38,420 nucleotides of DNA, taken from IMG/VR virus record IMGVR_UViG_3300032731_000382, positions 1-38,420 of that record, one strand, 5' to 3'. Origin of the DNA: a virus. Made by a program: the position numbers and the translations under genes. Every line of letters starts with the position of its first letter. Within the stretch, counting starts at the first letter, position 1. The notes under the pieces were generated by a model. The model worked only from the letters and a program-made list of their open reading frames with translations, was not told the origin of the DNA and ran no database searches. This document shows, in pieces, positions 1-38,420 of the stretch.

Positions 1-6
1 GACTAC

Positions 7-258
7 GTGACTGAAGACAAGTGTGAATCTCGCCACGGATGGACCAAGGGCCGCATCACACTACTGACGACGATTGTGCTTATTCTGCTTGCCGTACCGT
101 GCGGGGCAACCGTGATTGCGTGGAAGGCCAGCAGTAAGGCCGCGAACGTCGAGACGCAAACCACGTTCATACGGGAGTCGCTGGCACGAATCGAAGCGAG
201 GCAGTTGGTACAGGATGAGGATATCAAGATGATCCTCCGCAACGGAAAAGGTGAATAG
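7..258 (+). CDS. Small single-pass membrane protein, phage
   Basis: Predicted 83-residue protein from a GTG start that lies six bases inside the window, so an upstream start outside the window cannot be excluded. After a basic, polar N-terminus of about 15 residues there is one hydrophobic segment (roughly residues 18-42, rich in L, V, I, A), followed by a polar, charged helical tail with E, R and Q spacing suggestive of a short coiled coil. This N-in, tail-out layout occurs in phage spanins, holin accessories and virion-associated membrane proteins, but no specific family is recognised. It is followed after 27 bases by the next plus-strand gene, which has a good ribosome site. Confidence 0.6.
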   Translation: MTEDKCESRHGWTKGRITLLTTIVLILLAVPCGATVIAWKASSKAANVETQTTFIRESLARIEARQLVQDEDIKMILRNGKGE

Positions 259-285
259 CCGCCACGGCGGAGAGAAAGGAAAACC

Positions 286-870
286 ATGACTGACGACTTC
301 CGAATCAACGCCGAAATGAACGCGACCGCCGAGACGATCCGCTGGATCAACTCATCTCGCGGCCCTTACAAGTTCGACGACAAGCGAACCATCGAAGCCG
401 GGCAGGTGGTCTCCCCGGCGGTGCTGATTCTGTCGCGAGCGTTGACCGATGACGAGCGAGGAGGGCTCAAGGCCCAGGTGCTCAAAATAGGTTCCGGTCT
501 CATCACCGACCTGGAGATAGCCAAGGGCTTCGGTGACTCCAGATCCTTCGACGGTCACACCTGGGGCTACACGCAAGAGGCCCAACTGACTGATGGACCC
601 AACGGCATCTATCGGCATCATCCACCCAAGCCGTACGTGATCGAAGCCGGCCAGGTGGTTGCCGGTATGACGCTGGTATCGACTGCCGTGCCGATGGCTA
701 AGCAACTGACGACGCTGGTGGCCCAAGCGAAAGCTATCGGCAACACGGTGGAGGAGGGGCTAATTGCCGACGTCATCGTGCCGCGTGGTTTGGTGGTGGA
801 CTATGGCGGTGAGTGGAAGTTGAGCGGGAAGTTGCGGTTGGACAAGATTCAGACACCCGAGCCGGAGTAG
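286..870 (+). CDS. Phage protein of unknown function with internal duplication
   Basis: 194 residues, ATG start preceded by a purine-rich GAGAAAGGAAAA ribosome site. The family is not recognised. The protein contains two copies of a motif IEAGQVV, near residues 36 and 121, each followed by a similar hydrophobic stretch and a segment with a KIGSG or KAIGN turn; this suggests an internal duplication of a unit of roughly 45-50 residues. No signal peptide or membrane span is visible. It sits in a run of plus-strand genes that include a LamG-domain protein, so a structural or virion-associated role is plausible by context only. Confidence 0.65.
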   Translation: MTDDFRINAEMNATAETIRWINSSRGPYKFDDKRTIEAGQVVSPAVLILSRALTDDERGGLKAQVLKIGSGLITDLEIAKGFGDSRSFDGHTWGYTQEAQLTDGPNGIYRHHPPKPYVIEAGQVVAGMTLVSTAVPMAKQLTTLVAQAKAIGNTVEEGLIADVIVPRGLVVDYGGEWKLSGKLRLDKIQTPEPE

Positions 871-873
871 TCG

Positions 874-987
874 GTGGACATAATCAACTTTGACGACGTG
901 GGGAGCGGCGGCCACTATATTGTCGGGATATACGACGGCGAGAATCTCCAGGTGTTTGTGGACGATGTGGAAGTGGTGGTGGAGTAG
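874..987 (+). CDS. Small acidic hypothetical protein (37 aa)
   Basis: A 37-residue frame with a GTG start that begins 3 bases after the previous stop and ends 3 bases before the next ATG. It encodes an acidic, beta-rich peptide with several V and D residues (for example the stretch VDDVEVVVE at its C-terminus). Both flanking junctions have the same order: GAG codon, TAG stop, TCG, then the next start codon. The tight fit between two genes on the same strand supports translation, but there is no clear Shine-Dalgarno site and no recognisable family. It may be a small structural accessory or may have arisen by local duplication of the junction. Confidence 0.45.
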   Translation: MDIINFDDVGSGGHYIVGIYDGENLQVFVDDVEVVVE

Positions 988-990
988 TCG

Positions 991-2505
991 ATGGGAAACG
1001 TAGGCTGGAATTCTGGCGGATCAACTGACGGCAACGTAGCTGGGAATTACAATCCCGCTCGCGTGCCGACTGGTGGCGATACGTGGTATGGGGATGCTAC
1101 GTCTGTTGTCAACTGCATCTTCTCCGCTGGCGTTTCCGCCGATGGGATCACCGTTGCAGCCGCCCATAATGCTGGTGCTGTGGATTTTGGCGATACTGGC
1201 TTGTCGCATGCGTTTACTGCGGATTGCACTTTCGACGGGACGGCAGCGAGCAGTGTCGATTGTGGCGATGCAACGATCACCGTCCAGGGTGACTTCGACA
1301 ACAAGGATCAGGCAAATTGGACGATTGATTCGGCCTCGTTTCTTTTCGACGGCTCCAACGATCAGGATGTTGACGGCTCGGGCGGCTCGCTTGGTACTTG
1401 GGAGATCAACAAGAGCGCCGGGACAGTTACGGCGACCGGGGCAATTTCCTGTGATAGCCTCACGCTCGTAGCCGGCGACCTCGACTTCGGTGGCAAAACG
1501 GTAACCGCTTCGGGGGCAATCGATTTCCAGTCAGGCTCGACGGTTGCCGATCTCGGCGATGCCGTGCTCAACTGCACCACGCTCACGGCTGATGGCGTCG
1601 ACCTCACCTCAGCCGGCGGCTACTCCGACAACGTGCCTGATGCGCTGAGCGGGCAGAGTCTTGAGTTTGATGGGGTGGGGCAGTACGTAGACGTCCCCCA
1701 GAACAATGATCTTGAGCCCGGCGCAGGCAGCTTCAGCATGGCAGGGTGGGTCAAAGCTGACTCACTCGACTACCACTATCTATTCGGCACCGATTCGGCC
1801 GCTGGGCAGTGCATGGTGATGCTCAATGCCGCGGCAGGCAATAAGATTGCGTGGTATCTTCGAGACCCGGACAACTTCGATTTGCTTGGCGGCAGCTTCT
1901 CGGCGGGCACATGGCTCCATATCGTCGTGGTGATCGATCGGGCTGCGAATACGGCTTACCTGTACGTGAACGGGGTCGAGGCGGCCACGAAAGACATCAC
2001 TGCGATGGGGGCAGTCAGCCCAAATTCGATTTTTGGCATTGGGCATAGTCCACGGTGGGGGCTAACGTACGCGCACGACGGTTTATTAGATGATCTCCGC
2101 GCTTACAACGACGCCCTGACTCCCGACGAAGTCACCTACCTCCATACCGACGGCGACAGCGGCGTCGACCCCACCGACACCAATCTCCAACTGCACCTAA
2201 CCCTCGACGGCGACTGTCAGGACTCCAGCGGCAACGGCAATCACGGCACGTTGGAGGGTGGGGCTGGAGCATGGACAATCAACGCCAGCTCGTCCGGCTC
2301 CTCGGTTACGAACGCGACAATTCGTAACCTCACCTTCAACGGGCCTGGTGGGGAGAAGCTGGACGCGACAGTGGCTTGTGTGAATGGGGGGAATTGTAGT
2401 GGGGTTGATTTTGGGGGGGCAACCGGACCACTCGTCAACGGCGGACTCGTCAACGGCGGACTCGTAAACGCCGGACTCGTAAACGGAGGCTTAGTCGGAG
2501 CATGA
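991..2505 (+). CDS. LamG-domain virion protein, probable tail fibre or receptor-binding protein
   Basis: 504 residues. Residues 1-215 are a repetitive beta-rich region with G, D, T and S turns. Residues about 222-385 form a concanavalin-A-like/LamG domain: it opens with LEFDGVGQYVDVP, has SMAGWVKAD and LYVNGVE strands, and closes with LDDLRAYNDALTPDEV, all typical of this fold. A further LamG-like start (LHLTLDGDC, SSGNGNHGT) lies near 400-420. The C-terminus is four repeats of LVN(G/A)G plus a final LVGA. LamG domains bind carbohydrate, so receptor or capsule binding, or decoration of the virion surface, is the likely job. The gene overlaps the next by 4 bases (ATGA). No catalytic residues are evident. 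Confidence 0.8.
   Translation: MGNVGWNSGGSTDGNVAGNYNPARVPTGGDTWYGDATSVVNCIFSAGVSADGITVAAAHNAGAVDFGDTGLSHAFTADCTFDGTAASSVDCGDATITVQGDFDNKDQANWTIDSASFLFDGSNDQDVDGSGGSLGTWEINKSAGTVTATGAISCDSLTLVAGDLDFGGKTVTASGAIDFQSGSTVADLGDAVLNCTTLTADGVDLTSAGGYSDNVPDALSGQSLEFDGVGQYVDVPQNNDLEPGAGSFSMAGWVKADSLDYHYLFGTDSAAGQCMVMLNAAAGNKIAWYLRDPDNFDLLGGSFSAGTWLHIVVVIDRAANTAYLYVNGVEAATKDITAMGAVSPNSIFGIGHSPRWGLTYAHDGLLDDLRAYNDALTPDEVTYLHTDGDSGVDPTDTNLQLHLTLDGDCQDSSGNGNHGTLEGGAGAWTINASSSGSSVTNATIRNLTFNGPGGEKLDATVACVNGGNCSGVDFGGATGPLVNGGLVNGGLVNAGLVNGGLVGA
2431..2490 (+). repeat. Four 15-bp in-frame tandem repeats at the end of the LamG gene
   Basis: Units start at 2431, 2446, 2461 and 2476. The consensus is CTCGTCAACGGCGGA, with a few substitutions in the last two copies. 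Each unit encodes LVNGG or LVNAG. Because each unit is five codons, copy-number change would lengthen or shorten the C-terminus without breaking the frame. Confidence 0.9.
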
Positions 2506-3386
2506 GTTACCAAGGCGACTACGCCGAAGACTCGACAGTCTACATCTACTTCACCACACACGACGGCGACGGGGCCTCAGTCGCCCCATCCTCAGCGTTC
2601 GAGGCCGCCGATGTAAAGATATTCAAGAACGGCAGCGACACCGAGAAGACTGCCGTAAACGGCCTCACGATGACTTCTCCGTTCAACTCCATCGTCGGGC
2701 TGCACTGCCTCGCCATCGACACGAACGACGATACGAACGACGCCGGGTTCTGGGTGACGGGCAGCGACATTGCAGTGGTGCTCTCCCCGTCCGACGAAAC
2801 CGTAGACTCGCAGACGGTGGTCCGGGTGATTGGGGAGTTCTCGATTGAGAATCGGTTTGTGGAAGTCGACTTGGTAAAGATTCACGGCACGGCCCTCACC
2901 GAAACCTCCGGGCAGTTGGCGGGGCGGTTCGTGGATTTCTTCGATCAGGCTGCGGTGACGTTCAGTGTGGCGACGGCTTTGAGTAGTTTCAAGGCGACGG
3001 GATTCAATGTGGTCGTTCCCCCAAGCCTTGCTGAGTTCAACGCCCGAACGTTGGTGGCGTCGGAGTATGGGACGGCGACGAACCAAGGCACGATGGCCAC
3101 GGCACTTGCAGATGGCACTATCCAGGTCGGCACAGTTCGGGACGGGGCTATCGGAGTAGCAGCCGTGGCAGACATCTTCAGCACAACGGCTCTCACCGAG
3201 GCATACGCCGCAGACGCCGCAGCGGGGACACCGGCCCAACTGCTCTACCTAATCCTGCAAAGCGTGTCGGAATTCGCCATCAGCGGTGTGACCAAAACCG
3301 TCAAGAAACTGGACGGGAGCACAACGGCCGCGACCTACACGCTCGACGATACAGACGAGCCTACCAGCATCACGAGGGCGACGTGA
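2502..3386 (+). CDS. Phage structural-type protein of unknown function
   Basis: 294 residues, translationally coupled to the LamG gene by an ATGA overlap. The N-terminal half (DGDGASVAPSSAFEAADVKIF, NGLTMTSPFNSIVGLHCL, DAGFWVTGSDIAVVLSP) resembles a protein type I know from marine and environmental siphovirus genomes, where it lies among tail or baseplate-periphery genes; its function has not been defined there. The middle has TVVRVIGEFSIENRFVEVD, followed by an alanine- and threonine-rich region. The last 60 residues include a KTVKKLDGSTTAATYTLDD strand pair. No enzyme motifs are seen. A virion-surface role is inferred from neighbours. Confidence 0.7.
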   Translation: MSYQGDYAEDSTVYIYFTTHDGDGASVAPSSAFEAADVKIFKNGSDTEKTAVNGLTMTSPFNSIVGLHCLAIDTNDDTNDAGFWVTGSDIAVVLSPSDETVDSQTVVRVIGEFSIENRFVEVDLVKIHGTALTETSGQLAGRFVDFFDQAAVTFSVATALSSFKATGFNVVVPPSLAEFNARTLVASEYGTATNQGTMATALADGTIQVGTVRDGAIGVAAVADIFSTTALTEAYAADAAAGTPAQLLYLILQSVSEFAISGVTKTVKKLDGSTTAATYTLDDTDEPTSITRAT

Positions 3387-3610
3387 TGGCTGATGTCAAT
3401 GACATCGTCTGTCTTGGGCTTGGCGGCTGGTCGAGCGTGTATTCGCTGCCAACGTTAGGATTCGGGATCAAGGCAGAACCCGCCGCATGGCGACTGCTCG
3501 CCGCCCAAGTGTATGTGCCCGGGGCGGTCAAGGCAGGGGTCAACGTCGATGGTGCCCTGGCATCCGAAGTCTACATCGGCGGGGCAACCAAGGCGGAGGA
3601 AATACCATGA
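3386..3610 (+). CDS. Small phage protein of unknown function
   Basis: 74 residues from ATG at 3386, which overlaps the previous stop codon by one base (TGATG); a GTG at 3383 is an alternative start. The sequence is rich in small and hydrophobic residues (LGLGGWSSVYSLPTLGFG near the N-terminus, later YVPGAVKAG and YIGGATKAEE, a repeated pattern). It overlaps the next gene by four bases. It is probably a minor component of the same structural module; the family is not recognised. Confidence 0.6.
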   Translation: MADVNDIVCLGLGGWSSVYSLPTLGFGIKAEPAAWRLLAAQVYVPGAVKAGVNVDGALASEVYIGGATKAEEIP

Positions 3611-3990
3611 GCACAACCAGCGTCACACAACAGGCCATCTGGGAGGGGAAAGACGCCTCTTACATGGCCCGCATCCAGCTTGCAGGGGTCGATCTCACAC
3701 AGGCCAAGACAACCAGCGTTACGAGAAACATCTACGACACGAGCAGCACAACGCCCAAGACGGCGATTGATACGACGGTTCTGACGGTGGCAAGCGTGGT
3801 ATTCGACGCGCTCCAGACGGACGATCGGTGGACGGTGACGGACGACGGCTACAACTTCCGAGACGATATCGGCGGGGCGGAGTTCCCAAACGGCGGCCAT
3901 ACGTACCGTGTGGAATACGACTTCGTAGGAAGTTCAGGGGAGTTGTTCGGGGCGGCGTGTGAGCTGCCGGCACAAGAGTGGTTTGGCTGA
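3607..3990 (+). CDS. Phage protein of unknown function, beta-rich
   Basis: 127 residues from ATG at 3607, overlapping the previous stop (ATGA), with GGCGGAGGAA upstream as ribosome site. The sequence alternates polar and hydrophobic residues, with many T, S and D (QLAGVDLTQAKTTSVTRNIYD, then DDRWTVTDDGYNFRDDIGG, ending HTYRVEYDF). This looks like an all-beta domain with no signal peptide. The family resembles small phage proteins that precede HNH genes, but I cannot name it. Its stop overlaps the HNH endonuclease start by one base. Confidence 0.6.
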   Translation: MSTTSVTQQAIWEGKDASYMARIQLAGVDLTQAKTTSVTRNIYDTSSTTPKTAIDTTVLTVASVVFDALQTDDRWTVTDDGYNFRDDIGGAEFPNGGHTYRVEYDFVGSSGELFGAACELPAQEWFG

Positions 3991-4346
3991 TGCCCACCAA
4001 GCCCCCTCGGACGTGTAGCCGATTCGGCTGCCCTGGTGTGCGGGGCCCTGACGGCTGCACAGTGTGCGAGGCAGGGAAGCGTAAGACGGGATGGGAGAGC
4101 GACAAGCGGCGAGGGAGCCGACACGAGCGAGGATACGACAGCCAGTGGGTGAAGCTGAGGGCCAGGAAGCTCAAGGCCGACCCGATGTGCGAACGGTGTG
4201 AGGCCGAGGGGTTCGATGAGGTGGCTATAGAGGTTCACCATAAGGTGGCCTTCAAGGGGCTCAGAGACCCGCTACGGCTGGCGTGGGACAACCTGGAGAG
4301 TGTGTGTAAGGGGTGCCATCAGAAGGCGACAGGAGCGAGGAAGTGA
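3990..4346 (+). CDS. HNH endonuclease
   Basis: 118 residues; the ATG overlaps the previous TGA by one base. The C-terminal half carries a complete HNH signature: CERC (67-70), VHH (82-84), N101 in DNLESVC, and CKGCH (106-110), so the ββα-metal site (H83/H84, N101, H110) and both zinc-binding CxxC pairs are present. The N-terminus has an extra cysteine cluster (C9, C14, C23, C26), perhaps a second zinc site. HNH proteins of this size often work with the terminase in cos-type packaging. Here the terminase genes are 4-5 kb downstream, not adjacent, so a nicking or homing role is also possible. Confidence 0.9.
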   Translation: MPTKPPRTCSRFGCPGVRGPDGCTVCEAGKRKTGWESDKRRGSRHERGYDSQWVKLRARKLKADPMCERCEAEGFDEVAIEVHHKVAFKGLRDPLRLAWDNLESVCKGCHQKATGARK

Positions 4347-4882
4347 GTACGACAGAGCGATATCGTATCACTACGAACGGTGAGCTGTTCAGGGTGGAGG
4401 AATGGCGGCCGATCACCACTCCCTATCCGCACGGTCCCCGCGCCCCCTGCATCTCACACACGGCGGGCCGTTGGGTACACGTAGGGGGGCCACACACCAG
4501 CCTATCTATCGCCCTGGGCTGGCTAGGGTACGCGACGATGGACGAGGCAGTGCAGGCAATGGAGGCACGCATCGAGGCGGACACGAAGGCAGAGCGGCCA
4601 TGGGTGCCAGTGGGTGCTGAGCCCCCCAAGCCCGCGTGCTCGTGCGAGGCGGCCCAGAGGGTGCATGGGCTTGAGAATGCCCTGAAGGATGCCAGGCCAG
4701 AACTACGCTACATCAGGGAAGCGATGGGGGATGATTCGGTGATCTATCTCCCATCGTTGGTCCGGCTGATGGTGGAGGAGCTAGACCGGCTGCAACAGGC
4801 AGCGCGGCCAGTGGCCGAGTGGATTCCCTATGAGCAATGGGCTACGAGCCAGACCACCGATCAAAAGGAGGGGCGCGCATGA
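4343..4882 (+). CDS. Phage hypothetical protein with C-terminal helical region
   Basis: 179 residues from a GTG at 4343 that overlaps the HNH stop (GTGA); the N-terminal VSTTERYRITTNGELFRVEEW looks like a genuine folded start. There is a W/H-rich beta section (HTAGRWVHVGG), then a CSCEAAQRVHGLENAL helix and a leucine-rich helix RLMVEELDRLQQAARP. No known domain is recognised. The coupling to the HNH gene suggests co-expression. A 14-codon frame overlapping its stop at 4879 is not considered real. Confidence 0.6.
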   Translation: MSTTERYRITTNGELFRVEEWRPITTPYPHGPRAPCISHTAGRWVHVGGPHTSLSIALGWLGYATMDEAVQAMEARIEADTKAERPWVPVGAEPPKPACSCEAAQRVHGLENALKDARPELRYIREAMGDDSVIYLPSLVRLMVEELDRLQQAARPVAEWIPYEQWATSQTTDQKEGRA

Positions 4883-4923
4883 GTTTGCCAAACTCGTGTA
4901 ATTCAGCGGGGGGCGACGGGTGA

Positions 4924-5051
4924 TTGCGCTACAGCCGAGAATTGGGGTAGATCCCCCCGTGGTCGTTTTTTTACAGACCTTCTGTCAAGGGACCGGTGTT
5001 GCCAGCGCGGCTCTCGCTGCGCGAAATCCGATAGGGGGGGGGTGAGAGCCC
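4924..5051 (+). other. Intergenic leader before the ParB-like gene, with G9 and T7 tracts
   Basis: 128 bases without a convincing gene. It contains a short GGGG/CCCC hairpin (4944-4947 with 4953-4956) and, ten bases later, a run of seven T (4966-4972), which may act as a weak intrinsic terminator for the upstream genes. A CAGCG/CGCTG hairpin follows at about 5003-5019. A run of nine G (5034-5042) merges into GGTGAG, the only Shine-Dalgarno-like element for the GTG start at 5052. Confidence 0.4.
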
Positions 5052-5618
5052 GTGAAGATCCGAGACCGAATTAGGGAACTGCGGCGGGTCAAAGCCTCCG
5101 AGCTGTTGCCGCATCCGAAAAACTGGCGAACCCATCCAGAGGCCCAACAGGACGCCATGCGGGGCGTGCTGGCTGAGATCGGCTGGGCCGGCGCCGCGTT
5201 GGTCCGCGAGACGCCAGACGGCCTACAGCTCATTGACGGGCACCTCCGCGGCGACGTGGCTGGTGACGCCAAGATCCCGGTTCTCGTGCTGGACGTGACG
5301 GAAGAAGAGGCGCGGAAGATTCTGGCGACTCACGACCCTCTCGCTTCCATGGCCGAGGCCAACCAACAGGCCCTCGGCGAACTACTTGCCCAGATCGACA
5401 CAGAAAGCGAATCGTTGCAGGCGATGCTGGACGGGCTGGCGGAGGAGAACGGGATTGACCTTTGCGAGCCGGGGGCGGAGGAGCAGCCCGACACAAGCGA
5501 ACAGCTCGGCAACGTCGAATACCGGATCATTCTCACCTGCAAAACCGAACAGCAACAGCTCGAATTACTGACCGAATTCGGTGAAAGGGAGCTTGAATGC
5601 CAAGCATTGATATCGTAG
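5052..5618 (+). CDS. ParB-like nuclease-fold domain protein
   Basis: 188 residues, GTG start; an in-frame TGA at 5043 fixes the N-terminus close to this point. Residues 12-95 match the ParB/Srx-like fold: ASELLPHPKNWRTHPE near 15-30, then a helix with GVLAEIGWAGA, and LIDGHLRGDVA (60-70) with the DGHLR variant of the ParB DGHRR box, then IPVLVLDVTEEEA. The C-terminal third is an acidic helical region. In phages such domains act in DNA modification or as CTP- or nucleotide-dependent DNA-binding proteins, not only in partition. It overlaps the ABC-ATPase/GNAT gene by 22 bases, so the two products probably act together. Confidence 0.85.
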   Translation: MKIRDRIRELRRVKASELLPHPKNWRTHPEAQQDAMRGVLAEIGWAGAALVRETPDGLQLIDGHLRGDVAGDAKIPVLVLDVTEEEARKILATHDPLASMAEANQQALGELLAQIDTESESLQAMLDGLAEENGIDLCEPGAEEQPDTSEQLGNVEYRIILTCKTEQQQLELLTEFGERELECQALIS

Positions 5619-6802
5619 TCCAGACAGACGTATCGAAGTCGTCGCGCGTTCAGCAGTTGAGCGCGATGTTTGACGTGCCGCCACGGGAGTCGTCGGAGTG
5701 CCAATGGAAGTTCGACGCCCCTTTTGAGAAAGAAGACTGGCTGGTCGGGCTGATCGTGGGCCCGAGCGGAGCGGGAAAGACCACGGTGGCCCGTCAGCTC
5801 TTCGGCGATCATGTCGACGTGCCGATGGAGTGGGGCGGCAAGTCGGTGATCGACGACTTCTCTGCCGAGACTTCGATGGAGGACATCGCCGCGGCGTGTC
5901 AGGCGGTAGGGTTCAATACAATCCCGTCTTGGCTGCGACCGTTCCCTGTGCTGTCCACGGGAGAGCGGTTCCGTGTGGAGCTTGCTCGTCGACTGTTGGC
6001 GTGTGAACCTCCTGTTGTCGTCGATGAGTTCACCAGCGTGGTCGACCGCCAAGTGGCGAAGATCGGGGCCCATGCGGTGCAGAAATACGCGAGACGAGAG
6101 AAGCAGCAATTCGTGGCGGTGACGTGCCACTATGACGTGATCGACTGGCTGCAACCTGACTGGATCATCGAACCCGGTATTGGCAAGTTCGCCCGGAGGT
6201 CACTTCAACGACGCCCCGAGCTGCCAATCGAAATCGCCCGAGTGGCTCACCCGGCGTGGCGACTTTTCGCTCCATACCACTATCTGACGGCGAGTTTACA
6301 TCGTGCGGCGAATTGCTTCGTTCTGTTTGTCGATGGAGAGCCGGCGGCTTTCGCGGGGGTGTTGCATCGTCCGCACCCGAAGACCCGAAACCTTAAGGGG
6401 ATTAGTCGATTGGTGACGCTACCGGATTGGCAAGGGTTGGGGTTGGCGTTCGTGTTGGTGGATGTGCTAGGGGCCGCCCATAAGGCGATGGGGTATCGGT
6501 TGCATACTTATCCGGCGCACCCCGCGTTGATTCACGGGTTTGACAGATCGAAGAGGTGGGCGATGACGAAACGACCTGGCTTTAATGCGCCCGGTCGGTG
6601 GGCTGTGGCGGCAGGCGCGAGCAAGCGGGAGCGAAGTCATCTCCCCCGGTCAGCGCGTCCCTGCGCCACCTTCGCCTATGCCGCCGCCGGCATGGACCGA
6701 ACAGAAGCAGCCAAACTGACCGGCCTCCAGCCTTTCAAGACTTCGCGGGCCTATGTACCGGCCTCTCCAACCCCCGAAACTTCTCAAGCTGCGAGCGAGT
6801 GA
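5597..6802 (+). CDS. ABC-type ATPase fused to a GNAT domain, Mom-like DNA modification candidate
   Basis: 401 residues; ribosome site GAAAGGGAG precedes the ATG. Residues 45-195 are an ABC ATPase: Walker A GPSGAGKTT (55-63), signature LSTGE (119-123), Walker B VVVDE (140-144) and H-loop His178. No transmembrane segments are present, so it is not a transporter. Residues about 205-345 are a GNAT-like acyltransferase: APYHYLTASL, CFVLFVDGEPAAFAG, then RLVTLPDWQGLGLAF (271-285), which carries the acetyl-CoA loop. The layout recalls the phage Mu Mom family, a GNAT-fold group that makes an N6-carbamoylmethyl-type adenine modification; ABC fusions of this kind occur with ParB-like genes in phages. 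DNA modification here is inference. The C-terminal 60 residues are basic, and the 3' end overlaps a convergent HTH gene. Confidence 0.8.
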   Translation: MPSIDIVVQTDVSKSSRVQQLSAMFDVPPRESSECQWKFDAPFEKEDWLVGLIVGPSGAGKTTVARQLFGDHVDVPMEWGGKSVIDDFSAETSMEDIAAACQAVGFNTIPSWLRPFPVLSTGERFRVELARRLLACEPPVVVDEFTSVVDRQVAKIGAHAVQKYARREKQQFVAVTCHYDVIDWLQPDWIIEPGIGKFARRSLQRRPELPIEIARVAHPAWRLFAPYHYLTASLHRAANCFVLFVDGEPAAFAGVLHRPHPKTRNLKGISRLVTLPDWQGLGLAFVLVDVLGAAHKAMGYRLHTYPAHPALIHGFDRSKRWAMTKRPGFNAPGRWAVAAGASKRERSHLPRSARPCATFAYAAAGMDRTEAAKLTGLQPFKTSRAYVPASPTPETSQAASE

Positions 6803-6923
6803 TGGCCCAATTTCTGCCGATCTTCCGCCCGAGTCGCCCGTCCTGGCAGAGTTGCCGGACGCGGATCTCGGAGCGGTCGAGTTCGACAGCGGCCTCGGCG
6901 GTGGTGAGATATTCGGTGCTCAT
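6735..6923 (-). CDS. Excisionase-like helix-turn-helix protein
   Basis: 62 residues on the minus strand. The whole protein is a MerR/excisionase-type HTH: LTTAEAAVELDRSEIRVRQL is helix-turn-helix, DGRLGRKIGRNWAI is the wing, and SQLEKF is the last helix. Such proteins are DNA-binding directionality factors or small regulators. It is the last gene of the minus-strand cassette, 27 bases after the ASCH gene stop, with a weak AGGA ribosome site. Its 3' end overlaps the convergent ABC/GNAT gene by 68 bases, so transcription of one may interfere with the other. No integrase is visible, so a regulator acting on the local operator seems more likely than an excisionase. Confidence 0.8.
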   Translation of the reverse strand: MSTEYLTTAEAAVELDRSEIRVRQLCQDGRLGRKIGRNWAITRSQLEKFRGLERPVHRPAKS

Positions 6924-6950
6924 AATCCTAAGTCTATCGCTATCGACGGC

Positions 6951-7349
6951 TCAAGGCAAGTCGATTTCGTACAGCCCTTGCTTCCCTGACATCGGGACGG
7001 GCTTCGCCAACGGCTTGGGGTTTCGCAAGATCCAGCAGAACGGGCCGGTCGCGAGCGGATCGTCGGCCAGCCCCCATTCATCCTCGACGCCTGGGAGGTT
7101 TCGCGTACCGGGTTGCCACGGGACGACGGCGACCAGGTCGACGGTTCCCAGTACGGTTCCGCGGGTGACGTCGCCGGGCACGTCGAATCCGAGGGCTTCA
7201 AGAGTCGCTCGGCTGGTCGGGTCAAGGGACTGCCCGGCGTGGATCGCCAGGGGGCCTCGGTACGACGTCGACCAGGTTCGATTCTCGGCCGGTTTGAGAC
7301 CGGCGATGATCGCCCAGGCCCAGTATTGTCTGACGGTGAGGCATCTCAT
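6951..7349 (-). CDS. ASCH-domain protein
   Basis: 132 residues. The start at 7349 is chosen because GAGGAG lies 8 bases upstream; an ATG at 7364 is alternative. The N-terminus has the ASCH hallmark: LTVRQYWAWAIIAGLKPAENRTW, reading here as RQYWAWAI followed by ENRTW (residues 7-27), then YRGPLAIHAG. This is the PUA-like fold that binds nucleic acid or modified bases; some members (YqfB type) hydrolyse N4-acetylcytidine. Later GTVLGTVDLVAVV and GPFCWILRNPKPLAKPVP are the typical distal strands. It begins one base after the upstream gene stop on the minus strand, so it is co-translated. Beside a Mom-like gene it could read or trim modified bases; this is inference. Confidence 0.85.
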   Translation of the reverse strand: MRCLTVRQYWAWAIIAGLKPAENRTWSTSYRGPLAIHAGQSLDPTSRATLEALGFDVPGDVTRGTVLGTVDLVAVVPWQPGTRNLPGVEDEWGLADDPLATGPFCWILRNPKPLAKPVPMSGKQGLYEIDLP

Positions 7350-7350
7350 C

Positions 7351-7560
7351 TCAGAACTCCTCATCAGGGAAAGCAGCGACCAGTTCGCCGGTATCGCGCG
7401 ACGTCATCAACTCAAACTCTGCTCTGTCCATCGCTTGTCGGTACATCGATTCGGGCGAGGGCAGGGGCTCTCGAATGCTAAAGGCGATCCAGGCCACGCC
7501 GTTGTCATCGCGGGCACCTCGGAGTTTGTCGTAGACCTTTTGGGCGGGGGCGGGTTTCAT
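7351..7560 (-). CDS. Small acidic protein, first gene of the minus-strand cassette
   Basis: 69 residues from ATG at 7560, which has AGGAG 9 bases upstream. An ATG at 7602 would lie only a few bases from the predicted transcription start and has no ribosome site, so it is less likely. The sequence includes KVYDKLRGARDDNGVAW, then MYRQAMDRAEFELMTSRDTG and an acidic end (PDEEF). No family is recognised. It is translated just ahead of the ASCH gene, with a one-base gap. Confidence 0.65.
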   Translation of the reverse strand: MKPAPAQKVYDKLRGARDDNGVAWIAFSIREPLPSPESMYRQAMDRAEFELMTSRDTGELVAAFPDEEF

Positions 7561-7612
7561 CGTTTCAGCTCCTGTCGTTTCGTGGGTAACTGTGTTTCTC
7601 ATGTCTGTATTA

Positions 7613-7641
7613 AGTATATCGGTATCGATACCCTTTGTAAA
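7613..7641 (-). promoter_or_regulatory. Sigma70-type promoter with palindromic operator for the ASCH/HTH cassette
   Basis: On the minus strand, TTTACA (7636-7641) and TATACT (7613-7618) are separated by exactly 17 bases, a near-consensus promoter. The spacer holds a perfect 12-bp palindrome, GGTATCGATACC (7621-7632), ideally placed to let a dimeric repressor block RNA polymerase. The start of transcription should be near 7605, and the first good ribosome site serves the ATG at 7560. Confidence 0.75.
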
Positions 7642-7665
7642 GAGGGATTCCAGAAAATAGTCAGA

Positions 7666-7693
7666 TTGGCTAACTCGTTGGGCGGCATAGACT
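7666..7693 (+). promoter_or_regulatory. Possible promoter for the terminase operon
   Basis: TTGGCT (7666-7671) and TAGACT (7688-7693) are spaced by 16 bases on the plus strand, ahead of the small terminase gene at 7770. A second TAGACT follows at 7702. The match to consensus is only moderate; it is listed because plus-strand transcription must restart after the minus-strand cassette. Confidence 0.3.
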
Positions 7694-7769
7694 TAGCCGC
7701 TTAGACTGCAGAGAACCCAGGGAAATACGAAAAAAAGAGCCCCCAGCGTAGCTCACCACGAGAAGAACC

Positions 7770-8240
7770 ATGGGACGCAAACCAAAACCCAACGAAACGA
7801 AACGCCGCGCCGGCAACCCCGGCCGCCGTCCGTTGAATGACGCGGAGCCGGTGCCAGTGGCCGACGCCCCGCCTATGCCCGAACACCTCAGCCAGGCGGG
7901 CCGGGATGCGTGGGCGTGGCTGTGTGAAGTGCTCGGCGGGATGGGCATCCTCGCATCGTCCGACGTGGCGATCATGACGTTGTACTGTGACACCTGGAGT
8001 CAGTACGTGGAGGTTCGAGGCCAGCAGGCAAGCAAGGGCGTGGGGCAATTCCTCGCGAGTAGCGAGAAGGGTTTGTATATCCACCCGCTCTTGGGCGTGG
8101 AGAGCATGTTGAAGAAACAGCTTGTGAGCTACATCGGGGAGATGGGATTGACGGCTACTAGTCGGGTTCGGTTGCACGCGGCCCCGAAACAATCAGCCGC
8201 TCCCGGCGGAAAAGGCAAATACTTCAAGGTAGTAGGGTAA
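7770..8240 (+). CDS. Phage terminase small subunit, P27-like
   Basis: 156 residues. It starts with the typical P27-family basic leader GRKPKPNETKRRAGNPGRRPLN and continues with PPMPEHLSQAGRDAWAW, a conserved helix, then GILASSDVAIMTLYCDTWSQY and a C-terminal helix HPLLGVESMLKKQL followed by a GLTATSRVRL segment, all in the usual order. The protein recognises phage DNA at the packaging site and recruits the large terminase to start genome packaging. The ribosome site is weak (GAGAAG). The large subunit follows after three small genes rather than directly, an arrangement with room for accessory genes. Confidence 0.9.
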   Translation: MGRKPKPNETKRRAGNPGRRPLNDAEPVPVADAPPMPEHLSQAGRDAWAWLCEVLGGMGILASSDVAIMTLYCDTWSQYVEVRGQQASKGVGQFLASSEKGLYIHPLLGVESMLKKQLVSYIGEMGLTATSRVRLHAAPKQSAAPGGKGKYFKVVG

Positions 8241-8264
8241 CCCGTACTCTAGGGAGGTGATGTG

Positions 8265-8375
8265 ATGACACGCGAGGTGCGAAAGACGACGTCCAACTGC
8301 GGAGCCGCATGCACCGCTCTGATAGCGCTTGCGGTCGTTTGTAGTTTCCTGTTCCTGTTCTGGGTTGTGTGGTGA
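8265..8375 (+). CDS. Very small membrane protein (36 aa)
   Basis: A 36-residue frame preceded by AGGGAGGTGA, an almost perfect Shine-Dalgarno sequence, which strongly supports translation. The first 11 residues are basic and polar (MTREVRKTTSN), followed by one hydrophobic span (ALIALAVVCSFLFLFWVVW) that runs to the C-terminus. It resembles tail-anchored or holin-like small phage membrane proteins. Its stop overlaps possible GTG starts of the next gene. Function unknown. Confidence 0.65.
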   Translation: MTREVRKTTSNCGAACTALIALAVVCSFLFLFWVVW

Positions 8376-8383
8376 GGCGGACC

Positions 8384-8641
8384 ATGGAACGTAGAACCTT
8401 CCTTGAAACATTCGTGGCATCGCTGGGGGTGCCAGCTTCGATCCTTACGGGCGCACGTACGTGCTTTGGTTCAGTGCCTACCCGCCCCATCCGGTCGAAG
8501 CCGTACATGGAAGCGGGGCGGCCGGAGTACGAGGAGCCGTCTCCTGTGTGGGTCGACCTGGGAGCGTTCTGCACCGCCGTGATGGTGGCGCAGACAGGCG
8601 GGCCGATTGATTCGCGACTTGTGGAGAAGGGGACGCCATGA
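8384..8641 (+). CDS. Small phage protein with twin-arginine-like N-terminus
   Basis: 85 residues from ATG at 8384; GTG codons at 8369 and 8372 are alternatives. The N-terminus, MERRTFLETFVASLGVPAS, looks like a twin-arginine export signal (RRTFLE followed by a hydrophobic stretch with small residues before a possible cleavage point). The mature part is short and acidic, with PSPVWVDLGAFCTAVMVAQ. Such RRxFL small proteins occur beside terminase genes in environmental phages; function is unknown. It overlaps the next gene by four bases (ATGA). Confidence 0.6.
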   Translation: MERRTFLETFVASLGVPASILTGARTCFGSVPTRPIRSKPYMEAGRPEYEEPSPVWVDLGAFCTAVMVAQTGGPIDSRLVEKGTP

Positions 8642-9015
8642 ACATCCTGCACCGCATCTTCGGCAACCGCAGCCATGTCCCACCCCGCCCATGTCCTGAA
8701 CCACCCCCACGGCCCAAGACCAAGCCCGAGGCAACCATAGCCGGCCATCAGGTCACTCTCATGGCCATTCAGGAGCTGCCATCGACGGCGGTTCTGGTTG
8801 TGGACACGCCCCCCGCTGCCACCGAGGAGGATTGCGTACGGATTCGCGGTGTCCTTATGACTCGGCTAAACGTGCGTGACGTGCTGGTGTTCTGCGGCGG
8901 GGTGAAGCTGGCGGGGGTGTATGACGTGCAGGCTGTGGACCTGCGGTGTAGCGCGGATATACCATCTCCTCTGCCGAATAAAGAGACGCGAGACGGAGAT
9001 CCGCACCCACGGTGA
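8638..9015 (+). CDS. Phage hypothetical protein
   Basis: 125 residues. A proline-rich, basic N-terminus (PPRPCPEPPPRPKTKP, residues 15-30) leads into a compact alpha/beta region with TAVLVVDTPPAATEEDCVRIRGVLMTR and VRDVLVFCGGVKLAGVYD. The pattern is like a small Rossmann-type or beta-strand/helix unit but no known family is recognised. The ATG overlaps the previous stop, and its own stop overlaps the GTG of the large terminase, so the product is co-expressed with packaging genes. Confidence 0.6.
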   Translation: MNILHRIFGNRSHVPPRPCPEPPPRPKTKPEATIAGHQVTLMAIQELPSTAVLVVDTPPAATEEDCVRIRGVLMTRLNVRDVLVFCGGVKLAGVYDVQAVDLRCSADIPSPLPNKETRDGDPHPR

Positions 9016-10634
9016 GCACCCAAACCCTTAGCTACGATCTGCAAAAAATAATCCGGCTCCTGCCCGGATACGATCCCTTTGCGCAAGCTGGGGATTGCTG
9101 GTTCGACGAGGAGGCGGCGGCGTTCCATATTGGGTTCGTCGAGGATTGCTGCACGCACGTCAAGGGCAAGCTGGCGGGCAAGCCGCTCCTATTGGAGCCG
9201 TGGGAAAAAGCTATATTCGGCAACCTGGCCGGATGGAAGCGGCCGGACGGAACACGCCGGTACCGGGAGGCATTGATCTACATTCCCAGAGGCAATGCCA
9301 AGACCACCCTTGCGGCTGCGATGATCTGCACGGGGCTCTACATCGACCCCGAGCCCGGGGCGGATCTCTACTCATCGGCGGCCGAACGCGAACAGGCTCG
9401 GCTCTGTTTCGAGATCGTGACTGGCATGATCCGGAACGAGCCCTTCATGGAGCAACGGGCGGAACTCTACAAATATTCCATCGTAGTCGGCGACAAGACA
9501 TACAAGGCCGTGTCGGCAGAGGCGGGAACCAAACACGGCTACAACATCCAGATGGTCGTCAACGATGAGCTGCACGCCCACAAGACACGCGAGCTGACCG
9601 ACGTACTGATGACCGGCACGGGCAAGCGGGACCAACCGCTTGTGGTTCACTTAACCACGGCCGACTTCGAGCGAGAGGGGTCGATCTGCAACGAAAAGCA
9701 CGGCTACGCCTGCAAGGTGCGGGACGGGGTGATTGAGGACATGGCGTTTCTGCCAGTCATCTACGAGGCAAGCACCGATGACGACTGGACGGACCCGAAG
9801 GTGTGGGCGAAAGCAAACCCAAATCTTGGCGTATCGGTTCCGCTGGACTACATCGAGCGAGAGTGTCAACGGGCCCAAGACGATCCAACTTACGAGAACA
9901 CGTTCAAGCGATTGCATCTCGATATTAGGACCGAGCAGGCTTTCCGCTGGATGCCCATGGCCAAGTGGGACGCATGCACCGGCCTGGTCGACCCGGAGGC
10001 GCTCAAGGGGCGTGACTGTTGGGCCGGCTTGGATCTTGCGAGCGTGTCGGACCTGGCCGCCCTGGTGCTGGCGTTCCCTCTTGACGATGGCGAATACGCT
10101 GTCTTGCCGTGGTTCTGGTGCCCTGGTGACACGGCGACCGAACGCGAACGGAAGGACCGTGTGCCATACGTCACCTGGTCGCAGCAAGGGCTCTTGGAGC
10201 TGACGCCGGGCAACAGCACCGACTACCGATTCATCCGTCGCCGACTGAACGAACTGGCGAAGGACTACAAGATACAAGAGATAGCCTACGATCCATGGAA
10301 CGCGACGACGCTTGTCCAGCAGCTTGGAGACGAGGATGGCTTCAACGTGGCGGAACACCGACAAGGGACCGTGTCGATGAATGAGCCCATGAAGATGGTC
10401 ATGCGGCTCGTACGAGAGAAGAAGCTGCGGCACGGTGGCCACCGAATCCTACGATGGAACGCGAACAACATCTCTGCCCGGTCGGACCCGAGCGACAACG
10501 TGCGGCCGGACAAGGAACATTCAGCAGACAAGATCGACGGCATGGTGGCAACGATCATGGCGGTAGGGCGAGCGATGGCAGCCCCGCGGCCGAAGCGGTC
10601 GCCGTATGCGACCAGGGGATTTCTGACGACATGA
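9012..10634 (+). CDS. terL: Phage terminase large subunit
   Basis: 540 residues, GTG start overlapping the previous stop. This is the packaging motor ATPase and headful or cos nuclease of the Terminase_1 group. Walker A is PRGNAKTT (92-99), Walker B is MVVNDELH (181-188) with the D-E pair at 185-186, and HLTTAD (213-218) is the coupling motif. The nuclease domain begins with AGLDLASVSDLAA (338-350), giving Asp341 and Asp347, and ends with DKIDGMVA near 513-520, the third acidic site. WKRPDG and LLLEPWEKAIFGNLAGW are conserved N-terminal features. Length is normal. It works with the small subunit at 7770 and the portal at 11098. Confidence 0.95.
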   Translation: MSTQTLSYDLQKIIRLLPGYDPFAQAGDCWFDEEAAAFHIGFVEDCCTHVKGKLAGKPLLLEPWEKAIFGNLAGWKRPDGTRRYREALIYIPRGNAKTTLAAAMICTGLYIDPEPGADLYSSAAEREQARLCFEIVTGMIRNEPFMEQRAELYKYSIVVGDKTYKAVSAEAGTKHGYNIQMVVNDELHAHKTRELTDVLMTGTGKRDQPLVVHLTTADFEREGSICNEKHGYACKVRDGVIEDMAFLPVIYEASTDDDWTDPKVWAKANPNLGVSVPLDYIERECQRAQDDPTYENTFKRLHLDIRTEQAFRWMPMAKWDACTGLVDPEALKGRDCWAGLDLASVSDLAALVLAFPLDDGEYAVLPWFWCPGDTATERERKDRVPYVTWSQQGLLELTPGNSTDYRFIRRRLNELAKDYKIQEIAYDPWNATTLVQQLGDEDGFNVAEHRQGTVSMNEPMKMVMRLVREKKLRHGGHRILRWNANNISARSDPSDNVRPDKEHSADKIDGMVATIMAVGRAMAAPRPKRSPYATRGFLTT

Positions 10635-10903
10635 GGACACTCACGCAACGCCGCTCCGGCCTGATTGTGGTAGACAAGCAAGAGCCGGCTGCAACACCAA
10701 CGCCCCGCAATCTTCTGGAAATAGAATTCGATCGCAAGACGGTGGCGGAGTGTTTCACGACGCTGCTAAACCATTCTTCGATCGGGGGTAGGGGTATCGG
10801 CACGCCCAAGGAGAACGGCGAGGCGGCGATTCGCGCGAAGCTTGTTCGGCAATTGGCGGAAGTGCTGCTTGGTGATGACGTTGATTTCGAGATACTCACA
10901 TAG
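10631..10903 (+). CDS. Small phage protein of unknown function
   Basis: 90 residues, ATG overlapping the terminase stop (ATGA). Contents: basic N-terminus, a TPTPRNLLEIEFDRKTVAE section, a glycine-rich turn (GGRGIGTP) and a helix (AAIRAKLVRQLAEVLLG). No membrane span. The position between terminase and portal and the tight coupling make it a genuine gene, but the family is not recognised. Confidence 0.6.
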   Translation: MRTLTQRRSGLIVVDKQEPAATPTPRNLLEIEFDRKTVAECFTTLLNHSSIGGRGIGTPKENGEAAIRAKLVRQLAEVLLGDDVDFEILT

Positions 10904-10909
10904 GCCAAC

Positions 10910-11101
10910 ATGAAAATCCAAATATCCAACTCCATCGTTTCTGACGCCCTAATCCTCATCGGGTGCGGCGCGACCGTTGCGGGCGCGTGGTGTCTAGGGT
11001 GGGAGGCCGGCTTACTTGTGACCGGGCTCGCGGTGATCGTTGTGGGCTGGGTGCTGCGAGGGGTGGAGATTATGGGGTACGGAAAAAGGAGGCGCAAATG
11101 A
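10910..11101 (+). CDS. Small two-span membrane protein
   Basis: 63 residues with two hydrophobic segments (about residues 11-28 and 33-51) separated by a short loop with a W and E, and a basic C-terminal tail (YGKRRRK) that should stay in the cytoplasm. Two-span proteins with positive tails include class II holins, but position between terminase and portal is not the usual holin place. It overlaps the portal ATG (ATGA). Holin is one possibility; function is not settled. Confidence 0.6.
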   Translation: MKIQISNSIVSDALILIGCGATVAGAWCLGWEAGLLVTGLAVIVVGWVLRGVEIMGYGKRRRK

Positions 11102-12888
11102 TAGTTGACGCATTACTCGCAGCCACGATCTTCGCCGCAACGCCGCAAGTCCACGACGTGGCCGGCGTGTTCGGCGACCTGGCAACGTTCCGGATGTTCA
11201 GCGATAGCGACATGACCGTTGACGCGGCCATGCAGTCGACGACGGTCAACGCCTGCGTGCGGGTGCTAGCCGAGACGATGGCCGTGCTGCCGTTCCATAT
11301 GTATAAGACCGGCGTACCCGCTTGGCCCGGCAGCGAGCGGATGGCCACCCACAAAGACCCCAGTCATGCCCTGCGGGAGGTGATCCAATACGAACCAAAC
11401 GGATGGCAGACGGGCTTCGAGTTCCGAGAAATGATGATGGGCCACGTTGCCCTTCGCGGAAACGCTTACGCGATCATAGTCCCCGGCCGCCGCGGCGCAG
11501 TCGATCAGCTCATCCCTAAACACCCAGACAGGATGGAAGTGGTTCGGCTGGAGAACGGGCGGCTGGGGTATATCTATCGGCCTATCGGAGTTGCCGAGCA
11601 GGAGAAGTATACGCAGGACGAGGTATTCCACCTCCGCGGACTGTCCAGCGATGGAATTACCGGACTGAGCGTAATCGAACTGAACCGCCGGGCGGTGGAA
11701 CTTGCCCAGCAGGCGGAGGACCACGGGTATAAGTTCTTCAAGAACATGGCCAAGCCCGGTGGCGTGCTCGAAATGCCGGAAGGTCAAACGCTGGACGACG
11801 AGGAACAGCACCGGCGGCTCCGTAACTCGTGGCGGGAAGCCCATTCCGGAGATGATCTGTTCTCGGTAGCGTTCCTTGAAGACGGCCTCAAGTGGCACCA
11901 GGTGGGGATCTCAAACGAAGATGGCCAGTGGTTGGAAAGCCGGCGTTTTCAGACGGCTGAAATCTGCCGGATGTTTCGTATCCCTCCCCACATGGTGGCA
12001 AGTGCGATTGAGCACGGGCACACCTACGCCAACGTAGAGCAGTCCGACCTCGCTTTCGTCAAGCACACCATGATGCCGTGGGTCGTACGGTGGGAACAGG
12101 CGATTTGGCGAGACCTGTTGACCGATCAGAAGCAGTTCTATCCGAAGTTTTCGATGGAGGGCTTGTTGCGGGCCGACTCCAAAGCGCGGGCCGAGTATTA
12201 CCGAACGATGGTTGACCTGGGAGCCTGGTGCCCGAACGATGCTCTTGAGAAAAACGACGAGAACCCATTCCCTGGTGGCGACACGCGAACGATTGCGGCG
12301 GGGCGGATTCCGTTGACTGAGAACGGGCCGCTTGTGGTGGCCACGCCTGCGCGTCCGCCAGCGCCTGCGCCCGCGCAATCACTATTCCTTCCCGCTGTTG
12401 TCGACACGCTCGACGCTAGCCAGGCCGCCCCGGTATCGTGTACCACCGAATGGGCCGGGGGTGAGTGGGAGGTATCCGAGATCACGGAGGCAACCGAAGC
12501 ATGCCCGGGAACCACCACGGTTGACTACGGGCTTCTTACCGCTTGGCTCACTGACGCTGCCGGGCGAATTGCCAAAGCGGAGATCGAGCAGCTCGGCAAG
12601 CGTGCGGTCCACGCGGCGGAGGACCCCGAGCGGTTCGCTCAATGGGCATCGGATTACTGGACGGGCAAACATGCCGGCTACGTTGCCAAGACGCTCACGC
12701 CCCTGCTGTCGGCTACGACAAGCGAAGTCACTCCGGAGCAGGCGGCGGCGACCGTGGCGGAGCAGGCAATCAAGATATTGGCGGCCGGCGACCCGGTGGC
12801 TATCTGTGAGACGTGGAAAGAAACCCGGGCCGAGCAATTGGCTAACCTTTTGATGGAGGCTATAGGCGATGACCGACAATCCGAATAA
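11098..12888 (+). CDS. HK97-family portal protein
   Basis: 596 residues from ATG at 11098, with AAGGAGG five bases upstream. The portal core is clear: MTVDAAMQSTTVNACVRVLAETMAVLPFHMY, then EFREMMMGHVALRGNAYAII, HPDRMEVVRLENGRLGYIY, and FRIPPHMV with a DLAFVKHTMMPWVVRWEQA helix, all hallmarks of the HK97 portal that forms the dodecameric DNA gateway. The C-terminal 170 residues, after LTENGPLVVATPAR, are an extension with proline- and alanine-rich linkers and a helical domain; the total length is above the usual 400-450 residues. The 3' end overlaps the protease gene by 20 bases. Confidence 0.95.
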   Translation: MIVDALLAATIFAATPQVHDVAGVFGDLATFRMFSDSDMTVDAAMQSTTVNACVRVLAETMAVLPFHMYKTGVPAWPGSERMATHKDPSHALREVIQYEPNGWQTGFEFREMMMGHVALRGNAYAIIVPGRRGAVDQLIPKHPDRMEVVRLENGRLGYIYRPIGVAEQEKYTQDEVFHLRGLSSDGITGLSVIELNRRAVELAQQAEDHGYKFFKNMAKPGGVLEMPEGQTLDDEEQHRRLRNSWREAHSGDDLFSVAFLEDGLKWHQVGISNEDGQWLESRRFQTAEICRMFRIPPHMVASAIEHGHTYANVEQSDLAFVKHTMMPWVVRWEQAIWRDLLTDQKQFYPKFSMEGLLRADSKARAEYYRTMVDLGAWCPNDALEKNDENPFPGGDTRTIAAGRIPLTENGPLVVATPARPPAPAPAQSLFLPAVVDTLDASQAAPVSCTTEWAGGEWEVSEITEATEACPGTTTVDYGLLTAWLTDAAGRIAKAEIEQLGKRAVHAAEDPERFAQWASDYWTGKHAGYVAKTLTPLLSATTSEVTPEQAAATVAEQAIKILAAGDPVAICETWKETRAEQLANLLMEAIGDDRQSE

Positions 12889-13855
12889 CGCGAAGGCATA
12901 CACGCTGGCGATGCACGGGGCACCGTGGGAGATCCACCCGGAGCGGATGGAAGGATTCCTCAACACGCTCATCGTGTCGGACATGACGGCAGAGGAGATG
13001 GAGGAGCGGACGGGGCCGCTGGCAGAGCGTGTAACGGTAACCGTCTTCGATGGCGATCGCACAATATCCGAGCGATACGCTGACCTTCGCGACGGCAAGT
13101 CTGCTAGCAAGGGAGGCAACGCCGTTGCTGTCGTGCCCCTTCATGGTCCGATCACGCACCGCTCCGGATTGTTCTCTGCATTCTTCGGCGGCACGTCCAC
13201 CGAGAAGTTCGGCAAGTTGTTCGACGAGTTGATGGACAATCCGAATATCGGCGCGGTCGTGGTCGACGTGGACAGCCCAGGCGGCGAGGTGTCGGGCCTT
13301 GAGGAATTGGCGGCCAAGATATTCAAGGCGCGCGGCACCAAGCCCATGGTGGCCTCGGCCAATACGTGGATGGCATCGGCTGCCTATCGAATTGGGACGG
13401 CCTTTGACGAGGTGAACGCCACCCCAAGCAGCGAACTCGGCAGCATCGGCACCTACACGAAGCACGCCGATTATTCTGCGATGCTGGAAAACGAAGGCGT
13501 GACGACAACGCTCATTAGTGCCGGTGCTCACAAAACCGAGTTCAACCCGTACGAGCCGCTGTCTGAAGCCGCCAAGGCGGAACTCCAGGCCGGCGTCGAT
13601 CACTACTATGGCATGTTCGTCAAGGCCGTGGCGAAGCATCGGGGCGTGTCCGCGGCCACGGTCAAAAACGATTTCGGCCAGGGCCGCATGATTCGAGCCA
13701 AGGACGCCGTCGAACGCGGCATGGCCGACCGGGTAGAGACGCTCGACGAGACGATCAGGCGCGTGGGCGGCATGCTGCGGGGCAAGGCACGGGCGAAGGC
13801 AGACGCGGCTCGGCGGCGTGAGGAGCTGGACCGGCTGGAAGGTGGGGGGGCGTAG
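12869..13855 (+). CDS. S49 family (SppA/ClpP-like) prohead protease
   Basis: 328 residues. The ClpP/crotonase-fold core spans residues about 85-260: AVAVVPLHGPI, then AVVVDVDSPGGEVSG (129-143), the nucleophile Ser170 in TWMASAAYRIG, and a candidate general-base Lys222 in ISAGAHKTEFNPYEPLS. HGPITHRSG and SSELGSIGTYTKHADYS are also typical. This family matures the capsid by cutting the delta domain of the major capsid protein. The C-terminal 50 residues are a charged helix that could act as scaffold. It overlaps the portal gene and precedes the capsid gene, separated by two small genes. Confidence 0.93.
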   Translation: MTDNPNNAKAYTLAMHGAPWEIHPERMEGFLNTLIVSDMTAEEMEERTGPLAERVTVTVFDGDRTISERYADLRDGKSASKGGNAVAVVPLHGPITHRSGLFSAFFGGTSTEKFGKLFDELMDNPNIGAVVVDVDSPGGEVSGLEELAAKIFKARGTKPMVASANTWMASAAYRIGTAFDEVNATPSSELGSIGTYTKHADYSAMLENEGVTTTLISAGAHKTEFNPYEPLSEAAKAELQAGVDHYYGMFVKAVAKHRGVSAATVKNDFGQGRMIRAKDAVERGMADRVETLDETIRRVGGMLRGKARAKADAARRREELDRLEGGGA

Positions 13856-13857
13856 CT

Positions 13858-14091
13858 GTGACCGCACGCCAAGCCCAAGCTCTTGACTTCATCGTACGGT
13901 ACATCCGTGACGAGGGGATCTCCCCCGCAGTCCGCGAGGTTGCGGCATTTCTAAAGGTCCGCCCGAATGCTGCTCAAGCACTACTTGACCGTCTAGAGGC
14001 TTCTGGTGCGATCAAGCGATCACCAGGGATACCACGTTCGATTCGAGTTTTGGAAAACCCAACAGGAGAGCATTGTGCCGGACGAAATTGA
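13858..14091 (+). CDS. Orphan LexA-type winged-helix DNA-binding domain
   Basis: 77 residues, GTG start two bases after the protease stop. The sequence matches only the N-terminal DNA-binding domain of LexA: TARQAQALDFIVRYIRDEG, SPAVREVAAFLKVRPNAAQ (recognition helix) and LLDRLEASGAIKRSPGIPRSIRVL (wing). The peptidase/dimerisation domain and its cleavage site are absent, so it cannot self-cleave. It may regulate phage or host SOS-type promoters, or simply act as a small phage regulator. Its location inside the head operon is odd. Confidence 0.85.
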   Translation: MTARQAQALDFIVRYIRDEGISPAVREVAAFLKVRPNAAQALLDRLEASGAIKRSPGIPRSIRVLENPTGEHCAGRN

Positions 14092-14299
14092 CCTGAACAT
14101 GCAGGACGTGGCGTCGGCCTGCGACGAATGGATGCGCCGCTACATTGAGGAGCCAGAGCGTTTTGGCCGCGAATGGCAAACCGTAAAGCAGCATCTCGAC
14201 GAGGCCGCGAGCGGCAAAGAGCATACCTACGGCAAGCGGTGCGCCCGTTACCTGGTGCAGTTGGTGGCCGAGTCTCGCTGCCCGCCGGTGCCGGCGTGA
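14075..14299 (+). CDS. Small phage protein of unknown function
   Basis: 74 residues from a GTG at 14075, chosen because AGGAG lies six bases upstream and because the frame overlaps the LexA-like gene end by only 17 bases. It is helical and charged (DVASACDEWMRRYIEEPERF, then FGREWQTVKQHLDEAASG) with a GKRCARYLVQLVAE helix near the C-terminus. No known domain. It ends the early head operon before the terminator at 14408. Confidence 0.6.
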   Translation: MPDEIDLNMQDVASACDEWMRRYIEEPERFGREWQTVKQHLDEAASGKEHTYGKRCARYLVQLVAESRCPPVPA

Positions 14300-14407
14300 C
14301 TTGTACGCTAGTCCAGTTTCGCCAAGCCGTCGAAACTGCATAATGAACTGACGGTTCGGCTTTCCACGCGACAGCGGGAGAGCCAGCCAACCACCGAATA
14401 CTTTGTC

Positions 14408-14465
14408 AGGCGGAAGCCGACGCGGTACGAGAGATCGTATCTCGACGACTTCCGCCTTTCTTTTT
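14408..14465 (+). terminator. Intrinsic terminator between the head-maturation genes and the major capsid gene
   Basis: A perfect 9-bp stem, AGGCGGAAG (14408-14416) with CTTCCGCCT (14449-14457), encloses a loop that contains a second small stem-loop (CGAGA/TCTCG), and is followed by TTCTTTTT. This is a good rho-independent terminator, or an attenuator, 73 bases before the capsid start. The rest of the 14300-14537 gap has a longer-loop AAGCCG/CGGCTT repeat and no gene. Confidence 0.75.
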
Positions 14466-14537
14466 GGTCGTGACGCCACTACGCGGCAGCGGGTGCGAAC
14501 GAAAAAACGCAAACCCGTTGCAGTGTGGAGGCTTACG

Positions 14538-15893
14538 ATGGCATCCCGATTGAAGACCTTGCAGGATCGCGCGGCCGTCCTTACGGCCGCCATGCGGACC
14601 CTGAACGACGCCGCTGCCAAAGAAGAGCGGCAATTCAGCGATCCGGAGCAGAAGGCATACGACGCCCACAAGGGGGAGCTGGCCGACAACAAGGCCGATC
14701 TCGCCCGGGAAATGGAGCTTCAGGAGCTGGAGAAGAATCTGGCTCCGGTCCCCGACGACAACGCCCCCACGCCGGCCGAGGCCGCGGCCCAGCATGGCAA
14801 CCGCGTGAACGTGGTCGACCCCAAATGGGAGGAAGATCCCAACCGCGGATTCTCCGACCAACGTGACTTCCTTTCCGCCGTGCTGAATGCCGGCCCGGAT
14901 GTCGAGCGGGCCCGCGACCCCCGGCTGCGACCGCTTGCGCGTCTGAGGACGCACGACACGGCGGGCTCTGACGAGGCCGGTGCCTACGCCGACCCCTATG
15001 GCGGCTATCTGTTGCCGAAGGGCTTCTCCCCCGACCTGCTCGCCCTTGATCCCGAGGACGATCCCATTGCCGGCCTGACGACCAAAATCCCGATGGATAC
15101 GGCCGTTCTCGATATCCCGGCCCGGGTCGACAAGGACCACTCGACGAGCGTGTCGGGCGGTCTGCGAGTTTACCGCCGCGCGGAGGCTGACTCGGCCTCG
15201 GCGAGCCGGATGACCTTCGAGCAAGTGACCCTCCGGGCCCACGCGCTTATGGGGGTGTCCTACGCCACCGAGGAACTTCTGAGCCGTTCCCCGCGGTCCT
15301 TCGTCGCCCTGCTTGCGGCTGGCTTCAAAGACGAGTTTGGCGCGAAGGGACTGGAAGAGAAGTTGACCGGCTCTGGCGTCGGGATGCCTGAGGGCATTCT
15401 GAACACTCCGTGCATGATCTCCGTCACCAAGGAAACCGGCCAGGTTGCCGACACGATCGTCTACGAGAACGTGGTTAAGATGGCCGCGCGCTGTTGGCGT
15501 TTCGGTCGCTCCGTCTGGCTGGCCAACCACAACGTCCTGCCGCAACTCGCCCAGATGACGCTTGACGTGGGCACGGGTGGCGTTCCGGTTTGGCAGTTCT
15601 CGGCCCGCGAGGGTTTCCCCAGCACGCTGCTTGGTCGCCCAATCTTCTTCACCGAGTTTGCCGAAACCCTTGGCGATACGGGCGACCTGGTTCTGGGTGT
15701 CTGGGATCAGTACCTCGAAGGTACGTTGACGGCCCCGCAATCTGCGGAGTCGGTTCACGTCCGGTTCGTCAACCACGAGCGGTGCTTCAAGTTCTGGCTC
15801 GAAAATGACGGACGTTGCTGGTGGAGAAGTGCATTGACCCCGCGCAACGGCGACACGCTCTCCCCGTTCGTGAAACTGAACGAGCGTGCGTAA
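14538..15893 (+). CDS. HK97-fold major capsid protein
   Basis: 451 residues from ATG at 14538, with GGAGG upstream. Residues 1-90 are a charged, alanine-rich helical delta domain (LKTLQDRAAVLTAAMRTL, EKNLAPVPD) that scaffolds assembly and is normally removed by the S49 protease. Residues about 130-445 are the HK97 capsid core: DEAGAYADPYGGYLLPKGFS, DVDIPARVD-like strands, VTLRAHALMGVSYATEELLS, the E-loop region, LEEKLTGSGVGMPEGIL, LAQMTLDVGTGGVPVWQ and LLGRPIFFTEF. It is the main shell subunit. The strong terminator upstream suggests that its level is set separately from the earlier operon. Confidence 0.95.
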   Translation: MASRLKTLQDRAAVLTAAMRTLNDAAAKEERQFSDPEQKAYDAHKGELADNKADLAREMELQELEKNLAPVPDDNAPTPAEAAAQHGNRVNVVDPKWEEDPNRGFSDQRDFLSAVLNAGPDVERARDPRLRPLARLRTHDTAGSDEAGAYADPYGGYLLPKGFSPDLLALDPEDDPIAGLTTKIPMDTAVLDIPARVDKDHSTSVSGGLRVYRRAEADSASASRMTFEQVTLRAHALMGVSYATEELLSRSPRSFVALLAAGFKDEFGAKGLEEKLTGSGVGMPEGILNTPCMISVTKETGQVADTIVYENVVKMAARCWRFGRSVWLANHNVLPQLAQMTLDVGTGGVPVWQFSAREGFPSTLLGRPIFFTEFAETLGDTGDLVLGVWDQYLEGTLTAPQSAESVHVRFVNHERCFKFWLENDGRCWWRSALTPRNGDTLSPFVKLNERA

Positions 15894-15945
15894 GCGGAGG
15901 CCCTGTGAGTTTTCATCCCCAACACTGAATTAGGAGGAAAGCCAA

Positions 15946-16392
15946 ATGGCCTCCCCACAAGCAAGCGAAAAGATCAAGAGCCGCATGGCGGTTACGGCGA
16001 CCGACTTTGATCCGGATGCGACAACCGCCACGGAAATCTCGTGGGTTGACATGCGGGATTTTGAGTTCTTTCTGTGCAGCTTTTTCCGCACTATCGGAAC
16101 CGGCACCTTTGCGATGACGATCATCGGCAACGCCGAGAGCGATGGCAGCGGGACCGATGTCGCATTGAAAACCTTCGCAGGCGACGCGCCGGACGCGGTC
16201 GGTGACTACGTGTTCCTGGAAGTCACGGCCGAAGAGATCGCCCAGGAGGCATCGGACGCCGGCGTGGCGAATGCCCGGTACGTTACCGCCGTTTGCACGT
16301 TCGGCACCAACACCGACGAGGGTGTCGTCACCTACGTGCGAAGTGGTCCGAAACGGGCCTACACCGGGCTGACGGCCGACGTGGTGGCGTAG
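15946..16392 (+). CDS. Probable capsid-associated phage protein
   Basis: 148 residues, ATG with AGGAGGAAA upstream, a very strong ribosome site that predicts high expression. The protein is beta-rich and acidic (AVTATDFDPDATTATEISWVD, FAMTIIGNAESDGSGTDVAL, DYVFLEVTAEEIAQEA). Position directly after the major capsid gene and the strong translation signal fit a capsid decoration or stabilising protein. The family is not recognised by name. Confidence 0.65.
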   Translation: MASPQASEKIKSRMAVTATDFDPDATTATEISWVDMRDFEFFLCSFFRTIGTGTFAMTIIGNAESDGSGTDVALKTFAGDAPDAVGDYVFLEVTAEEIAQEASDAGVANARYVTAVCTFGTNTDEGVVTYVRSGPKRAYTGLTADVVA

Positions 16393-16410
16393 TAAGCCGA
16401 GGACAATCGA

Positions 16411-16608
16411 ATGGCGAAGACTCGCAGACAGTCTCAAGCGGCCTCTCCCGTCATCAGGGCGGGAGAGGTGCGCGAGTTGGCGGCGCAAATATTCGCGCGG
16501 ATCTACAGGAGCCCGGCCAGCGGGCGCAACCCGGAGCATTACGCGGCCGAGGCGATTAAGGCCGCGCAGGTATTCTACGACATTTGTCCATCGCTAACAA
16601 AGGAGTAA
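16411..16608 (+). CDS. Small helical phage protein
   Basis: 65 residues. A basic N-terminus (AKTRRQSQAASP) is followed by two helices (GEVRELAAQIFARIYRSPA and EHYAAEAIKAAQVFYD). No membrane span or catalytic motif. It lies between the putative decoration protein and the beta-helix protein, with a seven-base gap to the latter. Function unknown; it may be a capsid accessory. Confidence 0.6.
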   Translation: MAKTRRQSQAASPVIRAGEVRELAAQIFARIYRSPASGRNPEHYAAEAIKAAQVFYDICPSLTKE

Positions 16609-16615
16609 CCCCGAG

Positions 16616-17539
16616 ATGGCAGGCACAAAAACGGCTTTGTTCAATCGCAAGACCCCCGGCGGGGTGTTCTGTATTGAAGACCAATCAATCACCACGGGTG
16701 ACCGCTGGTTCGTCGATTCGACGAGCGGCTCAAGCACCAACAGCGGAACCTCGCCTGACGACGCCATGGCGACGATCGACCAGGCAATCGACAAGGCTAC
16801 GGCCTCGCAAGGCGATATCATTTTCGTAATGCCCGGCCATGCCGAAAACGTCACGACCGCGACCGGCATCAACTGCAACGTGATCGGCATTTCGATCATC
16901 GGGCTGGGTGACGGCGACCTAATTCCAACCGTAACATTCACGGCTGCCGCCGGCAGCGTCACGACCAGCGTGGCAAGCGTCACGTTGAAAAACCTCAAGT
17001 TTGTCGCAGGCTTTGCGACGGGCGTTACTACCGGCCTGACGATCGCGGGCGGGGCCGACGGCCTGACGCTGGACGGTTTGCATTTCGCCGACACGACCAC
17101 GAATCTGGAGTTCCTAGTCCACGCGAGCATCGCCACCGGCGTTGACCGATTGCTCATCAAAAACTGCCGCTTTGTCGGTCTCGGCGGAGACATGAGCGGC
17201 TCGCTTGTTTTCGCAGGCACGTCGCTTGATGCGGAGATTTGCCACAACTATTGGCAAGTCGATTCCAGCGATTCCGTGATCCACCACGATACCGGCGCTG
17301 CGTCGAATATGTATCTGCACCACAACGCGATCATCAATATCGACACAGACACGGCCGAGTATTGTGCCGAGTTCAAGACGGCCAGCACGGGCTGTGCTCA
17401 CGATAACCGCTTCGGCTACAACAAGGTCGACGCGGAAATCTCCAAGGGTGACGCAATGTTCTGGTTCGAGAATTACGCCTCGAACACCGTTGCTCAGTCC
17501 GGCTTGCTTGACCCGGTTACCACGCATGCGATCCCCTAG
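16616..17539 (+). CDS. Right-handed beta-helix (pectate-lyase-like) protein, probable virion component
   Basis: 307 residues; AGGAG lies ten bases before the ATG. Regular short beta-strand turns of 20-25 residues are visible through residues 60-280: ATIDQAIDKATASQGDIIFVMPG, NVIGISIIGLGDGDLIPTV, VTLKNLKFVAGFATG, LTLDGLHFADTTTN, LLIKNCRFVGLGGDM, and MYLHHNAIINID. This is the parallel beta-helix fold of pectate lyases and phage tailspikes. Catalytic residues of lyases are not clearly present. The gene lies in the head module between decoration-like genes and the connector, an unusual place for a tailspike; a capsid spike or fibre that binds surface glycans is possible. Confidence 0.75.
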   Translation: MAGTKTALFNRKTPGGVFCIEDQSITTGDRWFVDSTSGSSTNSGTSPDDAMATIDQAIDKATASQGDIIFVMPGHAENVTTATGINCNVIGISIIGLGDGDLIPTVTFTAAAGSVTTSVASVTLKNLKFVAGFATGVTTGLTIAGGADGLTLDGLHFADTTTNLEFLVHASIATGVDRLLIKNCRFVGLGGDMSGSLVFAGTSLDAEICHNYWQVDSSDSVIHHDTGAASNMYLHHNAIINIDTDTAEYCAEFKTASTGCAHDNRFGYNKVDAEISKGDAMFWFENYASNTVAQSGLLDPVTTHAIP

Positions 17540-17550
17540 CTAGGTGACCC

Positions 17551-18012
17551 ATGGGACTTATAAAAAAGCAACCGGTCCATAACGCCACGGACGTTCGCGC
17601 ATCCGCCGCGGTTACGGCGGACGGCAACGGAACCGCCGTTCGCCTTTGGGCGATGGTCAATGGGATCACCTTTACGTTGGATGTGACCGATGCCAACACG
17701 GATGCCGAAGACCTTCTTGACGTGTACGTGCAAACCAAACTGGACGGAACCAACTGGACCGACGTCGTGCGATTCACCCAAGTGCTTGGCGACGGCGGGG
17801 CTGTTCGGCATATCGGCAAGGTAACGGCCCAACTGGCCGAGACGATGTTTGAAGTCGATACGGCGTTGACCGCTGGTGCAGTGCGCAACATGCTGGGCGA
17901 CGACTGGCGAGTGCGGTGGGACCTCACCGAGGCTGGCCCGCCTGGGGCCACGAGCGGCAGCGGTGTAGGCTTGGCTTCGTTCACCTTCTCGGTGGCGGCC
18001 TGTCCGCTGTAG
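17551..18012 (+). CDS. Phage head- or neck-associated protein of unknown function
   Basis: 153 residues. Beta-rich sequence with DATDVRASAAVTADGNGTAVRLWAMV-type strands (read here as RASAAVTADGNGTAV then LWAMVNGITFTLDV), LLDVYVQTKLDGTNWTDVVRF and a C-terminal SGVGLASFTFSVAACPL strand. This pattern matches small, jelly-roll-like virion proteins but no family is named with confidence. It lies just before the connector gene. Confidence 0.6.
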   Translation: MGLIKKQPVHNATDVRASAAVTADGNGTAVRLWAMVNGITFTLDVTDANTDAEDLLDVYVQTKLDGTNWTDVVRFTQVLGDGGAVRHIGKVTAQLAETMFEVDTALTAGAVRNMLGDDWRVRWDLTEAGPPGATSGSGVGLASFTFSVAACPL

Positions 18013-18024
18013 GAGGGCCGGAGC

Positions 18025-18588
18025 GTGAAGATAACACTCGACACGGCCCCTACGGATTTCGCCGTAGACCCGCAGGAATTCCGCAGCCACAGCCGGATTC
18101 AGGCGCACTACGAGAACTCGCACATTCAGCGGTTGCTCCGTGATGCGCAGCGGGAGGCCGAGGGGTATCTGCACCGCAAGCTCATCACACAAACGTGGAT
18201 TCAGTATTTCGATGCCTTCGCCAACCCCCTTCAGCTCCGCTACCCCCCGCTCTTGTCGGCCACGAGTGTGAAATACCTCGACATCGACGGCGACTCCCAA
18301 ACGCTTGCCTCAACCTACTGGGAAGCGGCTGAGTCCGAGGGGTTTGGAATCGTGCGGCTCAAGTACGGGCAGTCGTGGCCGTTGACGCGGGCTCACAGCG
18401 ATTCGGTGTGGGTCGAGTTTGTCTGCGGGTACGGCGTCAGTGAGGCCGTGCCGGAGCCCATCAAAGCGGCGATCCGCATCCACGCGGCACACCACTTCAG
18501 GCATCGTGAAGGCGAGCCGGTCCCCAGTGCGTTCCTTGACAAGCTAAGACCGTTCCGCGCCTCGCAGTTCGTGACTTCCCATGGTTAG
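18025..18588 (+). CDS. Head-tail connector protein (gp6-like)
   Basis: 187 residues, GTG start. The fold features of the connector group are seen: RIQAHYENSHIQRLLRDAQREAEGYLHRKLI (helix that packs on the portal), WIQYFDAFANPLQLRYPPLLSATSVKYLDIDGDSQTL, VWVEFVCGYG, and VPEPIKAAIRIHAAHHFRHREGE. The protein docks on the portal after packaging and makes the head-tail interface. It overlaps the next gene by eight bases, consistent with the usual connector, closure, gp10, terminator order. Confidence 0.88.
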   Translation: MKITLDTAPTDFAVDPQEFRSHSRIQAHYENSHIQRLLRDAQREAEGYLHRKLITQTWIQYFDAFANPLQLRYPPLLSATSVKYLDIDGDSQTLASTYWEAAESEGFGIVRLKYGQSWPLTRAHSDSVWVEFVCGYGVSEAVPEPIKAAIRIHAAHHFRHREGEPVPSAFLDKLRPFRASQFVTSHG

Positions 18589-18928
18589 GCGACCACCGGC
18601 GGACGCCGGCAACTACGACAAGCGGATGACGCTGCAAACGGCAACGGAGACCAGCACACACGGAACCATGACGAAGGCGTGGGCCACGCTGGCGACGATG
18701 GATTGTTCCTTGTGGCCGCTGAGTGGGGTGCAGTATTTCACGGCCCAGCAGGTTCATGCCAGAGTGACCCACATTGCCCGAACGTGGTACAGGAGCGACA
18801 TCACGCGACCGGCACCGAAGATGAAAATGGTGCTGAGCGAAGAGTCGCGGACGTTTGAGATCGAGTCGGTGATTGACGTTGACGAGGCGCATGAGGAATT
18901 TGAGTTCCGTCTGGTAGAGACCGTATGA
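18581..18928 (+). CDS. Head closure (head-tail joining) protein
   Basis: 115 residues. It has the short beta-barrel of the SPP1 gp16-like joining group: YDKRMTLQTATETSTHGTMTKAWATLATMDCSLWPLSG, a region with ARVTHIARTWYRSDI and the C-terminal strand FEIESVIDVDEAHEEFEFRLVE, which is the typical end. It plugs the connector and attaches the tail. Overlaps the connector gene and, by four bases, the gp10-like gene. Confidence 0.88.
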   Translation: MVRRPPADAGNYDKRMTLQTATETSTHGTMTKAWATLATMDCSLWPLSGVQYFTAQQVHARVTHIARTWYRSDITRPAPKMKMVLSEESRTFEIESVIDVDEAHEEFEFRLVETV

Positions 18929-19449
18929 GTCAAATGCACTTCAGCTTGACCGGCGACAAGGCGTTGATGCGAGCGCTGGCAGTTCTGCCGGGCCGGGTGG
19001 AGCGTCGTGTGATCGGCAATGCTGCGCGGGCCGCAATGCGCCCGTTTATTACTGTTGCCAAGCGGAACGCGCGAGCATTAGGCCGGGGGAAAGAAACGCG
19101 GGCGGACAAGCAGTCACGAAGGGCGAGAGATGAATATCGTCTGGCAGAAACGATCGGGCAGGTGACGCGAACTTACCGGGGAACCAAGGCCGTTGTGGCG
19201 GGGCCGATGTATACCGGCCATGGGCTCAAGGGGCGCGTTGGCCACCTGGTAGAGATGGGCCACGTCATCAAGGTGCCACGTAAGGGGATCTGGCGGCACT
19301 TGTTGAAGCATAAGGCCGGCGGTCGGGTTCGCCCCTATCCGTTTATGAAACCGGCATGGGACGAAACTGCCAGCAAGGCCAAGCAAGTGCTTATCGCCAA
19401 ACTGCGAGCTGGGGTCGAGCGAGAGGCCGCGTTGGCCCGGGGGAGCTGA
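18925..19449 (+). CDS. HK97 gp10-like tail component
   Basis: 174 residues. The N-terminus (FSLTGDKALMRALAVLPGRVERRVIGNAARAAMRPFI) with a following K-R-N-A motif matches the HK97 gp10 family, a neck or tail-completion protein. A central YRLAETIGQVTRTYRGTKAVVAGPMY segment and VGHLVEMGHVIKVPRKG with PYPFMKPAWDE near the C-terminus are also typical. It starts four bases inside the closure gene and ends directly before the tail terminator ATG. Confidence 0.88.
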   Translation: MSQMHFSLTGDKALMRALAVLPGRVERRVIGNAARAAMRPFITVAKRNARALGRGKETRADKQSRRARDEYRLAETIGQVTRTYRGTKAVVAGPMYTGHGLKGRVGHLVEMGHVIKVPRKGIWRHLLKHKAGGRVRPYPFMKPAWDETASKAKQVLIAKLRAGVEREAALARGS

Positions 19450-19893
19450 ATGGTATGCCTCACGCTACTCCAAGCCCTGCACGTCTACCTCGCCAGCAAG
19501 AGCGCGTTGACCAGCCTGGTGAGCACTCGGATCTATCGCGGCAAACGGCCCCAGACGACCACGACAAACCCGGCGATCACTTACCACAAGGTGTCTGGCA
19601 GCGACGAGCTGTATCAAGAGGGCGTGTCGACGCTTGGGGAAGCGCGGGTCGAGGTGGAGTGCTGGGGCAGTACGCCGGCGAGCGCCGAGGCCGTGCGCGA
19701 AGTGATACGCAACGTGTGTCAGAGATATTCGGGCACGATTACGTCGGGCGCGGAGAGTGTGGTCATCGTGTTGATGACGATGGAGACCGACGCGGAATTC
19801 TACGACGAGCCGGAAGACGGCAGCGACGCGGGCGTATTTTCCGCGACGGTTGATTTGCATATCTGGTGGAGGCCAACGGCCCCGACCGGGTGA
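19450..19893 (+). CDS. Tail terminator / tail completion protein (DUF3168-like)
   Basis: 147 residues; the ATG directly follows the previous TGA. The order of elements, LLQALHVYLASKSALTSLV, RIYRGKRPQTTTTNPAITYHKVSG, ARVEVECWGSTPASAEAVREVIRNV, and a final VDLHIWWRPTAP strand, matches the DUF3168 family, whose members end the tail tube and couple it to the head. Size and gene position are normal for the family. Confidence 0.85.
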   Translation: MVCLTLLQALHVYLASKSALTSLVSTRIYRGKRPQTTTTNPAITYHKVSGSDELYQEGVSTLGEARVEVECWGSTPASAEAVREVIRNVCQRYSGTITSGAESVVIVLMTMETDAEFYDEPEDGSDAGVFSATVDLHIWWRPTAPTG

Positions 19894-19914
19894 CATTCAA
19901 GAGGAGGTCAAGCG

Positions 19915-20283
19915 ATGACTGCTTACATTTCAACGGGCATTACGGTGAGCTTCAGCACGCTTTCGGCAGAGCTGCTCGACGTGACCCACAGCGGCGAAGA
20001 GGCGGACCAGGTCGACGTGACGCACCAAACGTCGACCAGCGAATGGAGGGAGTTCTTGAGCGGGCTCAAGAATGGCGGCTCCGTGACGCTGACGCTTCAC
20101 TTGGGCGGCACGGTGCCTGACGTGGCGACGAACGACACGCTGGTCGTTACCTTCCCCACGGGAGCCGGCACCTTCACGGCCTCGGCCAACCTGCAAAAGA
20201 ACAAAGGCGTTGCCGGCAACCTCGGCGACAAGCTCATCGAAGAGGTGTCGTTCAAAATCACTGGAGTTCCCGCTTGGACCTGA
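19915..20283 (+). CDS. Major tail tube protein (small type)
   Basis: 122 residues. GAGGTCAAGCG precedes the ATG. The protein reads as one tail-tube beta-barrel: YISTGITVSFSTLSAELLDV, then DVTHQTSTSEWREFLSGLKNGGSVTLTLHL, DTLVVTFPTGAGTFTASANL, and EVSFKITGVPAWT at the C-terminus, which is the typical end of short siphovirus tube proteins. It forms hexamer rings around the tape measure. No sheath gene is present next to it, which supports a siphovirus. Confidence 0.88.
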   Translation: MTAYISTGITVSFSTLSAELLDVTHSGEEADQVDVTHQTSTSEWREFLSGLKNGGSVTLTLHLGGTVPDVATNDTLVVTFPTGAGTFTASANLQKNKGVAGNLGDKLIEEVSFKITGVPAWT

Positions 20284-20295
20284 TAGGAGAGTTCG

Positions 20296-20832
20296 ATGAA
20301 TGACGATGTGGCGGCTGCCCCCGCCGGTGCTGTCCAAAGTACGCGACCGGAAGACACTCGCTTTGCCCGGGAGAACAACCTGGTCAAAGAGGACTTCGAC
20401 GCGCCGGAAGAGTCGGCGATGTTGACGGCCAACGCGATCCAAGAGGCCGACGACAACACGCTTGATCGGGTGCCGGTGCCGGAGTGGGGCGGGCATGTCT
20501 TCGTCCGCAATCCGACCGGCGAAGAGAAAAACCAGTTCGAGCAAGAGGGCATGATCGGGAAGGGCAAGAACCGAGAGGTCAACCTGCGAGACTTGAACGA
20601 GCGGCTTGTGCTCTGGTTTGCGTGTGACGAGAACCGCAAGCCGGTTTTTGACTTGCCCCCGACAACCGACCCGAAGGCGCGGCGTCGGGCGATGATCAAG
20701 CCGCTGGAGTGGATGCGGAAGAAGAACTCCGCGCCGATCAACCGGATTGCCAACGCGGCCCTTGCCCTGGGTGGTTGGACTGAGGCGGACGTTGAGGACA
20801 TGGTGGGAAACTCCGAGAGCGGCCCGAACTAG
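20296..20832 (+). CDS. Tail assembly chaperone, G-like short product
   Basis: 178 residues. It has an acidic, disordered N-terminus and a core with RVPVPEWGGHVFVRNPTGEEKNQFEQEGM, which resembles tail assembly chaperones of siphoviruses. These bind and hold the tape measure protein before tube assembly. A slippery heptamer at 20805-20811 lies seven codons before the stop codon, so some ribosomes should make a longer G-T protein by moving into the -1 frame. The short form is expected to be the more abundant product. Confidence 0.85.
   Translation: MNDDVAAAPAGAVQSTRPEDTRFARENNLVKEDFDAPEESAMLTANAIQEADDNTLDRVPVPEWGGHVFVRNPTGEEKNQFEQEGMIGKGKNREVNLRDLNERLVLWFACDENRKPVFDLPPTTDPKARRRAMIKPLEWMRKKNSAPINRIANAALALGGWTEADVEDMVGNSESGPN
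20805..20811 (+). promoter_or_regulatory. Programmed -1 ribosomal frameshift site, G GGA AAC
   Basis: GGGAAAC is read in the zero frame as GGA (20806-20808) and AAC (20809-20811), so it fits the X XXY YYZ rule exactly. After a -1 slip the codons are GGG, AAA, CTC, and the new frame runs open to 21206. In the new frame the last stop upstream is TGA at 20793-20795, so the overlap window is only 20796-20832 and this heptamer is its obvious site. It resembles the GGGAAAG site in phage lambda. Confidence 0.9.
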
Positions 20833-21206
20833 TTTGGTATCACCAACTAGCCCGGGCCCACGGCCTGCCCGTGCAGGAATACCTGCGGGGGGTGACTGGC
20901 CGTGACTTGGCGCGAGAGGAGGCGTTTGAGCGTGTAGCCGGCCCGTTGGGGGAGGACCGGCAGGATTGGCGTGTCGCCTGGCTGGCCTCTTGGGTCGTCA
21001 AAGCCGCTGGTGGTGGCAGCGATGTTACGGCGGAGGACTTCTACCGATGGTTTTTGCACGACACAGAGCAGAAGCGCGAGAACGAGCAGACGGAAGTGGA
21101 GATCCTCGACGAGGACGTTGAGGCAAGCGACCGCAAGGCCCGCGAGATCCAACAGTTTTTCGAGAGCCGTTTCCCCCGGGACAAAAAGGAAGAGGCAGGC
21201 GAGTAA
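20811..21206 (+). CDS. Tail assembly chaperone, T-like extension made by frameshift
   Basis: About 131 residues fused to the G-like protein by -1 frameshift, giving a product near 303 residues. The sequence directly after the shift, RPELVWYHQLARAHGLPVQE, is typical for T-domains, and continues WRVAWLASWVVKAA and a charged, acidic C-terminus (EVEILDEDVEASDRKAREI). There is no convincing independent start: the first ATG-free stretch includes only a GTG at 20868 without a ribosome site. Its stop overlaps the tape measure start (TAATG), the normal gene order. Confidence 0.85.
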   Translation, partial: LRERPELVWYHQLARAHGLPVQEYLRGVTGRDLAREEAFERVAGPLGEDRQDWRVAWLASWVVKAAGGGSDVTAEDFYRWFLHDTEQKRENEQTEVEILDEDVEASDRKAREIQQFFESRFPRDKKEEAGE

Positions 21207-23452
21207 TGGCAACCGTTGGCGCAATGCGAGCCATCTTGAGCGTCAACTCTACCGCATTCCGGGCGGGACTGGGCGGGGCTCGTACTTCCCTGCTGACCTT
21301 CACGGGCGCTAGCAACACGACGACGGCGGCCGTGCTCCGCTTGGGCATGGCGTTGACGTCGGTCATTGGCCCGTTCATGGGCCTCTACGGTGCTATTCGC
21401 TCAGTTCGCGTGGCCGAGGCATTCCAGCAGGAGATGAACTCCAGCCTGGCGATCGTGGACAACGCCAGCACGGCGATACGAGAGCGGATGGAGAAGACCG
21501 CCTTCGAGGTGGCCTATGCCACCAAGTTCTCCATGGCCGAGGCGGCGGAGGCGTATTACTTCCTGGTGTCTGCCGGGCTTGATCTGGAACAGTCCATGAA
21601 GGCGCTGCCCCAGGTGGCCGCGTTTGCACAAGCCGGCATGTTCGATCTTGCGCGCGCGACGGAACTGGCTGCTGGTGCCCAGGCTGCGATGGGGATGAAG
21701 CTCAAGGACCCTGCGGCTAACCTCGTGCAGTTGACCCGGGTCACCGATGTGCTGGTGAAGGCGAACAAGTTGGCGCAGGCGTCAACAGAACAGTTCGCGA
21801 CGGCCTTGGCCAACGATGCGGCCAACGCGGGCCGCATGGCAGGGCAGTCGATCGAGCAAGTTGTTGCAGTGCTGGCCGCATTTGCCGAGAAGGGGCTGAA
21901 GGGCGAGCAAGCGGGCACGTCATACGCGCGGGCCATCAACTACTTGAGCATCCAGGCCGTGGACAACGCCGATGCGTTTCGTGCGGCTGGTGTGGCCATG
22001 TTCGACGCCTCCGATAAGACCCGCACCTTGGTTGATGTGATTGCCGACTTGGAGCGGCGATTTGCTGGCATGACGGATCGGGAGCGCGTGGCCGAGCTGC
22101 AAACCTTGGGGTTCACGAAAAAGACCATCGCCCTGATGAATACGTTGCTGGGCACGTCGGAGAGCATTCGCGGTTTCACTACAGAGCTGAATGAGGCTGG
22201 CGGAACAGCCCAAGAGGTTTCCGAAAAGCAGCTCACCCCGCTCCGCAAGGCGTGGGAGCAACTCAAAGCAGTCATGACCCAGTGGTCAATCAACACTTTA
22301 TCGCCCGCGATGGCCGAATTCGGAGAGGGGCTGTCGTTGTTACTTGATAGTACGCGGGAGTTGAACGAGGAAATGGCCACTCCAGGGATGGATGCGGAGT
22401 GGTGCCAGGCCGTGAACATGGAACTAGAAGGGACGGCGGGCTGGATTGGTTACATGGCAGACTTGTGGGATTCCATGAAGGTTGTTCTCCGCTCGATTCA
22501 GGGCACCATAACGATGATTGGGGCCGGGATTGCAGAAGTTGCGAACCTCTTGACGTTTATGCAGTTTGAGTCTCTGGATAATGCGACCCAATCGCTATCC
22601 GACTCGGCGAACGCCGCATTCACCAAGGCTAGCGAGCAGTATGAAGCGATCAGCGAGAAGGCAACCAAGTCCGATTTGATGGTATTGGAAAAGGCGAAGA
22701 AGAATCTTGCGGAGTATAAGAAGCTAAAGGGGGTAGATGAGGACTCTCCGGTAGGTGCAACGGCCGCCGCCGTTACGCCGGCCTATGATCCAAAACGAGA
22801 CCTTGCCAAAGCTGATCGGGCATTGGATGTTTCTTATTCAGCGGCCGAGAAACTTCTTTCGCAAAAGGCTTATGCGTCTGCCGATGCGGCCTTTGCCGCG
22901 GCTGATGCGGCCCATACTGCCGCCTACAAGGCCGCTGCGGACCGAGCCACAGTAAAGCCGACGGAAACACAACAGCAAAACGCGGTCGCAAAAGCCATGG
23001 GCGACACCTTGGACGACGGCATGGGCCCTCTTGAAGCCCAAATGAACAAGGCCAAGACCATCTTCAACCGAACCCGTACGCCGCTGGAAAAGTTCAACGC
23101 CCAAATGGAAGACCTCAACACGCTCCTGGAGGTTGGGGCGTTTGCCGGCATGGGTGGGCAAGAGACATACGACCGGGCAGCCAAAGCGGCTCAAGAGGCG
23201 TACGACAAGGCATCCGGGTCTGACAAGGGGCGAGCCGAGCCGCCCGCGTTGGCCCGACTCGGTAGCCAAGATATGTATGAGATGATCCGCCAGAACCGCA
23301 TGGGCGACACGGGCAAGGAACAGCCGCTCGTCAAAGAAATGCAGTACGTCGGGGCGGGTGTTGCCAACGTAGTCGATGGCATTGGCGATATGACCGACGA
23401 GCTACGCGACTTAAACCGGAAATTCGATGGCGGAGAGGAGCTTGACTGGTGA
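21206..23452 (+). CDS. Phage tail tape measure protein
   Basis: 748 residues. The N-terminal part is the TP901-like tape measure domain: MRAILSVNSTAFRAGLGGAR, then EAFQQEMNSSLAIVDNAS, FEVAYATKFSMAEAAEAYYFLVSAG, QAAMGMKLKDPAANL, and TRTLVDVIADLERRFAGMTDRE, LGFTKKTIALMNTLLG. Hydrophobic helices lie near residues 45-75 and 405-450. The C-terminal 280 residues are long, alanine-rich helices with repeats of A-A-D/K. It sets tail length; at about 1.5 Å per residue this length corresponds to a tail of about 110 nm. The short length suggests a modest tail. It overlaps the next gene by four bases. Confidence 0.93.
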   Translation: MATVGAMRAILSVNSTAFRAGLGGARTSLLTFTGASNTTTAAVLRLGMALTSVIGPFMGLYGAIRSVRVAEAFQQEMNSSLAIVDNASTAIRERMEKTAFEVAYATKFSMAEAAEAYYFLVSAGLDLEQSMKALPQVAAFAQAGMFDLARATELAAGAQAAMGMKLKDPAANLVQLTRVTDVLVKANKLAQASTEQFATALANDAANAGRMAGQSIEQVVAVLAAFAEKGLKGEQAGTSYARAINYLSIQAVDNADAFRAAGVAMFDASDKTRTLVDVIADLERRFAGMTDRERVAELQTLGFTKKTIALMNTLLGTSESIRGFTTELNEAGGTAQEVSEKQLTPLRKAWEQLKAVMTQWSINTLSPAMAEFGEGLSLLLDSTRELNEEMATPGMDAEWCQAVNMELEGTAGWIGYMADLWDSMKVVLRSIQGTITMIGAGIAEVANLLTFMQFESLDNATQSLSDSANAAFTKASEQYEAISEKATKSDLMVLEKAKKNLAEYKKLKGVDEDSPVGATAAAVTPAYDPKRDLAKADRALDVSYSAAEKLLSQKAYASADAAFAAADAAHTAAYKAAADRATVKPTETQQQNAVAKAMGDTLDDGMGPLEAQMNKAKTIFNRTRTPLEKFNAQMEDLNTLLEVGAFAGMGGQETYDRAAKAAQEAYDKASGSDKGRAEPPALARLGSQDMYEMIRQNRMGDTGKEQPLVKEMQYVGAGVANVVDGIGDMTDELRDLNRKFDGGEELDW

Positions 23453-24435
23453 GCATTCTCTGGGTACGGATCGAGCCTGATTCTGGTGGGGGGAAAACCG
23501 ACGTTTCCTCTGCCGGCAAGAACACGACTTACCACAAAAAGCTGATCGTCCTGACCGACGACTACAACGATGGTCCGCTTACGATTGCGGCCCACTCGGA
23601 CTTCCCGAAACCCTTCGAGGTGTATTCCGCCGGATCGGATTACGATGCCGACGCTGTGGCAACGGGGGTCACATGGGCACGCGACAAGAAGCAGCCGAAG
23701 CTCTGGCGGGCTCGTGTTACGTATACAGTCATGCCGGGTATTGACACCACTGGTGGTGGCGGGGCTGATATCACGTCCTATTCACCAAGCGTTCGGACGT
23801 GGAAGATACCATACGAAGAGGTAGTGTGGATGGCCCGCCGGCAATTGGTCGGCACTACCTGGACTGCCCCTGCAGAGACCTTCACGGTAGCGATGGCGCG
23901 GGCCCGTGAGCTAGTACGCAACTCTGTCAATGAGATGTTTGCCACGGGGATTGCCACGCTCAAACACGCTTTGGCAGTCGAGCTAGGATTCTACTCGTGG
24001 AACTACAGTCTGACCCAGGCTGACGCCTACGAGGATGTAGTCAACTCTGACACGTTCTGGGGATTTTCCCCGGGTACGGTGAAGATGGTCTCAATCAGTG
24101 GCGCAAGCACCAGCGTACAAAATTCAGTTGTCTACCGCGTGTCATACGAGTTTCATATCCGGAGTGACGGATGGGGCGAGCCAATTGCAGACCACGGCTA
24201 TAACCAACACACGGCAACCGGCTCCGTTCCTACTGGAGTGCGGGCTGTGCTGGACAACCTCGGAAGAACGAAAGCGACGCCGAGCCTATTGGACGGGGCG
24301 GGCTATGCTGCCGGCGGTGTGTCGGCTCCCATCGCAGTGGGCGGAACGCCCTACCTGGTGAAATGGCATCACCTGGAGGCGGCTCCGTTCCTAACCCTTG
24401 GGCTGCCGACTCGGGCGAGTCTCGCCATTACATGA
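23449..24435 (+). CDS. Distal tail region protein of unknown function
   Basis: 328 residues, GTG start overlapping the tape measure stop. Beta-rich with a glycine-rich insertion (GGGGAD near residue 105) and strands like LWRARVTYTVMPG, VVYRVSYEFHIRSDGW. Position directly after the tape measure suggests a distal tail or baseplate component, but the sequence does not match distal tail families that I can name. Its end shows KWHHLEAAPFLTLGLP. Ends with ATGA overlap to a frame not considered real. Confidence 0.65.
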   Translation: MSILWVRIEPDSGGGKTDVSSAGKNTTYHKKLIVLTDDYNDGPLTIAAHSDFPKPFEVYSAGSDYDADAVATGVTWARDKKQPKLWRARVTYTVMPGIDTTGGGGADITSYSPSVRTWKIPYEEVVWMARRQLVGTTWTAPAETFTVAMARARELVRNSVNEMFATGIATLKHALAVELGFYSWNYSLTQADAYEDVVNSDTFWGFSPGTVKMVSISGASTSVQNSVVYRVSYEFHIRSDGWGEPIADHGYNQHTATGSVPTGVRAVLDNLGRTKATPSLLDGAGYAAGGVSAPIAVGGTPYLVKWHHLEAAPFLTLGLPTRASLAIT

Positions 24436-24445
24436 GGTTTTGCAA

Positions 24446-24811
24446 ATGGCCTTCATGCGTATGTCACCAGCGACCGGCCGGCGGTTCCAGGGGGCCATGC
24501 GGCTTGGTGATACGCGACCTCATGGGTTTCGTGGGATCATGCCCATGTCCGGCCATGTGGCCGGTGACGAAGAAACGATAGCGATTGAACTGAACGCGAC
24601 CCTCGTGGCATCAGGCAGTGCAGCCGCATACGTGCGAGTGCGAAACCCGGCCAGCGGGGCCTACACGACCGACACGGGCGATGCCATTACCGTGAAGGAC
24701 TCGCGAGAGGTTGGCTACAACGGAGTAAGCGGGGCCAAAGGTGCTGCGATAGTCAAGTTTTTGAGCGACGGCACGCGATACGGCGAGCTGGTCGATTTAG
24801 AGTGCCCATAA
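24446..24811 (+). CDS. Phage tail-region protein of unknown function
   Basis: 121 residues from ATG at 24446, selected because GAGG lies eight bases upstream and because homology-like order begins at MAFMRMSPATGRRFQGAMRL. The sequence has a beta pattern with VAGDEETIAIELNATLVASG, AYVRVRNPASGAYTTDTGD and AIVKFLSDGTRYGELVDLE. A frame from 24432 (49 codons) overlaps it on the same strand and is probably not used. Function unknown; virion component by context. Confidence 0.6.
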   Translation: MAFMRMSPATGRRFQGAMRLGDTRPHGFRGIMPMSGHVAGDEETIAIELNATLVASGSAAAYVRVRNPASGAYTTDTGDAITVKDSREVGYNGVSGAKGAAIVKFLSDGTRYGELVDLECP

Positions 24812-24826
24812 TTGGAGGTTTGACCC

Positions 24827-25339
24827 ATGTCGACAATCAGCCGCGCCACATACAAGACCAGCATCAACGCCACGCTCTTGCTCGAAGGCCCCGAGGTTGA
24901 GGACCAGAAACTAACGCCGTCCAAAGTGAATGCGGATGAGGTGATATTCACCCCAACGTCAACACCGCCGGGCTCTCATTATCTGGTCGAGGAAATCCTG
25001 CTCGCCAGTTCAGGGGCCCAGAGTGATACGATCGACCTGGCCGCGTGGTCGGATACCGAGGGAGCGACGAAAAACTCGGTGGGCCTCAAGGTGCAGGCAA
25101 TTCGGGTAACGGCACTCTCGACCAACGATGGTGATTTCACAATCGCCGGTGGCGATGCGGACGCATACGAACTGTTCGGCGTGGGCAACGAGGTTGACAT
25201 ACCGCCCGGGGCTGAGATGAGCTTTCGGTTTGGCGACAACCTGGCCGACATCGGGCCCTCTTCGGGCGGTGGAGATACAGACATCAAATTCAGCGGGACC
25301 GGCGGCGATACGCTGACGGTGGAGATGATCATCGGATGA
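24827..25339 (+). CDS. Phage structural-type protein of unknown function
   Basis: 170 residues; TTGGAGGTTTGACCC gives a GGAGG ribosome site. Acidic and beta-rich: RATYKTSINATLLLEGPEVE, EVIFTPTSTPPGSHYLVEEI, VQAIRVTALSTNDGDFTIAG, GNEVDIPPGAEMSFRFGD and a glycine/aspartate-rich end (GGGDTDIKFSGTGGD). Such small beta proteins often form baseplate or fibre collars. No specific family. It overlaps the Cys-rich gene by four bases. Confidence 0.6.
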   Translation: MSTISRATYKTSINATLLLEGPEVEDQKLTPSKVNADEVIFTPTSTPPGSHYLVEEILLASSGAQSDTIDLAAWSDTEGATKNSVGLKVQAIRVTALSTNDGDFTIAGGDADAYELFGVGNEVDIPPGAEMSFRFGDNLADIGPSSGGGDTDIKFSGTGGDTLTVEMIIG

Positions 25340-25863
25340 GTTGGCGGTGGTGTTGTTGCTCAAGGCTCTGTGCGAACATCATTCCTGATTGCCGCCCCGT
25401 TGGGTCGCTGTCCGTGGGTGTAGAAATTCCCGTCGGGGCGTTTGTTCCAGACTACTGCTCGTCATACGGCGACTTGTCGGGATCGTACGTCCTTACGTGT
25501 GGCGGACCCACGGTGTGCTATAGCTGGACGTATACGGCGGGGAATATATTTGACGAGACAGTTGGGTGCTGTGCATGGTGGGACCTAAAACTGACGGCTG
25601 CTGTAACGTGCTTTAAGTACGCGCCATATATTGGATATTGTCAGTGGACCCTGTTGGTCGAGGTAGAGAAAACCTCTGGGGCAGCGAAACAAACGTGGAG
25701 TTACGGAGCACTTCAGAAGCCGCTGATAGGCGACTCGATAACACTAACGTGCAGCGCGGGTGTCAACTGGGGAACCCCACCCGTGTGTCCAGCGGGACGA
25801 TGGCCGTTTGACAAAGACAGCTTTCCCGGCAGCCTGGAACTGACACTGGATATTGCCCCGTGA
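25336..25863 (+). CDS. Cysteine-rich phage protein
   Basis: 175 residues with 14 cysteines, including CCC near residue 6 and CC at about residue 78, and many aromatic residues (W, Y). The rest is a beta-rich pattern: GSYVLTCGGPTVCYSWTY, LKLTAAVTCFKYAPYIGYCQWTLLVEV, DSITLTCSAGVNWGTPPVC. The cysteines could bind zinc or form disulfides; with no signal peptide visible, disulfides would form only after release from the cell. The family is not recognised. It overlaps the next gene by four bases. Confidence 0.6.
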   Translation: MSWRWCCCSRLCANIIPDCRPVGSLSVGVEIPVGAFVPDYCSSYGDLSGSYVLTCGGPTVCYSWTYTAGNIFDETVGCCAWWDLKLTAAVTCFKYAPYIGYCQWTLLVEVEKTSGAAKQTWSYGALQKPLIGDSITLTCSAGVNWGTPPVCPAGRWPFDKDSFPGSLELTLDIAP

Positions 25864-26210
25864 TCGACTGCTCCCCGCTAACACCGATCGATGCCATGCG
25901 CGGCTTCTGCCCGCTATGCGATCCCAAAGCCCGGCGGCCGATGTTGCTACACGCAAAGAGGAATTGCCCCAAACGCCCTGTGATTGTCCTAACGCGGCAA
26001 GAGCTTATCGAAAAAGACATTGCCGATGACATCACCCCCGACACACGACAAGCGGAAGAAATCCACAAGACCCTAGCCGAGAAGTGCTTCAACGGTTGCC
26101 GCAACTGGCGGCGCTACTGTCGCGCTATCACGGGGCCACCGGAAGAACAAGCGCAGCGGTTTATGGAGCAACATCTAACGGCCGACTGCGACCAGTTCAC
26201 CCCAAGATAA
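25860..26210 (+). CDS. Small cysteine-rich protein, possible zinc ribbon
   Basis: 116 residues, GTG start overlapping the previous stop. Eight cysteines, with FCPLCDP (CxxC, residues 17-20), then a NCPKRP and a second group KCFNGCRNWRRYC (near 75-87). This spacing suggests one or two zinc sites, perhaps metal-stabilised helices. The middle is charged (TRQELIEKDIADDITPDTRQ). It is the last gene before the glycan cluster and only four bases separate it from the first glycosyltransferase, so it may be cotranscribed with it. Function unknown. Confidence 0.6.
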   Translation: MIDCSPLTPIDAMRGFCPLCDPKARRPMLLHAKRNCPKRPVIVLTRQELIEKDIADDITPDTRQAEEIHKTLAEKCFNGCRNWRRYCRAITGPPEEQAQRFMEQHLTADCDQFTPR

Positions 26211-26214
26211 ACCG

Positions 26215-27267
26215 ATGCACACCCACGTATACCTGATCGGCTACCCAAGCGAAGTCGGCGGGGCGAATACACAGGTCTGGCACTGGCTCAAACTGATGAG
26301 GCGTTTCGGTGTTGAGACCACGGTGGTGCCGACGTGGCGGGGTAATGAGGAATGGGACAAGCGAATCCGGGCCATCGGCTGCAAGATCCTGGTCCCCACT
26401 GATCGCACGTTTCCCGTCCCCGATGGTGCGGTGTGCGTGTCGTTCTGCAATTCCCACTTCGAGAGCAAGGCCCACCAGCTACAGGCCCGGGGCTGCCGGC
26501 TGATTTATGTCCCGTGCATGAACTACCTAAACGGAACGCTCCTCAACCATCACCAGAAATACGGGCCGTTTGATCGGTATGTTCTCCAGTCCCACTCGCA
26601 ACAGAAGTGGCTGTCGTCTCCGCTTTCTGATTTCGGTGTCAAGCCGGAACAGTGCCACGTAATCCGCGGGGCCTTCGACTGGTCCGAGTTCTCTTTCGAG
26701 CCACGGCGTCGATGGCCCGACGCCCCATTTATCGTTGGCCGGCTGTCGCGTCCGGATGCTTTCAAATTCTCGTGGCGTACGTGGGATCTGTTTGGGTGCA
26801 TCCGAAAAGAGATCCCGACAACGAAAGTGCGGATCATGGGCTGGCACAAGCGAGTCGAGCAGCACATCGGCGAGCCGCCTGGCTGGGTAGAGGTGCTCCC
26901 GGCCAAGAGTGAGTCGGCGGAGGACTTCCTCCGCTCGCTCCACTGTATGTGCCAAGTCGGTGGGGATCACTGGGATGAGCCACGGTCAACGGAGAACTGG
27001 CCCCGCGTGGGGCTGGAGGCGATGGCGTCTGGGGTGCCGGTCGTCGCGGAGTCCCGCGGCGGGTGGCCAGAGATGATCGAACACGGCGAAACTGGCCTCT
27101 TGGGGCACAGCATCGACGAGATAGCCTCTCACGTCGTCAGGCTTGGCCGTGACGAGGCGTTACGGATGCGGTTGACAAGACAGGCCCACGACGCCCTCCG
27201 GGGCTCTCTGGCCGAGCCAGGGGGCTTGTGGGCTGGATGGGAGAAGGTATTCGAGTCGGTAGCATGA
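26215..27267 (+). CDS. Glycosyltransferase, GT4-like (GT-B fold)
   Basis: 350 residues. The N-terminal Rossmann half has HVYLIGYPSEVGGANTQVWH, with the G-G-A-N loop that contacts the acceptor side. The C-terminal half holds FIVGRLSRPDAFKF (around 172-185) and the donor-binding stretch NWPRVGLEAMASGVPVVAES followed by GGWPEMIEHGETGLL (261-296), with the E-x7-E pattern of GT4 (E268 and E286 region). It should transfer a sugar from a nucleotide-sugar donor; donor and acceptor are unknown. It is the first of eight consecutive modification genes and overlaps the sulfotransferase-like gene by four bases. Confidence 0.88.
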   Translation: MHTHVYLIGYPSEVGGANTQVWHWLKLMRRFGVETTVVPTWRGNEEWDKRIRAIGCKILVPTDRTFPVPDGAVCVSFCNSHFESKAHQLQARGCRLIYVPCMNYLNGTLLNHHQKYGPFDRYVLQSHSQQKWLSSPLSDFGVKPEQCHVIRGAFDWSEFSFEPRRRWPDAPFIVGRLSRPDAFKFSWRTWDLFGCIRKEIPTTKVRIMGWHKRVEQHIGEPPGWVEVLPAKSESAEDFLRSLHCMCQVGGDHWDEPRSTENWPRVGLEAMASGVPVVAESRGGWPEMIEHGETGLLGHSIDEIASHVVRLGRDEALRMRLTRQAHDALRGSLAEPGGLWAGWEKVFESVA

Positions 27268-27893
27268 AACTCTATCAGCGGATCTTGATTTGTGGAGCGG
27301 CCAGACAGGGAAACACCCTTTTGATGCATCTGTTAGGGACTGGCTTCCGGGGCGTCCGGATATGCCACGGCGAGCGGGTGCCCAGTAGTGAGGCCAGCCG
27401 GCCAGGCCGCATGTTGATCGGCAAGCGACCGGGCTCGATTGTGGCCGTCGACCAGTTGCTCGGGCAGTGGGATATTGGAATCATCTTTACCATGCGCGAC
27501 CCCCGCGACGTGATGACCTCGCGCCACACGGGCAACGAGTATTGGCGACGTGCCCAACAGTGGGCAGACCGCGCAGCGATTGTGCGACAGCACAGCCAAC
27601 ACCCACGGGCCATGGTCGTTCGGTTCGAGCGGCTGATTCGTCACCCAGAGAAGGTGCAAGAGGAGATCGGCTGCAAGTTCAACCTGATCCCACAGCGGCC
27701 GTTTTCTGAATGCCATCAGCATTTTGACGAGGCGGACGCGGAAGGGGTTCACGCGATGCACGGGGCCCGGCCACTGGACCGATCTAGAATCGGACATTGG
27801 CGAGAGACGGACGAAAAGCGGCGGATTGTATCCGACGCGATTCGCGATATACCGGACCTTGAATTCTGGATGAAAGAGTGGAGCTATGTTTGA
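27264..27893 (+). CDS. Sulfotransferase-like protein
   Basis: 209 residues from ATG at 27264, overlapping the glycosyltransferase stop (ATGA). The N-terminus, RILICGAARQGNTLLMHLL, is a PAPS 5'-phosphosulfate-binding-type loop (residues 10-20). IIFTMRDPRDVMTSRH (73-88) is the 3'-phosphate-binding motif, RDPRDVxxSxxH. VVRFERLIRHPEKV near 125-138 is the typical later element. The protein therefore probably transfers sulfate from PAPS to a hydroxyl, most likely on the sugar made by the neighbouring genes. PAPS synthesis genes are not in the window, so the host must supply it. Confidence 0.82.
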   Translation: MKLYQRILICGAARQGNTLLMHLLGTGFRGVRICHGERVPSSEASRPGRMLIGKRPGSIVAVDQLLGQWDIGIIFTMRDPRDVMTSRHTGNEYWRRAQQWADRAAIVRQHSQHPRAMVVRFERLIRHPEKVQEEIGCKFNLIPQRPFSECHQHFDEADAEGVHAMHGARPLDRSRIGHWRETDEKRRIVSDAIRDIPDLEFWMKEWSYV

Positions 27894-28533
27894 CGATCTC
27901 CGAGCGAAGTATCCCTGGCCTACCGAAAAGCCCGACGTGCCGCCAAAGCTCGTAAAAGGTGGCGGGATCTTCGGGTGGTTCCACGGCGAGAACCAGGTGG
28001 TTCTGAAAACGCTGTTGACTCCCGAGACCAAGCTGGTTGTGGAGCTTGGGGCGTTTCTGGGATTGTCAACCAAGTATCTGGCGGAGTGGGCACCCAACGC
28101 CACAATCATCACAATCGACCACTGGAAAGGCTCGGCCGAACACCAGAACCCAAAAGCATACGGTGACATTCTCGGCGTGATGTTCGAGAAGTTCTGTGTC
28201 CACCTCTGGGACTATCGGGACCGCATAATTCCGATGCGGACCACGACGATTGAGGGGTTGTTGGAATTGCGGGCCGTTTTGCCGGTCGCCCCGGCGGTGG
28301 TCTACATCGACGCCGGCCACGAAACCGGCCCGGTGTATGCCGATGCCATGTTGAGCATGGCCAATTGGCCCGACGCCCATATCGTCGGCGATGACGGGTG
28401 CTGGACAAGCGTCATGGAGGCGCACAAGAACATGCGGCCCATGCTTCCGGAGGGGCGTGAGCTGTACTGCAATGCCGTCTGTTGGGAGATACCACCGAGG
28501 GGCGTTGCGCGGACCTGGGAGAAACCATCGTGA
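27886..28533 (+). CDS. Class I SAM-dependent methyltransferase (Methyltransf_24-like)
   Basis: 215 residues, overlapping the sulfotransferase-like gene by eight bases. Motif I is VVELGAFLGLSTKYLAE (51-67), with the acidic end of strand 2 at TIITIDHW (73-80) and a later strand VVYIDAGHE (138-146), which in the O-methyltransferase group TylF/CmcI-like holds the metal or substrate. GDDGCW (168-173) follows. These features suggest an O-methyltransferase acting on a sugar or related hydroxyl. Substrate is unknown. It is followed by another glycosyltransferase with a GTGA overlap. Confidence 0.82.
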   Translation: MFDDLRAKYPWPTEKPDVPPKLVKGGGIFGWFHGENQVVLKTLLTPETKLVVELGAFLGLSTKYLAEWAPNATIITIDHWKGSAEHQNPKAYGDILGVMFEKFCVHLWDYRDRIIPMRTTTIEGLLELRAVLPVAPAVVYIDAGHETGPVYADAMLSMANWPDAHIVGDDGCWTSVMEAHKNMRPMLPEGRELYCNAVCWEIPPRGVARTWEKPS

Positions 28534-29552
28534 GGCTACGATTTCTATACGACGACGCGGAGCACGCCACGCCGCTCCTTCGAGTGCATGACATCCTCGC
28601 GGGGCAAGGCGTCGACCTCGTGGCCGAGGAAACGCACAGCGCGGAGTCGGTTGTGCGACTGGTCGAGCCGGATACCGACGTTCTGCTGATTCACCAGACG
28701 CTAATGAGCGACGATGCTTTGGACTGCGGGAAGCCGATCGTGATCCTAGAGCGGGTCGACGGTGCTCAACTGGCCGCGTCTCGACGATGGTTGTCTGCTC
28801 CGAACGTTGTGGCGGTATTCAAGGGCTACAGTTACCGACAGCCCGACTTGCACAACGTATATCGCGGTCGCTACCACGCCCACCTATTGAAGCAAGCCGG
28901 CTTGACGATCACTCCCGGCAGCCAGAGCAGCGCGGTTGCCGGCATGCCCTCCCCTCAGCTCTCGACCGCCGAGCTAGAGAAGATCCGCACGGGATACGGC
29001 TTCGGGGCGTATACCAAAATGGACACACCACGGGGGCAGATGGTCGACTTTGCCTCACAGCGCGATTTCGACCTGCACTGTGTGGGGTATATCGACTACA
29101 AGGGCTCAGAGATCGAGAAGCACCGGCTGGCGGCAATGGACGCGGCCGAGGCCCATGAGGCAGCCAACCCAGAGACAACGGTTATCGGTCGCGGTCGCCC
29201 CCTTCGCCCGGCCGAATATCTGTCGACCATGTTTTCGAGCAAGACGGTTGTTTCGCCGTGGGGGTGGGGGGAGGCGTGTCACCGGGACTATGAAGCGTGG
29301 CTGCTTGGGGCGGTGCTCATCAAGCCGACCATGGAGCACGTCGCCACATGGCCGGACATTTACCGACCGAACGAAACATATATTCCGTGCCGAATGGATT
29401 TCTCTGATCTGCCTGAGATCGTCGCGCGTGTTGCGGCCGAGTGGCCCGACTGGCGACAGAGACGGGAGACGGCGCGGGAGTTGGCTCTGGAAGCAGGAAA
29501 CCCTAAGCGAGTGGCGCGACGAATCGCGGGCACTCTTGAGAAGGTACTATGA
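28530..29552 (+). CDS. Glycosyltransferase, exostosin/GT1-like
   Basis: 340 residues from GTG at 28530, overlapping the previous stop. The first half has MRLRFLYDDAEHATPLLRVHDILA and a DVLLIHQTLMS strand. The C-terminal half has FDLHCVGYIDYKGSEIEKHR and the conserved stretch VVSPWGWGEACHRDYEAWLLG (240-260) followed by AVLIKP, which is the donor-site signature of exostosin-like and related GT-B proteins, often in O-antigen or glycan clusters. Likely role is transfer of one sugar of the product. It is coupled to the next methyltransferase by an ATGA overlap. Confidence 0.78.
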   Translation: MRLRFLYDDAEHATPLLRVHDILAGQGVDLVAEETHSAESVVRLVEPDTDVLLIHQTLMSDDALDCGKPIVILERVDGAQLAASRRWLSAPNVVAVFKGYSYRQPDLHNVYRGRYHAHLLKQAGLTITPGSQSSAVAGMPSPQLSTAELEKIRTGYGFGAYTKMDTPRGQMVDFASQRDFDLHCVGYIDYKGSEIEKHRLAAMDAAEAHEAANPETTVIGRGRPLRPAEYLSTMFSSKTVVSPWGWGEACHRDYEAWLLGAVLIKPTMEHVATWPDIYRPNETYIPCRMDFSDLPEIVARVAAEWPDWRQRRETARELALEAGNPKRVARRIAGTLEKVL

Positions 29553-30124
29553 TAACCACAGAACAAGCGGGGAAGGTAAAGGCATTGTGCGCCAAGCACT
29601 CCGCCCACCGACTGTCAAAATACCGCGACTGGCGAATGGCGTGCCAGCTTGCCGCGTATCATGCCACACTGCTCGGCCTCCGCGATAGTCCGCCGCTCAA
29701 GATCCTAGACTTGGGCGGCGGCTTGTCCTACTTCGCGGCAGAGTGCAAATCACTGGGGCACGATGCTACGACGATGGATCTGCCGGAGGAGTTGCCGGAG
29801 GCTGTGGCCGAGGCGCTCGGAGTGCGGTACATACCCCACATGATCGTTTCCCGCGTCCCGTTGCCTGGGACTGAGACATACGATCTTATCACGGCGATGC
29901 GGCTGAACCTCACGGAGCCGGATCGATGGCAGTGGGACGAATACCGGATATTTGCCGACGAGATCCTTGGGCGTCTCAACCCGGGCGGGCGTTGGTTCAT
30001 GGACCCCAACCGTGGCGAGAACGTGGCGTTTGTCCTGGACGCGGCGAAGTGGAGAGAGATTCTTGGGGACCAGGTGACGGCCGAAAATCCGAGCCGCTCA
30101 ACCGTATTGATAACGAAACGCTAA
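29549..30124 (+). CDS. Class I SAM-dependent methyltransferase
   Basis: 191 residues. Motif I is KILDLGGGLSYFAAECKSLG (51-70), and ATTMDLPEELPEA is the end of strand 2 with the acidic residue that binds ribose. YDLITAMRLNLTEPDRW and LNPGGRWFMDPN complete the pattern. It resembles small-molecule or sugar methyltransferases; N-, O- or C-methylation cannot be told. It differs from the methyltransferase at 27886, so the cluster could place two distinct methyl groups. Starts with ATG overlapping the previous stop by four bases. Confidence 0.8.
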   Translation: MITTEQAGKVKALCAKHSAHRLSKYRDWRMACQLAAYHATLLGLRDSPPLKILDLGGGLSYFAAECKSLGHDATTMDLPEELPEAVAEALGVRYIPHMIVSRVPLPGTETYDLITAMRLNLTEPDRWQWDEYRIFADEILGRLNPGGRWFMDPNRGENVAFVLDAAKWREILGDQVTAENPSRSTVLITKR

Positions 30125-30139
30125 AGACGGCGGTGTACT

Positions 30140-30841
30140 ATGCAAATCGATATCGCCATCGTGGCATGGCCAAACCATCCGGGGCGGTGGCTGTGCTTTC
30201 AGAAAACCCTAGCCTCATTGAAAGAGAATCTCTCGGCAACGGGCCACACGCTTCGCTATGTGTGTTCCTCCGAGAGCATGCAGGACCCAAAACACCAATG
30301 GTACGGTGAGGAGTTGCGGCAACTGTGCGAGACCGAGGGGGTGCTGCTGAACTTTCGGCCCGGACCGCCGGGGCTGGGGGAAAACATGAATGCGGCTCTC
30401 CGGCTGTGCTCCGGGGATTTTACTCTCCTGGTTCAAGATGATCGCCCGCTGCTGAAGCCTCTCGATTTAGCAGACGGTATCGCATACACGCAAGCCAACC
30501 AGGCAGTGGACTTGATTCGCTACTCCTGGCCCTACGGGCGGTCACGACTTGTGTTGCATCCCGACGGTTGGCGGCGAATTGACGTGGCGGGCCCGTGGCC
30601 ATACGGCGATGATCCGCACTTGCGAAGACAGAACTTCACGGAGAAGTGGGGCGAGTATCGAGAGAACGAGCGGCATGGAACATCAGAAGGCGACATGATT
30701 AGGCGGCTTGTTCGTGGCTCCGCCCTGATCGTGGCGGCCGATGATATCTATTTTGGACACAATGCTTCGGGCTGTCCTTCCGTTGTGGATGACGAGCGAT
30801 ACGAAAGGAATCTACGAGATGAGTGGCGAGAACACGATTGA
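30140..30841 (+). CDS. GT-A-like glycosyltransferase, tandem copy 1
   Basis: 233 residues. IDIAIVAWPNHPGRWLCF begins a nucleotide-sugar-binding strand and helix, and GLGENMNAALRLCSGDFTLL leads into VQDDRPLL (98-105), where the DD pair is where a DxD metal site should lie. DLIRYSWP and GPWPYGDDPHLRR follow, the second being nearly identical in the next gene. The length is short for GT2 (usually 250-350), so a minimal or divergent GT-A fold is proposed. It overlaps the next gene by 23 bases. Confidence 0.72.
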   Translation: MQIDIAIVAWPNHPGRWLCFQKTLASLKENLSATGHTLRYVCSSESMQDPKHQWYGEELRQLCETEGVLLNFRPGPPGLGENMNAALRLCSGDFTLLVQDDRPLLKPLDLADGIAYTQANQAVDLIRYSWPYGRSRLVLHPDGWRRIDVAGPWPYGDDPHLRRQNFTEKWGEYRENERHGTSEGDMIRRLVRGSALIVAADDIYFGHNASGCPSVVDDERYERNLRDEWREHD

Positions 30842-31532
30842 CGTAGCTATGGTGACGTGGCCGAACCATCCGGCACGCCTCGAATACTTCGAGCGGATCG
30901 TCAAATCATTACGTGACGGCTTGACGGCCAGCCGCCACGAATTGCGGTTCTTCTGTTCGGCCGAATCACAACGCGACCCAGACCGGACATGGTGCGGGCA
31001 TGACGTGGAACACTTGTGCGACGAATACGATATCTCGCTCTCGTGGCGTGCCGAAACGGCCAACCTCGGCGCGAACATGAACGCCGCGATGGCGATGTGT
31101 ACGGCCCCCATGATCCTCTTGCAACAGGACGATTGGCGACTCGCCTACCCACTGGACTTGTCGCCGGGTGCGGACTTCTTGGCAGAGGCCCACACCGTTG
31201 ATCTGCTTCGGTACTCGTGGCCCGAAGACCCCGCTATGCTGCCGACGATCGAGGATCGCCGCGGAGGGTGGGAGAACGGAGGCTGGCGACAAATCGACAT
31301 CGACGGAAAATGGCCATACGGCGATGACCCACACCTGCGCCGGCGGGACTTTATGCACAAGTTCGGCTGGTATTATGAAGGCGGCGGCCACGGCACTGCA
31401 TCAAGTACGCTGATGCGGTTCCTGGTCAAGCAGCGAGCCACAATCGCGGCTGTCGACAAGGTGCATTTCAAGCACTGCGGGCCGGTGTCGTCGGTTATCA
31501 ATGATGCAAGAAAGAGGCGTGTGCTACGGTGA
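30819..31532 (+). CDS. GT-A-like glycosyltransferase, tandem copy 2
   Basis: 237 residues from ATG at 30819, with AAAGGA upstream. It shares its layout with copy 1: TIDVAMVTWPNHPARLEYF, then FCSAESQRDP, NLGANMNAAMAMCTAP, a QQDDW box (102-106), LLRYSWP, IDGKWPYGDDPHLRRRDF and GHGTASSTLMRFLV. The two are clear paralogs that arose by duplication, with differences over the acceptor-facing middle part. It presumably adds a second residue or acts on another acceptor. It overlaps the next gene by four bases (GTGA). Confidence 0.72.
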   Translation: MSGENTIDVAMVTWPNHPARLEYFERIVKSLRDGLTASRHELRFFCSAESQRDPDRTWCGHDVEHLCDEYDISLSWRAETANLGANMNAAMAMCTAPMILLQQDDWRLAYPLDLSPGADFLAEAHTVDLLRYSWPEDPAMLPTIEDRRGGWENGGWRQIDIDGKWPYGDDPHLRRRDFMHKFGWYYEGGGHGTASSTLMRFLVKQRATIAAVDKVHFKHCGPVSSVINDARKRRVLR

Positions 31533-32440
31533 CTCAGTATCGCGTTCACATTTGCTACGATGTCGAAGGCTGGTGTTATCACAACCGGGCTCTGGCGATT
31601 CAGAAATACGCAACCGAGGGGATGGTGGTGACGATCGGATCGTCATCCATTGCCTTGAGGGCTCCGCTTGATTACGACCTGGTGCTGCAACTCTGCTATG
31701 GGCAGACGGAGCGGATGCGCAGGCACCGCGACCGCACGGCTCCTAATACTACGCTCGTGGCCGGCTACAATACGGGATGGGGCTATCGCCTGGAACACTT
31801 CAGCTACCTGCAAGAGCATGCGGACCATGTAGTTTTCAACAATACCGAAAACTGGGAGAAGCATGGGCGGCCAGGTCGCACCAGTTGCATCAGCAACGGA
31901 GTGGACCGTGACATTTTTCGCGTGACCGTGCCGCCCTCCGAGAGAGCGCCCCGCGTCCTATGGACGGGCTCGGAGTTTCACAAAGAAAACCATGATGTCA
32001 AGGGGTATGCAGGGCTCTTGGGGCCACTTGCCGAGCGGTTGCGGGGTGCGGGAATCGCCACCGATTACTGGCTGGTAAACTCCCACGGACCGGAGCGAAA
32101 AACGGCAGGGGAGATGGCAGCCTGGTACAACACGGGCACGGTCTACGTCGTGGCATCCGAGATGGAAGGCACACCGAACCCCGCTTTAGAAATGGCCAGT
32201 TGTGGTGGCGTGGTGTGCTCTACCCGGGTGGGTAATATGCCAGAGTTGATTGAGCACGGTATCAACGGCGCGCTGGTCGATCGGACTCTAGACGATTTGT
32301 ATGCCGGGCTCGTGCTGTGTTGCGAACGCTACCAAGAGATGGCAAAGGCGATGGAAGGCCGTATCCGGTTTTGGGATTGGCAATATCGAGCGGCCCGATA
32401 CTACGCGCTATTCCGGAGACTCATCGACGGGACTCCGTAG
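31529..32440 (+). CDS. Glycosyltransferase, GT4-like (GT-B fold)
   Basis: 303 residues, GTG start overlapping the previous stop. The N-terminal half has YRVHICYDVEGWCYHNRALA and HVVFNNTENWEKHG, then SNGVDRDIF (122-130), the typical hinge before the donor half. The C-terminal half contains APRVLWTGSEFHKENHDVKG and SEMEGTPNPALEMASCGG followed by VVCSTRVGNMPELIEHGING (211-248), the E-x7-E donor motif. It closes the eight-gene cluster; its stop lies only two bases from the convergent prepilin stop. Confidence 0.88.
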   Translation: MTQYRVHICYDVEGWCYHNRALAIQKYATEGMVVTIGSSSIALRAPLDYDLVLQLCYGQTERMRRHRDRTAPNTTLVAGYNTGWGYRLEHFSYLQEHADHVVFNNTENWEKHGRPGRTSCISNGVDRDIFRVTVPPSERAPRVLWTGSEFHKENHDVKGYAGLLGPLAERLRGAGIATDYWLVNSHGPERKTAGEMAAWYNTGTVYVVASEMEGTPNPALEMASCGGVVCSTRVGNMPELIEHGINGALVDRTLDDLYAGLVLCCERYQEMAKAMEGRIRFWDWQYRAARYYALFRRLIDGTP

Positions 32441-32442
32441 CC

Positions 32443-33516
32443 TCACCTCACCACTACCTGGTGATTGTCGATATTGTCGAATGAGTCGAGTGAGTCGGGT
32501 GTTCGTTTCGGGCCAGACGCCGGGTCGGTAGGATCGTCGGGCGGGTCCATGGCTGTTACCGAGGAGTTCCGGCTATCGACGGGTATCCCGGCTTCATTGG
32601 GATCGGGACTTGCGGCCAATCCGAAGAAGTAGGGGTTTTGGAGGTCGGCGAACTGATACCGCCCCTCGAAGTTGATGTCGTAGATCCCGTCCGGCCCGGC
32701 GGAGTAGATGTAGGGGACTAGCCGGTATGCGTACTCGTGGAGGTTCCGGCTGTCGAACGGGTCGTGGTCGGTGCCGGAGGCGTTCTCCGCGGCTACGATG
32801 TCTCGCTCGAATATCTCGGTCCCGGTGGAATCGAAGAAAACTTGAGCCTGGAGCGGTGAACCCACAAGCCCGGGAGCCCAGCGCAGAAACATGATCGGAT
32901 TTCCCCAGCCGTCTTGGAACTCGGGCAGGCCGTCACTGTCGGCGTCACCGATTTCGTTTTCGTGGAACTGGTCTCGCGCGTCGGAGCCGCCCGCCATTGA
33001 GACTATCATGTAGAGGCACTCGGCCGAACTGTAGCGGTTGAGCCGCTCGGGGCCCTCGCCGTGAAAGGTGCCAGCGCCGTACGTCGCACCAACCGTGGTC
33101 CGGCTCCGCTCGTACATTCGCACGTAGGCCATGGATAGTGCTGATCTGGCTATCGTTGTGCCGGCCGTGTCGATCTCGGCGACCGGTGGTGTCGCAACGT
33201 CGGCCCACCGATCCGGCATCTCCATTCGCATCACGTCCCGCAAGGCCGTCAGCCTAGCCGTGGCAAGCAGTCGCGACCATTCCTTGGGGTCGCTGCGGTC
33301 GACACTGTCGAAGGCGATTGGCACTCGTCGCGTGCGATACGAGTCGTAGAGATTCGTCACCACCCCGTCGATCTTGCGGATGGTGGTCCTGGTCTTCGTT
33401 TTTCTGGCCGCCTCGCGAGAGACATGGACCGCGCCCAGCACCAGGGCCGCGAGTATCCCGATAATGGTGACGGAGACCAGCAACTCGATCAGCGTGAATC
33501 CACGTCGGCATCTCAT
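32443..33516 (-). CDS. Type II secretion / type IV pilin-like prepilin (GspG-like)
   Basis: 357 residues, minus strand, with AGGGGAGG seven bases before the ATG. The N-terminus is a class III prepilin signal, RRGFTLIELLVSVTIIGILA: cleavage after Gly6, Glu11 at mature position 5, and a hydrophobic helix (about 12-30). The rest is a long acidic domain with GDADSDGLPEFQDGWGNPIMF, a GspG-like feature. Such long GspG-like proteins are frequent in Planctomycetota. This could be host flank beyond the phage, or cargo carried by the element. The tight 2-bp convergence with the phage glycosyltransferase stop is unusual for a host junction. Confidence 0.85.
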   Translation of the reverse strand: MRCRRGFTLIELLVSVTIIGILAALVLGAVHVSREAARKTKTRTTIRKIDGVVTNLYDSYRTRRVPIAFDSVDRSDPKEWSRLLATARLTALRDVMRMEMPDRWADVATPPVAEIDTAGTTIARSALSMAYVRMYERSRTTVGATYGAGTFHGEGPERLNRYSSAECLYMIVSMAGGSDARDQFHENEIGDADSDGLPEFQDGWGNPIMFLRWAPGLVGSPLQAQVFFDSTGTEIFERDIVAAENASGTDHDPFDSRNLHEYAYRLVPYIYSAGPDGIYDINFEGRYQFADLQNPYFFGLAASPDPNEAGIPVDSRNSSVTAMDPPDDPTDPASGPKRTPDSLDSFDNIDNHQVVVR

Positions 33517-33895
33517 GACTCGTCCTCCCCTGTGTGAAAATAGATAAGCTTCCCAGCCACCCCTCCCAACGCCCCAGGATCGCCCCTAACGCCCTCCCCG
33601 ATCCGCCCCCATTCTACCCGCCCGCCACCTGAATCGCAAATCTGGGGCACGTCCGGTAGTGTCCTAATTTGAAATCGGGTAGTGCCTTGAGGGCGTGTTG
33701 CCGGGGCGATGCCCACGGGGCCGCCAAGAAACAATGCGAGCCGCCCCCCGGGGCAGGGAGGGACGGCTCGCTGAGGGATTACCAACAATCCCCTGTTTTC
33801 TATGTCGGCAGGAACGGGCCGGTCGCTCTATGGCATCCTACCGCTATTCGCCCGCCGGTAGTGTCCTAATAGTGTGTTGCCCATCGCCCGGGGGG
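33517..33895. other. Non-coding gap with repeats, between prepilin and methyltransferase genes
   Basis: 379 bases without a credible gene. It holds two 16-bp direct repeats (33653 and 33855) and an imperfect repeat of GTGTTGCC plus GATGCCC-type sequence around 33697-33712 and 33873-33885. It also has an 8-bp inverted repeat GCGAGCCG/CGGCTCGC (33736-33743 with 33764-33771). On the minus strand, the hairpin is followed by a T-rich stretch, so it may end transcription of the methyltransferase gene. The gap resembles the remnant of a small mobile element. Confidence 0.55.
33653..33870. repeat. Pair of 16-bp direct repeats, CCGGTAGTGTCCTAAT
   Basis: Copies at 33653-33668 and 33855-33870 are identical and on the same strand, with 186 bases between them. 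The enclosed piece has no gene of credible size but does contain a long inverted repeat. This fits a miniature element or a recombination or excision scar. No second full copy elsewhere was noticed by eye. Confidence 0.8.
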
Positions 33896-35512
33896 TCACG
33901 CAAACCGCTTCTGCTTGTCCACCGGCTTCTTCTCCGCCTTGGGGGCCTTTTTGAACGTCCGCACGTCCCTAGTTAGCGGCATGTCCACGCGCTTCCCCGA
34001 AAGCAGCTCCCCAACCGTGAGGAGTTGCAGCCTGGGGTGCTTGGTGCCCCATGGGGAGTCGTAGAATCCCGCGCTGGCGGCCTCCGTCCTCATTGGCTTT
34101 GTCGGCTTCTGCATGCTGAGCAAAACGCCAATCGCAGCATCTTCTCGGTCGATGACGCCACGCAGGTCCCGCACATAGGGTGCGTGTAGCTTGCCTGCCT
34201 TGACGGAAAAAACCACCTGCTTGGTCTTGGCCCCCTTGGCTTCATCGTGGAAGTAGAGGCGACCGTCGATACCTTTGTCGGCTCCCTTCTTCTGCTCGAC
34301 GGGCCGAGCCCCAACCAGACCGAGGGCCCACCACTGGAATTGCCATGGGTCTTCCGCTGCCAAAGCTTCGGCATCTGGTGCGGAAGTAGGCTCGCCAACA
34401 ACTTCATAGGTCGTATTGATCGCTTCTCCGAATGCACTCTGGAGGCGGTGCTTGATGAGAGTCATTGCTAGATGGGTAACGTCAATCCCGATCCATTGGC
34501 GGTGCATTCTCTGGGCAACAGCAATGGCGGTTCCACAACCACAGAACGGATCAAGTACAGTATGCCCCTCGCATGACGATGCTTTGATGATCCGGTCGAG
34601 CAACGCTTCAGGCTTCTGCGTTGGATAACCCAGACGCTCGGCAGCCTTGGCATTGATTGGGGGGATGTCCGTCCATATATCTTGGATAGGGCTGCCCTTA
34701 GCGTTCTCTTGATACATCTTCAGCCGAGGCATTGTCCCGTGCTTGGGCCAATAGATGTCCCCGGCGGCGTCCAGCTCTTCCAGCTTCTCAATCGTGTACT
34801 TCCAGTGTCCTCCCTTCGCCGTGATGTCGATGTTTCGCCACGTGTGTCCCGAGGAACCTCTTCGTGTCCCGGTTGCGTGGAGCGTTACGGGGTAGAACTT
34901 GCGTCCCCGGTCGTCCACCGCGCTGTATCGTTTGCGAATATACTCCTCATCGCGGATTAACTCTGCATTCCACAAATAGTCGTCCGAACGGCTGTAGAAG
35001 AGAATCACATCATGCACCGGCCCAAACCGCCTTGCAGAGCCATGGGCACCGGTCCTTTTCCACACTATCTCGTTTCTGAAATTGGCTGGTCCGAACACCG
35101 CGTCCATCAACATCTTCAGGTAATGGCTTGCCGTCGAATCGCAATGGAGATAAATGCTACCCGTTGGGTTCAGGGCCCTGCGTAGCTCAACCAGCCTCGG
35201 GGCCATCATAGACAGATAGGCGAGCATGTCGCTGTCGCCCAACGCTTGGCGAAATGCCAGCATGACAGAAGCAGTTTGACCGCCCGCCTCCACAACCTCC
35301 TCAAGGGCAGCCGCCGATGCTTGGTCCCATTGCCAGGTGTCCTCGAATGCCTTTATCTGTCCGGCGGCTCGCGCACCGTCCTGTTCGGCAAAGAGGACGT
35401 TGTAGGTGGCGTTGGAGTTGAACGGGGGATCAAGATAGACGAGATCGACCGACTCGGAGTCAATGTGCCGACGGAGAACGTCCAGGTTGTCGCCGTAGTA
35501 GAGGGTGTTCAT
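33896..35512 (-). CDS. DNA methyltransferase with C-terminal nuclease-like domain
   Basis: 538 residues, minus strand, GAGGTG upstream of the ATG. Motif IV comes first, VYLDPPFNSNATY (25-37), and motif I later, VLDPFCGCGTA (319-329), with YPTQKPEALLDRII (296-309) as motif X region; this beta-type order with DPPF suggests N6-adenine or N4-cytosine methylation. After residue 390 a second domain begins, QWWALGLVGARPVEQ, with KGADKGIDGRLYF (409-421) and KQVVFSVKAG (431-440), an Mrr-like PD-(D/E)xK layout with Asp416 and Lys438 but Ser where an acidic or Gln residue is usual. Whether the second domain cuts DNA is unclear. A short gene upstream on the same strand may be its partner. Confidence 0.88.
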   Translation of the reverse strand: MNTLYYGDNLDVLRRHIDSESVDLVYLDPPFNSNATYNVLFAEQDGARAAGQIKAFEDTWQWDQASAAALEEVVEAGGQTASVMLAFRQALGDSDMLAYLSMMAPRLVELRRALNPTGSIYLHCDSTASHYLKMLMDAVFGPANFRNEIVWKRTGAHGSARRFGPVHDVILFYSRSDDYLWNAELIRDEEYIRKRYSAVDDRGRKFYPVTLHATGTRRGSSGHTWRNIDITAKGGHWKYTIEKLEELDAAGDIYWPKHGTMPRLKMYQENAKGSPIQDIWTDIPPINAKAAERLGYPTQKPEALLDRIIKASSCEGHTVLDPFCGCGTAIAVAQRMHRQWIGIDVTHLAMTLIKHRLQSAFGEAINTTYEVVGEPTSAPDAEALAAEDPWQFQWWALGLVGARPVEQKKGADKGIDGRLYFHDEAKGAKTKQVVFSVKAGKLHAPYVRDLRGVIDREDAAIGVLLSMQKPTKPMRTEAASAGFYDSPWGTKHPRLQLLTVGELLSGKRVDMPLTRDVRTFKKAPKAEKKPVDKQKRFA

Positions 35513-35585
35513 CCTTGCACCTCTTGGTCAACCGGGGGCGGAACAACGCAGGGCAGTATAATTCCGCCGCCGTGCCTCACAGGAC

Positions 35586-35882
35586 CTACCCCTCCGGGTT
35601 CTTGCGGCGGTGCAGAATTACCCGAAGGATAATGTCATCTGGCACATCGAAATACCGATGTTTGCGCCTGAACTGGTCGCAAAACTGTGCGGCTTCACGC
35701 GGATGCAAGAGGAGTTCGTCGATCGTCCATGTTCCACGGTAGGCAGTGCCGAAAGCCTCGACCGCCTGGTCTGTGAAGTCCGCCGGACTCAGATCAACGC
35801 CGAAGTCGGCAGGATCAAACTTGCCCCGGGCCATGAGAAACTCCTTGTAGAAGTCCTGCTGGGTCAGTGTTTGTGTAGCCAT
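35586..35882 (-). CDS. Small conserved-type protein upstream of the methyltransferase
   Basis: 98 residues, minus strand, from ATG at 35882; ATGs at 35885 and 35909 are alternatives and give up to nine more residues. The sequence is acidic in the first half (FDPADFGVDLSPADFTDQAVEAF) and has WTIDELLLHPREAAQFCDQFRRKHRYFDVPDDIILRVI, followed by LHRRKNP. I recall similar short proteins from Planctomycetota genomes, but not their function. It lies 73 bases upstream of the methyltransferase on the same strand, so co-expression is likely. Confidence 0.65.
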   Translation of the reverse strand: MATQTLTQQDFYKEFLMARGKFDPADFGVDLSPADFTDQAVEAFGTAYRGTWTIDELLLHPREAAQFCDQFRRKHRYFDVPDDIILRVILHRRKNPEG

Positions 35883-35957
35883 CATCGCGGGAATCTCCGG
35901 GGCAATCAAGAGGGAAGGGGTGCAGTTTGGCGAATTCTAGGGCGGGGCTGCCGCGAG

Positions 35958-35984
35958 CGCAACCCCGCCACGGCGGGGGTTGCG
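35958..35984 (+). terminator. Strong hairpin followed by T6, probable intrinsic terminator on the plus strand
   Basis: CGCAACCCCGCC (35958-35969) pairs with GGCGGGGGTTGCG (35972-35984) with one bulged G; seven bases later six T follow (35993-35998). As no plus-strand gene ends here, it may stop antisense transcription or attenuate reads into the divergent promoter region. The 35883-36089 gap otherwise holds the promoter of the winged-helix gene. Confidence 0.5.
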
Positions 35985-36041
35985 GCACAACCTTTTTTCC
36001 ATTCGGCACCATATAAGCCTTTTATTCCGCGACGACTCCGG

Positions 36042-36047
36042 TACAAT
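36042..36047 (+). promoter_or_regulatory. Possible -10 element (TACAAT) for the winged-helix gene
   Basis: TACAAT at 36042-36047 lies about 43 bases before the ATG at 36090. A -35 box is poor (CTTTTA-like at 36019). The box sits inside CGGTACAATG, the same ten bases found at both mirror-image operators near 37055 and 37120, so a shared regulator or consensus is possible. Confidence 0.4.
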
Positions 36048-36089
36048 GTGGTGCGGGAGGCGCACCCTATTCCGAAAGGTGGCATACTG

Positions 36090-36521
36090 ATGGCCGTAAT
36101 CGACCCTAAGTTGGCGGTATATGACGACCTGATCGCGGCCGCTCAGGAGACGGTTGACTCGCTAGAATCTCAACGACACGCGATCGAGCACGACCTAGAA
36201 ATCCGGCAGTTGCACCTGAGGCTACTGCAACAGCAGCGAGAAGAGGTTGCCCGCGCTGGTGCTCCGCAGAATGGCCAGCAAACACCCATGGTCAGCGGTG
36301 GTTTGCCGGAACAAATCATTGACGTGATGCGCGAACACGGCCCCACGATGCGCCCGGCCGAGATGGCAAAGGTCCTGAAGGGGTTGGGCGTAACGACGAA
36401 ATCAAAGCGAGGTTTGCTTCCGATGGTAATCAGCGCCCTTCGGCGGCGCACTGATCTGTTTGAGAACGTAGAACGTGGCGTTTACATATTGAAACAAGAA
36501 ACGAAAGAGCCCGCCGATTAG
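36090..36521 (+). CDS. Winged-helix DNA-binding protein with N-terminal coiled coil
   Basis: 143 residues from ATG at 36090 (AAAGGTGG upstream). Residues 8-55 are a charged helix with heptad-like spacing (DDLIAAAQETVDSLESQRHA, then LEIRQLHLRLLQQQREEV), a likely dimerising coiled coil. Residues 70-138 form a winged helix of the HARE-HTH type: LPEQIIDVMREHGPTMRPAEMAKVLKGLG, KRGLLPMVISALRRRTDLFENVERGVYIL. HARE-HTH domains are found with DNA modification and chromatin-like systems. The methyltransferase lies on the other strand upstream, so a regulatory link is possible. An inverted repeat overlaps its stop. Confidence 0.75.
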   Translation: MAVIDPKLAVYDDLIAAAQETVDSLESQRHAIEHDLEIRQLHLRLLQQQREEVARAGAPQNGQQTPMVSGGLPEQIIDVMREHGPTMRPAEMAKVLKGLGVTTKSKRGLLPMVISALRRRTDLFENVERGVYILKQETKEPAD

Positions 36522-36530
36522 GCGGGCTCT
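36506..36530. terminator. Perfect 10-bp hairpin overlapping the stop of the winged-helix gene
   Basis: AGAGCCCGCC (36506-36515), loop GATTA, GGCGGGCTCT (36521-36530); the stop codon lies at 36519-36521. On the plus strand no T-run follows, on the minus strand TTTCGTTTCTTGTTTC follows, so it better fits termination of minus-strand transcripts, or mRNA stabilisation on the plus strand. Confidence 0.6.
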
Positions 36531-36699
36531 CCACAATTCCCCTTCCAAGTCGACGGATTGGCTGCAACCAAATCCGTTGACGCACGCGAAAGGAGGCGAG
36601 CAGTGCGTTGGCAACCACTCGTGTTAATACCGTAAACCCCGCGTAGGCGGGGGCCTCACCCCCGGTCGCGGGTCTGATGGGCCCGCGGCCGGTTCTTTC
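36531..36699 (+). other. Structured intergenic segment before the tRNA
   Basis: 169 bases with three inverted repeats: ACGGATTGG/CCAAATCCGT (36553-36577, one bulge), GGGGG/CCCCC (36650-36665 region) and CGCGGG/CCCGCG (about 36667-36687). A strong AAAGGAGG followed by a GTG at 36603 opens only a 10-codon frame. No protein gene is supported. It may be a leader RNA or simply a tRNA upstream region. Confidence 0.4.
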
Positions 36700-36803
36700 G
36701 GCGGGGTAGCTTAGCGGTAAAGCGTCCGATTTATACTCGGTAGCCCGGGGCAAGGTTTCACAGCCACAAGACCCCGGCGCGGGTTCGATCCCCGCCCCCG
36801 CCG
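36700..36803 (+). tRNA. tRNA-like gene, anticodon UAU, with 37-nt variable region
   Basis: Cloverleaf by eye: acceptor GGCGGGG (36700-36706) with CCCCGCC (36796-36802), seven perfect pairs; D stem GCTT/AAGC with loop AGCGGTA; anticodon arm TCCGA/TCGGT (one T-T mismatch) with loop TTTATAC, giving anticodon TAT (36732-36734), which would read AUA (Ile); T arm GCGGG/CCCGC with loop TTCGATC; discriminator G; CCA not encoded. The variable region of 37 bases holds a 6-bp stem CCGGGG/CCCCGG with a 21-base loop. Class II arms are not normal for tRNA-Ile. It could be a phage tRNA, a tRNA with an insertion, or a non-functional copy. Confidence 0.7.
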
Positions 36804-36832
36804 CACTTTATTATAGCAGATCATCGACAGGT

Positions 36833-37045
36833 TCAACCCAGGAACGGGACGGATTCTCCCGCCTCCGACAGTTCCTTGCGCGCCGCGAGCCGTAATCGTT
36901 CGCGAACCCACGCCGCAAGTGAAAGACCGGCCAGCTCTGCCGCCGCGTCAAATCCCTCCTTTTCAGATTCGGTGGCGCGAAGCTGGATGTAGCGGCCCTT
37001 CACCTTTCCGGGGGGCTTCGGCTGTCCTCCTCGTTTCTTTGCCAT
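36833..37045 (-). CDS. Ribbon-helix-helix-like DNA-binding protein (CopG/MobC/antitoxin type)
   Basis: 70 residues, minus strand. Basic N-terminus (AKKRGGQPKPPGKVKGR), then YIQLRATESEKEGFDAAAEL and AGLSLAAWVRERLRLAARKEL, which match the strand, first helix and second helix of a small RHH dimer, as in CopG, MobC-like proteins and DUF1778-type antitoxins. It sits on one side of mirror-image divergent promoters, so it probably represses its own promoter. No toxin gene is visible. The other divergent gene is short and may have been cut by an insertion. Confidence 0.72.
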   Translation of the reverse strand: MAKKRGGQPKPPGKVKGRYIQLRATESEKEGFDAAAELAGLSLAAWVRERLRLAARKELSEAGESVPFLG

Positions 37046-37050
37046 GTCGC

Positions 37051-37124
37051 CATTGTACCGACAATAAAATCTCAGTCAATATCTGCCTTTGGCTATTGAC
37101 TGTATATTCGTTGTCGGTACAATG
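37051..37124. promoter_or_regulatory. Mirror-image divergent promoters with 14-bp inverted operators
   Basis: Minus strand: TTGACT (37074-37079) and TACAAT (37052-37057), 16-base spacer. Plus strand: TTGACT (37096-37101) and TACAAT (37118-37123), 16-base spacer. Boxes and spacing are identical. A perfect inverted repeat, CATTGTACCGACAA (37051-37064) and TTGTCGGTACAATG (37111-37124), covers both -10 boxes. This is a textbook arrangement for repression of both promoters by one dimeric or tetrameric protein, presumably the RHH product. Confidence 0.85.
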
Positions 37125-37141
37125 AATATAGAGGTTGAGAC

Positions 37142-37300
37142 ATGAACACACACACGAAAAAACCCGAAGCCGGCTGTAACCGACCCCGGGTCCAACATCC
37201 AGGCTGGTCGCCCAGAATGCCGAGTGGAATCTACATTCTACCGCGACCCAGCCGCAGAGACAAAGGCTGGTTCGATGATCGCCCCCGCTTGTCGACATGA
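37142..37300 (+). CDS. Short 52-codon frame downstream of the divergent promoter, possibly truncated
   Basis: ATG at 37142 with GAGG seven bases upstream, directly after the plus-strand divergent promoter. The 52 residues are basic and proline-rich (MNTHTKKPEAGC at the start, PSRRDKGWFDDRPRLST at the end) and match no family. The frame runs 26 bases into the transposase gene. It could be the remaining front part of a gene cut by the insertion element, its rest replaced by element sequence, or a leader frame. Confidence 0.45.
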   Translation: MNTHTKKPEAGCNRPRVQHPGWSPRMPSGIYILPRPSRRDKGWFDDRPRLST

Positions 37301-38315
37301 GCACACCAAGAGCCACGGCACAGACCGCAAGGGCAACCGGCGGTTCCGCTGTAAGGACTGCGGAAAGGCCTGGAGTGAGGATCACCCCAAGCCGCTGGGG
37401 AACATGCGGATTCCCGTCCGTGACGCCAAACTGGCCCTCCGGATGCTGGTCGAGGGCAACTCCATCCGCTCTACCGAGCGAATCACCGGACTGCATCGAG
37501 ATACGATTTGCCGCCTGATGGTCTACTTCGGGGAAGCCTGCCGGGAATTCCTGGATCGCCGCATGCAGGGCCTCACACTCACTCACCTGGAGTTCGATGA
37601 GCAATGGACGTACGTCTACAAAAAACAGGCCCGACTGACCGCGCAGGAGCGGGCCAAGCGCCACGACATGGGCGACATTTACCTCTGGACGTGCATTGAC
37701 CAGAAAACCAAACTGATGCCCTCATTCGTCGTCGGCAAGCGATCGGCCGACAACGCCCGACGGTTCATGATGGACGTGGCCGGCAGGATCACCATGCCCG
37801 GCCCCCACGCCAGCGACCCTCACGCCTACCAGGCTGGCGGGTACACGCAGGTTGTCCAGATCAGCACCGACGGCTTTCCGGCCTACCCCGAGGCTGTAGA
37901 CCTGGCCTTCGGCCCCTACTCCAAGTTCGGCACGATCATCAAGGAATACCGAAACGCCAGCATGGTCTACACGCCTTCCGAGATCGTGGGAACGAAGCGG
38001 ACCGGGGTCAAGAACATGCGAAAGAACGAGCGGTGGACGATATGCACGTCCCATGTCGAGCGGCTGAACGGGACGCAACGGCTCTTTCTGAAGCGGCTCA
38101 ACCGGCTGACTCTGTGCTTTTCCAAGAAGCTCGAAAACCTGGAAGCCGCCTTTGCCATCTTCGCCGCGTGGTACAACTTCTGCTGGCAGACCAGGAAGCC
38201 GGGAAACAGCGGAGAGAAGCGGCCGACGGCGGCCATGATGGCTAAGCTTGCCGGGCACGTCTGGAGCTTTGACGAGTTGTTCGAGGCCGTGCTTGAGCCG
38301 GCCACAAGCGCTTAA
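37275..38315 (+). CDS. IS1-like transposase
   Basis: 346 residues from ATG at 37275 (AAAGG upstream); a GTG at 37224 is alternative. N-terminal zinc-finger-like segment: ACRHEHTKSHGTDRKGNRRF with C26, C29 in CKDCG. Then a helix-turn-helix (LRMLVEGNSIRSTERITGLH, DTICRLMVYFGEA). DDE residues of the IS1 type: D108 in LEFDEQWTYV, D199 in STDGFPAYP, and E262 in HVERLNGTQR, followed by CFSKKLENLEAAFAIFAAWYNF. One continuous frame, not the two-frame InsA/InsB layout of classical IS1. Terminal inverted repeats could not be set by eye. Confidence 0.85.
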   Translation: MIAPACRHEHTKSHGTDRKGNRRFRCKDCGKAWSEDHPKPLGNMRIPVRDAKLALRMLVEGNSIRSTERITGLHRDTICRLMVYFGEACREFLDRRMQGLTLTHLEFDEQWTYVYKKQARLTAQERAKRHDMGDIYLWTCIDQKTKLMPSFVVGKRSADNARRFMMDVAGRITMPGPHASDPHAYQAGGYTQVVQISTDGFPAYPEAVDLAFGPYSKFGTIIKEYRNASMVYTPSEIVGTKRTGVKNMRKNERWTICTSHVERLNGTQRLFLKRLNRLTLCFSKKLENLEAAFAIFAAWYNFCWQTRKPGNSGEKRPTAAMMAKLAGHVWSFDELFEAVLEPATSA

Positions 38316-38420
38316 GGGCTTGTATCGCCGATGCCCGTCATAGATGTATCCGTCCTTCGTGACGCCAAGCGGTTGCTGCACGCCATGCTTCCGAATGCTT
38401 TGAGCCAGGTTGACGATATC
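38316..38420 (-). pseudogene. ParB-like domain fragment, cut by the insertion element
   Basis: On the minus strand, reading inward from the window end, the frame encodes DIVNLAQSIRKHGVQQPLGV, then KDGYIYDGHRRYK, a classic ParB-type box (SI...G...QP, DGHRRY). Beyond that point it enters the transposase gene and stops making sense, so the C-terminal part is missing or displaced. The N-terminal part lies outside the window. This is a different, second ParB-like gene from that at 5052, with the canonical DGHRRY rather than DGHLR. The likely cause is insertion of the IS1-like element. Confidence 0.6.

Follow-up and report, generated by a model that had tools for sequence, protein, structure and literature searches.

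The principal finding of this study is that the gene for a ParB-like protein and the following gene, coding for an ABC ATPase fused to a GNAT acyltransferase (ABC-GNAT), form an old mobile cassette, which occurs in many unrelated bacterial viruses and often lies upstream of the terminase genes. It was recognized in a viral record of 38,420 bases, the whole of which is called here the window. We consider it somewhat more probable than the opposite (about 0.55) that this cassette marks the phage's own DNA with an acyl group, late and before packaging. In the mechanism that we propose, the ParB/Srx protein would engage DNA, possibly in a nucleotide-dependent manner, while the ABC half of the fusion protein would dimerise on ATP and gate or position the enzyme on DNA. 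Acyl-CoA would serve as donor of an acyl group, in the simplest case acetyl, which the GNAT half would then attach to a base at an exocyclic amine. Such a mark, introduced in the late phase ahead of packaging, could shield the phage DNA from restriction, and an ASCH protein, where present, might be an accessory binding the mark; the scheme involves no eraser of the YqfB type. The relevant features of the window are the following.

5052-5618, plus strand: ParB/Srx-domain gene, 188 aa, GTG start; matches PHROG ParB families (best E 1e-11)
5597-6802, plus strand: ABC-GNAT fusion gene; Pfam ABC_tran and Acetyltransf_1, both above cut-offs
5597-6202, plus strand: ABC-ATPase half, residues 1 to about 202 of ABC-GNAT (Pfam, residue conservation, AF2)
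6203-6802, plus strand: GNAT acyltransferase half, residues about 203-401 of ABC-GNAT (Pfam Acetyltransf_1, AF2 model of the half)
6735-6923, minus strand: HTH_17 ORF, excisionase-like, 62 aa (Pfam HTH_17, E 2e-8)
6951-7364, minus strand: ASCH-domain ORF, ASC-1-like, 137 aa (Pfam ASCH exactly at the cut-off)
7351-7602, minus strand: ORF of 83 aa
7770-8240, plus strand: TerS, terminase small subunit (Terminase_4, E 3.5e-13); genomic context
9012-10634, plus strand: TerL, terminase large subunit (TerL_nuclease, E 4e-53); genomic context

An earlier note on this DNA had described a ParB-like gene overlapping an ABC-ATPase/GNAT fusion, with ASCH and HTH genes tail-to-tail with it and terminase genes downstream, and this layout was confirmed. 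The ParB and ABC-GNAT reading frames, which share 22 nt, are both real as judged from PHROG and Pfam matches. The ASCH and HTH ORFs, like the 83-aa ORF, are on the minus strand and convergent with ABC-GNAT, the 3' ends of the HTH ORF and ABC-GNAT overlapping by 68 nt, and both terminase genes were recovered by profile matches.

According to its sequence and predicted structure, ABC-GNAT is an intact, two-domain protein. It is matched over its full length by phrog_11143 (E 5e-94), a PHROG without an assigned function. The first half has both the fold and the complete set of motifs of an ABC ATPase, namely Walker A (GPSGAGKT), the LSxGE-type signature (LSTGE), Walker B with its glutamate (DE), D-loop and H-loop, and residues G55, S57, G58, G60, K61, L119, S120, G122, D143, E144, D150 and H178 are invariant in 49 relatives. 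In the AF2 model (mean pLDDT 88), residues 1-204 form a domain resembling ABC nucleotide-binding domains (Z about 14) and residues 207-364 one resembling GNAT enzymes (Z about 14). The GNAT half was also folded separately, Foldseek with the full protein being dominated by ABC transporters, and the result was the same (GNAT chains up to Z 14.1). Besides the GNAT fold, this half bears the acyl-CoA pyrophosphate loop (PDWQGLG), an HY motif (H228-Y229) and the invariant R271. A loop of the PDxQGxG type was present in 49 of 49 relatives, and this invariance indicates that acyl transfer matters. In one phage contig two ABC-GNAT genes are arranged in tandem (L039:5995-9252), as they are also in L040-L043 and L047.

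The GNAT half had previously been described as Mom-type, and this assignment did not survive. No match to the Pfam Mom family PF25680 was found for it at E<=1, while Mu Mom scores 253 bits. The profile-profile alignment with Mom gave a probability of 1.9% and did not extend beyond the initial strands, near the HY motif that both possess. Most Mom proteins carry PxNSES at the position of the acyl-CoA loop; NSES occurs in 0 of 49 GNAT halves, in which the loop is canonical. When predicted viral structures were searched, Mom proteins took ranks 10 and 41 in a list containing many ordinary phage GNATs. Membership in the Mom family was therefore rejected on the basis of the missing PF25680 match, the 1.9% probability and the PDxQGxG loop. 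What the GNAT half shares with Mu Mom is the GNAT fold and the HY motif near the domain start; it differs in having PDxQGxG instead of PxNSES and a fused ABC ATPase. The earlier note had named loss of the acyl-CoA site, or of insertions specific to Mom, as grounds against its proposal; the site is retained and the Mom signature is absent. Since the GNAT half is not of the Mom type, Mom chemistry should not be assumed, and its loop sequence makes a conventional acyl-CoA donor the likelier alternative.

The conserved unit is the pair of ParB and ABC-GNAT. After grouping of the viral ABC-GNAT loci at 80% identity, ParB was found directly upstream of ABC-GNAT in 57 of 63 groups, some of those lacking it being contigs which start inside the gene. 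The overlaps were mostly in the same +1 frame and measured exactly 22 nt in 24 of these groups. Bacterial genomes replicated the viral count, ParB adjoining ABC-GNAT in 51 of 58 groups, with carriers mostly in Planctomycetota and some in Actinomycetes and Proteobacteria. The same gene order, with a terminase gene downstream inside the retrieved stretch, occurs in the cultured phages P335 (Lactococcus), MismyG (Streptococcus), Jace (Rhodococcus), LE3 (Leptospira), Pmp13 (Pasteurella) and Sisko (Gordonia); in P335 and MismyG ABC and GNAT are separate genes. It is this gene order that suggests a coupling of the putative modification to packaging. Among the genome groups with enough sequence, a downstream terminase was detected in at least 22 of 42, a lower bound as few TerL profiles were used, and a proportion of only about one half would speak against the proposed marking of DNA before packaging.

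The ParB protein of the window has a GxxR-type motif (D62-G63-H64-L65-R66), of which G63 is conserved in 100% and R66 in 73% of 52 cassette ParBs, the corresponding values in 41 ParB-methylase fusions being 100% and 97%. Its relatives match PF02195; the window protein itself gave no PF02195 match in the Pfam search. It does match phrog_498, a ParB-methyltransferase family. Profile searches, Pfam and PHROG among them, revealed no HTH family match in its 188 residues; it therefore lacks the KorB-type HTH for DNA binding that in a partition ParB (ParABS) follows the ParB domain. On sequence grounds it is probably a DNA- or NTP-binding partner of a modifying enzyme.

An indication that DNA is the target comes from the exchange of enzymes behind this ParB. 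Phages with a TerL related to that of the window were surveyed at 46 loci having >=3.5 kb of sequence ahead of TerL, near-duplicates kept in; of the 44 ParB-domain ORFs found there, 40 carry a fused DPPY methylase and precede the terminase. Pfam N6_N4_Mtase (PF01555) was confirmed in one of these fusions (L109), and N6_N4_Mtase was found also in phage FP_Lagaffe. These proteins share with the window the ParB subfamily and the place upstream of terminase, and differ in transferring methyl instead of acyl and in being one polypeptide. Some Mom genes have the same ParB partner: in Microbacterium phage Antuna and Arthrobacter phage Wyborn, the reading frame overlapped by ParB is that of a genuine Mom (PF25680, E 1e-46 and 7e-59, respectively), and the cassette ParB profile matches the two ParBs at E 3e-38 and 2e-41. 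By these profile matches, one ParB subfamily is common to three enzymes, methylase, Mom and ABC-GNAT, two of which are known DNA modifiers, and this partner exchange supports DNA as the ABC-GNAT target.

A separate observation concerns Antuna, in which a tRNA-Gly gene of opposite orientation comes directly after the ParB-Mom pair (L204:3469-4728). The group that Mom puts on adenine is glycinamide-like, which makes this neighbourhood curious, yet it may be due to chance.

One could alternatively suppose that the GNAT half acylates a protein, such as host polymerase, terminase, capsid or ParB, with the ABC half as a nucleotide switch, the whole being a regulator of takeover or packaging. The solved folds closest to the modelled GNAT half do include the protein N-acetyltransferases RimI and Naa50, which also weighs against DNA marking, and a phage GNAT acetylating host RNA polymerase (Rac) is known, as quoted in PMC7824862. 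GNAT folds, on the other hand, are alike whatever the substrate, the ParB partner is common to DNA methylases and true Mom, and the cassette spans very different hosts and terminases. We thus regard protein acylation as rather unlikely. A somewhat smaller chance is given to a conflict system, similar to restriction-modification or serving superinfection exclusion, in which ParB/Srx would be a nuclease or NTPase and ABC-GNAT would provide the protective modification. ParB/Srx proteins can indeed have nuclease or NTPase activity (PMC10853773; for GmrSD, PMC4619093), so that a targeting role of ParB is no necessity, and here writer and cutter would be neighbours in a single operon of overlapping genes. 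However, this ParB matches no PADLOC defence family, and the ABC half gives only a partial PADLOC match to mad3, confined to the stretch of the signature and Walker B. Moreover, methylases form single chains with the same ParB, and defence genes are not usually situated next to late packaging genes.

It seems improbable that ParB and ABC form mainly an SMC-like or ParABS-like organiser of DNA, which would assist packaging or segregation while GNAT played a minor regulatory part. Gene order beside terminase would agree with this, as would the fact that ABC and ParB are both DNA-dynamics modules in general, but the ABC half has only about 200 aa and no coiled-coil arm in the AF2 model, ParB is devoid of an HTH domain, and the acyl-CoA loop is invariant. 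Returning to the marking of phage DNA, a more specific version of it may be put forward tentatively. A ParB-guided, ATP-gated GNAT might install an as yet unseen acylated base, e.g. N-acetylated adenine or cytosine, using ordinary acyl-CoA, with ASCH as a dedicated reader; this would be one case of a general phage scheme, a single ParB subfamily bringing methylase, Mom or ABC-GNAT to DNA shortly before its packaging.

A separate problem is the role of the ASCH protein. Its Pfam score equals the cut-off (21.2 bits in both cases); a profile built from its relatives matches ASC-1 ASCH structures with E 1e-24, and both the Pfam and the profile results place it in the ASCH superfamily. Of 50 viral records with the cassette, 21 contained Pfam ASCH, compared with 0 of 50 TerL-related records, the hosts of this control set being unmatched to those of the cassette set (Fisher p 6.6e-8). 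The ASCH cluster in viral groups lies downstream of and convergent with ABC-GNAT in 16 of 19 cases (cluster median 65 nt), and in bacterial-genome groups ASCH is close and convergent in 11 of 14; a scan of viral contigs seeded with a single ASCH sequence gave only 2 loci. On the ABC-GNAT tree, well-supported branches require at least 7 changes of the convergent-ASCH state, and its carriers do not cluster, a pattern that fits repeated gain but likewise frequent loss. Among the matches listed, cultured phages with an ASCH gene of this type are mostly outside the ABC-GNAT list, and ASCH should thus be regarded as an optional partner.

According to the earlier note, ASCH could read or remove the modified base. 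As a recurrent convergent partner it remains a candidate for the former; removal by the YqfB route appears unlikely. YqfB, an ac4C amidohydrolase with catalytic Lys-Thr-Arg-Glu, needs Thr24 as nucleophile (PMC6972931). The window protein shares with it the ASCH domain and the conserved Lys and Arg (K24 and R29), whereas the catalytic Thr is replaced by Glu27. K-x-x-E-x-R is present in 16 of 16 aligned cassette-associated ASCH proteins, with K24, E27 and R29 invariant, and a YqfB-like eraser is thus unsupported. Because the YqfB nucleophile is missing and the profile resembles ASC-1, binding is likelier than removal, and ASCH is probably a reader or binder. In another contig (L046:8087-9346, minus strand), an ASCH domain forms the C-terminal part of a 419-aa ORF beside an ABC-GNAT cassette; the N-terminal part of this ORF contains a cysteine cluster.

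The HTH gene, which had been counted as the fourth component of the set, was seen only in the window and in a near-identical contig among the viral and bacterial-genome neighbourhoods surveyed, and was dismissed as a module member. From its sequence it looks like an ordinary excisionase/MerR-type regulator. The proposed survey of gene neighbourhoods for all four genes thus upheld the ParB pair, found ASCH recurrent but optional, and removed HTH.

A phage system of ABC ATPase and GNAT was predicted to acylate a DNA base by Iyer et al. in 2013, as restated in PMC7824862, where Tenacibaculum phage pT24 serves as the example. ABC-GNAT of the window can be aligned with both the ABC gene and the GNAT gene of pT24 (33.5% over residues 6-334), the match being placed by phage and not by the cited accession, and by this homology the two belong to the same gene family. 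They differ in that the window has a single chain and a ParB gene; beside the pT24 pair, no match was found with the cassette ParB profile used. Our core interpretation, that a DNA base is acylated, therefore repeats a published prediction, and the support for a DNA target from the ParB exchange is new. DNA modification, as the earlier note had it, stays the best reading, strengthened by this exchange, qualified for ASCH and with Mom chemistry unsupported. We found no report in the literature of the ABC-GNAT product, predicted since 2013.

A useful analogue may be TmcA/NAT10, RNA cytidine acetyltransferases in which an ATPase is joined to a GNAT domain and which acylate the exocyclic amine of a base, giving N4-acetylcytidine. 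TmcA (2zpa) was in the Foldseek list of ABC-GNAT, and NAT10 appeared weakly in the profile search (E 0.36). The ATPase of these enzymes is helicase-like, not ABC, and their substrate is RNA, hence ABC-GNAT is compared with them as to the way of working and is not claimed as a family member; by analogy, we propose that ATPase and GNAT are coupled in a similar manner.

The existence of cultured carriers (P335, MismyG, LE3, Jace) makes the ABC-GNAT product directly measurable. Moreover, since methylase, Mom and ABC-GNAT replace one another behind one ParB, it is suggested that phage 'ParB-like' proteins, for which present annotations give partition or nuclease functions, serve more generally as partners of DNA-modifying enzymes.

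Several other features of the window deserve mention. A second DNA methylase gene, N6_N4_Mtase with a Mrr-like/inactive-REase C-terminal domain, lies near the record end (33896-35512, minus strand). Downstream of the structural genes there is a run of glycosyltransferase-, sulfotransferase- and methyltransferase-like genes (26215-32440, plus strand), an unusual cargo for a genome of siphovirus size. The pseudopilin-like gene at 32443-33516 (minus strand), with an N-terminal methylation motif, perhaps represents host DNA at a prophage edge, and may be noted beside the fact that many ABC-GNAT relatives are in Planctomycetota genomes. Finally, a 15-nt tandem repeat at 2430-2486 (3.8 copies) codes for NGGLV repeats at the C-terminus of a Laminin_G_3 protein.
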